Source of the DNA: an uncultured Spartobacteria bacterium
Lineage (GTDB): Bacteria; Verrucomicrobiota; Verrucomicrobiia; Chthoniobacterales; Chthoniobacteraceae
NCBI GenBank assembly: GCA_903929475.1
Contig: CAIYUV010000202.1
Span: 1-41,639, forward strand
DNA: 41,639 nucleotides
Direction of reading: 5' to 3'
Numbering within the stretch: the first letter of the stretch is position 1; each line of letters opens with the position of its first letter. Made by a program: the position numbers and the translations under genes. This document shows, piece by piece, positions 1-41,639 of the stretch. The notes under the pieces are model-generated. The model was not told where the DNA came from, searched no databases, and was given only the letters and a program-made list of their open reading frames with translations.

Positions 1-724
1 CGTTCTTCTTAGGCGGCGCAACTTCCTCAATCTCCATGCACGAAAGCCCTCGAAGTTCGAGCACAAGCCTTTCGCCAACAACCCCCATTTCCTGTCGTGC
101 TAATCTCGGTTCCATATCGCGCAGTCCACGTGCTGTTGTAATGCCTTTAGTTGCCAATCGCGTAGTGAGTGAACGACCTATGCCCCACACTTTCTCTACG
201 GGTAAAAGCTCCAACCACTCGTCAGCATTCTCGGGTGTGATCCAAAGCACGCCGCCAGTAGCTTTCTTCGCCAGCTTATTCGCCGCCTTCGCAAGCACCT
301 TCGAGGAACCTATGCCGATGCTGATTGGAATACCGGTCCACTGCTTCACACGCTCTCGCACTTTCCGTGCATGTGCTTTGGCATCGGTCATGCCGGCGAA
401 ATCGAGAAAGCATTCATCAATAGAATAAACTTCTGAGTGCGGTGCGGCATCCCCGAGTATTCGCATCACGCGCCCGCTCATGTCGCCGTAGAGCGCGTAG
501 TTCGAGCTGAACACTTGCACGCCATGCGTCCGCATCATTGCACGCACTTTGAACTCCGCTTCACCCATGCCGATGCCCAGCGCCTTTGCTTCCTCGCTCC
601 GCGCAATCACGCAGCCATCATTGTTGGATAGCACGACCACCGGCTTGCCGTTCAGGCGCGGCTGAAAAACGCGCTCGCACGAAGCGTAGAAATTATTGCA
701 ATCCGCGAGGGCAAAGAGGGCCAC
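1..724 (-). CDS. umuC: DNA polymerase V catalytic subunit UmuC (3' end outside window)
   Basis: Y-family translesion polymerase; with UmuD' it copies damaged DNA at the price of mutations. About 241 N-terminal residues are present and the rest runs off the left edge. Visible motifs are the N-terminal LADCNNFYASCE (first catalytic Asp and sugar-contact region), SNNDGCVIARS, and the palm motif YSIDECFLDF with the catalytic Asp-Glu pair, followed by the helix-hairpin-helix-like VEKVWGIGRSL. The start is GTG at 724, preceded on the minus strand by a good AGGAGG that overlaps the end of umuD, so the two genes are a coupled operon. It lies on the inferred integrated element, as mobile umuDC/rumAB-like pairs often do. 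Confidence 0.93.
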   Translation of the reverse strand, partial: MALFALADCNNFYASCERVFQPRLNGKPVVVLSNNDGCVIARSEEAKALGIGMGEAEFKVRAMMRTHGVQVFSSNYALYGDMSGRVMRILGDAAPHSEVYSIDECFLDFAGMTDAKAHARKVRERVKQWTGIPISIGIGSSKVLAKAANKLAKKATGGVLWITPENADEWLELLPVEKVWGIGRSLTTRLATKGITTARGLRDMEPRLARQEMGVVGERLVLELRGLSCMEIEEVAPPKKN

Positions 725-734
725 GGTGCACCTC

Positions 735-1166
735 CTATTTCAACGCGTGGATGACATTCGTCACCACTCCCCATACATCAAGGCTGGCCCATTCGCCCAC
801 CTCGACATCCTTGAACTTCGGATTTTCCGAGCACAGGAAACACCGCTCCCCACGCACGACGATTCGTTTCACAAAAAATGCACCGTCCAGCACGGCTACC
901 ACGATTTTCCCCGTCACCGGCTCTATGGCTCGATCCACCACGATCAGGTCTCCGTTGTGAATGCCAGCCCCGATCATCGAGTCACCCTCCACGCGCATGA
1001 GAAACGTCGCCGCTGGATGCTTCACGAGCAGTTCATCCAGCTTGAGCGTCCCTTCCAAATAGTCTTCCGCTGGGGAGGGGAAGCCACCCGGCACGCGTGC
1101 CTGCACCAGCGGCAGTCGGTGCAGTGGCAATGTCTCGACCGCAAGTCCGATTAGCGTGCAACTCAT
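735..1166 (-). CDS. umuD: UmuD-like S24 (LexA-family) self-cleaving protein
   Basis: Partner of the UmuC polymerase; RecA-stimulated self-cleavage turns it into the active UmuD' form. The 143-residue protein matches UmuD length (E. coli 139) and carries PGGFPSPAEDYLEG at the cleavage region, Ser63 in GDSMI and Lys100 in FFVKRI, the Ser-Lys dyad. The scissile bond would be Gly27-Gly28; E. coli UmuD has Cys-Gly and LexA Ala-Gly. There is no DNA-binding domain, so it is not LexA. The ATG at 1166 is chosen because it gives the usual UmuD length; a TTG at 1175 adds three residues. It ends 10 bases before the umuC start. I found no TGTTC-N4-GAACA LexA box upstream. Confidence 0.92.
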   Translation of the reverse strand: MSCTLIGLAVETLPLHRLPLVQARVPGGFPSPAEDYLEGTLKLDELLVKHPAATFLMRVEGDSMIGAGIHNGDLIVVDRAIEPVTGKIVVAVLDGAFFVKRIVVRGERCFLCSENPKFKDVEVGEWASLDVWGVVTNVIHALK

Positions 1167-1490
1167 GGCAGCCAATTAAACTCGCACCGTCTCCGCGTCT
1201 AGTCCTCTTGCAAAATAGACGTAATACTCACTACTCCACTCTGCTCAATGCACCGGCAACCCCGACAAACCAGATGGCCTCCGGCACTACGGGCAATTCA
1301 CTGAATGATGCCGTTGTGGGATGCGCTGTGACGGGCTTTTTCCGGCTTGCCCGCTGATACTTCAACGAATACCCGAAGGACATGCGAACCACTCCATCGC
1401 GCCCCGCTCTGCTTCTCTCCGGTATGAACTTCCCAGCCCACGATATTCCAACAGAATACGGAGCAACACATCGCTGAATCATTTAGCATC
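1167..1490. other. 324-bp stretch without a supportable gene
   Basis: This lies between the divergent umuD and the orphan gene at 1491. Short open frames exist on the minus strand (for example 1231-1482), but none has a recognisable domain, good start context or ribosome binding site. It should hold the umuDC promoter near its left end; the AT-rich stretch around 1205-1235 is the likeliest place, but I cannot point to a clear -35/-10 pair. Confidence 0.4.
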
Positions 1491-2060
1491 ATGAAAAGGC
1501 ACAAACGCCAACCTGACACTCGCGCCACACTCATCACTGCCCACGACAGAGAACGCCTGTTTCAAAGCAACCGTCCATTTAGAACATGGCTCTCACCGAA
1601 CATCATGGATGACAGCGAGACACCCCTGTATGGCGCAATTCGAAAAGGCAAATTAGTTCTTTGCTGGGCTAAAGTAAGTCCGGCGCACAACATGCAGAAT
1701 CAAAGTTGCAGCTTCACGATTGCAGGTGCCGATGCGGACAACATGTTGATTCGTGCCGTAGGTGCTGGAAAGCCTCACTTTAATTATACTGCGGGTTATC
1801 ATATCGATCACGTAAACAATAACGCACCTATCAAAATAACCAGCTCCTGCGCGGGAACGATCATGGTGAAACTTGCAAATCACTCCAAGTCTGCGGCTAT
1901 CGCGATTCGTTTCATACCCGAGGCAGGAAAGCCGTCCGAGCCCGTTATTATTCCCGTAGGGGCTGAGGTTACTCTGACGCGAAAAGCTTGCGGTGTGCTA
2001 ATTGAGCCACAGAAAGGCGTAATAGACATTTACGCTTTAAATGTTGCGTTCACTCCGTAG
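1491..2060 (+). CDS. hypothetical protein, orphan cargo of the island
   Basis: A 189-residue protein I do not recognise. It has no signal peptide or membrane segment. The first 35 residues are basic and Arg/His-rich; the rest alternates short hydrophobic and polar stretches as in a beta-rich fold, with three cysteines spread through it (CSFTIAG, SSCAGT, KACGV). The start could also be the ATG at 1605 (MDDSETPLYG), which would drop the basic N-terminus. Base composition looks more AT-rich than the chromosome beyond the att copy. It is the last gene before the inferred right attachment site, where element-specific cargo often sits. No function is proposed. Confidence 0.5.
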   Translation: MKRHKRQPDTRATLITAHDRERLFQSNRPFRTWLSPNIMDDSETPLYGAIRKGKLVLCWAKVSPAHNMQNQSCSFTIAGADADNMLIRAVGAGKPHFNYTAGYHIDHVNNNAPIKITSSCAGTIMVKLANHSKSAAIAIRFIPEAGKPSEPVIIPVGAEVTLTRKACGVLIEPQKGVIDIYALNVAFTP

Positions 2061-2098
2061 GCGATCACTTCCTAGACCAGCTATAGGTCAACGTGTAA

Positions 2099-2120
2099 AA
2101 AACGGCAACAAAACGGCAAC
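2099..2120 (+). repeat. two tandem 11-bp direct repeats beside the att copy
   Basis: AAAACGGCAAC occurs twice head to tail (2099-2109 and 2110-2120), followed by GG. It sits 25 bp before the tRNA half-copy, inside the element. Short direct repeats next to an attachment core are typical of arm-type sites for tyrosine integrases or of excisionase sites. That role is inferred from position only. Confidence 0.6.
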
Positions 2121-2145
2121 GGAGAGTGGTCTTCTCTGATAAACA

Positions 2146-2195
2146 ACGGTCTCCGAAGCCGAAGGTTGTGGGTTCGACCCCCGCCGGCTGCACCA
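2146..2195 (+). other. attachment-site copy: 3' half of a tRNA-Arg(CCG)
   Basis: The sequence folds as the 3' half of a tRNA. The anticodon loop is CTCCGAA (2151-2157, anticodon CCG at 2153-2155). A five-base variable loop follows, then a perfect T-arm (GTGGG-TTCGACC-CCCGC, 2168-2184), the acceptor strand CGGCTGC, discriminator A and encoded CCA ending at 2195. The 5' anticodon strand pairs badly (A:A and T:G) and no GCAGCCG acceptor strand or D-arm lies upstream, so this is not a working tRNA. The clean 3' half with a foreign 5' half is the signature of an integration event whose crossover lay at the anticodon arm. Confidence 0.85.
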
Positions 2196-2237
2196 TAAAA
2201 ATCATAAAGGTGGCCCGAGGTTTGCTAAACTACAGCT

Positions 2238-2705
2238 ATGCGAAAGCTGAAACCACATGGCTACACACTTATTGAGGTGATGATCGTCGTCGCGATCATT
2301 GCTGATTTGGCAGTGATGACCATCCCGGCGTTTGTGCGAGCACGTGCTGCGGAGCAGAATACACAATTTGTGAACGATCTCCGTGTTATCAGCGGCGCTT
2401 TCGAACAATACGCCGCTGAGCGATATCACTGGCCTGCAGAAGCCGCTGCGGGCACCATTCCGACGGGAATGGATTTATTCCTTGGAAACCGTGTCCCATT
2501 TAGTGCGACGCCTGTTGGTGGCGTTTGGGATTGGGATTACAATGTAGGCGGCGTCAAAGCCGCCCTCACCGTGAATCTTACCGGCGCTGTCGATGACCCC
2601 GTGCGTATGCAGGCAGTGGATGCGATGTTCGATGATGGTGTGCTCACCACCGGTGCATTTCGGCAGGCATCGGGCAATAAATACATCTACGTTCTCGAGT
2701 GGTAG
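2238..2705 (+). CDS. type IV pilin-like / pseudopilin protein
   Basis: A 155-residue protein with a short basic leader and a class III prepilin site: Gly8 followed by YTLIEVMIVVAII, giving Gly at -1, an aromatic residue at +1 and Glu at +5 of the mature form. The hydrophobic N-terminal helix covers roughly residues 9-28. The C-terminal part is short and contains a GGVWDWDYN stretch, as in small verrucomicrobial pilin-like proteins. It should be processed by a prepilin peptidase and enter a pilus or secretion fibre. It stands alone, is the first gene of native chromosome after the att scar, and converges on ald. Confidence 0.85.
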   Translation: MRKLKPHGYTLIEVMIVVAIIADLAVMTIPAFVRARAAEQNTQFVNDLRVISGAFEQYAAERYHWPAEAAAGTIPTGMDLFLGNRVPFSATPVGGVWDWDYNVGGVKAALTVNLTGAVDDPVRMQAVDAMFDDGVLTTGAFRQASGNKYIYVLEW

Positions 2706-2716
2706 TCAAAGCGTGA

Positions 2717-3820
2717 TTACTTCCCAAACGGGGTGTGCAATTGCAGTCCGTGCGCCTCGGATACCCCGCGGCAGGTTAATTGTCCGTTGTGTATATTGAC
2801 TCCGCTGAGTAGATTTTTGTCTCTGGCAAAAGCCTCGGGCACTCCGTGGTCGGCGATCAATTCGATGAATCGGTAAGTCACATTAGCCAGCGCCTGTGTC
2901 GCTGTGCGCGCGTAGGCGGCGGGCATGTTGGTCACACAATAGTGCGTCACTTCCTCCTCCACAAAGATCGGATCGTGATGGGTCGTTGCGCGCGACGTTT
3001 CCGCGCAGCCACCTTGATCGATCGCGATGTCAACAAACACGCTGCCCGGCTTCATCATCCGTATCATCTCGCGACTGATCAACTTCGGCGCGCGTGCGCC
3101 CGGCACCAGCACCGCCCCGATCAGCAAATCCACCTCAGGCAGCATTTCCAAGATATGAGCGGGGTTCGAATACAGTGTGTGCGCCGTGTGAAGTGAGATG
3201 TCGAGATACCGCATCCTCTCCACGTCCACTTCGAGAATCGTCACATCCGCGCCCAGCCCCTGCGCCATCCGTGCTGCATTCACGCCGGCTGTGCCTCCAC
3301 CGATGACGACTACTTTTCCGGGCAAAACTCCCGGCACTCCGCCCAGCAAAACGCCGCAACCTCCCGCGTGTTTTTGCAGAAAGTAACCGCCGACCAGCAC
3401 GCTCATCCGCCCTGCGATTTCGCTCATTGGTTCGAGGAGCGGCAGCCGCCGGTTCACCTCCAACGTTTCGTAGGCGATGCCGGTCACTCTTGCCGCCATC
3501 AGCGCCTCGGTGAGCGGCTTGCTTGCCGCGAGGTGGAGGTAGGTGAAAAGAATCTGCCCGGCGCGCAGCAACGGCCACTCGCTTTCCAGCGGCTCCTTCA
3601 CTTTTACGATCATGTCCGCCCGTTCGAAGACCTCTTCGTGTTTTGTCACCAGTTCCGCCCCGGCCTGTCTGTATTGGTCGTCCGCAAATCCGCTGCCCGC
3701 GCCCGCGCCTGCCTCGATGATGACCGTGTGTCCGCGCCGGATGAGTTGATACGCTGCACTCGGCAGCAGCGCGACCCTGTTTTCCTGCGCTTTGATTTCC
3801 TTGGGAACTCCGATTTTCAT
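2717..3820 (-). CDS. ald: alanine dehydrogenase
   Basis: Catalyses reversible NAD-dependent oxidative deamination of L-alanine to pyruvate and ammonia. The 367-residue length fits the family. It begins [10 protein letters not shown] and has Arg15 for substrate binding, catalytic Lys75 in VKVKEP and His96 in YLHLAA. The Rossmann glycine motif is [13 protein letters not shown], and the conserved [14 protein letters not shown] and [16 protein letters not shown] follow. The ATG at 3820 is chosen because the family starts at MKIG; the reading frame is open further to a TTG at 3856 that overlaps the end of yqgE. Together with yqgE it probably forms one transcription unit read leftward. Confidence 0.96.
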
Positions 3821-3852
3821 GGATGGATATGAGAGCGAAAAGTCCGCGCCGT

Positions 3853-4491
3853 TCAATTCATGCTCGGATCATCCGGCGCTTCGGCGACCAGTTTGAACCA
3901 CGGGCCGAAGGTGCTAGTGAGTTCGCGCCAGATGCGCGGGGCGCGTTCGGTTTCCAGTAACTCTGCTTGATCGGCCTTGCGCACGAGCCATGAGCGTTGT
4001 GCCAGCTCCGCTTCGAGCTGGCCGCTGCTCCAGCCGGAGTAGCCGATGAAACCTCTCACGGTGTGATGCTGTGCGGAGGCGAGTTGCTCGGCCTCTTCGA
4101 GTGGGATGTGGTGGCGGCATTCGAGCCTTCGCGATTGTGGATGCCAGCGGAACGCGACTAGCATCAGTTGATCCGTCTGCACCGGTCCGCCCGCGAGCAC
4201 GGGGACGCGTGCGAGATGGCCGAGTTCGCTCTCCTTTAGTAAATCACCAACGACTTTTCCCGTGGGGCGGTTCACGATGAGGCCGAAGCCGCCTGCCGTG
4301 GTGCTGTGATCGGCGAGCATGATGACGCTCTTGTGGAAGTTCGGGTCGAGCAACGACGGATGGGCGATGAGGATGCTGCCCGCAAGATGAAGCGAAGTGG
4401 ATGCCGGTTCGCGCACACGCCGAGGATAACTGTGACGCGGTAACTGTCGAGTCACGAGTCTGCGATACTCGCCTCTCGACACCTGCCTCAC
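3853..4491 (-). CDS. yqgE: YqgE/AlgH family protein (UPF0301)
   Basis: A conserved protein of unclear biochemical role; AlgH of Pseudomonas was named as an alginate regulator. The core from about residue 35 reads LAGSILIAHPSLLDPNF, followed by GGFGLIVNRPTG, VLAGGPVQTDQL and RGFIGYSGWSSGQLEAEL, all typical of the family. Homologous sequence starts only around residue 33, and the frame has several GTG codons upstream but no ATG, so the true start may lie downstream of 4491 and shorten the protein to the usual 180-190 residues. It ends 32 bp before the ald start and is divergent from the gene at 4516. Confidence 0.88.
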   Translation of the reverse strand: MRQVSRGEYRRLVTRQLPRHSYPRRVREPASTSLHLAGSILIAHPSLLDPNFHKSVIMLADHSTTAGGFGLIVNRPTGKVVGDLLKESELGHLARVPVLAGGPVQTDQLMLVAFRWHPQSRRLECRHHIPLEEAEQLASAQHHTVRGFIGYSGWSSGQLEAELAQRSWLVRKADQAELLETERAPRIWRELTSTFGPWFKLVAEAPDDPSMN

Positions 4492-4515
4492 GGCTCCACT
4501 AGTTTCCCGCGCTTT

Positions 4516-4905
4516 ATGGCCCGTCGCGCCAGTTCATCCATCAATCCCATTTGGTTTCTCGTCGTTGGCATCGTCGTTGTCGCGGCCATCGCTGGCGGTA
4601 TGATGTTGAAAGGAAAAGTGTCCGATCCTTTCCGCACGCTGCCTGTGTTTCCGATTGCGGATTATATGCAAAATTCCAATTCGCTGCGCGGAAACACCTA
4701 CAAGCTCGATGGTGTCATTGGCGATCAACTCCAATACACCACCACCGCGCGACTTTTCGCAGTGGAAGTCGCGAACGAGCCGGTGAGTCTCCTCGTCCCT
4801 GCGGAGTTCAACCATATGGATATGCGCAAAGGGCAGCGGTTCCTTTTTAAAGTGGAAGTCGCTGACAAGGGCGTGCTGCGCGCGAAAGACGTGAAGAAGG
4901 AGTGA
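4516..4905 (+). CDS. hypothetical membrane-anchored protein with OB-fold-like C-terminus
   Basis: A 129-residue protein. The N-terminus MARRASSSIN is followed by a single hydrophobic segment (about residues 12-30), then a soluble domain of about 95 residues outside the membrane. That domain has short beta-strand patterns (YKLDGVIGDQL, RLFAVEVANEPVSLLVP, FLFKVEVADKGVLRAKDV) that resemble small OB-fold domains such as those of CcmE-like proteins. The heme-binding His of CcmE is not evident, so that assignment is not made. The gene is 50 bp upstream of the DUF1549/DUF1553 gene on the same strand and may be co-transcribed with it. Confidence 0.65.
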   Translation: MARRASSSINPIWFLVVGIVVVAAIAGGMMLKGKVSDPFRTLPVFPIADYMQNSNSLRGNTYKLDGVIGDQLQYTTTARLFAVEVANEPVSLLVPAEFNHMDMRKGQRFLFKVEVADKGVLRAKDVKKE

Positions 4906-4955
4906 CCATCGTCACTAAGCACGAAGCCCGGTGTGGATTTAGACTTCTTGCCGCC

Positions 4956-7900
4956 ATGCGTTACATTCCCATCGTGAAACTCAGTTTTTCAACTCTGCTC
5001 CTCGTCGCGCACTCCATTGCCGCCGATGCGCCCATTCCGGCGAAAGTGGAATACAACCGCGATGTCCGACCTATTCTCGCGGACAATTGTTTCAAGTGCC
5101 ACGGCTTCGACAAAAAGGCGCGTGAAGCCGACCTGCGTCTCGACATCCGCGAAAATGCCATCGCAAAGCTCGACGACGTTTTTCCCATCATCCCCGGCAA
5201 GCCCGACGACAGCGAAGTGTGGAAACGCATCACGACGAAGGACGAGGACGACGTGATGCCGCCGAAAAAACAGAACCGCCAGCTCAGCGAGCGCGACAAA
5301 CAGATCCTGCGGAAATGGATCCAGCAAGGCGCGGAGTATCAGCCGCACTGGGCATACATCCCGGCGGAAAAACCAGCGCCGCCCGCAGCGAGCGAACCGG
5401 CTTTCGCGCGCAATGCGATTGATGCTTTTGTTCTCGCGCGCCACGCATCGCTCGGCATCAAGCACGCCCCGGAGGCCGACCGCGCCACGCTCTGCCGCCG
5501 CGTTTATCTCGATGTCACCGGCCTCCCGCCAAAGCCCGAGGAACTCGACGCTTTCGTGAACGACAAAGCTCCCGACGCCTACGAAAAGCTCGTCGAGAAA
5601 CTCCTCGCCTCTCCGCATTACGGCGAGCGCATGGCCGTTTGGTGGCTCGACCTCGTCCGCTACGCCGACAGCACCGGCTATCATTCCGATAACCCCCGAA
5701 ACGTCTCTCCGTATCGCGACTACGTCATCCGTTCTTTCAACACGAACAAACGCTTCGACCGATTCACCATCGAACAAATCGCCGGCGATTTGCTGCCCGA
5801 CGTTTCCAACGAAACGCGCGTCGCCAGCGCCTACAACCGGCTCATCCTCACCACCGAGGAAGGCGGCGCGCAGGCCAAGGAATACGAGGCGAAAGCCGTG
5901 ACCGACCGCGTGAAAAGCATCGGCACCACGTGGCTCGCGCAGACCTTCATGTGCTGCGAATGTCACGACCACAAATTCGATCCTGTCACCACGCGGGACT
6001 TCTACGCACTGGGCGCGTTTTTCGCCGACATCAAGGAAAACGCCATCGGCGCGCGTGAGGCCGGCGCGCGCATCGCCACGCCCGAGCAGGAGGTGAAACT
6101 GAAGGAATTCGATGCCAAAATCACCGCCTTGCAGGAGAAACTGGTCACCTCCTCGCCCGAGTTGGACGCCGCGCAAGTCGCGTGGGAAAAAACAATCGCC
6201 GACAGTATGAAAGACTTCGCGTGGACCGCGCTGAAGCCCGTCGCAATGGCGGGCGCGTCGAAATTTACCAAGGACAACGACGGCACCATCAGCATCGCCG
6301 TCGCCGACAACCCCGATGCGGACTCCTACAAGCTCACCGTGCCGATGAAAAAAGGAACCACCGGCGTGAAGCTTGAAGTCCTCCCCGATCCCTCGCTCCC
6401 CGCGAGCGGCCCCGGTCGCGCGGCGGACGGCAGCTTCGTCCTCAACGAAATCGTCCTCGAACGCGATGGCCAGCCCATGCGCCTCAGCGCCACCGCAACT
6501 TTCGAGCAGCAGGGCTTCCTCGCGAAAAGCGCCGTGGACGGCAAACTGAACGATCCCAAAAACGGCTGGGGCATCGTCGGCAACACCGGCAAGGACGCCG
6601 CGCTTTATCTCGACTTCGGCGGCGCGCTCCCGGCGGACGAGGACATCACCATCACCCTCCACCAGACCAACGGCACGAACCACACCATCGGGAAATTCCG
6701 CCTCTTCGCCACCGACGACAAACGCCCCGTGATGGCGCCCAAGAGCACCCTGCCCGCCGACATCCTCGCCATCATCAAAACTCCCGCGCGCACGCCTGAG
6801 CAAAAGCAAAAACTCGCCAGCCACTACCGCACCTTCGCCCCCATTTTGGAGACCGTGAAAAAAGAGATAGCCGCCAAGCAAAAGGAGCGCGCCGCATTTG
6901 AAAAAACTTTCGCGCTCTGTCTCATCACCGAGAGCGGCGCTAACCGCACCGTCCGCGTCCTGCCGCGCGGCGACTGGCAGAACGACAAAGGTGACATCAT
7001 GCAGCCCGCCACGCCGCACTACCTGCCCGGCGCGCCCGCGCAACCCGCCGAAGGGAAACGCCTCACGCGCCTCGACCTCGCGCAATGGCTCGTGAAGCGC
7101 GAAAACCCGCTCACCGCCCGCGTCTTCGCCAACCGCCTTTGGAAACAATTCTACGGCACCGGCCTCAGCAAGACCCTCGAAGACATGGGCACGCAGGGCG
7201 AAGTCCCGCAAATGCAACCGCTGCTCGACTGGCTGGCTGTGGACTTCATGGACAGCGGCTGGGACATCAAGCACCTTGTCCGCACACTCGTCACCTCCGG
7301 CACCTACCGCCAGACCAGCAACGTCCCCGGCGCCGACCGCGATCCATTTAACCGCGACCTCGCGCGCCAGAGTCGCTGGAGACTCGACGCGGAATTCGTC
7401 CGCGACAACGCCCTCGCCATCTCCGGCCTCCTCGTGGACAAAATCGGCGGCCCCAGCGTGAAGCCCTACCAACCCGCCGGCTACTGGGAAAATTTAAACT
7501 TCCCCGTCCGCGAATGGGCAAACGACAAAGGCCCCGACCAATGGCGGCGCGGCCTCTATACATGGTGGCAGCGCAGCTACCTCCAGCCCGCCATGCTCGC
7601 ACTCGACGCCCCCACCCGCGAAGAATGCGCCGCCGACCGCACCCGCTCCAACATTCCCCAGCAAGCCCTCACTTTGCTCAACGACCCCGAATACGTGGAA
7701 GCCGCGCGCGCCCTCGCAGCCCGCATGGTCAAAGAAGGCGGCAACACCCCCGCCGACCGCATCGCATGGGCATGGAAAACCGCCACCGCCCGCCCTGCAA
7801 AGCCCGCCGAGATCGCCACCCTCAGCGCACTCTACGACAAACATCTCGCCACCTTCACCGCCGACGCCAGTAGCGCCGACGCCCTGCTCAACATCGGCCT

Positions 7901-8000
7901 CGCCCCGCAAGGCCGCGACGGCGCAAAGAGCGAAACCGCCGCCTACACCAGCATCGCCCGCGTCATCCTCAACCTCCACGAGACCATCACGCGGCTCTAG
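4956..8000 (+). CDS. PSCyt1-DUF1549-DUF1553 cytochrome c protein
   Basis: A 1014-residue exported protein of the planctomycete/verrucomicrobial cytochrome family. The order is signal peptide (about 1-22), a PSCyt1 heme domain with Cys45-x-x-Cys48-His49 (CFKCHG), DUF1549 (about 145-350) including a second CxxCH in MCCECHDHKFDP, a long middle region (about 370-690), and DUF1553 (about 700-1010) with ANRLWKQFYGTGLSKTLEDM. The ATG at 4956 gives a proper signal peptide; an in-frame start at 4902 would put 18 unlikely residues ahead of it. In these phyla the gene is usually followed by a DUF1501 gene; here it is followed by opposing genes, so it is an orphan copy. Periplasmic redox or degradative roles are suspected but unproven. 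Confidence 0.93.
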   Translation: MRYIPIVKLSFSTLLLVAHSIAADAPIPAKVEYNRDVRPILADNCFKCHGFDKKAREADLRLDIRENAIAKLDDVFPIIPGKPDDSEVWKRITTKDEDDVMPPKKQNRQLSERDKQILRKWIQQGAEYQPHWAYIPAEKPAPPAASEPAFARNAIDAFVLARHASLGIKHAPEADRATLCRRVYLDVTGLPPKPEELDAFVNDKAPDAYEKLVEKLLASPHYGERMAVWWLDLVRYADSTGYHSDNPRNVSPYRDYVIRSFNTNKRFDRFTIEQIAGDLLPDVSNETRVASAYNRLILTTEEGGAQAKEYEAKAVTDRVKSIGTTWLAQTFMCCECHDHKFDPVTTRDFYALGAFFADIKENAIGAREAGARIATPEQEVKLKEFDAKITALQEKLVTSSPELDAAQVAWEKTIADSMKDFAWTALKPVAMAGASKFTKDNDGTISIAVADNPDADSYKLTVPMKKGTTGVKLEVLPDPSLPASGPGRAADGSFVLNEIVLERDGQPMRLSATATFEQQGFLAKSAVDGKLNDPKNGWGIVGNTGKDAALYLDFGGALPADEDITITLHQTNGTNHTIGKFRLFATDDKRPVMAPKSTLPADILAIIKTPARTPEQKQKLASHYRTFAPILETVKKEIAAKQKERAAFEKTFALCLITESGANRTVRVLPRGDWQNDKGDIMQPATPHYLPGAPAQPAEGKRLTRLDLAQWLVKRENPLTARVFANRLWKQFYGTGLSKTLEDMGTQGEVPQMQPLLDWLAVDFMDSGWDIKHLVRTLVTSGTYRQTSNVPGADRDPFNRDLARQSRWRLDAEFVRDNALAISGLLVDKIGGPSVKPYQPAGYWENLNFPVREWANDKGPDQWRRGLYTWWQRSYLQPAMLALDAPTREECAADRTRSNIPQQALTLLNDPEYVEAARALAARMVKEGGNTPADRIAWAWKTATARPAKPAEIATLSALYDKHLATFTADASSADALLNIGLAPQGRDGAKSETAAYTSIARVILNLHETITRL

Positions 8001-8027
8001 CAGGGGCGGCGGGGGAAAAGCTTGTGG

Positions 8028-8543
8028 CTACTTCACCCGCGTCAGCGTGGTGCCGCAGGAGGCTTTCTGCTTTCCTCCCTCCCAGCTCGCGCAGGTGCCG
8101 GTTATTTTTTGCACGCCGGATTTCTTCGAGCCGGAGAGCGTGAGGGTCAGGCTGTGCATGTGCATGTCGCGGCGGGGATTCAAGTTTGTGCCGCCGTCAA
8201 AATCGAACACGAGTTCGGTCGCGGTGCTCTTGCGGGTGTTGAGCTTCGTGCGGGGCTGGTTGCCGAGCATGCAGTAGTGCGTCATCAGCAGGTCGCCCTT
8301 GTCCATGTGATAGACGGAGATCATTTCCATCTTCGTGCCGGGGAAAATGGTTTCCTCCACCGCGCTGCCACCGGCGGTGACGCGGAAGATGGAATGTGAT
8401 TTCGGCATTCCTTTTTGCATGGCAGGCCCGCGCCATTCGCCAGCGAGCTTTTTGATCGAAGCGAAGGCGTCAGCGGTAGTGGTTTCCGCGTGTGCGGAGA
8501 TGACGGTGGTTGTGGCGAGGATGAGTGCGAAGAGAGTTTTCAT
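8028..8543 (-). CDS. secreted lipocalin-like (DUF1579-type) hypothetical protein
   Basis: A 171-residue protein with a clear signal peptide (MKTLFALILATTTVISAHA). The mature part begins with an amphipathic stretch, then KLAGEWRGPAM and alternating strands including VEETIFPGTKMEMISVYHMD and GDLLMTHYCMLGNQP. This layout resembles the single-domain beta-barrels grouped with DUF1579 and THAP4-like heme/lipid binders. No ligand-binding residue can be assigned with confidence. It lies downstream of the esterase gene on the same strand (48-bp gap) and converges on the DUF1549/DUF1553 gene. Confidence 0.72.
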   Translation of the reverse strand: MKTLFALILATTTVISAHAETTTADAFASIKKLAGEWRGPAMQKGMPKSHSIFRVTAGGSAVEETIFPGTKMEMISVYHMDKGDLLMTHYCMLGNQPRTKLNTRKSTATELVFDFDGGTNLNPRRDMHMHSLTLTLSGSKKSGVQKITGTCASWEGGKQKASCGTTLTRVK

Positions 8544-8591
8544 AGCGCGGCGAGGATGGGGAAATGTGGGGGATATGCAAGGCTGGACTGC

Positions 8592-9815
8592 CTACGGCTT
8601 GAGCACCACGACCGGGGAATTCACGCAGCCGTCGCGTTTGTCGGCTCCGTTGATGACGTAGGCGGTGGCTCCGGCGGGGACGGGTTTGGTGGAGACGACT
8701 TCATCCTTTCCCACGGTGCAGGGGATGCCCGCCCATTTGCGATCCTTCCACTGGCCGCCGCCGTTGGTGAATGCGAGCGTCGCATTCTTCACCTCGCCGA
8801 CGAACTTCGCGTGAACGAGCCCGTCCTTCGCGTCCACCTGCGGGGTGGCGAAGCGCGGGACTGCCGGGCCGCCTTTCACGATGCTGTCGGCGAAGGCGTA
8901 AATCTCCCACACTTCCTCCCAGCCGAAGCCGTGCCCATGAATCAGCCACGGGCGGATGCACAGCGTGCTCGGGCCGGCGGTGGTCATCGCCGATTTGCCG
9001 AAAAGATCCACGGGGAAGACCGGCTCGGTGTAGGAACTCACCCACAGCATCGGCATCTTTGCATAGGGCAGATGCGCCGACGGGTCCCACTTCGCGTTGT
9101 AGATGGCGTATTGCTCGGGGGTCATGTCGTGCTTGTGAATGTAGCCGCCGCCATAGACGGGGATGACAAATGCGAAGCGCGAATCCACACCCGCCACGGC
9201 GCTCACCGTCGTCCCGCCCCACGAAATCCCCGTGAGCCCGATTTTCTTCGGGTTGATTTCCGGGAAGGAGCGCAGCAGCGAGTTGGCGCGGATCACATCG
9301 GCCACCGCGTGGTAAAACCACTGCTCCTTGTCCGGCAGCGCGATGTCCCCGAACCAGCTATTGCGCTTCGGCCCCGCGTTCTCGTGCCCTTGTTCCAGCG
9401 GAAAATTCCCCTCCACCCCGAAGAAGTGCGATCCCGGCAGATGCCCCTCCAAATCCATCGCGATGGCCGCATAGCCGTGCTTGTTCCACTCCCGCACCCA
9501 CGCGGGGAACGCCGTCCCGCCGCCGCCATGCGCGCACACCACCGCAGGCCAGCCGCCCTCCGGCGCCTTCCCATCCGGCGCGGCGTAGTAGGCAAACACC
9601 CAAGTCGGCTTCCCCTTGTATTCCAGCCCTTCGTAGAAAAACGAACGCATCCCCTTCGCCGGACGCTCCGTCGTGGCGTGAATCACCGGCGTCTTCGCCA
9701 GCGCCATCCCATCCCACGGCATCACGCGCTTTGCCGGCACGGACGCCGGGGCCTGGGCAAAGGTGGTCGTTGCAAAGAGCGAAGCGGCGAGTGCGATGAG
9801 GACGGACGGTTTCAT
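8592..9815 (-). CDS. secreted alpha/beta-hydrolase, acetylxylan esterase-like
   Basis: A 407-residue protein with signal peptide MKPSVLIALAASLFATTTFA. It has an oxyanion HGGGG motif (residues 96-100), the nucleophile elbow GISWGG with Ser198, and a likely catalytic His in HGHGFGWEE (about 293-295), so the fold is that of dienelactone hydrolase/acetylxylan esterase-type enzymes. A small beta-domain rich in Gly and Trp ends the protein (about 335-407). It probably acts outside the cytoplasm on esterified polysaccharide or another ester; the substrate cannot be read from sequence. The ATG at 9815 is preferred to the in-frame start at 9857 because it begins the signal peptide. Confidence 0.85.
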   Translation of the reverse strand: MKPSVLIALAASLFATTTFAQAPASVPAKRVMPWDGMALAKTPVIHATTERPAKGMRSFFYEGLEYKGKPTWVFAYYAAPDGKAPEGGWPAVVCAHGGGGTAFPAWVREWNKHGYAAIAMDLEGHLPGSHFFGVEGNFPLEQGHENAGPKRNSWFGDIALPDKEQWFYHAVADVIRANSLLRSFPEINPKKIGLTGISWGGTTVSAVAGVDSRFAFVIPVYGGGYIHKHDMTPEQYAIYNAKWDPSAHLPYAKMPMLWVSSYTEPVFPVDLFGKSAMTTAGPSTLCIRPWLIHGHGFGWEEVWEIYAFADSIVKGGPAVPRFATPQVDAKDGLVHAKFVGEVKNATLAFTNGGGQWKDRKWAGIPCTVGKDEVVSTKPVPAGATAYVINGADKRDGCVNSPVVVLKP

Positions 9816-9929
9816 AAAGTGAGTGCAGATGCTGGCGATGTTCCCCTTCCCCTGCAAGCGGAGAGCGCGCCTTCCGCCCGACTGAGAGCCACCCTCTTAG
9901 ACGATAGGAGGCATCCTATAGGCCCCGCC

Positions 9930-9949
9930 AAAACCACTCATGGGAGTGG
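9930..9949 (-). terminator. intrinsic terminator of the 49-codon gene
   Basis: On the minus strand, CCACTC-CCAT-GAGTGG forms a perfect 6-bp hairpin with a 4-base loop, followed directly by TTTT. It starts on the base after the TAG of the small gene at 9950. A second perfect hairpin (ATAGGA-GGCA-TCCTAT, 9904-9919) lies just beyond. Confidence 0.65.
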
Positions 9950-10099
9950 CTAGGCTGGCTTGGCGAGCACCGCGCGGAACGCCGCCTCCGTGTTCTGCAA
10001 AAGGCCAATCGCAGCCCCGTAATCATGCGCGCCGTCGGCGGCATCTTCGAGGAGTTGGACGACGGGGTCGAATGGTTTGGGAACAGAGTTATCGGACAT
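9950..10099 (-). CDS. small hypothetical protein, 49 residues
   Basis: The frame runs from ATG at 10099 to TAG and reads MSDNSVPKPFDPVVQLL, then an alpha-helical stretch ending AAFRAVLAKPA. It is acidic at the N-terminus and helical afterwards. I do not recognise a family. Two things support it as a real gene: a rho-independent terminator begins immediately after its stop, and it has an AT-rich leader of about 50 bp. Upstream lie the 42-bp tandem repeats, which would sit in or before its 5' untranslated region. It could also be a truncated remnant of a longer protein. Confidence 0.5.
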   Translation of the reverse strand: MSDNSVPKPFDPVVQLLEDAADGAHDYGAAIGLLQNTEAAFRAVLAKPA

Positions 10100-10152
10100 G
10101 GGATTTAGGTGTTAATGGTTTGTTTTGTTTGGTTAGAACGTGAAGAGGAGCG

Positions 10153-10320
10153 TTTTTTTGCTCCAAAAAATGACAATGAACGTCGTGCAGACTCTTTTTT
10201 TGCTCCAAAAAATAACAATGAACGTCGTGCAGGCACATTTTTTACTCCAAAAAATAACAATGAACGACGTGCAGACTCTTTTTTTGCTCCAAAAAACGGC
10301 ATGGAAAGACGCGCCACCCG
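10153..10320 (+). repeat. four 42-bp tandem repeats with T7/A6 hairpins
   Basis: Units begin at 10153, 10195, 10237 and 10279, each exactly 42 bp apart. Each has a T-run, GCTCC (ACTCC in unit 3), an A6 run, then ACAATGAACGTCGTGCAG; units 1-3 are nearly identical and unit 4 diverges in its second half. A fifth degenerate T-run/CGCCCC/A-run follows near 10324. T7-GCTCC-A6 can fold into a hairpin on either strand. Because 42 is a multiple of three, frames on both strands stay open and spell 14-residue repeats, but no start or ribosome site makes these convincing genes. The rest of the 10100-10428 gap holds no supportable gene. Confidence 0.85.
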
Positions 10321-10428
10321 CACTTTTTCGCCCCGAAAACCCGGCCCCACACTCCCCCGCCAGCCCGCAGGGGAACAAGGGACAGAGAAGATGAAACACC
10401 CTCCGCCGATATTGCAGGAGGGCAATTC

Positions 10429-11112
10429 GTGCTCGCCATGCAGGGGGGCAGCGGCAATTTTCCGTCCATGCAAGCCATCCCGGAGGGAGTCACCGTCGTC
10501 GAACATCCGCTCGCGCGGGTGAAGTTGACACGGTTGCGCGACGAGCGGACGGAGCCGGGGGAATTTCGCGCGCTGCTGGCGGAGTTGGCGGAGTTGCTGG
10601 TTATCGAGGCGACGCGCGATTTTTCCACGCGCCCGTGCAAGGTGCGGACGCCGCTGGATGATTACGAGGGAGCGGCGCTGACGAGGCCGGTGGTGATTGT
10701 GCCGATTCTGCGCGCGGGGCTGGGGATGGTGGACGGAATATTGCGGGTTCTTTCCGGCGCGAGCGTCGGGCACATCGGCATGAGGCGCGATGAAAAGACG
10801 CACCGGCCCACGTGCTACTATTTCAATATGCCGCCGCACTATGCGCAGGCGGACATCATCGTGGTGGACCCGATGCTGGCGACGGGGCACAGCGCGAGCG
10901 AGGCGATTGCGAAGCTGAAGGAGGGTGGGGCGAAGAGCATCTGGTTTCTGTGCGTGGTGAGCTGCCCGGAGGGGCTGGCGCAAATCCACGGTGCGCACGC
11001 GGACGTTCCTGTTTTCACCGCAGCGGTGGATGAGCGGCTGAATGAGAAGGCCTACATCGTCCCCGGCCTCGGAGACGCTGGGGATCGCTGCTTTGGGACG
11101 TTTTCTTCTTAA
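10429..11112 (+). CDS. upp: uracil phosphoribosyltransferase
   Basis: Pyrimidine salvage: uracil plus PRPP gives UMP. The protein shows VTVVEHPLARVKLTRLRD at the start of the fold, PILRAGLGMVDG, and the PRPP loop DPMLATGHSASEAI; the C-terminal YIVPGLGDAGDRCFGT binds uracil. The GTG at 10429 is chosen because a perfect AGGAGG lies 7 bases upstream, giving 227 residues. Homologs are about 208-210 residues, so the ATG at 10468 (MQAIPEG) is an alternative that gives 214. It is a single gene between the repeat array and the pilin-type operon. Confidence 0.93.
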   Translation: MLAMQGGSGNFPSMQAIPEGVTVVEHPLARVKLTRLRDERTEPGEFRALLAELAELLVIEATRDFSTRPCKVRTPLDDYEGAALTRPVVIVPILRAGLGMVDGILRVLSGASVGHIGMRRDEKTHRPTCYYFNMPPHYAQADIIVVDPMLATGHSASEAIAKLKEGGAKSIWFLCVVSCPEGLAQIHGAHADVPVFTAAVDERLNEKAYIVPGLGDAGDRCFGTFSS

Positions 11113-11289
11113 ATCTGAGAAGAATATTGCGGCGGCAAAGAAATGTGAGCAGCGGCAGGGCTTTGCCTATAGCGCTTTTCATCAGCCACTAAAGCCGAGC
11201 ATCATTTTAAAGCGATCCTCGGTGTTGTCCACGGCAGGTAATCAATTCCTTCAATAGCCTGAAACTTGCTCGGTATTTCTACCAACAAT

Positions 11290-11793
11290 ATGACTGCCTC
11301 GCCGCTGTCTCTTTCTCGGAAGCCGGCGCCGCCTCTCTGTCGCCCCCCACGACGAGCGTCGGCGGGTTTTGCGCTGGCTGATTCCATGATGGCTGTGGCG
11401 GTGCTCGGGCTGGTGGTTTCCACGGTCATTTACGGACTGACACGGGCAAACTGGTCCGCCACCTCCGAGCGCAATCGCAGTGTGGCGCGAGCGTATTGCC
11501 AGCAGAGCATCGAGCAGGCGCTCACCGGAAGATACGATCCGCCGCGCCGTGTGCCTGCGGTCTTTGGCACATGGCCAGTGCCGGGCACGGAGACGGAGGT
11601 GGTGAATGAAACCGTCCCGCTTTTCACCGACTCGCAGAGCGGGTCGCAGCCGGTGAACGCCACACGCACCTGCCGTGTGACGTTGCTGGCCAACAATGTG
11701 GTGCGCTTTACAGCGCGCGTGGCGTGGCAGTATCGCGGGCAGAATTTCACGCTCGATCTGCACACACTGCGGGCACCCGATACGATCCGATGA
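11290..11793 (+). CDS. minor pilin / pseudopilin (GspI/PilV-like)
   Basis: First gene of a coupled four-gene set. The 167-residue product has an unusually long basic leader of 26 residues, then Gly26 followed by FALADSMMAVAVLGLVV, a class III prepilin-like site and N-terminal helix. At mature position +5 it has Asp where Glu is almost invariant. The rest is a small soluble domain with RVTLLANNVVRFTARVAWQYRG near the C-terminus. It ends in an ATGA overlap with the next gene. No assembly ATPase, platform protein or prepilin peptidase is in the window, so these minor pilins must use machinery encoded elsewhere. Confidence 0.75.
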   Translation: MTASPLSLSRKPAPPLCRPPRRASAGFALADSMMAVAVLGLVVSTVIYGLTRANWSATSERNRSVARAYCQQSIEQALTGRYDPPRRVPAVFGTWPVPGTETEVVNETVPLFTDSQSGSQPVNATRTCRVTLLANNVVRFTARVAWQYRGQNFTLDLHTLRAPDTIR

Positions 11794-12668
11794 CACCACT
11801 TTCGCTCCGGCTTGAATTGCGTTCGCGGCGGGCTTTCAGCCTCGCGGAGATGCTGATTGGAATGATCATCATGTCCGTGGTGGCGGGCATGGCGTATTTG
11901 GTTTTGAACACCGGGCTGGTGCTCTATGCGAAGAATTTTGCGCTCAACCACACGCACCGTGAAGGGAGGCAGGTGTTCGAGAAAATCTGTTCAAAAATTC
12001 ACGATACCTCCTGCTCCCCGGACTTGGTGGATGCGAATGGCGAGATCCTCTCCGGAACGGGCCCGGCGGCTGGAGTGCGCCTCACTTTGCGAAACCCCTC
12101 GGGCTGGTATGTCCTGCCATCGAACGTGCTGGCGACTTCCACCACCGTCTCCATCAATATGCTGAACGGCCAGCAGGCTCCCAAGCGCACAGATCTCGTG
12201 GTGGTCCCGAGCCTCGGCTTTCAGGGGGAGGTGCTCAGCGTTACGGGAACCGGCTCATCTACCGTGGTGAAGCTCACCACCGCAGCGGGCAATTGCCTCC
12301 TGCGCCCGATCGCGTCCGGCAATGCTATTACAACTGCTGCGTCGCCGAACGAAACGCGCGCGCTCATTCTGAACCGAATTGCATACGTCGCCGTCGGCAG
12401 CGATCTCCGTTACTACCCAATGGCGATGCGGGTTTCCGTGGACGGAACAAACACTTTCAACGCCGCCACCAGCTACAATGCCGACACGAAAATATTGCCG
12501 GCGGGCGTGACGAATACGCCATTCTCCTACAGCGATTCCACATGCCAGTTCCTGAATGTTGACCTTCGCGTCGAATCAAAAGTCTATCGTGCAAACACCG
12601 CCCAATATGTCACGGCTGCACTTTTTCGGACCAGCATTGGCTGTCGTTCAACCGGTATTCTGCGATGA
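11790..12668 (+). CDS. minor pilin / pseudopilin (GspJ/PilW-like)
   Basis: Second gene of the set, starting in an ATGA overlap with the previous stop. The 292-residue protein has leader MTPLSLRLELRSRRA and then FSLAEMLIGMIIMSVVAGM: an aromatic +1 and Glu +5 as expected, but Ala rather than Gly at -1. The larger C-terminal domain fits GspJ/PilW-type minor subunits, which sit at the fibre tip with the I-like and X/K-like partners. The frame stays open upstream, but the ATG at 11790 gives the standard short leader and the coupling. Confidence 0.75.
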   Translation: MTPLSLRLELRSRRAFSLAEMLIGMIIMSVVAGMAYLVLNTGLVLYAKNFALNHTHREGRQVFEKICSKIHDTSCSPDLVDANGEILSGTGPAAGVRLTLRNPSGWYVLPSNVLATSTTVSINMLNGQQAPKRTDLVVVPSLGFQGEVLSVTGTGSSTVVKLTTAAGNCLLRPIASGNAITTAASPNETRALILNRIAYVAVGSDLRYYPMAMRVSVDGTNTFNAATSYNADTKILPAGVTNTPFSYSDSTCQFLNVDLRVESKVYRANTAQYVTAALFRTSIGCRSTGILR

Positions 12669-14542
12669 AAATGCAATATCATCCATCGAACACTCGCGGC
12701 GGCGCTCTCGTTGTCGTCCTTTTCATCATCGTCACGCTTGGTGGTGTCATCGGCACCGCGCTCTCGCTCACGAGCCACAATGGACGGCTCGCCTTACGCC
12801 AGCGCGCCATGGCCCGGACTACCATCGCCGCCGAGGGCATGCTCGACTATGCCTACGCGAACTGGGCCGCTGCCATTCGTGCCAACAACCTCACGCCGGG
12901 ATCGGCTGACACACTTGTCGGCGCCGGTTTCACTGCACCCACGATCAACGTCCATCCCGGCTTCACCAGCGAGGGTATCTCGCTTGTCTCTTTTTCCCTC
13001 GTCGCTGCGGACAAGCTTGGCGCGGCACTGAGCAGTTCGTCTTTGCCCGATGCCGTCTCCACGGCATCCGTCCCGGGTTTTACAGGCCGCAGCGGCACAA
13101 GCTATTTTTACCGCGCCGAGGCGAAATTGAGCACTGGAACGCTGGATGTGCCCGTCACTTTCGGGGCGCGCCGTATTTACCAAGTCAGTCAGGTCCCGCT
13201 CTTCCAGCACATCTTCGCCTTCGAGGACACGCTCGAGATTTACGCCAATACGAATATGATTCTGAGCGGCCCCGTCCATAGCAACAGCGACATCTGGGAC
13301 GCTGCAAACAACACATTGCAGTTCCTCGATCAGGTAACCTATGCGGGCAAATACTACGAAAGCGAACACAGCGACTTGTGGGGAAACCATCTCCCCGGCA
13401 CTCCCCAGGCCCCGTATTGGTCGGACAACCTCCAATCCCCAGCGTCCGCAACGGTGACCGCCACGACGGCACCGAGCGTCTCCCGCGCCTCGCAGTTGCA
13501 CGAGGCAAGCCGTATCGAAATTTTCGGCACACCTCCAGAGACGCTATTTAACAAGACGGACGCGAACCCAAACAACGACGGCTTCCGCGAAATCATCGAG
13601 CCACCCGTCAGCGGCCAGCCCGAACCTCCGCAAATCGCCAGCCATCGCCTTTATAATCAGGCAAAATCCGGCGGCGTCCTCATCCAACTCGACACCGCGC
13701 AGCCGGTCACCTCCACCGCACGAGTTCGCATTTGGCAAGGCGGCAGTGAACTCGCCAGCACCAGCGCACTCTACACGAGCATCAAAACCGCCGTCCTCCC
13801 GCAGACGACGATGTATGATTTCCGCGAAGACACCTACTTTCAGATCAACCCCATAGATTTGCGCAACCTCGACACTTCCCTCAAAAGCCTCAACGGCTTC
13901 AACGGCGTCGTCTATGTGCATGACGTGAATCCTTACGACTCAACCGCCATCCGCTACGAGCGCGGCACCATATTCAATCGCGACTACACCTTGGCCTCGG
14001 AAAACGGCGTATATATCAAGGGCGATTTCAATGTTGGCGATGATAACGCCAGCAACATCCCTTCATCAAAAGGTGGCAATGCGACTGGCACCGAAAACAC
14101 CGTCAAAACTGGCTACCAGATGAAATCCGTGGCAGTCGCTGGCGATGCAATCACTCTGCTCTCGAGCAATTGGGACGACGCCAATTCAGATCAATTCTTG
14201 AGCAGTCGCTCGGCCAAGCACACCACGATCAACGCCGCAATTCTCAGCGGTTTCATTCCCAGTGACTATCAGGGCAACGGCCTTCCTTCCGGCGGCGCGC
14301 GCTGTTTTCTGCGCCTGCTCGAAAACTGGAGTTCCAGAGACCTCACCTTCACCGGTTCCATCGTCCAGGCTTTCGTGAGCGAAGCGTTCACCGCGCCTTG
14401 GGGCGGGGCCAATGTCTATTTGTCCCCGCGCAATCGCTGGTTCAACAACAACTCCATTTTTTCCTCCACCCCGCCCCCCGGCAATTTCACCGCAACTCAG
14501 TTCTCGCGTGGGCGGTGGGAAATGGTGCATCTCAACGAGTAG
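12665..14542 (+). CDS. PilX-like large membrane-anchored pilus-associated protein
   Basis: Third gene, again starting by ATGA overlap. The 625-residue product opens with RGGALVVVLFIIVTLGG, an N-terminal hydrophobic segment (about 12-37), followed by an RQRAMARTTIAAEGMLDYAYANW stretch typical of PilX N-domains, which lack the classic prepilin site. The remaining about 560 residues form a large extracytoplasmic region with short repeats of beta-strand pattern and a LSGPVHSNSDIW motif seen in PVC-group relatives. This is much longer than proteobacterial PilX (about 200 residues), so the bulk of the protein is lineage-specific. It probably belongs to a minor-pilin tip complex. Confidence 0.7.
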   Translation: MKMQYHPSNTRGGALVVVLFIIVTLGGVIGTALSLTSHNGRLALRQRAMARTTIAAEGMLDYAYANWAAAIRANNLTPGSADTLVGAGFTAPTINVHPGFTSEGISLVSFSLVAADKLGAALSSSSLPDAVSTASVPGFTGRSGTSYFYRAEAKLSTGTLDVPVTFGARRIYQVSQVPLFQHIFAFEDTLEIYANTNMILSGPVHSNSDIWDAANNTLQFLDQVTYAGKYYESEHSDLWGNHLPGTPQAPYWSDNLQSPASATVTATTAPSVSRASQLHEASRIEIFGTPPETLFNKTDANPNNDGFREIIEPPVSGQPEPPQIASHRLYNQAKSGGVLIQLDTAQPVTSTARVRIWQGGSELASTSALYTSIKTAVLPQTTMYDFREDTYFQINPIDLRNLDTSLKSLNGFNGVVYVHDVNPYDSTAIRYERGTIFNRDYTLASENGVYIKGDFNVGDDNASNIPSSKGGNATGTENTVKTGYQMKSVAVAGDAITLLSSNWDDANSDQFLSSRSAKHTTINAAILSGFIPSDYQGNGLPSGGARCFLRLLENWSSRDLTFTGSIVQAFVSEAFTAPWGGANVYLSPRNRWFNNNSIFSSTPPPGNFTATQFSRGRWEMVHLNE

Positions 14543-15151
14543 ATGCGCCTGCTCCGACAAATAACCGCCGCCGCGCTACTCACCTGCGCTGCGACAGCCG
14601 CCGAGACGCTTGATTTCACACCGCATTGGGTGAACTCATTTGAGGATGGCTTCACCATGCGAAGGATGTATTTCCTGAGCGGCGCGCGTCAGCGGATTTT
14701 TTTCTCGCCGCCCCGCAACTGGCTCTTCACCGGTCGCCCCGATCTTTTTACCGTCATGAGCAAAGAAGTCCCCGACGCCCGCGCGCTGCTCTCCCTTTCC
14801 CCCATCGAAAAGCCGCCACTTTTCGACGACAAGCATCTCCCGTCCTATCGCAAAGCGGTCATGGCCCTCGCGCCCGCAAAGGCCGAGGGCGTGGCCATCA
14901 CCGGCGAGCAACCAAAGGCCGAGCGCATGAACGGATGGCAGGCGCACGAATTCTACCTCGCATTTAATTATGCGGGCCGTTCGTGGATGAAGAGCGCACT
15001 CTTCATCACGCTTAAAAACGGCCAGCAAATCCTCCTCGTCATCGAGGCACCCAAGGAAGAGTTCGAGAAATTTTACACGCCAGTGCGTAAGAGCATCCAC
15101 ACTTGGACGGAGGAACTCCCCCCGCGCCCGACAAGGCCCGACGACGAATAG
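14543..15151 (+). CDS. secreted hypothetical protein of the pilin-type operon
   Basis: The ATG directly abuts the stop of the PilX-like gene, so it is the fourth member of the operon. The 202-residue protein has a signal peptide (about 1-19, ending AATAAE) and a soluble domain with GRPDLFTVMSKEVPDARALL, AHEFYLAFNYAGRSWMKS and LFITLKNGQQILLVIEA. The pattern is that of a small alpha/beta or PsbP/DcrB-like fold, but I cannot assign a family. It has a proline-rich C-terminus. It converges on the amidase gene with only 6 bases between the stops. Confidence 0.7.
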   Translation: MRLLRQITAAALLTCAATAAETLDFTPHWVNSFEDGFTMRRMYFLSGARQRIFFSPPRNWLFTGRPDLFTVMSKEVPDARALLSLSPIEKPPLFDDKHLPSYRKAVMALAPAKAEGVAITGEQPKAERMNGWQAHEFYLAFNYAGRSWMKSALFITLKNGQQILLVIEAPKEEFEKFYTPVRKSIHTWTEELPPRPTRPDDE

Positions 15152-15157
15152 CGCCCG

Positions 15158-16423
15158 CTACTTTTTTCGCGCAGCCGCGTAGTAGTCGCGCAGCCCGGCC
15201 ACCACCGCATCCGCATACTCGCGGAAAATGGAGCGGCGTATTTTCCCCGCCACCTCGCGCTCGCCTTCGTAATCACCCGCCTGCACGCGTGCATAGACCT
15301 CCTCGTGATTCATCCGATACGGCTCCAGAAAAATCACCGGGCATTCGTAGAGCCGGTTCGCCAGAAGATTGCGCGCCCACACTGCTTCGTTGGTGCCAAC
15401 GCGCACGGCATTGGCTGTCGTGTAGGTGAAAGGAGGCAGGCTCGTCGCCTTCGCCAGTGCCTCGGCCATCGGCCCGGCTGCCGCGAGTTCCTCCGCGTGG
15501 CTGCGGTTGAGAAGCTTCACGAGCATCTCGCAGCGCTGGTCGTCGAAGCGCAGTTCTCCCGCGCTGTAGCAGCCGTGCACAAGCACGTGCAGATCGTTGC
15601 GCTGTGTAAATACCGGCGCTGTCGGATCGTTCCAATCGTCCGCATTGAAATGGATGCACACCACGGCGTCGGGTTTGAATTTCTCATTCACCCGTCGCGC
15701 CCTCTCGCGGATTTCTGCGACGCGGTAAAATAACTTTTCCGCCTGCCACTGCACGGTCTGCGCTTTTAGCGGATCGCGAGGACCGGCGTAATTTTCACGC
15801 ACATCCGTCACGCCGAGGAGTTCCAGTTCCTTCCGCGCCTGAGGGCGCAAAGCATCCACGGTAAAAGACGAAGTCGGCGCGGATTTGCTCCGCACCATCG
15901 TCACCTCCGCGCCCAGTGCGCCCGCTTGTTCAGCGACGTGTTTGGTCACGAGCAACGTCATATCGCCTTCCTGCACCGGCTTGTCGCCGGGGCGCGCAAA
16001 TGACCGCTCCTCCATCAGCCCCCAAGCCCCGCCGATGTGCCCCGCATCGAGCGTCAGCTTCAAACCCGCGAGCGGTTTTTTCGTTTTCGCCGCGCCGAGT
16101 TTCATCGCCACCCGCCAGTAGGTTTTTGCCCGCTTTGCACTCGTCGCATCCTTCGCAAAACGCAGCGTCATCGTCTCCGCCGGGTTCAGCGTTTTGAAAA
16201 TCACCGCTTCGTTTTCTTTCACCTCGATCATCCCCGCAGCCGCGCGGCCCGGCGCATAGACCGTGTCGAGCAGCTGAACAAATTCCTCCCGCGTCATCGT
16301 CTCTTGAAACACCTCCACACGTCTCCAATCCGGCGTCGGCGCAAGCGGATCCAGCTGCTGCGCCCGTGCATTTTCGGAAGCAAAGACGCACAGGATGCAG
16401 ATGAAAATAGAAAGGACGCGCAT
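15158..16423 (-). CDS. N-acetylmuramoyl-L-alanine amidase (Amidase_3 type), exported
   Basis: Peptidoglycan hydrolase that cuts between MurNAc and L-Ala of the stem peptide. The 421-residue protein has a signal peptide (about 1-21), an N-terminal region of about 95 residues of unknown role, and a zinc-amidase domain from about 120. Its likely zinc ligands are His129 (LTLDAGHIGG), Glu152 (VQEGDM) and His258 (VVCIHFNAD). An inserted stretch with RSKSAPTSSFTVDAL separates the second and third ligands. The second catalytic Glu near the C-terminus is not in the usual context; the one in FLEPYRMNHEE is the best candidate. It is divergent from ymdB. Confidence 0.85.
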   Translation of the reverse strand: MRVLSIFICILCVFASENARAQQLDPLAPTPDWRRVEVFQETMTREEFVQLLDTVYAPGRAAAGMIEVKENEAVIFKTLNPAETMTLRFAKDATSAKRAKTYWRVAMKLGAAKTKKPLAGLKLTLDAGHIGGAWGLMEERSFARPGDKPVQEGDMTLLVTKHVAEQAGALGAEVTMVRSKSAPTSSFTVDALRPQARKELELLGVTDVRENYAGPRDPLKAQTVQWQAEKLFYRVAEIRERARRVNEKFKPDAVVCIHFNADDWNDPTAPVFTQRNDLHVLVHGCYSAGELRFDDQRCEMLVKLLNRSHAEELAAAGPMAEALAKATSLPPFTYTTANAVRVGTNEAVWARNLLANRLYECPVIFLEPYRMNHEEVYARVQAGDYEGEREVAGKIRRSIFREYADAVVAGLRDYYAAARKK

Positions 16424-16522
16424 AGCTGGTTATACGTCACGCCGTCGGGCGATCTTTCGCAAGCTTTGGGTGGACGCAGCAAATTTCTTCCCACGCACCG
16501 CCCTTTGCCTATCTTGCGCGTC

Positions 16523-17317
16523 ATGTTGAGACTTTTGTTCCTTGGCGACATCGTCGGCGAGCCGGGCCGCAAGGCTGTAATCGAAACGCTCCCGCGCTGG
16601 CGCGAGGAGCGCGAAATTGATTTCATCGTCGTGAATGGCGAGAACTCAGCCAACGGTCGTGGCATCACCCCAAAAATCTGCACCGACCTCCTGCGCGCCA
16701 GGGCCGCCGTCATCACCAGCGGCGATCACATTTGGGATCAAAAGGACATCATCCCGCATCTCGACATCGAGCCGCGCCTGCTGCGCCCGATCAACTACCC
16801 GCCCGGCACACCGGGGCAGGGGAGCATTGTGCTCGATTCGCCGAAGGGAAAAGTCGCAGTCATCAACGTGCAGGGACGCACTTTCATGCAGCCGCCGCTC
16901 GAAAACCCCTTCCTCGTCATGGAGGCCGAGGTCGCGCGACTGCGCGAAATCACACCCGTCATTTTCGTGGATGTCCACGCCGAGACCACGAGCGAAAAAA
17001 TCGCGATGGGCCGTTTTCTCGATGGCCGCGTGAGCGCCGTTGTCGGCACACACACGCACACGCAGACCGCCGATGAACAAATCTTCCCCGGCGGCACCGC
17101 GTTTCTTTGCGACGCCGGAATGTGCGGCCCCGCCGAGAGTTGCCTTGGTCGCGCGATTACCCCCATCATCACCCGCTTCCTCACGGGCCGTCCGATTCAA
17201 TACCCCGTCGCCACCGGCCCCGTCCGCCTCTGCGGCGCGATGATCGAAATTGACGAGCAGACCGGCAAAGCGCTGCGCATCCAGCGGGTGTCGGAGATGT
17301 TTCAATCTCAGGGCTGA
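16523..17317 (+). CDS. ymdB: YmdB-family metallophosphoesterase
   Basis: A 264-residue calcineurin-like phosphodiesterase of the TIGR00282 family; Bacillus YmdB cleaves 2',3'-cyclic nucleotides and influences biofilm and motility decisions. The metal-centre residues are visible: Asp9 in FLGDIVG, Glu40 and Asn41 in VNGENSANGRG, Asp68/His69 in TSGDHIWDQ, His152 in DVHAETTSEK, and His177/His179 in GTHTHTQTADE. The conserved CDAGMCGP also fits. The ATG at 16523 gives the canonical start MLRLLFLGDIVG; the frame is open far upstream but only as a shadow of the amidase gene. The 99 bp to the divergent amidase gene must hold both promoters. Confidence 0.93.
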   Translation: MLRLLFLGDIVGEPGRKAVIETLPRWREEREIDFIVVNGENSANGRGITPKICTDLLRARAAVITSGDHIWDQKDIIPHLDIEPRLLRPINYPPGTPGQGSIVLDSPKGKVAVINVQGRTFMQPPLENPFLVMEAEVARLREITPVIFVDVHAETTSEKIAMGRFLDGRVSAVVGTHTHTQTADEQIFPGGTAFLCDAGMCGPAESCLGRAITPIITRFLTGRPIQYPVATGPVRLCGAMIEIDEQTGKALRIQRVSEMFQSQG

Positions 17318-17335
17318 AAATAGCATCCGCTATTT
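17318..17335 (+). terminator. candidate bidirectional hairpin between ymdB and mqnD
   Basis: AAATAGC-ATCC-GCTATTT forms a perfect 7-bp hairpin with a 4-base loop one base after the ymdB stop. Its right arm overlaps the stop of the convergent mqnD. The AAAT/ATTT flanks give only a weak T-tract, so termination is plausible but not certain. Confidence 0.45.
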
Positions 17336-18199
17336 CACGAACTCCAACTCCACCGGCTCGGGTAAAAATCCGAGTTGATACCCGCGCGACAGAAACTCTC
17401 GAATCGCCATCCGTCCGGTGTCGCCATAATCGAGCGTGCTTTCATTCACATACATCCCGATGAATTTGTCGGCCATCTCACTGTCGAGTCCGCGCCCTAG
17501 TGGAAGAGCGTGTGCCACGCCAGCCGCGCGATGCTCCAGCCCGTAGCGGATGCTCTCGTAAAGCACCGCATTGATCTCCGAACGATCGGTAGGCGCGATG
17601 TCCTTGCGAATCACATTTCCGCCGAGCGGCAGCGGCAGGCCCGTTTCCGATTTCCACCACGCGCCGAGGTCGAGCACGAGGTCAAAGCCGTCGCGCTCAT
17701 ACGTGAGTTGTCCTTCGTGAATGATCAGCCCCACATCCGCATTTCCCTCGGAGATAAAATCAAAAATTTTGTCGAAAGGCACCACCGTGTGCATCGGTTC
17801 GCCGAGGAAAAACAACTTCAGTGCGAGGAAAGCGCTCGTCATTTTCCCCGGCACCGCGATGCGCTGATGCTGCAACCAATCGCGGATTGCACCGAAGTCC
17901 GACAAATCCGGCAGCGCCCGCCCGCGTTTCACGATCAGCATCGGTCCGTAGCCATCGCCCATGCTCGCGCCGCAAGGCAGCAGCGCGTATTTGTCCATCA
18001 CACTCGCGTAGGCGTGGATGCTGATCGCCGAGATGTGCAGTTCCCCGCGAGTCGCGCGTTCATTCAGCGTCTGGATGTCCTGCAAGATATGCTGAAACTG
18101 CCAGCGCCCCGTCGGGATTTTGTGCTCGGCGAGCGCGTAAAACATGAAGGCGTCATCCGGGTCGGGTGAGTGGCCGAGTGTGAGAGTGGTTTGCGTCAT
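17330..18199 (-). CDS. mqnD: 1,4-dihydroxy-6-naphthoate synthase (futalosine pathway)
   Basis: Converts cyclic dehypoxanthine futalosine to 1,4-dihydroxy-6-naphthoate in the alternative menaquinone pathway. The 289-residue protein starts TLGHSPDPDDAFMFYAL, the MqnD signature, and continues ISAISIHAYA, GYGPMLIVK, the IAVPGKMTSAFLALKLF substrate loop and DVGLIIHEGQLTY, all typical. It folds like a periplasmic binding protein but is cytoplasmic, with no signal peptide. The ATG at 18199 is chosen because family homology begins there; the upstream open frame is a shadow of the divergent vapB. No other mqn gene lies in the window. Confidence 0.93.
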   Translation of the reverse strand: MTQTTLTLGHSPDPDDAFMFYALAEHKIPTGRWQFQHILQDIQTLNERATRGELHISAISIHAYASVMDKYALLPCGASMGDGYGPMLIVKRGRALPDLSDFGAIRDWLQHQRIAVPGKMTSAFLALKLFFLGEPMHTVVPFDKIFDFISEGNADVGLIIHEGQLTYERDGFDLVLDLGAWWKSETGLPLPLGGNVIRKDIAPTDRSEINAVLYESIRYGLEHRAAGVAHALPLGRGLDSEMADKFIGMYVNESTLDYGDTGRMAIREFLSRGYQLGFLPEPVELEFVK

Positions 18200-18258
18200 G
18201 GCGGACACATAGCGGAATACACGGGGGAATTGGAAATAAGACTTGTGGAAAAAAAACG

Positions 18259-18278
18259 TGTGGTTACGAGTTACCACA
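18259..18278. promoter_or_regulatory. putative VapB operator overlapping the vapB start
   Basis: TGTGGT and ACCACA are perfect inverted arms around an 8-base centre (TACGAGTT); the last A is the first base of the vapB ATG. Toxin-antitoxin operons of this type are usually autorepressed by the antitoxin-toxin complex at such palindromes. The position is direct observation; the function is inferred. Confidence 0.55.
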
Positions 18279-18559
18279 TGACTTACAGCCTGAAACGCAC
18301 CAGCATGGCCCTCGATGGGTGGACTCTGAGCGCCTTGAAGGAACTCGCCAAAAAATGGGGCGTTTCCAAGGCTGAGGTCATGCGCCGCGCCGTCAAACAA
18401 GCCAGGGAAACCGAAAATCGTGAACAGAATCTTCCAAAACCCATCGAGGCGCTCGACTGGCTCCAAAATGGTGGAGGTCTGACCGTGAAAGAGGCCGAGG
18501 GCTTCCGCAAGGAAGTCCAGGCCGAACGTCAGGCCAAACGCTATTGGTGGGAAGCATGA
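18278..18559 (+). CDS. vapB: VapB-type antitoxin (ribbon-helix-helix)
   Basis: A 93-residue protein. The N-terminal segment LKRTSMALDGWTLSALKELAKKWGVSKAEVMRRAV looks like a ribbon-helix-helix (CopG/Arc) domain of about 45 residues. A polar linker and a C-terminal helix rich in Lys, Arg and Glu (about 66-93) follow; the latter would bind the toxin. It is followed by a PIN-domain toxin in an ATGA overlap, the standard arrangement. The ATG at 18278 follows an AT-rich leader and overlaps a perfect inverted repeat, so autoregulation is likely. The frame is open upstream of this ATG, but the first 36 residues there lie in the mqnD promoter region. Confidence 0.82.
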   Translation: MTYSLKRTSMALDGWTLSALKELAKKWGVSKAEVMRRAVKQARETENREQNLPKPIEALDWLQNGGGLTVKEAEGFRKEVQAERQAKRYWWEA

Positions 18560-18945
18560 CGCTGCAACTCGACACCAACCTACTGATCGATCTCGTCACC
18601 GCCGGATCGCCGCACGTCGCAGTGATTCGTCAATGGCTGGCAAGCGGTGAAAAGCTCGGTGCGTCGGCGATTGCATGGTCGGAGTTTTGCAACGGCCCCC
18701 ACACGGCAGAGCAAAAAAACGCGGTCTTTGCCGTTTTGGAAAAGCGCATCAGTGATTTCACATGGCGGCAGGCAGAGGATGCGGCGCGGCTTTTTCACCG
18801 CACGGGGCGTCGGCGCGGTTCGCACTCGGACTGCATGATCGCAGCGAGCGCGATCGCCCATCACGTGCCGGTGGCGACGCGCAACATCCGTGACTTCGAG
18901 CGATTCGTGCCGTTCGGTCTGAAACTGCGCGCGGTGCCCGCCTAG
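18556..18945 (+). CDS. vapC: VapC-type PIN-domain toxin
   Basis: A 129-residue ribonuclease toxin. All four acidic PIN residues are present: Asp6 (LDTNLL), Glu43 (WSEF), Asp92 (HSDCMIAASA) and Asp113 (NIRDFERF). Such enzymes cut tRNA or rRNA and halt translation when the antitoxin is lost. It is coupled to vapB by ATGA. Its TAG and the stop of the convergent crcB share the four bases CTAG (18942-18945), so the two genes overlap tail to tail. All catalytic residues are intact, so the toxin is probably active. Confidence 0.9.
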   Translation: MTLQLDTNLLIDLVTAGSPHVAVIRQWLASGEKLGASAIAWSEFCNGPHTAEQKNAVFAVLEKRISDFTWRQAEDAARLFHRTGRRRGSHSDCMIAASAIAHHVPVATRNIRDFERFVPFGLKLRAVPA

Positions 18946-19310
18946 CTCTTCCACTGTCCACCGACGAAGCAGCCCAGCCACACAGCGAGCAGGCAGAGGA
19001 CGATGGAGAGCACGACATTTGCCAGCGCAAGCGTGGTGTCGCCTTTTTGGAAAAGTTCGAGTGTTTGCAGGCTGAATGATGAAAACGTGGTGAAGCCGCC
19101 GAGCAGGCCGATCATCACGAAGTTCCGTGTGAAATCACCCGAGCGCATCCCGGCGCAGACGCCGATGGCGAACGAGCCAGCAATGTTCACGAACAGAGTG
19201 CCCCAAAATGCCGCGCCAGCTTTGTCGCCGACGATACCGCCGAGCCAGAAGCGCAAGACACTGCCTAGCGCGCCGCCGAGTGCGACGTGGAGAAATACGA
19301 TGGCTTTCAT
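18942..19310 (-). CDS. crcB: fluoride ion channel CrcB/FluC
   Basis: A 122-residue membrane protein with four hydrophobic segments that dimerises to a fluoride-specific export channel. Family motifs are GGALGSVLRFWLG, WGTLFVNIAGSF (Asn42) and GLLGGFTTFSSF with the phenylalanine-box residues. The ATG at 19310 is preferred; a TTG at 19346 would add a charged extension. No fluoride riboswitch is evident in the 45 bp between it and moxR. It lies just downstream of the MoxR ATPase on the same strand and may be co-transcribed with it. Confidence 0.93.
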   Translation of the reverse strand: MKAIVFLHVALGGALGSVLRFWLGGIVGDKAGAAFWGTLFVNIAGSFAIGVCAGMRSGDFTRNFVMIGLLGGFTTFSSFSLQTLELFQKGDTTLALANVVLSIVLCLLAVWLGCFVGGQWKS

Positions 19311-19355
19311 CGTGCGCAAGAAGCGCAGATTCGTTCGCTGTGGCAAACTTTTCTG

Positions 19356-20333
19356 CTACGCGGCTAGAATTTCCGCGATCACTTCGTCGCTCGTCCTGCC
19401 CTCGGCCTCGCCCTCGAAATTGAGGATGATGCGATGGCGCAGCGCTGCGGGCGCGGCCTTGGCGATGTCGGCTTTCGAGACGTGGTAGCGCCCGTCCAGT
19501 AGGGCGAAAATCTTTCCCGCGAGAATGAGCGCCTGTGCACCGCGAGGGCTGGCGCCGTAGCGCACGAATTTTTTCGCGAGACTGCCTTCGCGTGCTTCCG
19601 TTGGATGCGTTGCCAGCACGAGCCGCACGGCGAAATCCTGCACCTCGCGCACCAGCGGCACCTGACGCACTGCTTCGCGCATCGCGAGCACATCACTGGC
19701 GTTGCCGAGCACCTTGCTGATGTGCGGCGCGCTCGCGCTCGTAGTGCGGTCGAGGATTGTGTGTAGTTCCTCCGCATCGGGGTAGCGCACTTTTAGTTTG
19801 AAAAGAAACCGGTCGAGCTGCGCCTCCGGAAGCGGATATGTGCCTTCCATTTCCAACGGGTTTTGCGTCGCGAGCACGAGGAACGGCTGCGGCAGCGGAT
19901 GTGTCACGCCGCCCACGGTCACGTGCTGTTCCTGCATCGCTTCGAGCAACGCGCTCTGTGTTTTCGGCGTTGCGCGGTTGATTTCATCAGCGAGCAGCAG
20001 GTTTGAAAAAATCGGGCCCGGACGAAATTGAAACGCCTTCCGTCCCTGCTCGTCGCCGTGGATGATGTTCGTGCCCACGATGTCCGCAGGCATGAGGTCA
20101 GGCGTGAACTGAATGCGCGCGAATTGCAAATCCACCGCCTCACCGAGCGTCCGCACGAGCATCGTTTTGCCGAGGCCCGGCACCCCTTCTAGCAGCACGT
20201 GGCCGCCGGCAAAGAAAGCAGTGAGCACGCCTTCGATCACGTCGTCCTGCCCGACGATGAGCTTGCGCATTTCATCGGCGATGCGCGTGAAGGTGGAGCG
20301 GAAACGTTCGGCTTGTTGTGCTGCGTCAGTCAT
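19356..20333 (-). CDS. MoxR-family AAA+ ATPase
   Basis: A 325-residue AAA+ chaperone-type ATPase. Walker A is GVPGLGKT (50-57), Walker B LLLADEIN (112-119), and sensor 1 lies in VLATQNPLEMEGTYPLPEAQLDRF, the MoxR signature. The C-terminal lid contains YGASPRGAQALI. MoxR proteins usually work with von Willebrand factor A proteins and DUF58 proteins encoded alongside. Here the upstream partner is instead a coiled-coil membrane protein (20403-22001), with 69 bp between them, and no vWA or DUF58 gene appears. The substrate is unknown. Confidence 0.95.
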   Translation of the reverse strand: MTDAAQQAERFRSTFTRIADEMRKLIVGQDDVIEGVLTAFFAGGHVLLEGVPGLGKTMLVRTLGEAVDLQFARIQFTPDLMPADIVGTNIIHGDEQGRKAFQFRPGPIFSNLLLADEINRATPKTQSALLEAMQEQHVTVGGVTHPLPQPFLVLATQNPLEMEGTYPLPEAQLDRFLFKLKVRYPDAEELHTILDRTTSASAPHISKVLGNASDVLAMREAVRQVPLVREVQDFAVRLVLATHPTEAREGSLAKKFVRYGASPRGAQALILAGKIFALLDGRYHVSKADIAKAAPAALRHRIILNFEGEAEGRTSDEVIAEILAA

Positions 20334-20402
20334 GGGTTTGTTGGCGTGAAAATACGCGCGGGAAGTGACTAGTCGTGAGTCGCCCGACGTGCGAGTGCAA
20401 AG

Positions 20403-22001
20403 CTACTGCTTTGGCCGGATGGCCTCAAAGTAGCGTTTGATGAGGAAGCGCGAGCCGAGCGGGATGTTTTCCTGCGTGACAACGTCCTCCGCTGCGGAGG
20501 CGGCTGCGTTATAAAGTTCCTTGTAGCGCCGCGCGGCCTTTGCGTCGCCGCCCGTGGTCGGGATTAAAGCGGAGAGCGACTCCCCTTCCGCGAGTTTTCC
20601 GCTGAGTTGATCGCGCATATCTGGATCGTCGTTGGCGGCGTTCTCTTTTCCGAACGGTGTTGCGGTCGTGCCCTTGTCAATGTCGCTTCCGGGTTGTCCG
20701 CTCGGTTGTTGCGGATCGCCGTTGTCGGCGCCGTTCTTGTCGGGCTTGCTAAAGCTGAGCATCGAAACCGGCGAATCTCCCTGCGGATCGCCTTCACCTT
20801 GCTGAGGCTGACCGTCGCCCTGTTGCTGATCCTTCATCCGCTGCAAAGCGCCGAGCAGCTTTTTCAAATCATCGTCGGTCATCTGCTTTCCGCCGCCTTG
20901 TTGTTTTCCGTTCTGCTGCTGTTGTTGCGCGAGCTTCCCCTGCTTTTGCATATCGTTGAGCAACTCGGAAAGTTGCTGGAGCAATTGCTGCCGCTCTCCG
21001 CCTTGCTGCGCCTGCTGGCGGAGTTGTTCGAGCTGTTTGGAAAGTTGCTTCTTTTGCTGCGTTAGATGATCGAGCGCCTGCTGGATTGCCTGCTGCGCCT
21101 GCGCGGAGACCTCCTCGTTTTTCGCCGCGTCGGCGAGTTTTTTTGCAGCGGCGCTGAGACTCCCTTCCTTCATGTCCTTCGCCGCGTCCTTCGTCAACTC
21201 GTGTTTTGCAAGCGCGTCGGCGAGTGCGCCCAATTCCGCCGGCGTCGCCGCATCGGGCCTGCGGAGTTCCTTTACCAGCTCCTCCAATTTCGCCATCTCC
21301 CGCAGCGCCGCCTTTTGCGCCTCGCCGCCTTCGCGCGCCTCGGCACGGATTTGCGCGGCGCTTTGTTTGAGTAGCTCGGCGATGCGTTTTGTGTGTTCGT
21401 CGTCAGCGGCCTTTGCAGTGAGTTTGTCGGCGAGAGTTTCGAGTTGCTTCACCGTGCCTGCGACTTCTGCGGTCGCGGCGGCGATGCGCGCATCGCGCTC
21501 GGCGGCGGAGCGAAGGCCGTCCCACCAAAGGATCGCCAGCGCAGCGAGCGGCACCACCAGCCATCGCAATTCCTCCGGCGGACGGATCGGCAGTAGCGGA
21601 CGAAAATCCCGCGCACGCGCAAAATCCCCCGTCTCGCGCAGTGCAAGCAACTCCATGTCGCCCGGCCTTTCCATGTCCGAAAAATCCAGCGCCGTGATCA
21701 GCCGGTCGCGCGTGCCGCCGAGTGCGTCCGTGATTTCCGCCACGCGGCGCAGCGTCGGGCGGTGCCACAGTGCCACGACGACGCCCGCGACAGCGCCGAG
21801 CACGAACGGCCACGCGAGCGTGAACGGCAGCGCGTTCAAATCCGGCCTTGCTGCATTTGTCCATGTCGCCAGCGCCGTGAGCGCCACGAGCAGCCCGTAG
21901 AAAAAAAGCGTCGCCCGCGCGGAACTGCGCAAAAAGTCGCGCACAAAAATCCTCCGGCGCAATGCGAGGAGCGTGCGTGTGATGTCTTGGGCGGCGTTCA
22001 A
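20403..22001 (-). CDS. membrane protein with long Gln-rich coiled coil (DUF4175-like)
   Basis: A 532-residue protein. Three hydrophobic segments lie at about 30-47, 61-79 and 146-160. Between the second and third is a domain of about 65 residues with TDALGGTRDRLITALDF. From about 175 to 400 the protein is a near-continuous coiled coil, very rich in Ala, Lys, Glu and then Gln. A low-complexity Gly/Gln/Pro/Asp region (about 400-470) precedes a short C-terminal segment ending SRFLIKRYFEAIRPKQ. The architecture recalls the DUF4175/TIGR02302 proteins that accompany MoxR ATPases. It probably works with the ATPase at the inner membrane. Confidence 0.75.
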   Translation of the reverse strand: MNAAQDITRTLLALRRRIFVRDFLRSSARATLFFYGLLVALTALATWTNAARPDLNALPFTLAWPFVLGAVAGVVVALWHRPTLRRVAEITDALGGTRDRLITALDFSDMERPGDMELLALRETGDFARARDFRPLLPIRPPEELRWLVVPLAALAILWWDGLRSAAERDARIAAATAEVAGTVKQLETLADKLTAKAADDEHTKRIAELLKQSAAQIRAEAREGGEAQKAALREMAKLEELVKELRRPDAATPAELGALADALAKHELTKDAAKDMKEGSLSAAAKKLADAAKNEEVSAQAQQAIQQALDHLTQQKKQLSKQLEQLRQQAQQGGERQQLLQQLSELLNDMQKQGKLAQQQQQNGKQQGGGKQMTDDDLKKLLGALQRMKDQQQGDGQPQQGEGDPQGDSPVSMLSFSKPDKNGADNGDPQQPSGQPGSDIDKGTTATPFGKENAANDDPDMRDQLSGKLAEGESLSALIPTTGGDAKAARRYKELYNAAASAAEDVVTQENIPLGSRFLIKRYFEAIRPKQ

Positions 22002-22111
22002 AACGCAGCCACGTTAGCGGACCGGGGCAGCCGTGCAACGTTGTCTTCCCGCGGCTCCCGAAACATTTCGCTTTCTAAGATGCGCCCCAGCCTGTGCATT
22101 AACTCGCATAG

Positions 22112-23002
22112 ATGACATCACAACGAATCCTTGCGTTCCTCTTCTTGGCCATGTTCGCCGGGCGCATCAGCGCCGCTGTGCAGCCCGCGAGTGATGAAGA
22201 AAAATTGCGCGTCACCGCGGAGGTCTATCGCATCTTCGAGGCGAAATGTGCGGACTGCCACGGCAGTCATCTGCCAAAGCCGAAGGGAAAATTCGGCTAC
22301 GTGCTCGACCTTCTGCGCGTGGCGAAAAATCCGAAATTCATCGAGCCGGGCGACCCGAAGGAATCCGAGCTTTTCCAAATGGTGAAGAACAACGAGATGC
22401 CCGGCGAGGATGCCGACGTGCCGCCGCTCACGCCGGAGGAAAAGAAACTTGTCGAACGCTGGGTGCTCATCGGTGCGCCCGGCGATTTGCCTTCGACTTT
22501 ACCGGCAGGGCATCCGCCGGCGACCGCACAGAAACCGGAGGCCGTGCCCGCGCCCTTTTTCAAACGCCTGCTGGGCTGGTTCGGAAAATTTCATCCGTTG
22601 TCCACACATTTCCCCGTTGCGCTTCTGCTCACCGCCGTGCTCGCGGAGTTGTTCGCGTGGTGGATGCGCCGCAGTGAATGGACGCTGTTCGTGCGTTTCC
22701 TCGTTGTCCTCGGCGCGCTCAGCAGCATCCCCACCGCCACGCTCGGATGGTTGGCCAATTTTCCCACGGTGGGCGGCAGTCAGCTCGCAATCATCTACCG
22801 CTTTCACCAGATCCTCGGCACCACGACCGCCATGTGGGCCGTCGTCTGCGCGGTGCTCATTTGCTCCGCCGAATGTGAGGAGGGTTCGCTGGAGCGCAGG
22901 AGATTCCGCGGTGCGCTGTTGCTCGGCGCGGCGCTGGTTGCAATCACCGGTTTCCTCGGCGGCGCGCTCGCGGCGGGCGGGCTGGACCACTACAAATTTT
23001 AG
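22112..23002 (+). CDS. cytochrome c domain fused to DUF2231 membrane domain
   Basis: A 296-residue protein with a signal peptide (about 1-21), then a periplasmic PSCyt1-type heme domain (KCADCHG, Cys46-x-x-Cys49-His50; distal MPGEDADVPPL) to about 125. A proline-rich linker leads to a four-segment membrane domain (about 160-292) with GKFHPLSTHFP, the DUF2231 signature. Histidines 161, 166, 232 and 293 are candidate heme b ligands. It could pass electrons between the periplasm and the membrane. It is divergent from the coiled-coil/MoxR set and convergent with the pyruvate dehydrogenase E2 gene. Confidence 0.88.
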   Translation: MTSQRILAFLFLAMFAGRISAAVQPASDEEKLRVTAEVYRIFEAKCADCHGSHLPKPKGKFGYVLDLLRVAKNPKFIEPGDPKESELFQMVKNNEMPGEDADVPPLTPEEKKLVERWVLIGAPGDLPSTLPAGHPPATAQKPEAVPAPFFKRLLGWFGKFHPLSTHFPVALLLTAVLAELFAWWMRRSEWTLFVRFLVVLGALSSIPTATLGWLANFPTVGGSQLAIIYRFHQILGTTTAMWAVVCAVLICSAECEEGSLERRRFRGALLLGAALVAITGFLGGALAAGGLDHYKF

Positions 23003-23015
23003 CCGCGCGGCTAAG

Positions 23016-24266
23016 CTAAATGAGCATCAGCGCCGGGTTTTCGAGGAGCTTCTTCAATTCGGCGAGGTAGGTCGCGGCGACTGCGCCGTCCACTACGCGG
23101 TGATCGCCGCTGAGTGTGATGTTCATGCGCTGGCCGATGGTGATGCTTTCTCCCTCGACGACAGGCTTTTTGACAATCGAACCAATGGCGAGGATGGCGG
23201 CCTGTGGCGGGTTGATGATCGCGCAGAATTGATCGATGCCGTAGGCGCCGAGGTTGGAGACGGTGATGGTGCCGCCGACGAATTCCTCGGGTTTGAGTTT
23301 TTTGGCGCGGGCACGTCCGGCGACGTCCTTCACGGCTTCGCTGATTTCGCGGATGGATTTTTTCTGCGCATCACGGATGACCGGCGTGACGAGGCCGTCG
23401 TCCACCGCGATGGCGACGCAGAGATTCACGCTCGCATACTGGATGACCGCGTCGCCCGCGAACGCGGCGTTCACAGCGGGCACTTTTTTCGCGGAGGAGA
23501 CCACGGCCTTCAGCACGAAATCATTCACCGTGAGCTTCGCGCCGCCATTCGCCTCCGCGTTGGCGTTGGCCTCGCTGCGGAGCTTCATCAGCGGCGCGGC
23601 GTCCACTTCGATGGTGAGGTAGAAATGCGGGATGTGCGTCTTGCTGGCGAGCAGGCGCTCGGCGATGACTCGGCGCATTCCGGCGAGCGGGATGCGTGTA
23701 TCGTCGGCACCGGCGGGCGTCGCGGGAATCGGCGCGGGGCCGGCAAATGCAGGTGCTGCGGTGGGGGCGTCCTCCACGTCGCGGGCGATGATGCGTCCGC
23801 CGGGGCCCGTGCCCGTGAGGCGCGCGAGTGCGACGCCCGTGGTGGCGGCGACTTTCCTCGCCAACGGCGAAGCCTTCACGCGACTCGAACCACTGCCGAG
23901 CGCCGCACGCGAAGTCGGCGCAGCAGCGACAACCGTCGTGGCGACCGCACCACTTGCCGCCGCCGCAGTAGCAGCAACGGGACGCGCGACCACCGTGGGC
24001 AGAGATCCATCCGCAGGAGGCTGCTCGCCTTTCCCCAAAACAATCGCGATGGCCGTGCCGCAGGGGACGCGCTGACCGGCAGCGACGAGGAGCTTGTGGA
24101 CGATGCCATCGTCAAACGTCTCCATCTCCATCGTGGCCTTGTCCGTCTCGACTTCCGCGACCACGTCGCCGCTGGAGACTTTGTCGCCTTCCTTGATGCA
24201 CCATTTGATGATGGTTCCCTCGGTCATCGTGTCGGCGAGTTTGGGCATTTCGATATATTTGGCCAT
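23016..24266 (-). CDS. pdhC: dihydrolipoamide acetyltransferase, pyruvate dehydrogenase E2
   Basis: E2 core of a 2-oxoacid dehydrogenase complex, most likely pyruvate dehydrogenase. The 416-residue protein has one lipoyl domain (1-80, lipoyl Lys43 in ETDKATMEME), an Ala-rich flexible linker, a peripheral subunit-binding domain (KASPLARKVAATTGV to IIARDVE), a second linker, and the catalytic domain with GDHRVVDGA (His389, Asp393). The motif MPKLADTMTEGTIIKW is typical of Gram-negative/mitochondrial-type PDH E2. The ATG at 24266 begins the lipoyl domain precisely. E1 and E3 genes are not adjacent, which suggests a dispersed locus. Confidence 0.93.
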   Translation of the reverse strand: MAKYIEMPKLADTMTEGTIIKWCIKEGDKVSSGDVVAEVETDKATMEMETFDDGIVHKLLVAAGQRVPCGTAIAIVLGKGEQPPADGSLPTVVARPVAATAAAASGAVATTVVAAAPTSRAALGSGSSRVKASPLARKVAATTGVALARLTGTGPGGRIIARDVEDAPTAAPAFAGPAPIPATPAGADDTRIPLAGMRRVIAERLLASKTHIPHFYLTIEVDAAPLMKLRSEANANAEANGGAKLTVNDFVLKAVVSSAKKVPAVNAAFAGDAVIQYASVNLCVAIAVDDGLVTPVIRDAQKKSIREISEAVKDVAGRARAKKLKPEEFVGGTITVSNLGAYGIDQFCAIINPPQAAILAIGSIVKKPVVEGESITIGQRMNITLSGDHRVVDGAVAATYLAELKKLLENPALMLI

Positions 24267-24382
24267 GTGTGGAAAAATTGGATTCCCCGCGCGCACTGCG
24301 CAGGGCCGTGCGATGTAGCGCGAATCTCCGTTCAGGGAAATAAAATCGTCACGCGAAGTGGCGGCGTGCGCATGGGAGGGCG

Positions 24383-25726
24383 TCAGGGCAGTGCCGGTGT
24401 TTTGAAAAAGAAAGGGTCAATCGAGAAAGGGACTTTCTTCGTGCCGAGGAGCGCCGGGTCGCGCAGGAAGACGGGCTGCTGCGGAAAATCGGTCGTGTCG
24501 TTCGACGCGGAGAATGTGCCGTAGAAAGTGTTGCCGACCGCGACGAGATCCTCGTAGTCGCCGATGTAGGGATCGAAGTCCGAGACGAGCGACTGGTCCG
24601 CAAATTTTGAAAGAAGGAGGTCGGTGTTGCTGGTGAAGTTGTTGGACGACTGGACAAGATGGGTTTCGAGGTTCGTGCCGTCGTAACTCGTGTATAGCAG
24701 GCCGACGGTGCCGTTCGCAGCGATGGCAAGAGCGGGGAGAGCACTGTCGGCGGGAGTGGTAAAGATTTTACTCCAGCTCGCGCCGGAATCCGTCGAGAGA
24801 TGCACGACGACGACGATGTTGCCGCTCTGGACCGCAGCGTAAGCCACCGCGACGCGCGCGGGATTATTTGGATCCACCGCGATGGAAAGATCCGAGCCGA
24901 GCCGCTCCTGACCGATGCTCCCCTGTGGAAAAGTCTCGCCGGTGGCGACTGCCTTGCCTGCGCCAGATACGCCGAGATCCATGAAGTTGTGTGCGCCGCC
25001 CGCGTCGTCACGCACGATGACGATATCGCCCGTTTCGTCCTGGTTTGCATCCACATGGTTATATCGTTGAAACACGGCATAGACTGTGTCGCCACGTGCA
25101 GCCACGCGCACCGCAGAACCGTCCGAGCCATCGCCTGGCACGTTGCGTTCGATCACCGTGTTTTGCCACGTGAGTCCACCGTCGCGGGACTGCCGCACGC
25201 TTGCAGTCTTGGTGCTTTGGCTGAGGTCATTGAAGGCGACATAAATGCGGTCAACCCCCTCGACAAACGCGGCCTCGGTCCAAGGCTGAACCGGCCCGTC
25301 GCCGCCGGGACGATAGACGCTGTGCGCCACGCCACGGAACGCGCTCTTAATTGTCGGATCGTGCAGACGGAGGGTGCCGATCGCAGACCCGCTGCGCGTA
25401 AGCGTGGTCATGTATGCATTAAAAGGCCCGCCCCAGCCGATGCTGATGTCGCCAGCGGGCACTTTTTGAAGCAGCGCCCAACTCGTGCCGCCGTTTTTAG
25501 AAATAAAAATCGGATTTCCCCCATTGCCGAACGCGCTGATGACGATCTTCGTCGGGTCGGCGGGATTTAAGGCAATATTCGGTTCCGAGTTTTGCGCGTG
25601 TTCGTTTTGCTGCGCCTTGGGGATGATGTCCACGATGGTGGTCTGCGCGAACAGTGCTGAGGTGGACAGTGCGATGGAGAACAGGGCGAGGTATGATTTC
25701 ACGTTCGCGAAGCTGGAAACGTTCAT
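24383..25726 (-). CDS. secreted Asp-box (sialidase/BNR-type) beta-propeller protein
   Basis: A 447-residue protein with a signal peptide (about 1-28, ending TSALFAQ). Three Asp-box motifs are visible: SKNGGTSW, SRDGGLTW and STDSGASW. These mark the turns of a sialidase-type six-bladed propeller. The catalytic Arg triad and Tyr/Glu pair of true sialidases are not obvious, so this may be a structural or binding propeller rather than an enzyme. The C-terminal part (SDFDPYIGDYEDLVAVGNTF) matches propeller proteins of similar type. The ATG at 25726 is chosen for the signal peptide. It is divergent from the CBS-domain gene. Confidence 0.8.
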   Translation of the reverse strand: MNVSSFANVKSYLALFSIALSTSALFAQTTIVDIIPKAQQNEHAQNSEPNIALNPADPTKIVISAFGNGGNPIFISKNGGTSWALLQKVPAGDISIGWGGPFNAYMTTLTRSGSAIGTLRLHDPTIKSAFRGVAHSVYRPGGDGPVQPWTEAAFVEGVDRIYVAFNDLSQSTKTASVRQSRDGGLTWQNTVIERNVPGDGSDGSAVRVAARGDTVYAVFQRYNHVDANQDETGDIVIVRDDAGGAHNFMDLGVSGAGKAVATGETFPQGSIGQERLGSDLSIAVDPNNPARVAVAYAAVQSGNIVVVVHLSTDSGASWSKIFTTPADSALPALAIAANGTVGLLYTSYDGTNLETHLVQSSNNFTSNTDLLLSKFADQSLVSDFDPYIGDYEDLVAVGNTFYGTFSASNDTTDFPQQPVFLRDPALLGTKKVPFSIDPFFFKTPALP

Positions 25727-25821
25727 CCTGTGAGTCAAGTGTCGGTGACAAACCGCCAATGTTTGGAGAGTCCCGGAGGCTCCAACCATCCAGCATGCGA
25801 CAGAACAAAAACAACGATACC

Positions 25822-26244
25822 ATGAAACGCAACGAACCCGTCTCCAAAATCATGAGCACCAAGCTCGTCACCATTCACCACGGCGAGCCGGTCTCCAAAG
25901 TCCGCCAGCTCATTCGCGAGCACGGCGTGCATCACGTCCCCGTCGTCAGCGGGCAGAAGCTCGTCGGCATCGTCAGCAATACCGACGTTCTCCGCGTCAG
26001 CTTCGGCGACGCATTTCACACCGACGAACGCACCGTGGACGCCACGCTCGACCACACGATGACGCTGGAACAGCTCATGGAAAAAGACCCCGTCTCAGTG
26101 CGTGAAAACGCGCCCATCCGCGAAGCCGCGCAAATCCTCTCGCAGGGAAATTTCCACTCCCTGCCAGTCGTCGGCGACGGCAGCAAACTCGTCGGAATGG
26201 TCACATCCACCGACCTCATCCGCTACCTGCTGGAGCAGTTCTAG
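25822..26244 (+). CDS. CBS-domain-pair protein
   Basis: A 140-residue protein made of two CBS motifs (about 8-65 and 78-138), with HVPVVSGQKLVGIVSNTDVLR and SLPVVGDGSKLVGMVTSTDLIR as the characteristic ends of each. Such stand-alone pairs bind adenine nucleotides and act as energy or redox sensors for partner proteins. There is no fused enzyme domain. The ATG at 25822 is chosen; a second in-frame ATG at 25795 adds nine polar residues. It converges on the LRR gene with 16 bp between the stops, leaving no room for a terminator. Confidence 0.92.
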   Translation: MKRNEPVSKIMSTKLVTIHHGEPVSKVRQLIREHGVHHVPVVSGQKLVGIVSNTDVLRVSFGDAFHTDERTVDATLDHTMTLEQLMEKDPVSVRENAPIREAAQILSQGNFHSLPVVGDGSKLVGMVTSTDLIRYLLEQF

Positions 26245-26260
26245 TCCGCTCCCGCGCTGG

Positions 26261-28120
26261 CTACTCGGTCGCCTCCTCGGGGATCTCTTCATCGGGCTCA
26301 CGGCCCATGAGTTGAGCCGCGAGGTCGCGGCTGTGCGGGAGAAACCAGACTTCGTTGAGTGTGAACGAGCCCATCATGCTGTAATTGTCAGCTAGTGGGT
26401 GTTCGTCATCGAGGAACCGGGGCGGCGGCTCGGGTTTTTCCTTGATGGCGATGTCTCCGTCATCCTCCGCGCCGTCGTCGTCCTCGCATTCCCTTTCCCA
26501 CGGCGGCTCCGGGAGGGGAGTGGGTTCGTCGGGGGAGAATTCCTCGGGAGTGATCTCGGCGCCTTCCTGCTTCTTGAGTTCGAGGCGGTGGAGACGTTCG
26601 AGGTATTCAGCGCGGTCACGTTTGTTCCGTTCGTATTCAGCTTCGTCCTGCTCCTGTTCGAATCTTTCCCGCAGTTCGCGCTGGGCTGGGGTCTCTTCAA
26701 TAGGCGGGACCGTGAGGGAGATCATGAAGTGACCGTAGTTGTAGTCGTCGTGCAGGGCCGCCATGCATTCGCGCACAGTGTCTATGATCAGCGGGAGTTT
26801 TCCCACGCACTCGAAGGATTCGAGCGTGAAGCTGAGGGAGCGGTAAAGCCCGTTGGTATATGCTTTGCCCCAGTCGCTGTGGCCGATCTTTTGTGAAATG
26901 AGTTGCTGAAGATATGCGCCCACCCAGCGTCCTTCGCTCTCGCGCAGCCCGGTGTCTATGGCGCCGGTTTCGCCGGGCGAGTGTTGCTCTTCCTTTCGGG
27001 AAGGATGCATTTTGTATGGTGCGACGATTATGCGCAGGGGCGGGATGGGGCGGGGCTCTGGGGCGAGGTAGAGATCGTCGCACGGTTGGAGGCCCGCCTG
27101 GATCGCGCTCACTTCCATCTCCACGGGCGGGCAGTTCTGGATGACGAGTTCGCGCAATGCGGGTGCCTCGGCGAGTGGGGAAAAATCGCGCGGCACGTCG
27201 GGGTATACGTCGTGCCTCGGCCCCATTTTCAAATAGTGCAGCTTCGGCAGCCGTGCGAGCGGCGTGATGTCGCGGGGCATCTTGTCCGGGTCGAGGTGGG
27301 AGTCGGGCTCCACAGTCAGGCAGGTCAGTTCTTTCAGCGCGACGAGCGGTGCGAAGCTCTCGACGGGGCCGTGCAGATCGAGGTTTCGCAGGAGGGGCAT
27401 GTGCTCGATGCCGTCGAGCTTTTCCGCGCCCTTGAGCGTGAGGAATTCGCAGGATGGAAAATGAGGAAGATCCGCCACGTCGCGCGCTGCGAGCGGCATG
27501 CAGTAGAGCGCGCCTTTGCGGACGTTGGGGAAGGTGGCCCCGCGCGGCAGCGCATGGAGGTTGCCGCTGAGTGTAAGTTCTTCGAGCTGCGTGAGGGTTT
27601 CGATGCCGCGAAAGTCCGGCCAGTGGCAGTTGAAATTGAGGCTCAATTCCCGCAGCGCCGTGCAGCGGGCCAGCGGGGTGTAATCGCGGCAGTGGGAGTT
27701 ATAATGAACACTGCCCGCGTAACCGAGCGTGAGCTTTCGCAGCCGTGGCAACAGCGCGAGCGGCTCCACGCTGGTTATCTCGCATTCGGTGCAAAGGTGG
27801 ATCTCCTCCAGCGAATCCATGAAGCCCAGCGCCGCAACGTTGCGGATGGGGCGGTCGCTATGGAAATACCAGGATGTTTCCGTTGAGAGATACTCCACGG
27901 CCTTGAGGAGGGACTCCTCAGTGTAGTGAGGGTCGTAGGCGGGGTTCAGCTTGCGCTCGCGGCGGCGGGTCATGCTTTCATCCATCGTCTCGGTCTCAAA
28001 TTTTTTTCGTTTCCAATTCCACCGTCTCACGCCCGTCTCGACGAGCACTTCGACGGTGCAGCGCTCCTCCACGGTGCGTGAACCGTCGAGCGCCCAGCGG
28101 ATGAAAGCATCGGTATCCAT
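26261..28120 (-). CDS. leucine-rich-repeat protein with charged C-terminal region
   Basis: A 619-residue cytoplasmic-looking protein with no signal peptide. The first about 90 residues are polar with DESMTRRRERKLNP. A curved array of irregular leucine-rich repeats spans about 95-360, with units such as LRKLTLGYAGSVHY, LRELSLNFNC, LEELTLSGNLHALPRG and LRNLDLHGP. A second domain (about 380-490, GAYLQQLISQKIGHSDWGKAY) is not recognised. Residues about 495-560 form a charged coiled coil and the tail is acidic. No enzyme motif is seen; a protein-binding role is inferred. The ATG at 28120 is chosen because the frame further upstream overlaps thrS. Confidence 0.75.
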   Translation of the reverse strand: MDTDAFIRWALDGSRTVEERCTVEVLVETGVRRWNWKRKKFETETMDESMTRRRERKLNPAYDPHYTEESLLKAVEYLSTETSWYFHSDRPIRNVAALGFMDSLEEIHLCTECEITSVEPLALLPRLRKLTLGYAGSVHYNSHCRDYTPLARCTALRELSLNFNCHWPDFRGIETLTQLEELTLSGNLHALPRGATFPNVRKGALYCMPLAARDVADLPHFPSCEFLTLKGAEKLDGIEHMPLLRNLDLHGPVESFAPLVALKELTCLTVEPDSHLDPDKMPRDITPLARLPKLHYLKMGPRHDVYPDVPRDFSPLAEAPALRELVIQNCPPVEMEVSAIQAGLQPCDDLYLAPEPRPIPPLRIIVAPYKMHPSRKEEQHSPGETGAIDTGLRESEGRWVGAYLQQLISQKIGHSDWGKAYTNGLYRSLSFTLESFECVGKLPLIIDTVRECMAALHDDYNYGHFMISLTVPPIEETPAQRELRERFEQEQDEAEYERNKRDRAEYLERLHRLELKKQEGAEITPEEFSPDEPTPLPEPPWERECEDDDGAEDDGDIAIKEKPEPPPRFLDDEHPLADNYSMMGSFTLNEVWFLPHSRDLAAQLMGREPDEEIPEEATE

Positions 28121-28176
28121 GGCGGTGGCACATTTACGAAAACGTGCGCCGCCGCACCAGTAAGAAGTCTCCCCGG

Positions 28177-30198
28177 CTAAGCCCGGCGTTCTTTGATCGC
28201 TGTGAGGATGTCTGCGACGGCTTCGTTGCGGGGTTTCGCGCCGATGTTTCCTTTGCCGTGCAGGCGGAGGCTGACGTTGCCGGCCTCGAGGTCGCGTCCG
28301 CCGATGACGAGCATCGTGTGGACTTTGCGCTGCTCGGCGTCGGCGATTTTCGCCTTCATCGGGTCGGTGCCGTAATCGCCCACGGCGCGGACGCCCTGTG
28401 CGCGGAGTTCCTCGACGATGCCGCGTGCGTAGGCGACGAGCGGTTCCTCGACACCGATGGTGATCACGCGCACCTGCTCCGGCGCGAGCCAGAGCGGGAA
28501 ATTTCCGGCGTAGTGCTCGATGAGGAAGCCGATGAATCGCTCGTGCGTGCCGAGCGGCGCGCGGTGGATGCAGAGTGGGGTCTGCTGTGTGTTGTCGCTC
28601 GCGCGGTAGTTGAGCCCGAAACGCGCGGGCACGGCGAAGTCCACCTGATTCGTGGCGATGGTGAATTCCTTGCCGATGGCGCTCCACACTTGCACGTCAA
28701 TCTTCGGCCCGTAGAACGCGGCCTCGTTCGCCACTTCGACGTAGTTGATGCCGGATTTGATGAGGACGCTGCGCACCATGTCTTCGGTTTTTTTCCAAAG
28801 CGCGGGCTCGTCCACGAATTTCTGCCCGAGCTTGGCCGGGTCGTGCGTGGAGAAGCGCATCTGGTATTTTTCAAAGCCGAAGATGCGGAAGTATTTCAAA
28901 TACATCTCGTTCACCGCGCGGAATTCGTCCTCGAACTGCGCCTCGGTGCAGTAAATGTGGGCGTCGTTCATCTGCATCGAGCGGACGCGCATGAGGCCCA
29001 TCAATTCGCCCGATTGCTCGTAGCGGTAGCAGGTGCCGTATTCGGCGAGTCGCAGCGGCAAATCGCGATAGCTGCGCGGCAATGCGCCGAAAATTTTGTG
29101 ATGATGGGGGCAGTTCATCGCTTTGAGGTAGTAGCGGTCGCCGAGTTTTAAGAGGGCTGACTCCAACTCGCGTTCGTGCTCCGTTAGTTTCAGATATCGC
29201 TTTGCCTCCGGTCTCTCTGGCGCTGGATCGAATAATACACTTTTTGAAAAGTCGGGGCCATGCTGGTCTTGAAGCGACAACAACTCCTGCAGCACATCGC
29301 TATATTCTTTTTCTAGCTTATTCTTTTGCTCCTTATCGTGTTGTTCGATCAGTTCCATCGGCGGGAACATGCTCTCCGCGTAATACGGCAGATGCCCGCT
29401 TGTGAGATACATGTTCTCCCGCGCGAGGTGCGGCGTGCGCACGCGATCGTATCCGGCGGCGAACTCGGTTTCCTTCGCCAGCTTTTCCAATTCCTCGATG
29501 AGCACCGTGCCGTTCGGCAGCCACAGCGGGAGGCCGGGGCCTACATCGTCGTCGAACGTGAATAGCTCCATCTCCTTGCCGAGCTTGCGGTGGTCGCGCT
29601 TCTTCGCCTCTTCGAGCATCGTGAAATACTCTTCGAGCTGCGTCTTGTTTTTGAACGCTGTGCCGTAGATGCGCTGGAGCTGCGGGTTTTTTTCATCGCC
29701 CTTCCAGTAGGCGCTCGCGACGTGCGTGAGCCGGAATGCACCGATGTTGCCCGTGCGCATCACGTGCGGCCCGGCGCACAGATCGAGGAAGTCACCGTTG
29801 CGGAAGAGCGAGATTTCCTCGCCCTCCGGGATGTCCGCGAGATTGCCGATTTTAAATTTGCTCACATTGCCCGGCCGTTCGCTCAAGCCGCCGAGCCGTC
29901 CGCTTTCCGCCATCGCGATTGCCTCCGCGCGCGTCACGACTGTGCGCTCGAAGACGTTATTCGCTTTGATCTCCTTTTTCATCTCCTCCTCGATGCGTGG
30001 GAAATCCTCCGGCGTGATGCGGTGCGCCATATCGAGGTCGTAGTAAAAGCCATTCTCCACCGGCGGCCCCGCAGCGAATTGTGCATCCGGCCAGATGCGC
30101 AAGATGGCCGTGGCGAGCACGTGCGCCGCGCTGTGGCGGAGCCGTTCGATGTCGGTCATCGCGTTGCGTTGTTCGAGAGATTTGCGTTCGTCGGACAT
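28177..30198 (-). CDS. thrS: threonyl-tRNA synthetase lacking the TGS domain
   Basis: Charges tRNA-Thr. The 673-residue protein starts directly at the editing domain (HSAAH, His22/His26; LCAGPHV supplies the other two editing residues), so the usual N-terminal TGS domain is absent. The catalytic core shows GPGLPLWLPNGT, MNCPHHH with the zinc Cys, GLMRVRSMQMNDAHIYC and motif 3 LGTHERFIGFLIEHYAG. The anticodon-binding domain ends the protein. Between SMFPPMEL and YYLKAMNCP there are about 70 extra residues (about 283-351), partly coiled coil, encoded by visibly AT-richer DNA around 29200-29345. ATG 30198 is the first start ahead of the editing domain; the open frame above it overlaps the divergent methyltransferase gene. 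Confidence 0.95.
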   Translation of the reverse strand: MSDERKSLEQRNAMTDIERLRHSAAHVLATAILRIWPDAQFAAGPPVENGFYYDLDMAHRITPEDFPRIEEEMKKEIKANNVFERTVVTRAEAIAMAESGRLGGLSERPGNVSKFKIGNLADIPEGEEISLFRNGDFLDLCAGPHVMRTGNIGAFRLTHVASAYWKGDEKNPQLQRIYGTAFKNKTQLEEYFTMLEEAKKRDHRKLGKEMELFTFDDDVGPGLPLWLPNGTVLIEELEKLAKETEFAAGYDRVRTPHLARENMYLTSGHLPYYAESMFPPMELIEQHDKEQKNKLEKEYSDVLQELLSLQDQHGPDFSKSVLFDPAPERPEAKRYLKLTEHERELESALLKLGDRYYLKAMNCPHHHKIFGALPRSYRDLPLRLAEYGTCYRYEQSGELMGLMRVRSMQMNDAHIYCTEAQFEDEFRAVNEMYLKYFRIFGFEKYQMRFSTHDPAKLGQKFVDEPALWKKTEDMVRSVLIKSGINYVEVANEAAFYGPKIDVQVWSAIGKEFTIATNQVDFAVPARFGLNYRASDNTQQTPLCIHRAPLGTHERFIGFLIEHYAGNFPLWLAPEQVRVITIGVEEPLVAYARGIVEELRAQGVRAVGDYGTDPMKAKIADAEQRKVHTMLVIGGRDLEAGNVSLRLHGKGNIGAKPRNEAVADILTAIKERRA

Positions 30199-30366
30199 AA
30201 AATGGGGCGCGAAGCTAGCGGAAGCACGCGTGTCAGCAAGAACGGACACGGCGGCGCTTGCCCGGCGCGGTGATTCTGGCATGAAGGACGCATCGCACAG
30301 CACGACTCCGATTATCAGCTTCTCGACAGCGGCGGGTTTCAGAAACTCGAACGCTTCGGCGACATC

Positions 30367-31149
30367 GTGCTCGCGCGTCCTTGCGCGCAGGCGGTGTGGC
30401 AGCCTTCGCAGCCCGGCGCGTGGCGTGCAGCGACGGCGACTTTCTCGCGCGAAAATGGCAACCGCTGGCAGGGGCGCGAGCGTTTTCCGGCGACATGGGT
30501 CATCGCGGTGGATGGTGTGAAATTTCAGCTCAGCTCCACGGACTTCGGGCATCTCGGGATTTTCCCCGAGCAGCGCGACCAATGGCGGCGCATCGCGGAG
30601 GACTGCGCCGCATTTCACAAACGCCACGGTCGCCCGGCGCGGGTGCTGAATCTTTTCGCCTACTCCGGCGGTAGCACGCTCGCCGCTGCGTGCGCAGGCG
30701 CGGAAGTCTGCCATGTGGATGCGTCGAAAGGAATGGTCGAGTGGGCGCGCAAAAACGCCGCGCTGAACGGACTTCAGGATCGGCCCGTCCGCTGGATCGT
30801 GGATGACGTGACGAAGTTCCTCGAACGCGAACTGCGCCGGGGTCAGCGTTACGACCTGCTCATCCTCGATCCGCCCAGCTATGGACGTGGTGCGAAAGGG
30901 GAAGTCTTCAAAATCGAGCACCACTTGCCGGATCTGCTCTCTTTGCTCGCAAAGTTGTTTTCCACGGAGCCGCTGGGCGTCCTCATTTCCTGCCACACGC
31001 CGGAGCTGACGCCCATTTCGCTGCATCATCTGTTGCAGCAGGCATTCGGGAAAAACGGCACGCTCGAACACGGCGAAATGCTACTGCGCGGCGAAGCCGA
31101 CGTTCTGCCCGTTCCGAGCGGAAGTTTCTGCCGCTGGACTGCGAAGTGA
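30367..31149 (+). CDS. RlmI-like class I SAM-dependent rRNA methyltransferase
   Basis: The visible SAM-binding core has RVLNLFAYSGGSTLAAACAG (motif I), VCHVDASKGMVEWARKNA and LLILDPPSYGRG (motif IV), matching the RlmI/RlmK group of 23S rRNA methyltransferases; the N-terminal PUA domain is absent. GTG at 30367 is the first standard start, but typical family sequence already begins upstream at 30310 (DYQLLDSGGFQKLERFGDIV). That extension opens after a TGA at 30271 with no ATG, GTG or TTG in frame. An ATG exists at 30281 one frame away. Either a non-standard start is used, the N-terminus is dispensable, or there is a one-base indel near 30290. Confidence 0.82.
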   Translation: MLARPCAQAVWQPSQPGAWRAATATFSRENGNRWQGRERFPATWVIAVDGVKFQLSSTDFGHLGIFPEQRDQWRRIAEDCAAFHKRHGRPARVLNLFAYSGGSTLAAACAGAEVCHVDASKGMVEWARKNAALNGLQDRPVRWIVDDVTKFLERELRRGQRYDLLILDPPSYGRGAKGEVFKIEHHLPDLLSLLAKLFSTEPLGVLISCHTPELTPISLHHLLQQAFGKNGTLEHGEMLLRGEADVLPVPSGSFCRWTAK

Positions 31150-31153
31150 CCGA

Positions 31154-31258
31154 CTAGGCTTTTGCCTTCGAGGATTTCTTCGCGTCCTGTAAGCGGTCGT
31201 TTTTCATGCGGCGCGCTTTGCGTTTCTTGACGTTGTTTTTGCCTTTGCAGTGTCCCAT
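31154..31258 (-). CDS. 34-residue highly basic small protein
   Basis: ATG at 31258 to TAG gives MGHCKGKNNVKKRKARRMKN and 14 further residues ending KKSSKAKA. About half the residues are Lys or Arg, with one His-Cys pair near the start. Such composition is typical of small ribosome- or nucleic-acid-associated proteins. I do not recognise the family. It sits in a 278-bp gap between two plus-strand genes and is too short for most gene callers. The open frame and composition are the evidence; a chance frame remains possible. Confidence 0.45.
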   Translation of the reverse strand: MGHCKGKNNVKKRKARRMKNDRLQDAKKSSKAKA

Positions 31259-31427
31259 GCGGGTGAACAAACCGGTATTGCGGGTGAAAGCCAAGAGGAT
31301 TCGCCCCGCGTTTTGCGATCTTGCCATGTCAATGTTCTCGCGTAATCACCGACTGCGTCCAAAGTCGTATTCTCATTCGTAGGAAATTACCCGCCATTCA
31401 CCCGCAGAAACAGACACAAACCACACC

Positions 31428-31829
31428 ATGAAACACATCCTCATCACACTCGTCGCCATTCTTGGCTTCACCCCTCCCGGCGCGTTTGCGCAGGAAGACG
31501 GCGGCTCGCTGCCATTTGCCGTGAGCCTCGGCGGAAAGGCTGCGACTCACACCAAGGGCGAGGCCTTTGCCAAAATCACCGACGCGGTCGCTTCGGATGC
31601 GTCCATTGAAGTCGGTTCCAAGGCCGAAATGATCATCCTCAATGTCCACAAGGCCAAAGCCAACGGCACATCGGACGAGGCATCTGCGGGAGCGATCATC
31701 ATTTTGCAAGGCACCAACAAAGGCTCCCTCGACAAGACGATGGACAAACAAAAGCTCGCCGCCGGAAAATATTTCCTCAGCGTCGTCGCCGATGGCAAAA
31801 CCGCCAGCATCCAATTCAGCATCAAATAA
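31428..31829 (+). CDS. secreted hypothetical protein
   Basis: A 133-residue protein with a signal peptide (MKHILITLVAILGFTPPGAFA). The mature part shows alternating strands (LPFAVSLGGKAATHTKG, IEVGSKAEMIILNVHKA, KYFLSVVADGKTASIQFSIK), suggesting a small all-beta sandwich. No catalytic or metal-binding motif is visible. It is followed four bases later by the Sm-like gene at 31834, so the two form a short operon ending at the terminator at 32141. It was not assigned to a family. Confidence 0.75.
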   Translation: MKHILITLVAILGFTPPGAFAQEDGGSLPFAVSLGGKAATHTKGEAFAKITDAVASDASIEVGSKAEMIILNVHKAKANGTSDEASAGAIIILQGTNKGSLDKTMDKQKLAAGKYFLSVVADGKTASIQFSIK

Positions 31830-31833
31830 CACC

Positions 31834-32112
31834 ATGAAAACACTCCGCATCCTCACTCTCCTCACCACATTCACCTGCGCGGCGATGGCCGACGGGAAAT
31901 TCGACGCCGCCGACACCACGGCGAGCGCGCTCAAAAAGCAGGTCGGCCAGAAGGTCGAACTCCGCATGAAGTCGGGCGAAAAAATCGTCGGCAAACTTGA
32001 AGCAGTCGGCGACAAGGCCGCACACGTCACCGCGCTCAGCGGGATGGAACTCTTCGAGGCCGTCGTGTCGCTCGACGACATCAGCGCGGTCATCTACCGC
32101 ACTGCAAAATAA
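31834..32112 (+). CDS. secreted protein with Sm/LSm-like fold
   Basis: A 92-residue protein with a signal peptide (MKTLRILTLLTTFTCAAMA). The mature 73 residues follow the Sm pattern: a helix (TTASALKKQ), then GQKVELRMKSGEKIVGKLEAV, a short loop, and AVVSLDDISAVIY as the final strand pair. Cytoplasmic Sm/Hfq proteins bind RNA; an exported one must do something else, for example oligomerise or bind a small molecule or protein. It is co-transcribed with the secreted gene just upstream and followed by a terminator. The fold assignment rests on pattern only. Confidence 0.72.
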   Translation: MKTLRILTLLTTFTCAAMADGKFDAADTTASALKKQVGQKVELRMKSGEKIVGKLEAVGDKAAHVTALSGMELFEAVVSLDDISAVIYRTAK

Positions 32113-32140
32113 TCCGCGCCCGCTAGACGCCAAAAATCAC

Positions 32141-32173
32141 AACGGGTCAGCCATCACCGGCTGGCCCGTTTTT
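32141..32173 (+). terminator. rho-independent terminator after the Sm-like gene
   Basis: AACGGGTCAGCC and GGCTGGCCCGTT form a 12-bp stem with one G:T pair and a 6-base loop (ATCACC), running into TTTTT. It closes the two-gene secreted-protein operon; the next gene begins only 7 bp later, so that gene must have its own promoter or rely on read-through. Confidence 0.85.
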
Positions 32174-32179
32174 GCACAC

Positions 32180-32974
32180 ATGATTCTCATCCGCACATTG
32201 CTCGTCCTTTTTCTCGCATCGGTCCCGGCCTTTGCTGCGGATGCGCGTCGGGTCGTTTGGAAAAAAGTTTCCGCAGCGGATTACTCGCCCGACCAAATCG
32301 CGGCGGCGGGGCGGCTGGCGCTCTATGCGATTTTTGCGAACAACAGCTACATTGAGACACTGCGGCGTCCGCATTTTGAACTCCCGCGCGGCTGGTCGCT
32401 GAATGACTCGCTGGGCGTGGACGATAAGAAATCCGGCCTGCACTACGAAGTTTGGGAGCACCGCGCGCTGGGCCTGTTCGTGGATGAAGTCGTGGTCGCA
32501 TTTCGCGGGACGGAGGATGCGCGCGACTGGGAGCACGGCAATCTCGGCAGCAAACAGTTTGAACTCGTGGATGCGACATTCCCGTGCGTGCTGGCGAACT
32601 ACCGTCTCACCCGCATTACGACGGTCGGGCACTCGCTGGGCGGTGGCCTCGCGTTGCATTGCTCACTGAAATGGCCGGGCGTCTCCGCGTTTGGCTTCAA
32701 TCCTTCGACGCACGTGCATCAGCGCCACAAGTTGCTGGAAAATCCGCGCGAGATTGCGGAGGAGCGCGGCGACCCGCTCGCTGTGCAGCGCAAAATCCGG
32801 GGATGCCTGCCGAATGTCCGCCGCTGGAAGTATGACTTTGTCCGTGGAGCGGATCATTTCAGCTACTCGCTTGCAGCCGGGTTACTCACGCTTGGCGCGA
32901 CGTCGGATGGACGGTTCGCCTCACTGCTCGCGGCGCAAAAAGCGAAAGGTTTGCCGTTACCGCCTGCTCGCTGA
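32180..32974 (+). CDS. secreted class-3 lipase-like protein
   Basis: A 264-residue protein with a signal peptide (MILIRTLLVLFLASVPAFA). The nucleophile elbow is VGHSLGGGLA with Ser152, preceded by EVVVAFRGTEDARDW, the conserved strand of lipase class 3 enzymes. The likely acid and base follow in the last third; GADHFSYSL provides a candidate His. Substrates could be lipids or other esters. It starts 7 bp after a strong terminator, so its promoter must lie within the upstream operon or the terminator must leak. A 37-bp gap leads to the rRNA methyltransferase. Confidence 0.85.
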   Translation: MILIRTLLVLFLASVPAFAADARRVVWKKVSAADYSPDQIAAAGRLALYAIFANNSYIETLRRPHFELPRGWSLNDSLGVDDKKSGLHYEVWEHRALGLFVDEVVVAFRGTEDARDWEHGNLGSKQFELVDATFPCVLANYRLTRITTVGHSLGGGLALHCSLKWPGVSAFGFNPSTHVHQRHKLLENPREIAEERGDPLAVQRKIRGCLPNVRRWKYDFVRGADHFSYSLAAGLLTLGATSDGRFASLLAAQKAKGLPLPPAR

Positions 32975-33011
32975 CATTGCGTCGCAGGCACGGCCCGCTA
33001 ATGGTGTCTGC

Positions 33012-34142
33012 GTGATTACCGACGAGACTGTTTCTGCATTGCGCGCGATTTTTGCCGAGGGCTACCGCGCGGACAAAGTGATCGAGCACACGCTGCGCAC
33101 GCATCGCGCTTGGACGACGCGGATGCGCGGCGAATTTGTCACGGCGATCCGCGAGGCGGTGCGCTGGTGGCGCTGGTGGTGGTTTTGCGCGGGGGAAAGG
33201 GACGGCACTTATCTCGATGATCCATCCGAGGAAGCCATCCGGCGCGCACTCGCTGCGGCGGGGCGCGAGCATCCGGGCGGGACTCCGGCGATTCGCGCGA
33301 GTTTTCCAGACTGGCTGTGGGAGCGAGGCGAGGAGGAAATCGGGGCGGCGTGGCCGGCGATGGCGGACGCGCTCAACACGGAGGCCGATCTTTTTCTCCG
33401 TGCAAACACGCTGCGCACCACGGCGGACGAACTGTGCGTGAAATTGCGGCTGGAGGGATTTTCCTCGGAGCCGGTGCCGGGCGCGCCGGACGCGCTGCGG
33501 CTGCGCGGGGCGAAGGATGTTTTCGGCACGATGGCGTTTCGCGAAGGACTCTTCGAGGTGCAGGATGCCGGCTCGCAGCGGATCGCACCGTTGCTCGAAG
33601 TGCAGCCGGGGATGCGCGTGGTGGACGCCTGCGCCGGAGCGGGCGGCAAAGCGCTGCATCTCGCTGCGCTCATGCGCAACAAAGGCAGCATCGTCGCGCT
33701 CGATCCCGTGGAGTGGCGGCTCACCGAACTGCGCCGCCGCGCCGCGCGCGCAGGCGTGGACAACGCCGAGGCGCGCGTCCTTTCCGACCCGAAAAAACTG
33801 GAGCGACTCGCGGGCAAGGCCGACCGCGTGTTGCTCGATGTGCCGTGCAGCGGCCTCGGCGTGCTGCGGCGGAATCCCGACGTGAAATGGAAGCTCACCA
33901 AGCCCGAACTGGATCACCTCTGCGAACTGCAAGCGCGTCTGCTGCGCTCCTATTCGCGTATGGTGAAACCCGCCGGCAAACTCGTGTATGCCACATGCAG
34001 CGTGCTCCCCTCCGAAGGCGAACGGCAGGTGCGCTCCTTCCTCGCGGCGAAGGCGGGCTGGGAACTGGAGATCGAACTAAAATTATCCCCCGGTGAAAAC
34101 GGCGGCGACGGCTTCTACGCCGCACGGCTCCGGCGGATTTAA
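33012..34142 (+). CDS. RsmB/NOP2-family rRNA m5C methyltransferase
   Basis: A 376-residue methyltransferase that makes 5-methylcytosine in rRNA. The N-terminal half (about 1-130) is a helical domain like the NusB-like part of RsmB, with a Trp-rich segment WWRWWWF. The SAM domain has VDACAGAGGKALHLAAL, DVPCSGLG (Cys279, motif IV) and YATCSVLPSEGE (Cys329, motif VI nucleophile). GTG at 33012 is the best start; the frame is open further up through the lipase gene. It is shorter than E. coli RsmB (429) and the C-terminal end is compact. The target base is not known. Confidence 0.9.
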   Translation: MITDETVSALRAIFAEGYRADKVIEHTLRTHRAWTTRMRGEFVTAIREAVRWWRWWWFCAGERDGTYLDDPSEEAIRRALAAAGREHPGGTPAIRASFPDWLWERGEEEIGAAWPAMADALNTEADLFLRANTLRTTADELCVKLRLEGFSSEPVPGAPDALRLRGAKDVFGTMAFREGLFEVQDAGSQRIAPLLEVQPGMRVVDACAGAGGKALHLAALMRNKGSIVALDPVEWRLTELRRRAARAGVDNAEARVLSDPKKLERLAGKADRVLLDVPCSGLGVLRRNPDVKWKLTKPELDHLCELQARLLRSYSRMVKPAGKLVYATCSVLPSEGERQVRSFLAAKAGWELEIELKLSPGENGGDGFYAARLRRI

Positions 34143-34203
34143 GGAACCGCTAATCTGCGCGCCATTCGGGACTGATTGTTCGTCCGCAGGCGCACCCGCT
34201 TCA

Positions 34204-34503
34204 TCAGCCGATTCTCAGTTGCTTCGGGTCTTGCGCTCCGTGCCAGAACCGCAGGACTTCCACGCTGCGGCTCCGTTCGTTGACACGGTAGAAGATGAGA
34301 TAGGGCCAGAGCAGGAGCTTTTTCACGCCGGGGCGGGAACGCACATTGCCGCCGCGCTGTGGCAGGTCACGCAGCTTTTCCGCGTGGTCGAGCAGGCGAT
34401 TGCCGAGACGTTCCGCAGCCTGTGGGTCATGGCTGGCGACGTAGCGGACGATCTGTTCGAGATCGTCGAGTGCGAGCGGTGAGAGGATTACTTGGTAGTC
34501 CAT
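34204..34503 (-). CDS. RelE/ParE-family toxin
   Basis: A 99-residue protein with the ParE/RelE pattern: LSPLALDDLEQIVRYVASHD helical start, RLLDHAEKLRDLPQRG, then VKKLLLWPYLIFYRVNERSRSVEVLRFWHGAQD, the conserved C-terminal strands. ParE members inhibit gyrase and RelE members cut mRNA; the sequence is closer to the ParE type but activity is not proven. It starts 16 bp inside the end of the antitoxin gene, the usual tight overlap. This is the second toxin-antitoxin pair in the window, next to a broken antirepressor gene. Confidence 0.85.
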   Translation of the reverse strand: MDYQVILSPLALDDLEQIVRYVASHDPQAAERLGNRLLDHAEKLRDLPQRGGNVRSRPGVKKLLLWPYLIFYRVNERSRSVEVLRFWHGAQDPKQLRIG

Positions 34504-34706
34504 CCCGCGATGCGCTGGCGCGCCTCGGCCAGCGGGACGCCAGGACCGCTCTCCATCGAACAGATGCCGGCATCAACGGCGGCGAGCATTTCGGGCGTTT
34601 CGTCGAGGGCGATGCCGGGGTCGAGTTCCGCGAGCCGGTGCAAAATTGCACGCCGCTCGCCGTCGTTGAGACGGGGAAGTTCGTCGAGGATTTGCGACAT
34701 ACTCAT
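34488..34706 (-). CDS. antitoxin of the ParE-type pair
   Basis: A 72-residue protein: SQILDELPRLNDGERRAILHRLAELD is a helical start like those of small addiction-module antitoxins, followed by DETPEMLAAVDAGICSM and an Arg-containing tail. No ribbon-helix-helix or other DNA-binding domain is recognised, so autoregulation is uncertain. It overlaps the toxin gene by 16 bp, which fixes their partnership. The ATG at 34706 is used; an alternative ATG two codons later (34700) would remove MS. Confidence 0.8.
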   Translation of the reverse strand: MSMSQILDELPRLNDGERRAILHRLAELDPGIALDETPEMLAAVDAGICSMESGPGVPLAEARQRIAGWTTK

Positions 34707-34805
34707 GGGCGTAGATTACACGGTGGATGAGGCGGCGCAAGATCACGCTGCCGCTTCAAAACGCCTACTCCCGTGAATCGCTGACACACCGTTGCTCCCG
34801 GAACT

Positions 34806-35084
34806 TTTTTTAAGGATGAGGCGGAAAATGCCCTCGGTATTCCAGCACTGGATCAACTACAGGCCTCCGGCGGTGTCGAATTCGAGACTAAGGGGGGCAA
34901 TTTGCCCCCCTTTGAATACCTCGCCAAGCCCCTCATCGCGGCGGGCCATATCTTTGAGATAGCCGGACGGATTCACCGAGTCGGTGAGCGCGGCGACGAC
35001 ATCGGTGATGACGAACCACCATTCGTTTTGGTGGAGCGTCTTGCGGATTTCCTTTTTTTGGAAGAGGGCGATTTTCGTTTCCAT
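34806..35084 (-). pseudogene. broken Bro-N (phage antirepressor-like) gene
   Basis: The frame from ATG 35084 begins METKIALFQKKEIRKTLHQN and continues EWWFVITDVVAALTDS and NPSGYLKDMARRDEGLG, the Bro-N domain of phage antirepressors and DinD-like proteins. A TAG at 34857-34859 interrupts it after 75 residues. The same frame then continues LIQCWNTEGIFRLILKK, which matches the next conserved segment of intact relatives, where Gln (CAG) normally stands in place of the stop. Similarity ends near 34806 and the C-terminal domain is missing. So it is a pseudogene with an internal stop and a 3' truncation, a remnant of a prophage or mobile gene. Confidence 0.8.
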
Positions 35085-35151
35085 GGGTGAGTGGAGAACC
35101 GTGTTGTATCAGGATTTCCGGTTCAAGCCAGCCAAGCGAACGAGCACGAAA

Positions 35152-35199
35152 CTACGAGAGGAGTTCCTTCACGACTTCGCCGCCGCGCATGTCGTATCT
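35152..35199 (-). pseudogene. C-terminal fragment of a DUF1501 gene
   Basis: On the minus strand the last codons of an open frame read MRGGEVVKELLS and stop. This matches VRGGEVVKELLA at the end of the DUF1501 gene at 41403, and the DNA around 35160-35190 is nearly identical to that around 41410-41440. No further DUF1501 sequence lies upstream; a terminator and the porin gene follow instead. It is probably the scar of a deleted gene or of recombination between two DUF1501 ends. The short length limits confidence. Confidence 0.5.
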
Positions 35200-35289
35200 G
35201 CGGTAGATGGGACTCACGAAACGGAAGCCAGCGGTGAAAATGAAGGCATGGGCGAAGCGAGGAAGGGGAGTTTTGCAGTCTTGATGCTG

Positions 35290-35328
35290 GAAAGGCAAAC
35301 CACCGCCTGCGTTTCCACAGGCGGTGGT
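35290..35328 (-). terminator. rho-independent terminator of the porin gene
   Basis: ACCACCGCCTG and CAGGCGGTGGT form a perfect 11-bp stem with an 8-base loop (35299-35328). On the minus strand it is followed by a broken T-run (TTTGCCTTT). It lies 29 bp after the porin stop and would end the sulfur operon or the porin transcript. Confidence 0.75.
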
Positions 35329-35357
35329 GAGCGCTAACTTGATGTCTGCTGCTTGCG

Positions 35358-36797
35358 TCAGAAGCTCAGCGTTGCCTGCAAGTAGCCGAAGTCGGCGTCG
35401 CTGTGCGTGCCGGTTTCGCGGATGTAGTCTCCGGCGAAGAGATGACTGTAGCCTGCGAGAATGCTGAGGTGTTTGTTGACCTTCCAATTGGTCGTGAAGT
35501 CCACTTCGTGTCCGAGGAAGTTGCCCGCGCCGATGGTGCGCACGTCCTTGCCAATCTTGCCGGAGGTAACGGTGCGGAAGATGGTATTTCCGTTCGAGCC
35601 GTAAACGTAGTCGTGGGTGTCGGCGGCCCAGAAGGCGTTGTATTCGAGCGCGACTTCGACGTTTTTCACGGGCTTTGCGCTGACGACGAAGTGGAGGTCG
35701 TGCACGTTGCGCCAGCCGAGTTCGTCCATCGCGCCGAATTTGGCGTGGTTCGAGGGGAAGAGGTTTTGGAAGGACTGGCTGCTGCCGTCGCTCGGGTTTT
35801 TGTCCCCGCTGGCGTAGTCGTATTCGATTCCGATACGGGGCGTCCACGGGGCGTTTTTCCACGTGTAGCCGCCCTTGCTCGCTGTGGCGAAGGCGTGGTG
35901 GTTCAAGCGCTTCGTGGTTTTGTCTCCAGTCCAGAGGTCGCCGAACTGGTAGGTAAACTCAGCGCTGTAGTCGAAGTCGTGCAGCGCGCCTTCCTTCGAT
36001 TTCCACCGCGTGCCGAGCGTCGCGATGCGTTGCGCCGGGCCATTGTAGGTGCCGTCCGGGTCCAGCTTGTTCGTAGGCGAGAGATCTGGCTGCGCGTCAG
36101 CTTTGTCGCGGCAGAGGAAATACAACTCGGTGGTCTGGAAGCCGAGTGCATCGGTGCCGCCGTAGATGCCGAAAAAGTTGTCAGCACTGTCGCTATCGTT
36201 GATTTCGTTTTTGCGGATCTGCACGGGGCGCACGGCGAATGCGTCCACCCAGAATCTGTCGTTCTGGAAGCGTAGCTTCACGCCGTCGAAAGTGCGGCCG
36301 AAGTTGCCCCACTTGCTGTCGGCGACAAGGCGGTTGTCGCCGTAGTTCAGTGCCTGTCTGCCGACGGTGAGGCTGAGCGGGAACTTCTTGAGGTTCCCGA
36401 GTTCGACATAGGCCTGTCGCAGATCAAAATAGTCGCCGCCCTCGCTGCCGTTGATGCCGGGTGTGTTGCCACGCGTGGCGAACCACTCGCGGGTGTCCTG
36501 CGTTTGCGCATAGATTTTGACCCACGGCGCGGGCTTGATCGCGAGGCCGACACGGAAGCGGTTGAGCAGCCAGCCGTCGTCGCGGGGATCGTTCACGGAG
36601 CTGTCGAAGTCTTTGTTGTTGTCGCGCACCTCCCAGCGGAGTCGCTCCTCAATGTCGAGGGTGAGGATGCCATTCGCGAAGGTAAGAGCATCGTCGTCGG
36701 GCTTCGTGTCGGTTTTCTTGAAGTCACTGCCTGCAAATGCGGGCAGAGCGAGTGTGAGCAGCGCTATGCTGCTGTTGAGGATCTGTTTTGTGGTCAT
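35358..36797 (-). CDS. alginate-export-family outer-membrane porin
   Basis: A 479-residue protein with a signal peptide (MTTKQILNSSIALLTLALPAFA). The mature part is a beta-barrel pattern of alternating strands rich in aromatic girdle residues, with ILTLDIEERLRWEVRDNN, DLRQAYVELGN and LTVGRQALNYGDNRLV near the start, as in the AlgE-like PF13372 family, and it ends in Phe (QATLSF). It would let small polar solutes cross the outer membrane. It is last in a minus-strand series of sulfur genes, 110 bp after the M14 gene, so it may have its own promoter or be part of the operon. Confidence 0.85.
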   Translation of the reverse strand: MTTKQILNSSIALLTLALPAFAGSDFKKTDTKPDDDALTFANGILTLDIEERLRWEVRDNNKDFDSSVNDPRDDGWLLNRFRVGLAIKPAPWVKIYAQTQDTREWFATRGNTPGINGSEGGDYFDLRQAYVELGNLKKFPLSLTVGRQALNYGDNRLVADSKWGNFGRTFDGVKLRFQNDRFWVDAFAVRPVQIRKNEINDSDSADNFFGIYGGTDALGFQTTELYFLCRDKADAQPDLSPTNKLDPDGTYNGPAQRIATLGTRWKSKEGALHDFDYSAEFTYQFGDLWTGDKTTKRLNHHAFATASKGGYTWKNAPWTPRIGIEYDYASGDKNPSDGSSQSFQNLFPSNHAKFGAMDELGWRNVHDLHFVVSAKPVKNVEVALEYNAFWAADTHDYVYGSNGNTIFRTVTSGKIGKDVRTIGAGNFLGHEVDFTTNWKVNKHLSILAGYSHLFAGDYIRETGTHSDADFGYLQATLSF

Positions 36798-36907
36798 GGT
36801 GTTTGGATGCTTGTCTGCTTCCACACACCTCCGGATGTCCGGTCGGCAAGTGATGGGTATTTTGGTGGATGGTGCCCGGCGTATGCCGGTGGAAATGCGG
36901 TGTGATT

Positions 36908-37750
36908 TTACAGGTCGCCGCCGTAGGCGATGAAGCGGCGGTAGTGGGTGAGTATCTCCACAAGCGCTAAGACGAATGCGCCACGCTGAAGGTGCAAGGG
37001 CGCGTGCGTAGGCGTTTCGAGGACGACCTCGAAGGGTTGTGGGTTGGAGCCGGGAGGCGCGCTGAGGATGCCGTCGTAGGCGGTGTGGATGATTCCTTCC
37101 TCGGCGTGAAAGCCGTCAATCTCGCTGCGGCGGTCGAGCGGCAGTGCAGCCTCGACGGCGGCGAGCGCCGGACGGAGCAAGTGCTCGGTGAGTGTGTGCC
37201 CGCGCGCGAATGCGTAGAAGCCTTCGCAGGTGTCATCCGAGTGCAGCGAGATGTAGCCGTGGTATTGCTCGCGCAGGATTTCCTTTTCGAGCAGCGCGAC
37301 CTCGGGATCCAGCGAGCCGCGCCAGAATTCGCGGTTCAGATCTTTGCCCGCGCGTGCATGGCGCGTGCGGTCCTCGTAGCCGGTCGGGTTCACGAGGGGA
37401 TACACGTGCAGTTCGTAGCCGCGTCCACGCACTGGTGAGGCATCCAGCGCACGGACAAAGTCGCACAGAGCGAAGACACCCGCGGGTTCGTCGCCGTGGA
37501 TACCGGCGAAGATGCCAATTTTGATCTCCGGCGTTTCACCGGGCCTCTTAAAAACGAGGCGTGGCATCCAGTAGCGGCCGTCCTCAGTGTTCCAGTAGCC
37601 GACGGACTCCGCGCGCCATGCGTAGGAGGATTCGGCGACGCGGCGGAAGAGCGGCAGCAGGAGTTTGCGCAGTGACTGGCGCGGATTCTCCGGTGAAAAT
37701 GTAGGTGCAGTCGCAGGCAGCGCGTGATCGAGGAGGTCGAGCGCGGTCAT
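36908..37750 (-). CDS. M14-family zinc carboxypeptidase / deacylase-like protein
   Basis: A 280-residue protein with the M14/AstE-like zinc site: His85 and Glu88 in GIHGDEPAG, His170 in YISLHSDDT, and Glu245 in VVLETPTHA as the likely catalytic residue; DLNREFWRG is the conserved substrate-side motif. Such enzymes remove amino acids or acyl groups from amides. No signal peptide is seen, so it is cytoplasmic. Its start overlaps the yezD stop (ATGA), so it is translated together with a sulfur-linked gene. A role in releasing an amino acid from an imported sulfur compound is plausible but speculative. Confidence 0.85.
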   Translation of the reverse strand: MTALDLLDHALPATAPTFSPENPRQSLRKLLLPLFRRVAESSYAWRAESVGYWNTEDGRYWMPRLVFKRPGETPEIKIGIFAGIHGDEPAGVFALCDFVRALDASPVRGRGYELHVYPLVNPTGYEDRTRHARAGKDLNREFWRGSLDPEVALLEKEILREQYHGYISLHSDDTCEGFYAFARGHTLTEHLLRPALAAVEAALPLDRRSEIDGFHAEEGIIHTAYDGILSAPPGSNPQPFEVVLETPTHAPLHLQRGAFVLALVEILTHYRRFIAYGGDL

Positions 37751-37932
37751 GGTGAGACCTCCTTCTGTGCGTCGTCCTGTTCAGCGGGCAGGCGCGTCTT
37801 TTCCGTGGCCTCGACCTGGGTCACGCGGCCGTCGTGAATCGTGAGATGCACGCTGCCGAAACGCATCGCGCCGACCTTGCGGCGGATGATTTCGACCCAG
37901 GGTTCGGATGGGTGCGATTTGGTGGCGGTCAT
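37747..37932 (-). CDS. yezD: YezD family protein (DUF2292)
   Basis: A 61-residue protein with PWVEIIRRKVGAMRFGSVHLTIHDGRVTQVEATEKTRL, the full conserved core of the DUF2292 family. YezD-type genes are often found beside sulfate or sulfonate uptake genes and are linked with sulfur starvation, but the activity is unknown. It lies 11 bp after the permease gene and its stop overlaps the M14 start. The ATG at 37932 is chosen; the frame is open further upstream into the intergenic gap but those residues are not conserved. Confidence 0.9.
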   Translation of the reverse strand: MTATKSHPSEPWVEIIRRKVGAMRFGSVHLTIHDGRVTQVEATEKTRLPAEQDDAQKEVSP

Positions 37933-37943
37933 GGTGTGCGTGG

Positions 37944-38711
37944 TTACGAATTGTTGAGGCCCCAGCGGCGGTGGAGGAACCGCTCCCATGGGCTGAAGAT
38001 GATTTTATCGGCGAGGAATCCGATGACGATGATGACGAGCATGAGGCCGACGACCTGGTCCATCGCGTGCAGTTCGCGTCCGTAGTGCAGCAGGTGGCCG
38101 ATTCCCATTCCGCTGAGGATCGTGATGTAGATTTCCGCCGCCATGAGCGAGCGCCACGCGAAGGCCCAGCCCTGCTTCGTGCCGCTGACGATGTGCGGCA
38201 GCGACGCGGGAGCGAGCACGCGGAACCAAAGGTGCAGTCCCTTCGATCCCATCGTGGCCGCGGCCTCGCGATAGAGCGGCGGGATTTGCCGGATGCCGTG
38301 ATCGGTCGCGAGGATGACGGCCCACACGGTGCCCATCACGACGATGAAAAGCATCGCCGTCTCCGTCTGCCCGAACCACAGCAGCGCGAGCGGCACCCAG
38401 CACACGCTCGGCAAGGTCTGCAATCCGAGCGCGATCGTGCCGACGGTGTTGTGCAAAAATTTGAAGCGCGCCGTGAGCATACCGGTCGGGATGCCGATGC
38501 CGATGCCGACCAGATAGCCGATGAAGAGCCGTTTCATCGTGACGAGCGTGGCCTCGCCAAGCGTGCCGTCCTTGGCGGCGCCGAGCAGGTATTTCCACAC
38601 GTCGGAAGGCGGGGGCAGGAGCACGGCGGAAATGCCGCAGTGGTTTGCGGCGTATTCCCACGCGCCGAGGAGCACGGCGAAAAATGCGAGGGCTGCGAGA
38701 AATTGTTTCAT
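37944..38711 (-). CDS. sulfonate/taurine-type ABC transporter permease
   Basis: A 255-residue inner-membrane protein of the SsuC/TauC/NrtB family. Six hydrophobic segments fit, and the EAA loop reads YREAAATMGSKGLHLWFRVLAP. The ATG at 38711 is used; the longer frame contains an N-terminal basic run with no homology. It lies 7 bp after the ATPase gene. It would form a homodimer pore for the lipoprotein-delivered substrate. The exact substrate class (sulfonate, taurine, nitrate or thiamine precursor) cannot be told from sequence. Confidence 0.93.
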   Translation of the reverse strand: MKQFLAALAFFAVLLGAWEYAANHCGISAVLLPPPSDVWKYLLGAAKDGTLGEATLVTMKRLFIGYLVGIGIGIPTGMLTARFKFLHNTVGTIALGLQTLPSVCWVPLALLWFGQTETAMLFIVVMGTVWAVILATDHGIRQIPPLYREAAATMGSKGLHLWFRVLAPASLPHIVSGTKQGWAFAWRSLMAAEIYITILSGMGIGHLLHYGRELHAMDQVVGLMLVIIVIGFLADKIIFSPWERFLHRRWGLNNS

Positions 38712-38718
38712 GGTGCGC

Positions 38719-39546
38719 TCAGAGCGGACGGATTGTTGAAGTCGTTCCGTCTTTCGAGGGCGCGAGGATGGTCTTGAGTTCGCCGGTGATCTCCGCGGCG
38801 AGCGACGCCATCGCGACGTCATTGAATTCGCGCGGGCGCGGCAGTGTGACTTTGAATTCCTTGCGAATGCGTCCGGGGCGAGGGGAGAAAAGCAGCACGC
38901 GGTCGCCGAGGCACACGGCTTCGCGGACGTTGTGCGTCACGAAGAGGATCGTCTTTTTCCGCGCCGCGTGGATTTTCTGCAAATCACCGTAGAGCTGCTC
39001 GCGCGTCATGGCATCGAGCGCGGCGAACGGCTCGTCCATGAGCAGCACGCGCGGGTTCGGAGCGAGCGCGCGGGCGAGTGCGACGCGCTGCTTCATGCCG
39101 CCGGAGAGCTCGTGGATATTCGCGCGCTCGAAGCCGTCGAGCCCGACGAGGTGCAGGTAGTAGCGGGCGACTTCGACGCGATCCTTGTTGCTCAGATCGG
39201 GTTTGAGTTTCAGGCCGAAGAGCACGTTGCCGATGACATCGAGCCACGGGAAAAGCGCGTGCTCCTGGAACATCACCGTGCGGTCGCGTCCGGGCTCGGT
39301 GATCATCTTGCCGTTCACCTCGGCCATGCCGGTGAAGTTCCGCTCCAGCGCCGCGACGATGCGCAACAGCGTGCTTTTTCCGCAACCACTCGGCCCGACG
39401 AAGCAGACGAATTCGCCCTCGCCGATTTCGAGGTTGATGTCGTCGAGCGCGTGGACGGTGCCGCGTTTGGTCGTGAATTTTTTGCTCACGCCCACGAGCC
39501 GGATTTTGGATGGCGGCGGGACGGCGAGTTCGGAGGCGAGGCTCAT
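38719..39546 (-). CDS. sulfonate/taurine-type ABC transporter ATP-binding protein
   Basis: A 275-residue ATPase with Walker A GPSGCGKS (51-58), Q-loop Gln94, signature LSGGMKQR (147-154), Walker B LLMDEPF (Asp171/Glu172) and switch His205. The pattern of the family SsuB/TauB/NrtD is clear (VFQEHALFPWLDV-like motif). It powers the permease encoded 7 bp downstream. Its start is 30 bp from the stop of the lipoprotein gene, with a heptamer repeat in between. The C-terminal about 25 residues are low complexity and not conserved. Confidence 0.95.
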   Translation of the reverse strand: MSLASELAVPPPSKIRLVGVSKKFTTKRGTVHALDDINLEIGEGEFVCFVGPSGCGKSTLLRIVAALERNFTGMAEVNGKMITEPGRDRTVMFQEHALFPWLDVIGNVLFGLKLKPDLSNKDRVEVARYYLHLVGLDGFERANIHELSGGMKQRVALARALAPNPRVLLMDEPFAALDAMTREQLYGDLQKIHAARKKTILFVTHNVREAVCLGDRVLLFSPRPGRIRKEFKVTLPRPREFNDVAMASLAAEITGELKTILAPSKDGTTSTIRPL

Positions 39547-39551
39547 GGGCA

Positions 39552-39579
39552 GGAGTCAGGAGTCAGAGGTCGGAAGTCA
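39552..39579. repeat. four tandem heptamers between two transporter genes
   Basis: GGAGTCA, GGAGTCA, GAGGTCG and GAAGTCA stand head to tail (39552-39579). The last one contains the stop codon of the lipoprotein gene. The ATPase ribosome-binding region lies just after them on the minus strand. The pattern recalls short tandem heptamers known from some cyanobacteria, but I know of no role here. Confidence 0.7.
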
Positions 39580-40572
39580 GGGCTTTGCGAAGAGCTTGGA
39601 GAGATCGGCTTCACTGGGGAGGAGGCCGACGGATTTGGCGTCCTTCTGCATCGCGGTGAAGTCCGCAGGCAGCGCGCTGGTGGTGAAGGTGAGACGCGGC
39701 CACGCGTGATCGAGCAGTGCGGCCGGGATCGCCTTGCTCGTAGCCTTTTGCAGCGCGGCGGCGACGGCGGGCTTTGCCCAGTCCGGCTCGGCGGCGACTT
39801 TCTTCGTGAGTTCCTCGTGCGCGGCGACGAATTTCTTCAGCAGCTCGGCCTTGCCCGTGAGCGCCTTGTTGCTGGTCGCGACGACCGTGGTGAGCACGTC
39901 CTTTTGCTCCACGAGCAACTGCCCCTCCGCCTCCAGTTCGAGGCGCGAGACCCATGGCTCGACCGTCCACACCGCATCGAGATCGCCGCGCTTGAAGAGA
40001 TCGAGCTGATCGGGATTCGCCGTCGGGATCACACTCGCATCGCCGCCGCGCTGCGTGATCGAGAGACCACCCGCAGTGAGCCACGCGCGCGCCGCGACAT
40101 CCTGTGTGCCGCCGAGCTGAGGCGAAGCGATCTTCTTTCCGCGAAAATCGGCGGCAGTCTTGAGCGGTGAGCCTTTGTGAATGACGAGCGCCGCACCGCC
40201 GCGCGCCGCGCCGGAGAGCACGCGGATGTCCGCGCCTTTCGTGCGCGTGTAGCCGTTGATAACCGGGTTTGGGCCGACGTAGGTGACATCAATCGAGCCC
40301 GTGAGCAGCGCCTCGATCGCACTCGGGCCGGCGTTGAATGGGAACCATTCGATCTTCGCGCCCGTCCGTGATTCGAACCAGCCCGCCGCGCCTTTCGTCT
40401 GCGTCTCGTGATAGCCGACGAGCGCAGGCGCTTGCGTGATATTCGGGAAAAAACCAACGCGCAGGACGGGCTGGCCGCCAGCGTTGTCGGCGGAATTTTT
40501 GTTGCAACCCGTGAGTGTGGCGGCGGCGGCGAGTGCGGTGGTGCGGATGAAGTGGCGGCGGAGAATGTTCAT
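39577..40572 (-). CDS. ABC transporter substrate-binding lipoprotein (SsuA/TauA type)
   Basis: A 331-residue periplasmic binding protein. The N-terminus MNILRRHFIRTTALAAAATLTGC has a twin-arginine-like RR and a lipobox ending at Cys23, so it is membrane-anchored. The mature part shows RVGFFPNITQAPALVGYHE, DVTYVGPNPVINGY and VAARAWLTAGGLS, typical of SsuA/TauA/NrtA-like proteins. It would capture a sulfonate-like compound for the permease. The ATG at 40572 starts the signal sequence. The gene lies 64 bp after the Rrf2 regulator. Confidence 0.92.
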   Translation of the reverse strand: MNILRRHFIRTTALAAAATLTGCNKNSADNAGGQPVLRVGFFPNITQAPALVGYHETQTKGAAGWFESRTGAKIEWFPFNAGPSAIEALLTGSIDVTYVGPNPVINGYTRTKGADIRVLSGAARGGAALVIHKGSPLKTAADFRGKKIASPQLGGTQDVAARAWLTAGGLSITQRGGDASVIPTANPDQLDLFKRGDLDAVWTVEPWVSRLELEAEGQLLVEQKDVLTTVVATSNKALTGKAELLKKFVAAHEELTKKVAAEPDWAKPAVAAALQKATSKAIPAALLDHAWPRLTFTTSALPADFTAMQKDAKSVGLLPSEADLSKLFAKP

Positions 40573-40636
40573 TGGTTTTTTTGTGTTTGGTGCGTCCGCG
40601 AGTGCCGTGTGGCCGTCGTCGCGATGGCGCGCTTTT

Positions 40637-41188
40637 TCAGATGCAGAATTCCGGCTCCATCGGTGGTGGTGGTGTTTTCGCGGCGACTTTTGCGCGCGTG
40701 GAAAGATCGAGGTGGCGGACGAGTTCGACGACCTTCGGAACGTGGCCGTCGCGGCGCAGGTGCTGGAGGGTGACTTCCGCAAGCTGCGCGAGCGTGTATC
40801 GGTCGAGCACGTTAGAGATGGCGTTGCGCACGTCCATCATGATGAGACGCAGACCACAGTGATCCTCGTCGGGGCATGAACAGCGTTCGTAGGCCGTCAC
40901 ACTAGCGCAACCGATTGGCGCGAGCGGGCCGTCAATCAGGCGCACAATTTCGCCGATATTGATTTCCGAAGCCGGGCGGGCGAGCGAATAGCCGCCGTAT
41001 TTCCCGCGTGTGCTGGAAAGTATTCCGGCCTGCCGTAGTTCTGCGAGGATTTGTTCCAGAAAAGTGGCGGGCATGTGCTGCGCCTCTGCGAGCGCGCTGA
41101 GCGGCACGAGGGTGCGATCCAGCGCCTGCGCCATCGTGAGATCGAGCAGTGCGCGGAGTGCGTATTCGCCTTTTTTGGAGAGTTTCAT
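40637..41188 (-). CDS. Rrf2-family transcriptional regulator with four clustered cysteines
   Basis: A 183-residue regulator. The winged-helix domain starts MKLSKKGEYALRALLDL and contains LSSTRGKYGGYSLARP, the Rrf2 signature. Cys94, Cys103, Cys105 and Cys111 lie where IscR has its [2Fe-2S] ligands (Cys92, 98 and 104), which suggests an iron-sulfur or thiol sensor. The C-terminus is Pro-rich and carries another Cys (182). It is first in the minus-strand sulfur series and precedes the transporter genes, so it likely represses them when cysteine or Fe-S supply is adequate; CymR-like control is known for sulfur operons. Confidence 0.9.
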   Translation of the reverse strand: MKLSKKGEYALRALLDLTMAQALDRTLVPLSALAEAQHMPATFLEQILAELRQAGILSSTRGKYGGYSLARPASEINIGEIVRLIDGPLAPIGCASVTAYERCSCPDEDHCGLRLIMMDVRNAISNVLDRYTLAQLAEVTLQHLRRDGHVPKVVELVRHLDLSTRAKVAAKTPPPPMEPEFCI

Positions 41189-41190
41189 GA

Positions 41191-41240
41191 AATATTACTT
41201 GTTTACTTGGGATTAAAATAGAAAGGTATCAAGTATTATT
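41191..41240. promoter_or_regulatory. AT-rich dyad upstream of the Rrf2 gene, probable promoter/operator
   Basis: AATATTACTTG (41191-41201) and CAAGTATTATT (41230-41240) are inverted repeats with one mismatch, 28 bp apart. A second ACTTG at 41205-41209 pairs equally well with the right arm. The region is much more AT-rich than its surroundings. It lies 3 bp upstream of the Rrf2 start, so it probably holds the promoter and the operator for autoregulation. Confidence 0.6.
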
Positions 41241-41340
41241 TTCTGAAAAGTGCTTTTCTAGGTTAGAATCTCTTGTTTTCGACTACTCAACCTAACGGCA
41301 ACGGCTGTGTATTTTTGGGCGGAATGGCATTTCCGCCTGC

Positions 41341-41377
41341 AAAAGCAAAACGCCGTCACGGTTTCCCGACAACGGCG
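41341..41377 (-). terminator. rho-independent terminator after the DUF1501 gene
   Basis: On the minus strand CGCCGT (41377-41372) and ACGGCG (41356-41351) form a stem with a 15-base loop that can pair further, followed by TTTTGCTTTT. It lies 25 bp after the DUF1501 stop. Confidence 0.7.
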
Positions 41378-41402
41378 GTTTCGAAGTGTTTCGGCGTGTC
41401 TG

Positions 41403-41639
41403 TTACGCGAGGAGTTCCTTCACGACTTCACCGCCGCGCACGATGTCTATGGGACGGTTGCCGGGGGCCATGAGGCGTTTGTCGGCGTTGATGCCGAGGC
41501 AGCGATAGACGGTGCTGGCCATGTTTTCGACGGTGAGTGGATCTTCCGAAGGCTCCGCGCCGGTGGGGTCGCTCGAGCCATGGACGTATCCTTTTTTGAA
41601 GCCGCCTCCGGCGAAGACGACGGAGAAAACTTTCGGCCA
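41403..41639 (-). CDS. DUF1501 (sulfatase-like) protein, C-terminal end only
   Basis: The last 78 codons of a gene that runs off the right edge. The visible sequence has VVFAGGGFKKGYVHGSSDPTG, then DPLTVENMASTVYRCLGI and RPIDIVRGGEVVKELLA, the DUF1501 C-terminus. In PVC bacteria such genes sit next to DUF1549/DUF1553 cytochrome genes and belong to the alkaline-phosphatase superfamily. Its usual partner gene may lie beyond the edge; the DUF1549/DUF1553 gene in this window (4956) is far away. Convergence with the Rrf2 gene does not occur, both are on the minus strand. Confidence 0.9.
   Translation of the reverse strand, partial: WPKVFSVVFAGGGFKKGYVHGSSDPTGAEPSEDPLTVENMASTVYRCLGINADKRLMAPGNRPIDIVRGGEVVKELLA

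Follow-up and report, generated by a model that had tools for sequence, protein, structure and literature searches.

The left end of the DNA analysed here (the window: 41,639 nucleotides, contig C202 of the 4.50-Mb genome G000 of an uncultured Spartobacteria bacterium, which comprises 295 contigs) forms, with a probability of about 95%, the right-hand terminus of a genomic island: window positions 1-2147 would have arrived by tyrosine-integrase insertion into a tRNA-Arg(CCG) gene, within its 3' half. The hallmark of this junction is a tRNA scar at 2148-2195 (GGTCTCCGAAGCC...GGCTGCACCA). Read directly from the sequence, the scar retains a portion of the anticodon stem, its CCG-bearing loop, the T-arm, the 3' acceptor strand and CCA; D-arm and 5' acceptor strand are missing. 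No tRNA is predicted in the window by ARAGORN, and all Rfam matches at the scar fall below threshold, at chance level. The initial annotation had recognized a T-arm, acceptor strand and CCA joined without a D-arm, which direct reading and the ARAGORN result bear out. Two details need correction. The shared tRNA block had been taken to start at 2146, but identity to the intact tRNA begins at 2148. The 5' anticodon strand had been called non-pairing, which is true of position 27 only; 4/5 positions still pair, with C28 opposite G42 and positions 29-31 (GGT) within the shared block. The features around the junction are compiled in Table 1.

Table 1. Features of the island end, the tRNA scar and the chromosomal flank in the window.
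Feature	Position	Strand	Remarks
umuC, putative island cargo	1..721	-	3' end lost at contig end; Pfam IMS 2.5e-37; NCBIfam UmuC
umuD, putative island cargo	735..1175	-	Pfam Peptidase_S24 2.3e-27; NCBIfam UmuD above cut-off
ORF of 189 aa, inside island	1491..2060	+	no family match
Tandem GGCAAC repeats, 11 bp apart, probable integrase arm-type sites	2104..2120	+	only such pair in window
Probable attR core, displaced 3' part of tRNA-Arg(CCG)	2148..2193	+	46 nt identical to intact gene on C291
CCA end of pre-integration chromosomal tRNA	2193..2195	+	absent from rebuilt tRNA on C291, present at empty site of G007
Chromosomal right flank	2196..3856	.	directly after intact tRNA in G007
Pilin-like gene, right flank	2238-2705	+	
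Alanine dehydrogenase gene, right flank	2717-3856	-	

An intact tRNA-Arg(CCG) sharing this block, accompanied by an integrase gene, had been predicted to lie to the left. Both were found in this genome, on a different contig. The tRNA occupies C291:422-496(-), and in a one-genome search window 2148-2193 (46 nt) is identical to C291:422-467(-) at 46/46 positions (E 3.7e-17). Scar and C291 are the only full copies of the block in the genome; the next-best matches (82% and 75%) are other tRNA-Arg genes, which are paralogous. The integrase ORF begins with MATDGNEPAMTNPFQLKHYND... just 3' of the intact tRNA, ~120 nt from its core, and remains open to the contig end, where it is cut off after 101 codons; a tyrosine integrase gene is present between tRNA and fragment, represented by these first 101 codons. 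The predicted position to the left is supported by synteny (see below), with tRNA and scar residing on separate contigs.

A full-length near-copy of the integrase (378 aa) on contig C187 of the same genome matches Pfam Phage_integrase (2.3e-11) and the PHROG integrase family (1.5e-36). C187 was considered as the direct continuation of C291 and rejected: the two integrase regions agree at only 96% of DNA positions over their common 380 bp, which makes C187 a second copy or strain variant. This second integrase region (L063, 1-3274) may belong either to a tandem element or to a variant strain, yet a single intact tRNA-Arg(CCG) and a single scar were found in the genome.

Related integrases adjoin tRNA-Thr(CGT) in three elements: L122 in a Chthoniobacter MAG and L126 from IMG/VR (62% protein identity each), and a third on contig C108 of G003 (65% DNA identity). 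In all three, the integrase start codon is positioned about 130 bp past the tRNA 3' end, similar to C291, and at the matching place before the gene tandem GCCAAC repeats occur 11 bp apart, in contrast to GGCAAC here; their target is tRNA-Thr instead of tRNA-Arg(CCG). L122 and L126 carry terminase-like or type I modification ORFs, unlike the island here. The location of the L122 and L126 integrases immediately 3' of a tRNA, with tandem repeats of this kind, agrees with tRNA-directed insertion of the island. These relatives are also a reason to consider that the same integration event inserted a prophage or phage satellite and not a non-viral integrative element, a view that is judged the less probable one but deserves some weight: the L122 integrase is found on a contig with terminase-like ORFs, L126 belongs to a viral contig collection, and the tyrosine integrases encoded by Akkermansia phages share 26-29% identity. 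No gene for a capsid, terminase or tail protein is seen in window 1-2147 or C291:1-421, although these assembled ends (2.1 kb and 0.4 kb) are too little to decide. The island insertion into tRNA-Arg(CCG) is common to both views.

For this insertion, the congener G007 provides the uninterrupted attB of an island-free relative. Its contig C28 contains a single intact tRNA-Arg(CCG), followed by CCATAAAA and then by the pilin-like gene of the window. When C291 up to the core and the window from 2148 are joined, the composite aligns to the G007 locus through the tRNA without a break, indicating that a single insertion separates C291 from C202, its two flanks. Synteny with G007 covers 10.66 kb of C291 (84%) and about 5.8 kb right of the scar (74-93%, reaching about 8 kb in the window). 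A comparison with an island-free relative had been proposed, with the expectation that the sequence from 2196 onward would directly follow a full tRNA, and this is the arrangement in G007, with synteny on both sides. The scar, a 3' fragment, has the orientation of the tRNA and lies downstream of it, with orientation and order set by G007 synteny across two contigs. No contig in the bin bridges C291 to C202, and neither end has an exact 141-bp overlap neighbour in the assembly; with attL and attR on different contigs, their linkage thus rests on synteny.

A second occupied site was found in the congener G005, where the intact tRNA (contig C54, CAMBOD010000054) and the scar (C85) delimit island ends as in G000, at the matching tRNA. 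On the integrase side, the first 308 bp are 97.7% identical to C291, and at the other end C85 and the window agree at 98.3% over the 59 bp left of the scar, whereas the chromosomal flanks reach 76-91%. umuDC is located at the scar end in G005, too (window 1-1258 corresponds to C85 2567-3824, 91.5%), and the 189-aa ORF of the window is absent at the matching place. The G005 integrase is truncated by about codon 66 and the CCA of the scar is lost (it reads CTA), which gives the island the appearance of a remnant; the element may be dead. In the flank on C85 (L065, 4530-4559), no alanine dehydrogenase gene separates the pilin-like from the YqgE-like gene; the gene is present in the window and in G007.

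Two readings of the scar that dispense with an insertion were weighed. In a fragmented assembly, in which umuC and integrase genes are cut by the ends of several contigs, a junction could originate from an assembly or binning chimera; this is very improbable here, as the independent bin G005 has the same scar and the same 59-bp arm at 98% identity, and as contigs are joined via exact 141-bp overlaps, so that a repeat of 46 bp would not suffice to join them falsely. Had it arisen with no mobile element involved, as an old tRNA pseudogene or a partial duplication, a partial tRNA without D-arm would look alike when taken alone; this origin is contradicted by the uninterrupted G007 locus and is hardly credible given the integrase after the intact copy and the same two junctions in G005.

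Integrase-mediated insertion most probably produced both copies in the following manner: The attP of the circular element would bear its own tRNA 3' part, which lacked CCA and extended from the anticodon stem to the discriminator. By recombining with the tRNA of the chromosome, it would restore a complete tRNA gene next to the integrase (attL, C291), and the original 3' part with its CCA would be displaced to the far end (attR, window 2148-2195). The 3' end of the rebuilt tRNA in G000 and G005 reads CAC-TTACTG or CAC-TAACTG, without CCA, and that at the G007 empty site and the window scar reads CAC-CATAAAA. The absence of CCA from the rebuilt tRNA and its retention at scar and empty site indicate that the element supplied a 3' part without CCA, whereas the chromosomal CCA was displaced together with the old 3' part. 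Since the two copies are identical from anticodon-stem position 29 onward, strand exchange presumably took place within the anticodon stem-loop or 3' of it. The rebuilt tRNA would, according to established knowledge, depend on a CCA-adding enzyme. Excision and integration are predicted to be catalysed by the integrase of the island itself.

The tandem GGCAAC repeats inside the island edge are probably arm sites of this integrase. By shuffling, 0.135 such pairs are expected per window. Comparable tandem motifs occur ahead of the integrase on C291, C187 and G005 C54, and G005 C85 has them ahead of its scar, as in the window; the repeats are thus found beside both att sites, attL (C291) and attR (window). 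None were found in 20 kb around the G007 empty site. A tRNA-Lys scar on contig C3 of the present genome has a GCCAAC pair, too.

The island is seen from its two ends, which together expose at least 421 + 2147 bp. The DNA-damage mutagenesis pair umuDC left of the scar had been proposed to be mobile, a proposal strengthened by its absence from the empty site, its presence at the same end in G005 and its multiple copies elsewhere; umuDC is therefore likely to be mobile island cargo. Further copies exist in this genome (C29, C124 and fragments) and in G007 (C107, C71), and 7/9 congeners have no close DNA match. A tRNA-Gln lies near at least one of these copies, that on C29 (syntenic with G007 C107), so umuDC copies move or multiply, although mobility is not proven for each. 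The degree of umuDC identity was dropped as proof of transfer: it amounts to 90-94% between genomes, compared to 74-93% for nearby chromosomal genes. Beside its integrase, C187, not proven to be part of the island, encodes a LOTUS-domain protein and a weakly clamp-like protein, a relative of which on C61 matches DNA_pol3_beta. Searching the literature for umuDC-bearing islands of Verrucomicrobia returned nothing directly on the subject.

Several other tRNA-linked elements were observed in the same genome: (i) contig C201 (L073, 27-8410) contains a small island in full, about 8.3 kb long, with an intact tRNA-Leu(CAG) at 8328-8410(-), an identical 29-bp scar at 27-55 and an integrase at 154-1338; CCA is found on the scar and not on the intact tRNA, as at tRNA-Arg(CCG); (ii) the ends of C88 (L076, 1-7571) overlap by exactly 141 bp, which probably makes it a circle of 7,430 bp; it carries an integrase gene (2602-3759, minus strand) plus a tRNA 3' part, with 76 bp identical to the tRNA-Phe(GAA) 3' region on C239, and may be an excised element; (iii) on C63 (L077, 68-15307), about 15 kb separate an intact tRNA-Gln(CTG) from a tRNA-Gln 3' fragment, and the two sides are joined in G007 C107, an apparent empty site; (iv) on C167 (L078, 11188-12543), tRNA-Lys(TTT) is followed by an integrase, and an identical 51-nt 3' fragment of this tRNA is found on C3 (L117, 8356-8406), where attL-like sequence follows it, hinting at a tandem insertion.

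Among known systems, the closest counterpart is the Islander class of tRNA-targeted islands with an anticodon-centred attP ("site A") and a 3' fragment; in that collection, site A is used in 2083/3919 islands and 3' fragments are found in 3760 (PMC4383910). In both cases, the element rebuilds an intact tRNA, a tyrosine integrase gene adjoins it, and the displaced 3' fragment lies at the far end in the same orientation (PMC4383910). No mechanistic difference from this class was found for the island here, which is known from its ends only; its rebuilt tRNA has no encoded CCA, which the scar keeps. Intact tRNA and scar are a clean example of a way of insertion that is common and well understood.

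The island edge is hereby defined exactly, umuDC in this genome is marked as accessory DNA at this locus, and a single integration can strip the encoded CCA from a tRNA gene. The mechanism of tRNA-targeted islands is known mainly from phyla other than Verrucomicrobia, to which the present locus adds a well-documented case that includes both an empty site and another one that is occupied. More speculatively, and at rather long odds, there may be a family of Verrucomicrobia elements with one integrase lineage, tandem G(G/C)CAAC arm sites, several tRNA targets (Arg, Lys, Thr), and its own umuDC translesion polymerase and sliding-clamp-like protein. If so, each island of such a family would bring along a self-contained mutagenic repair kit.
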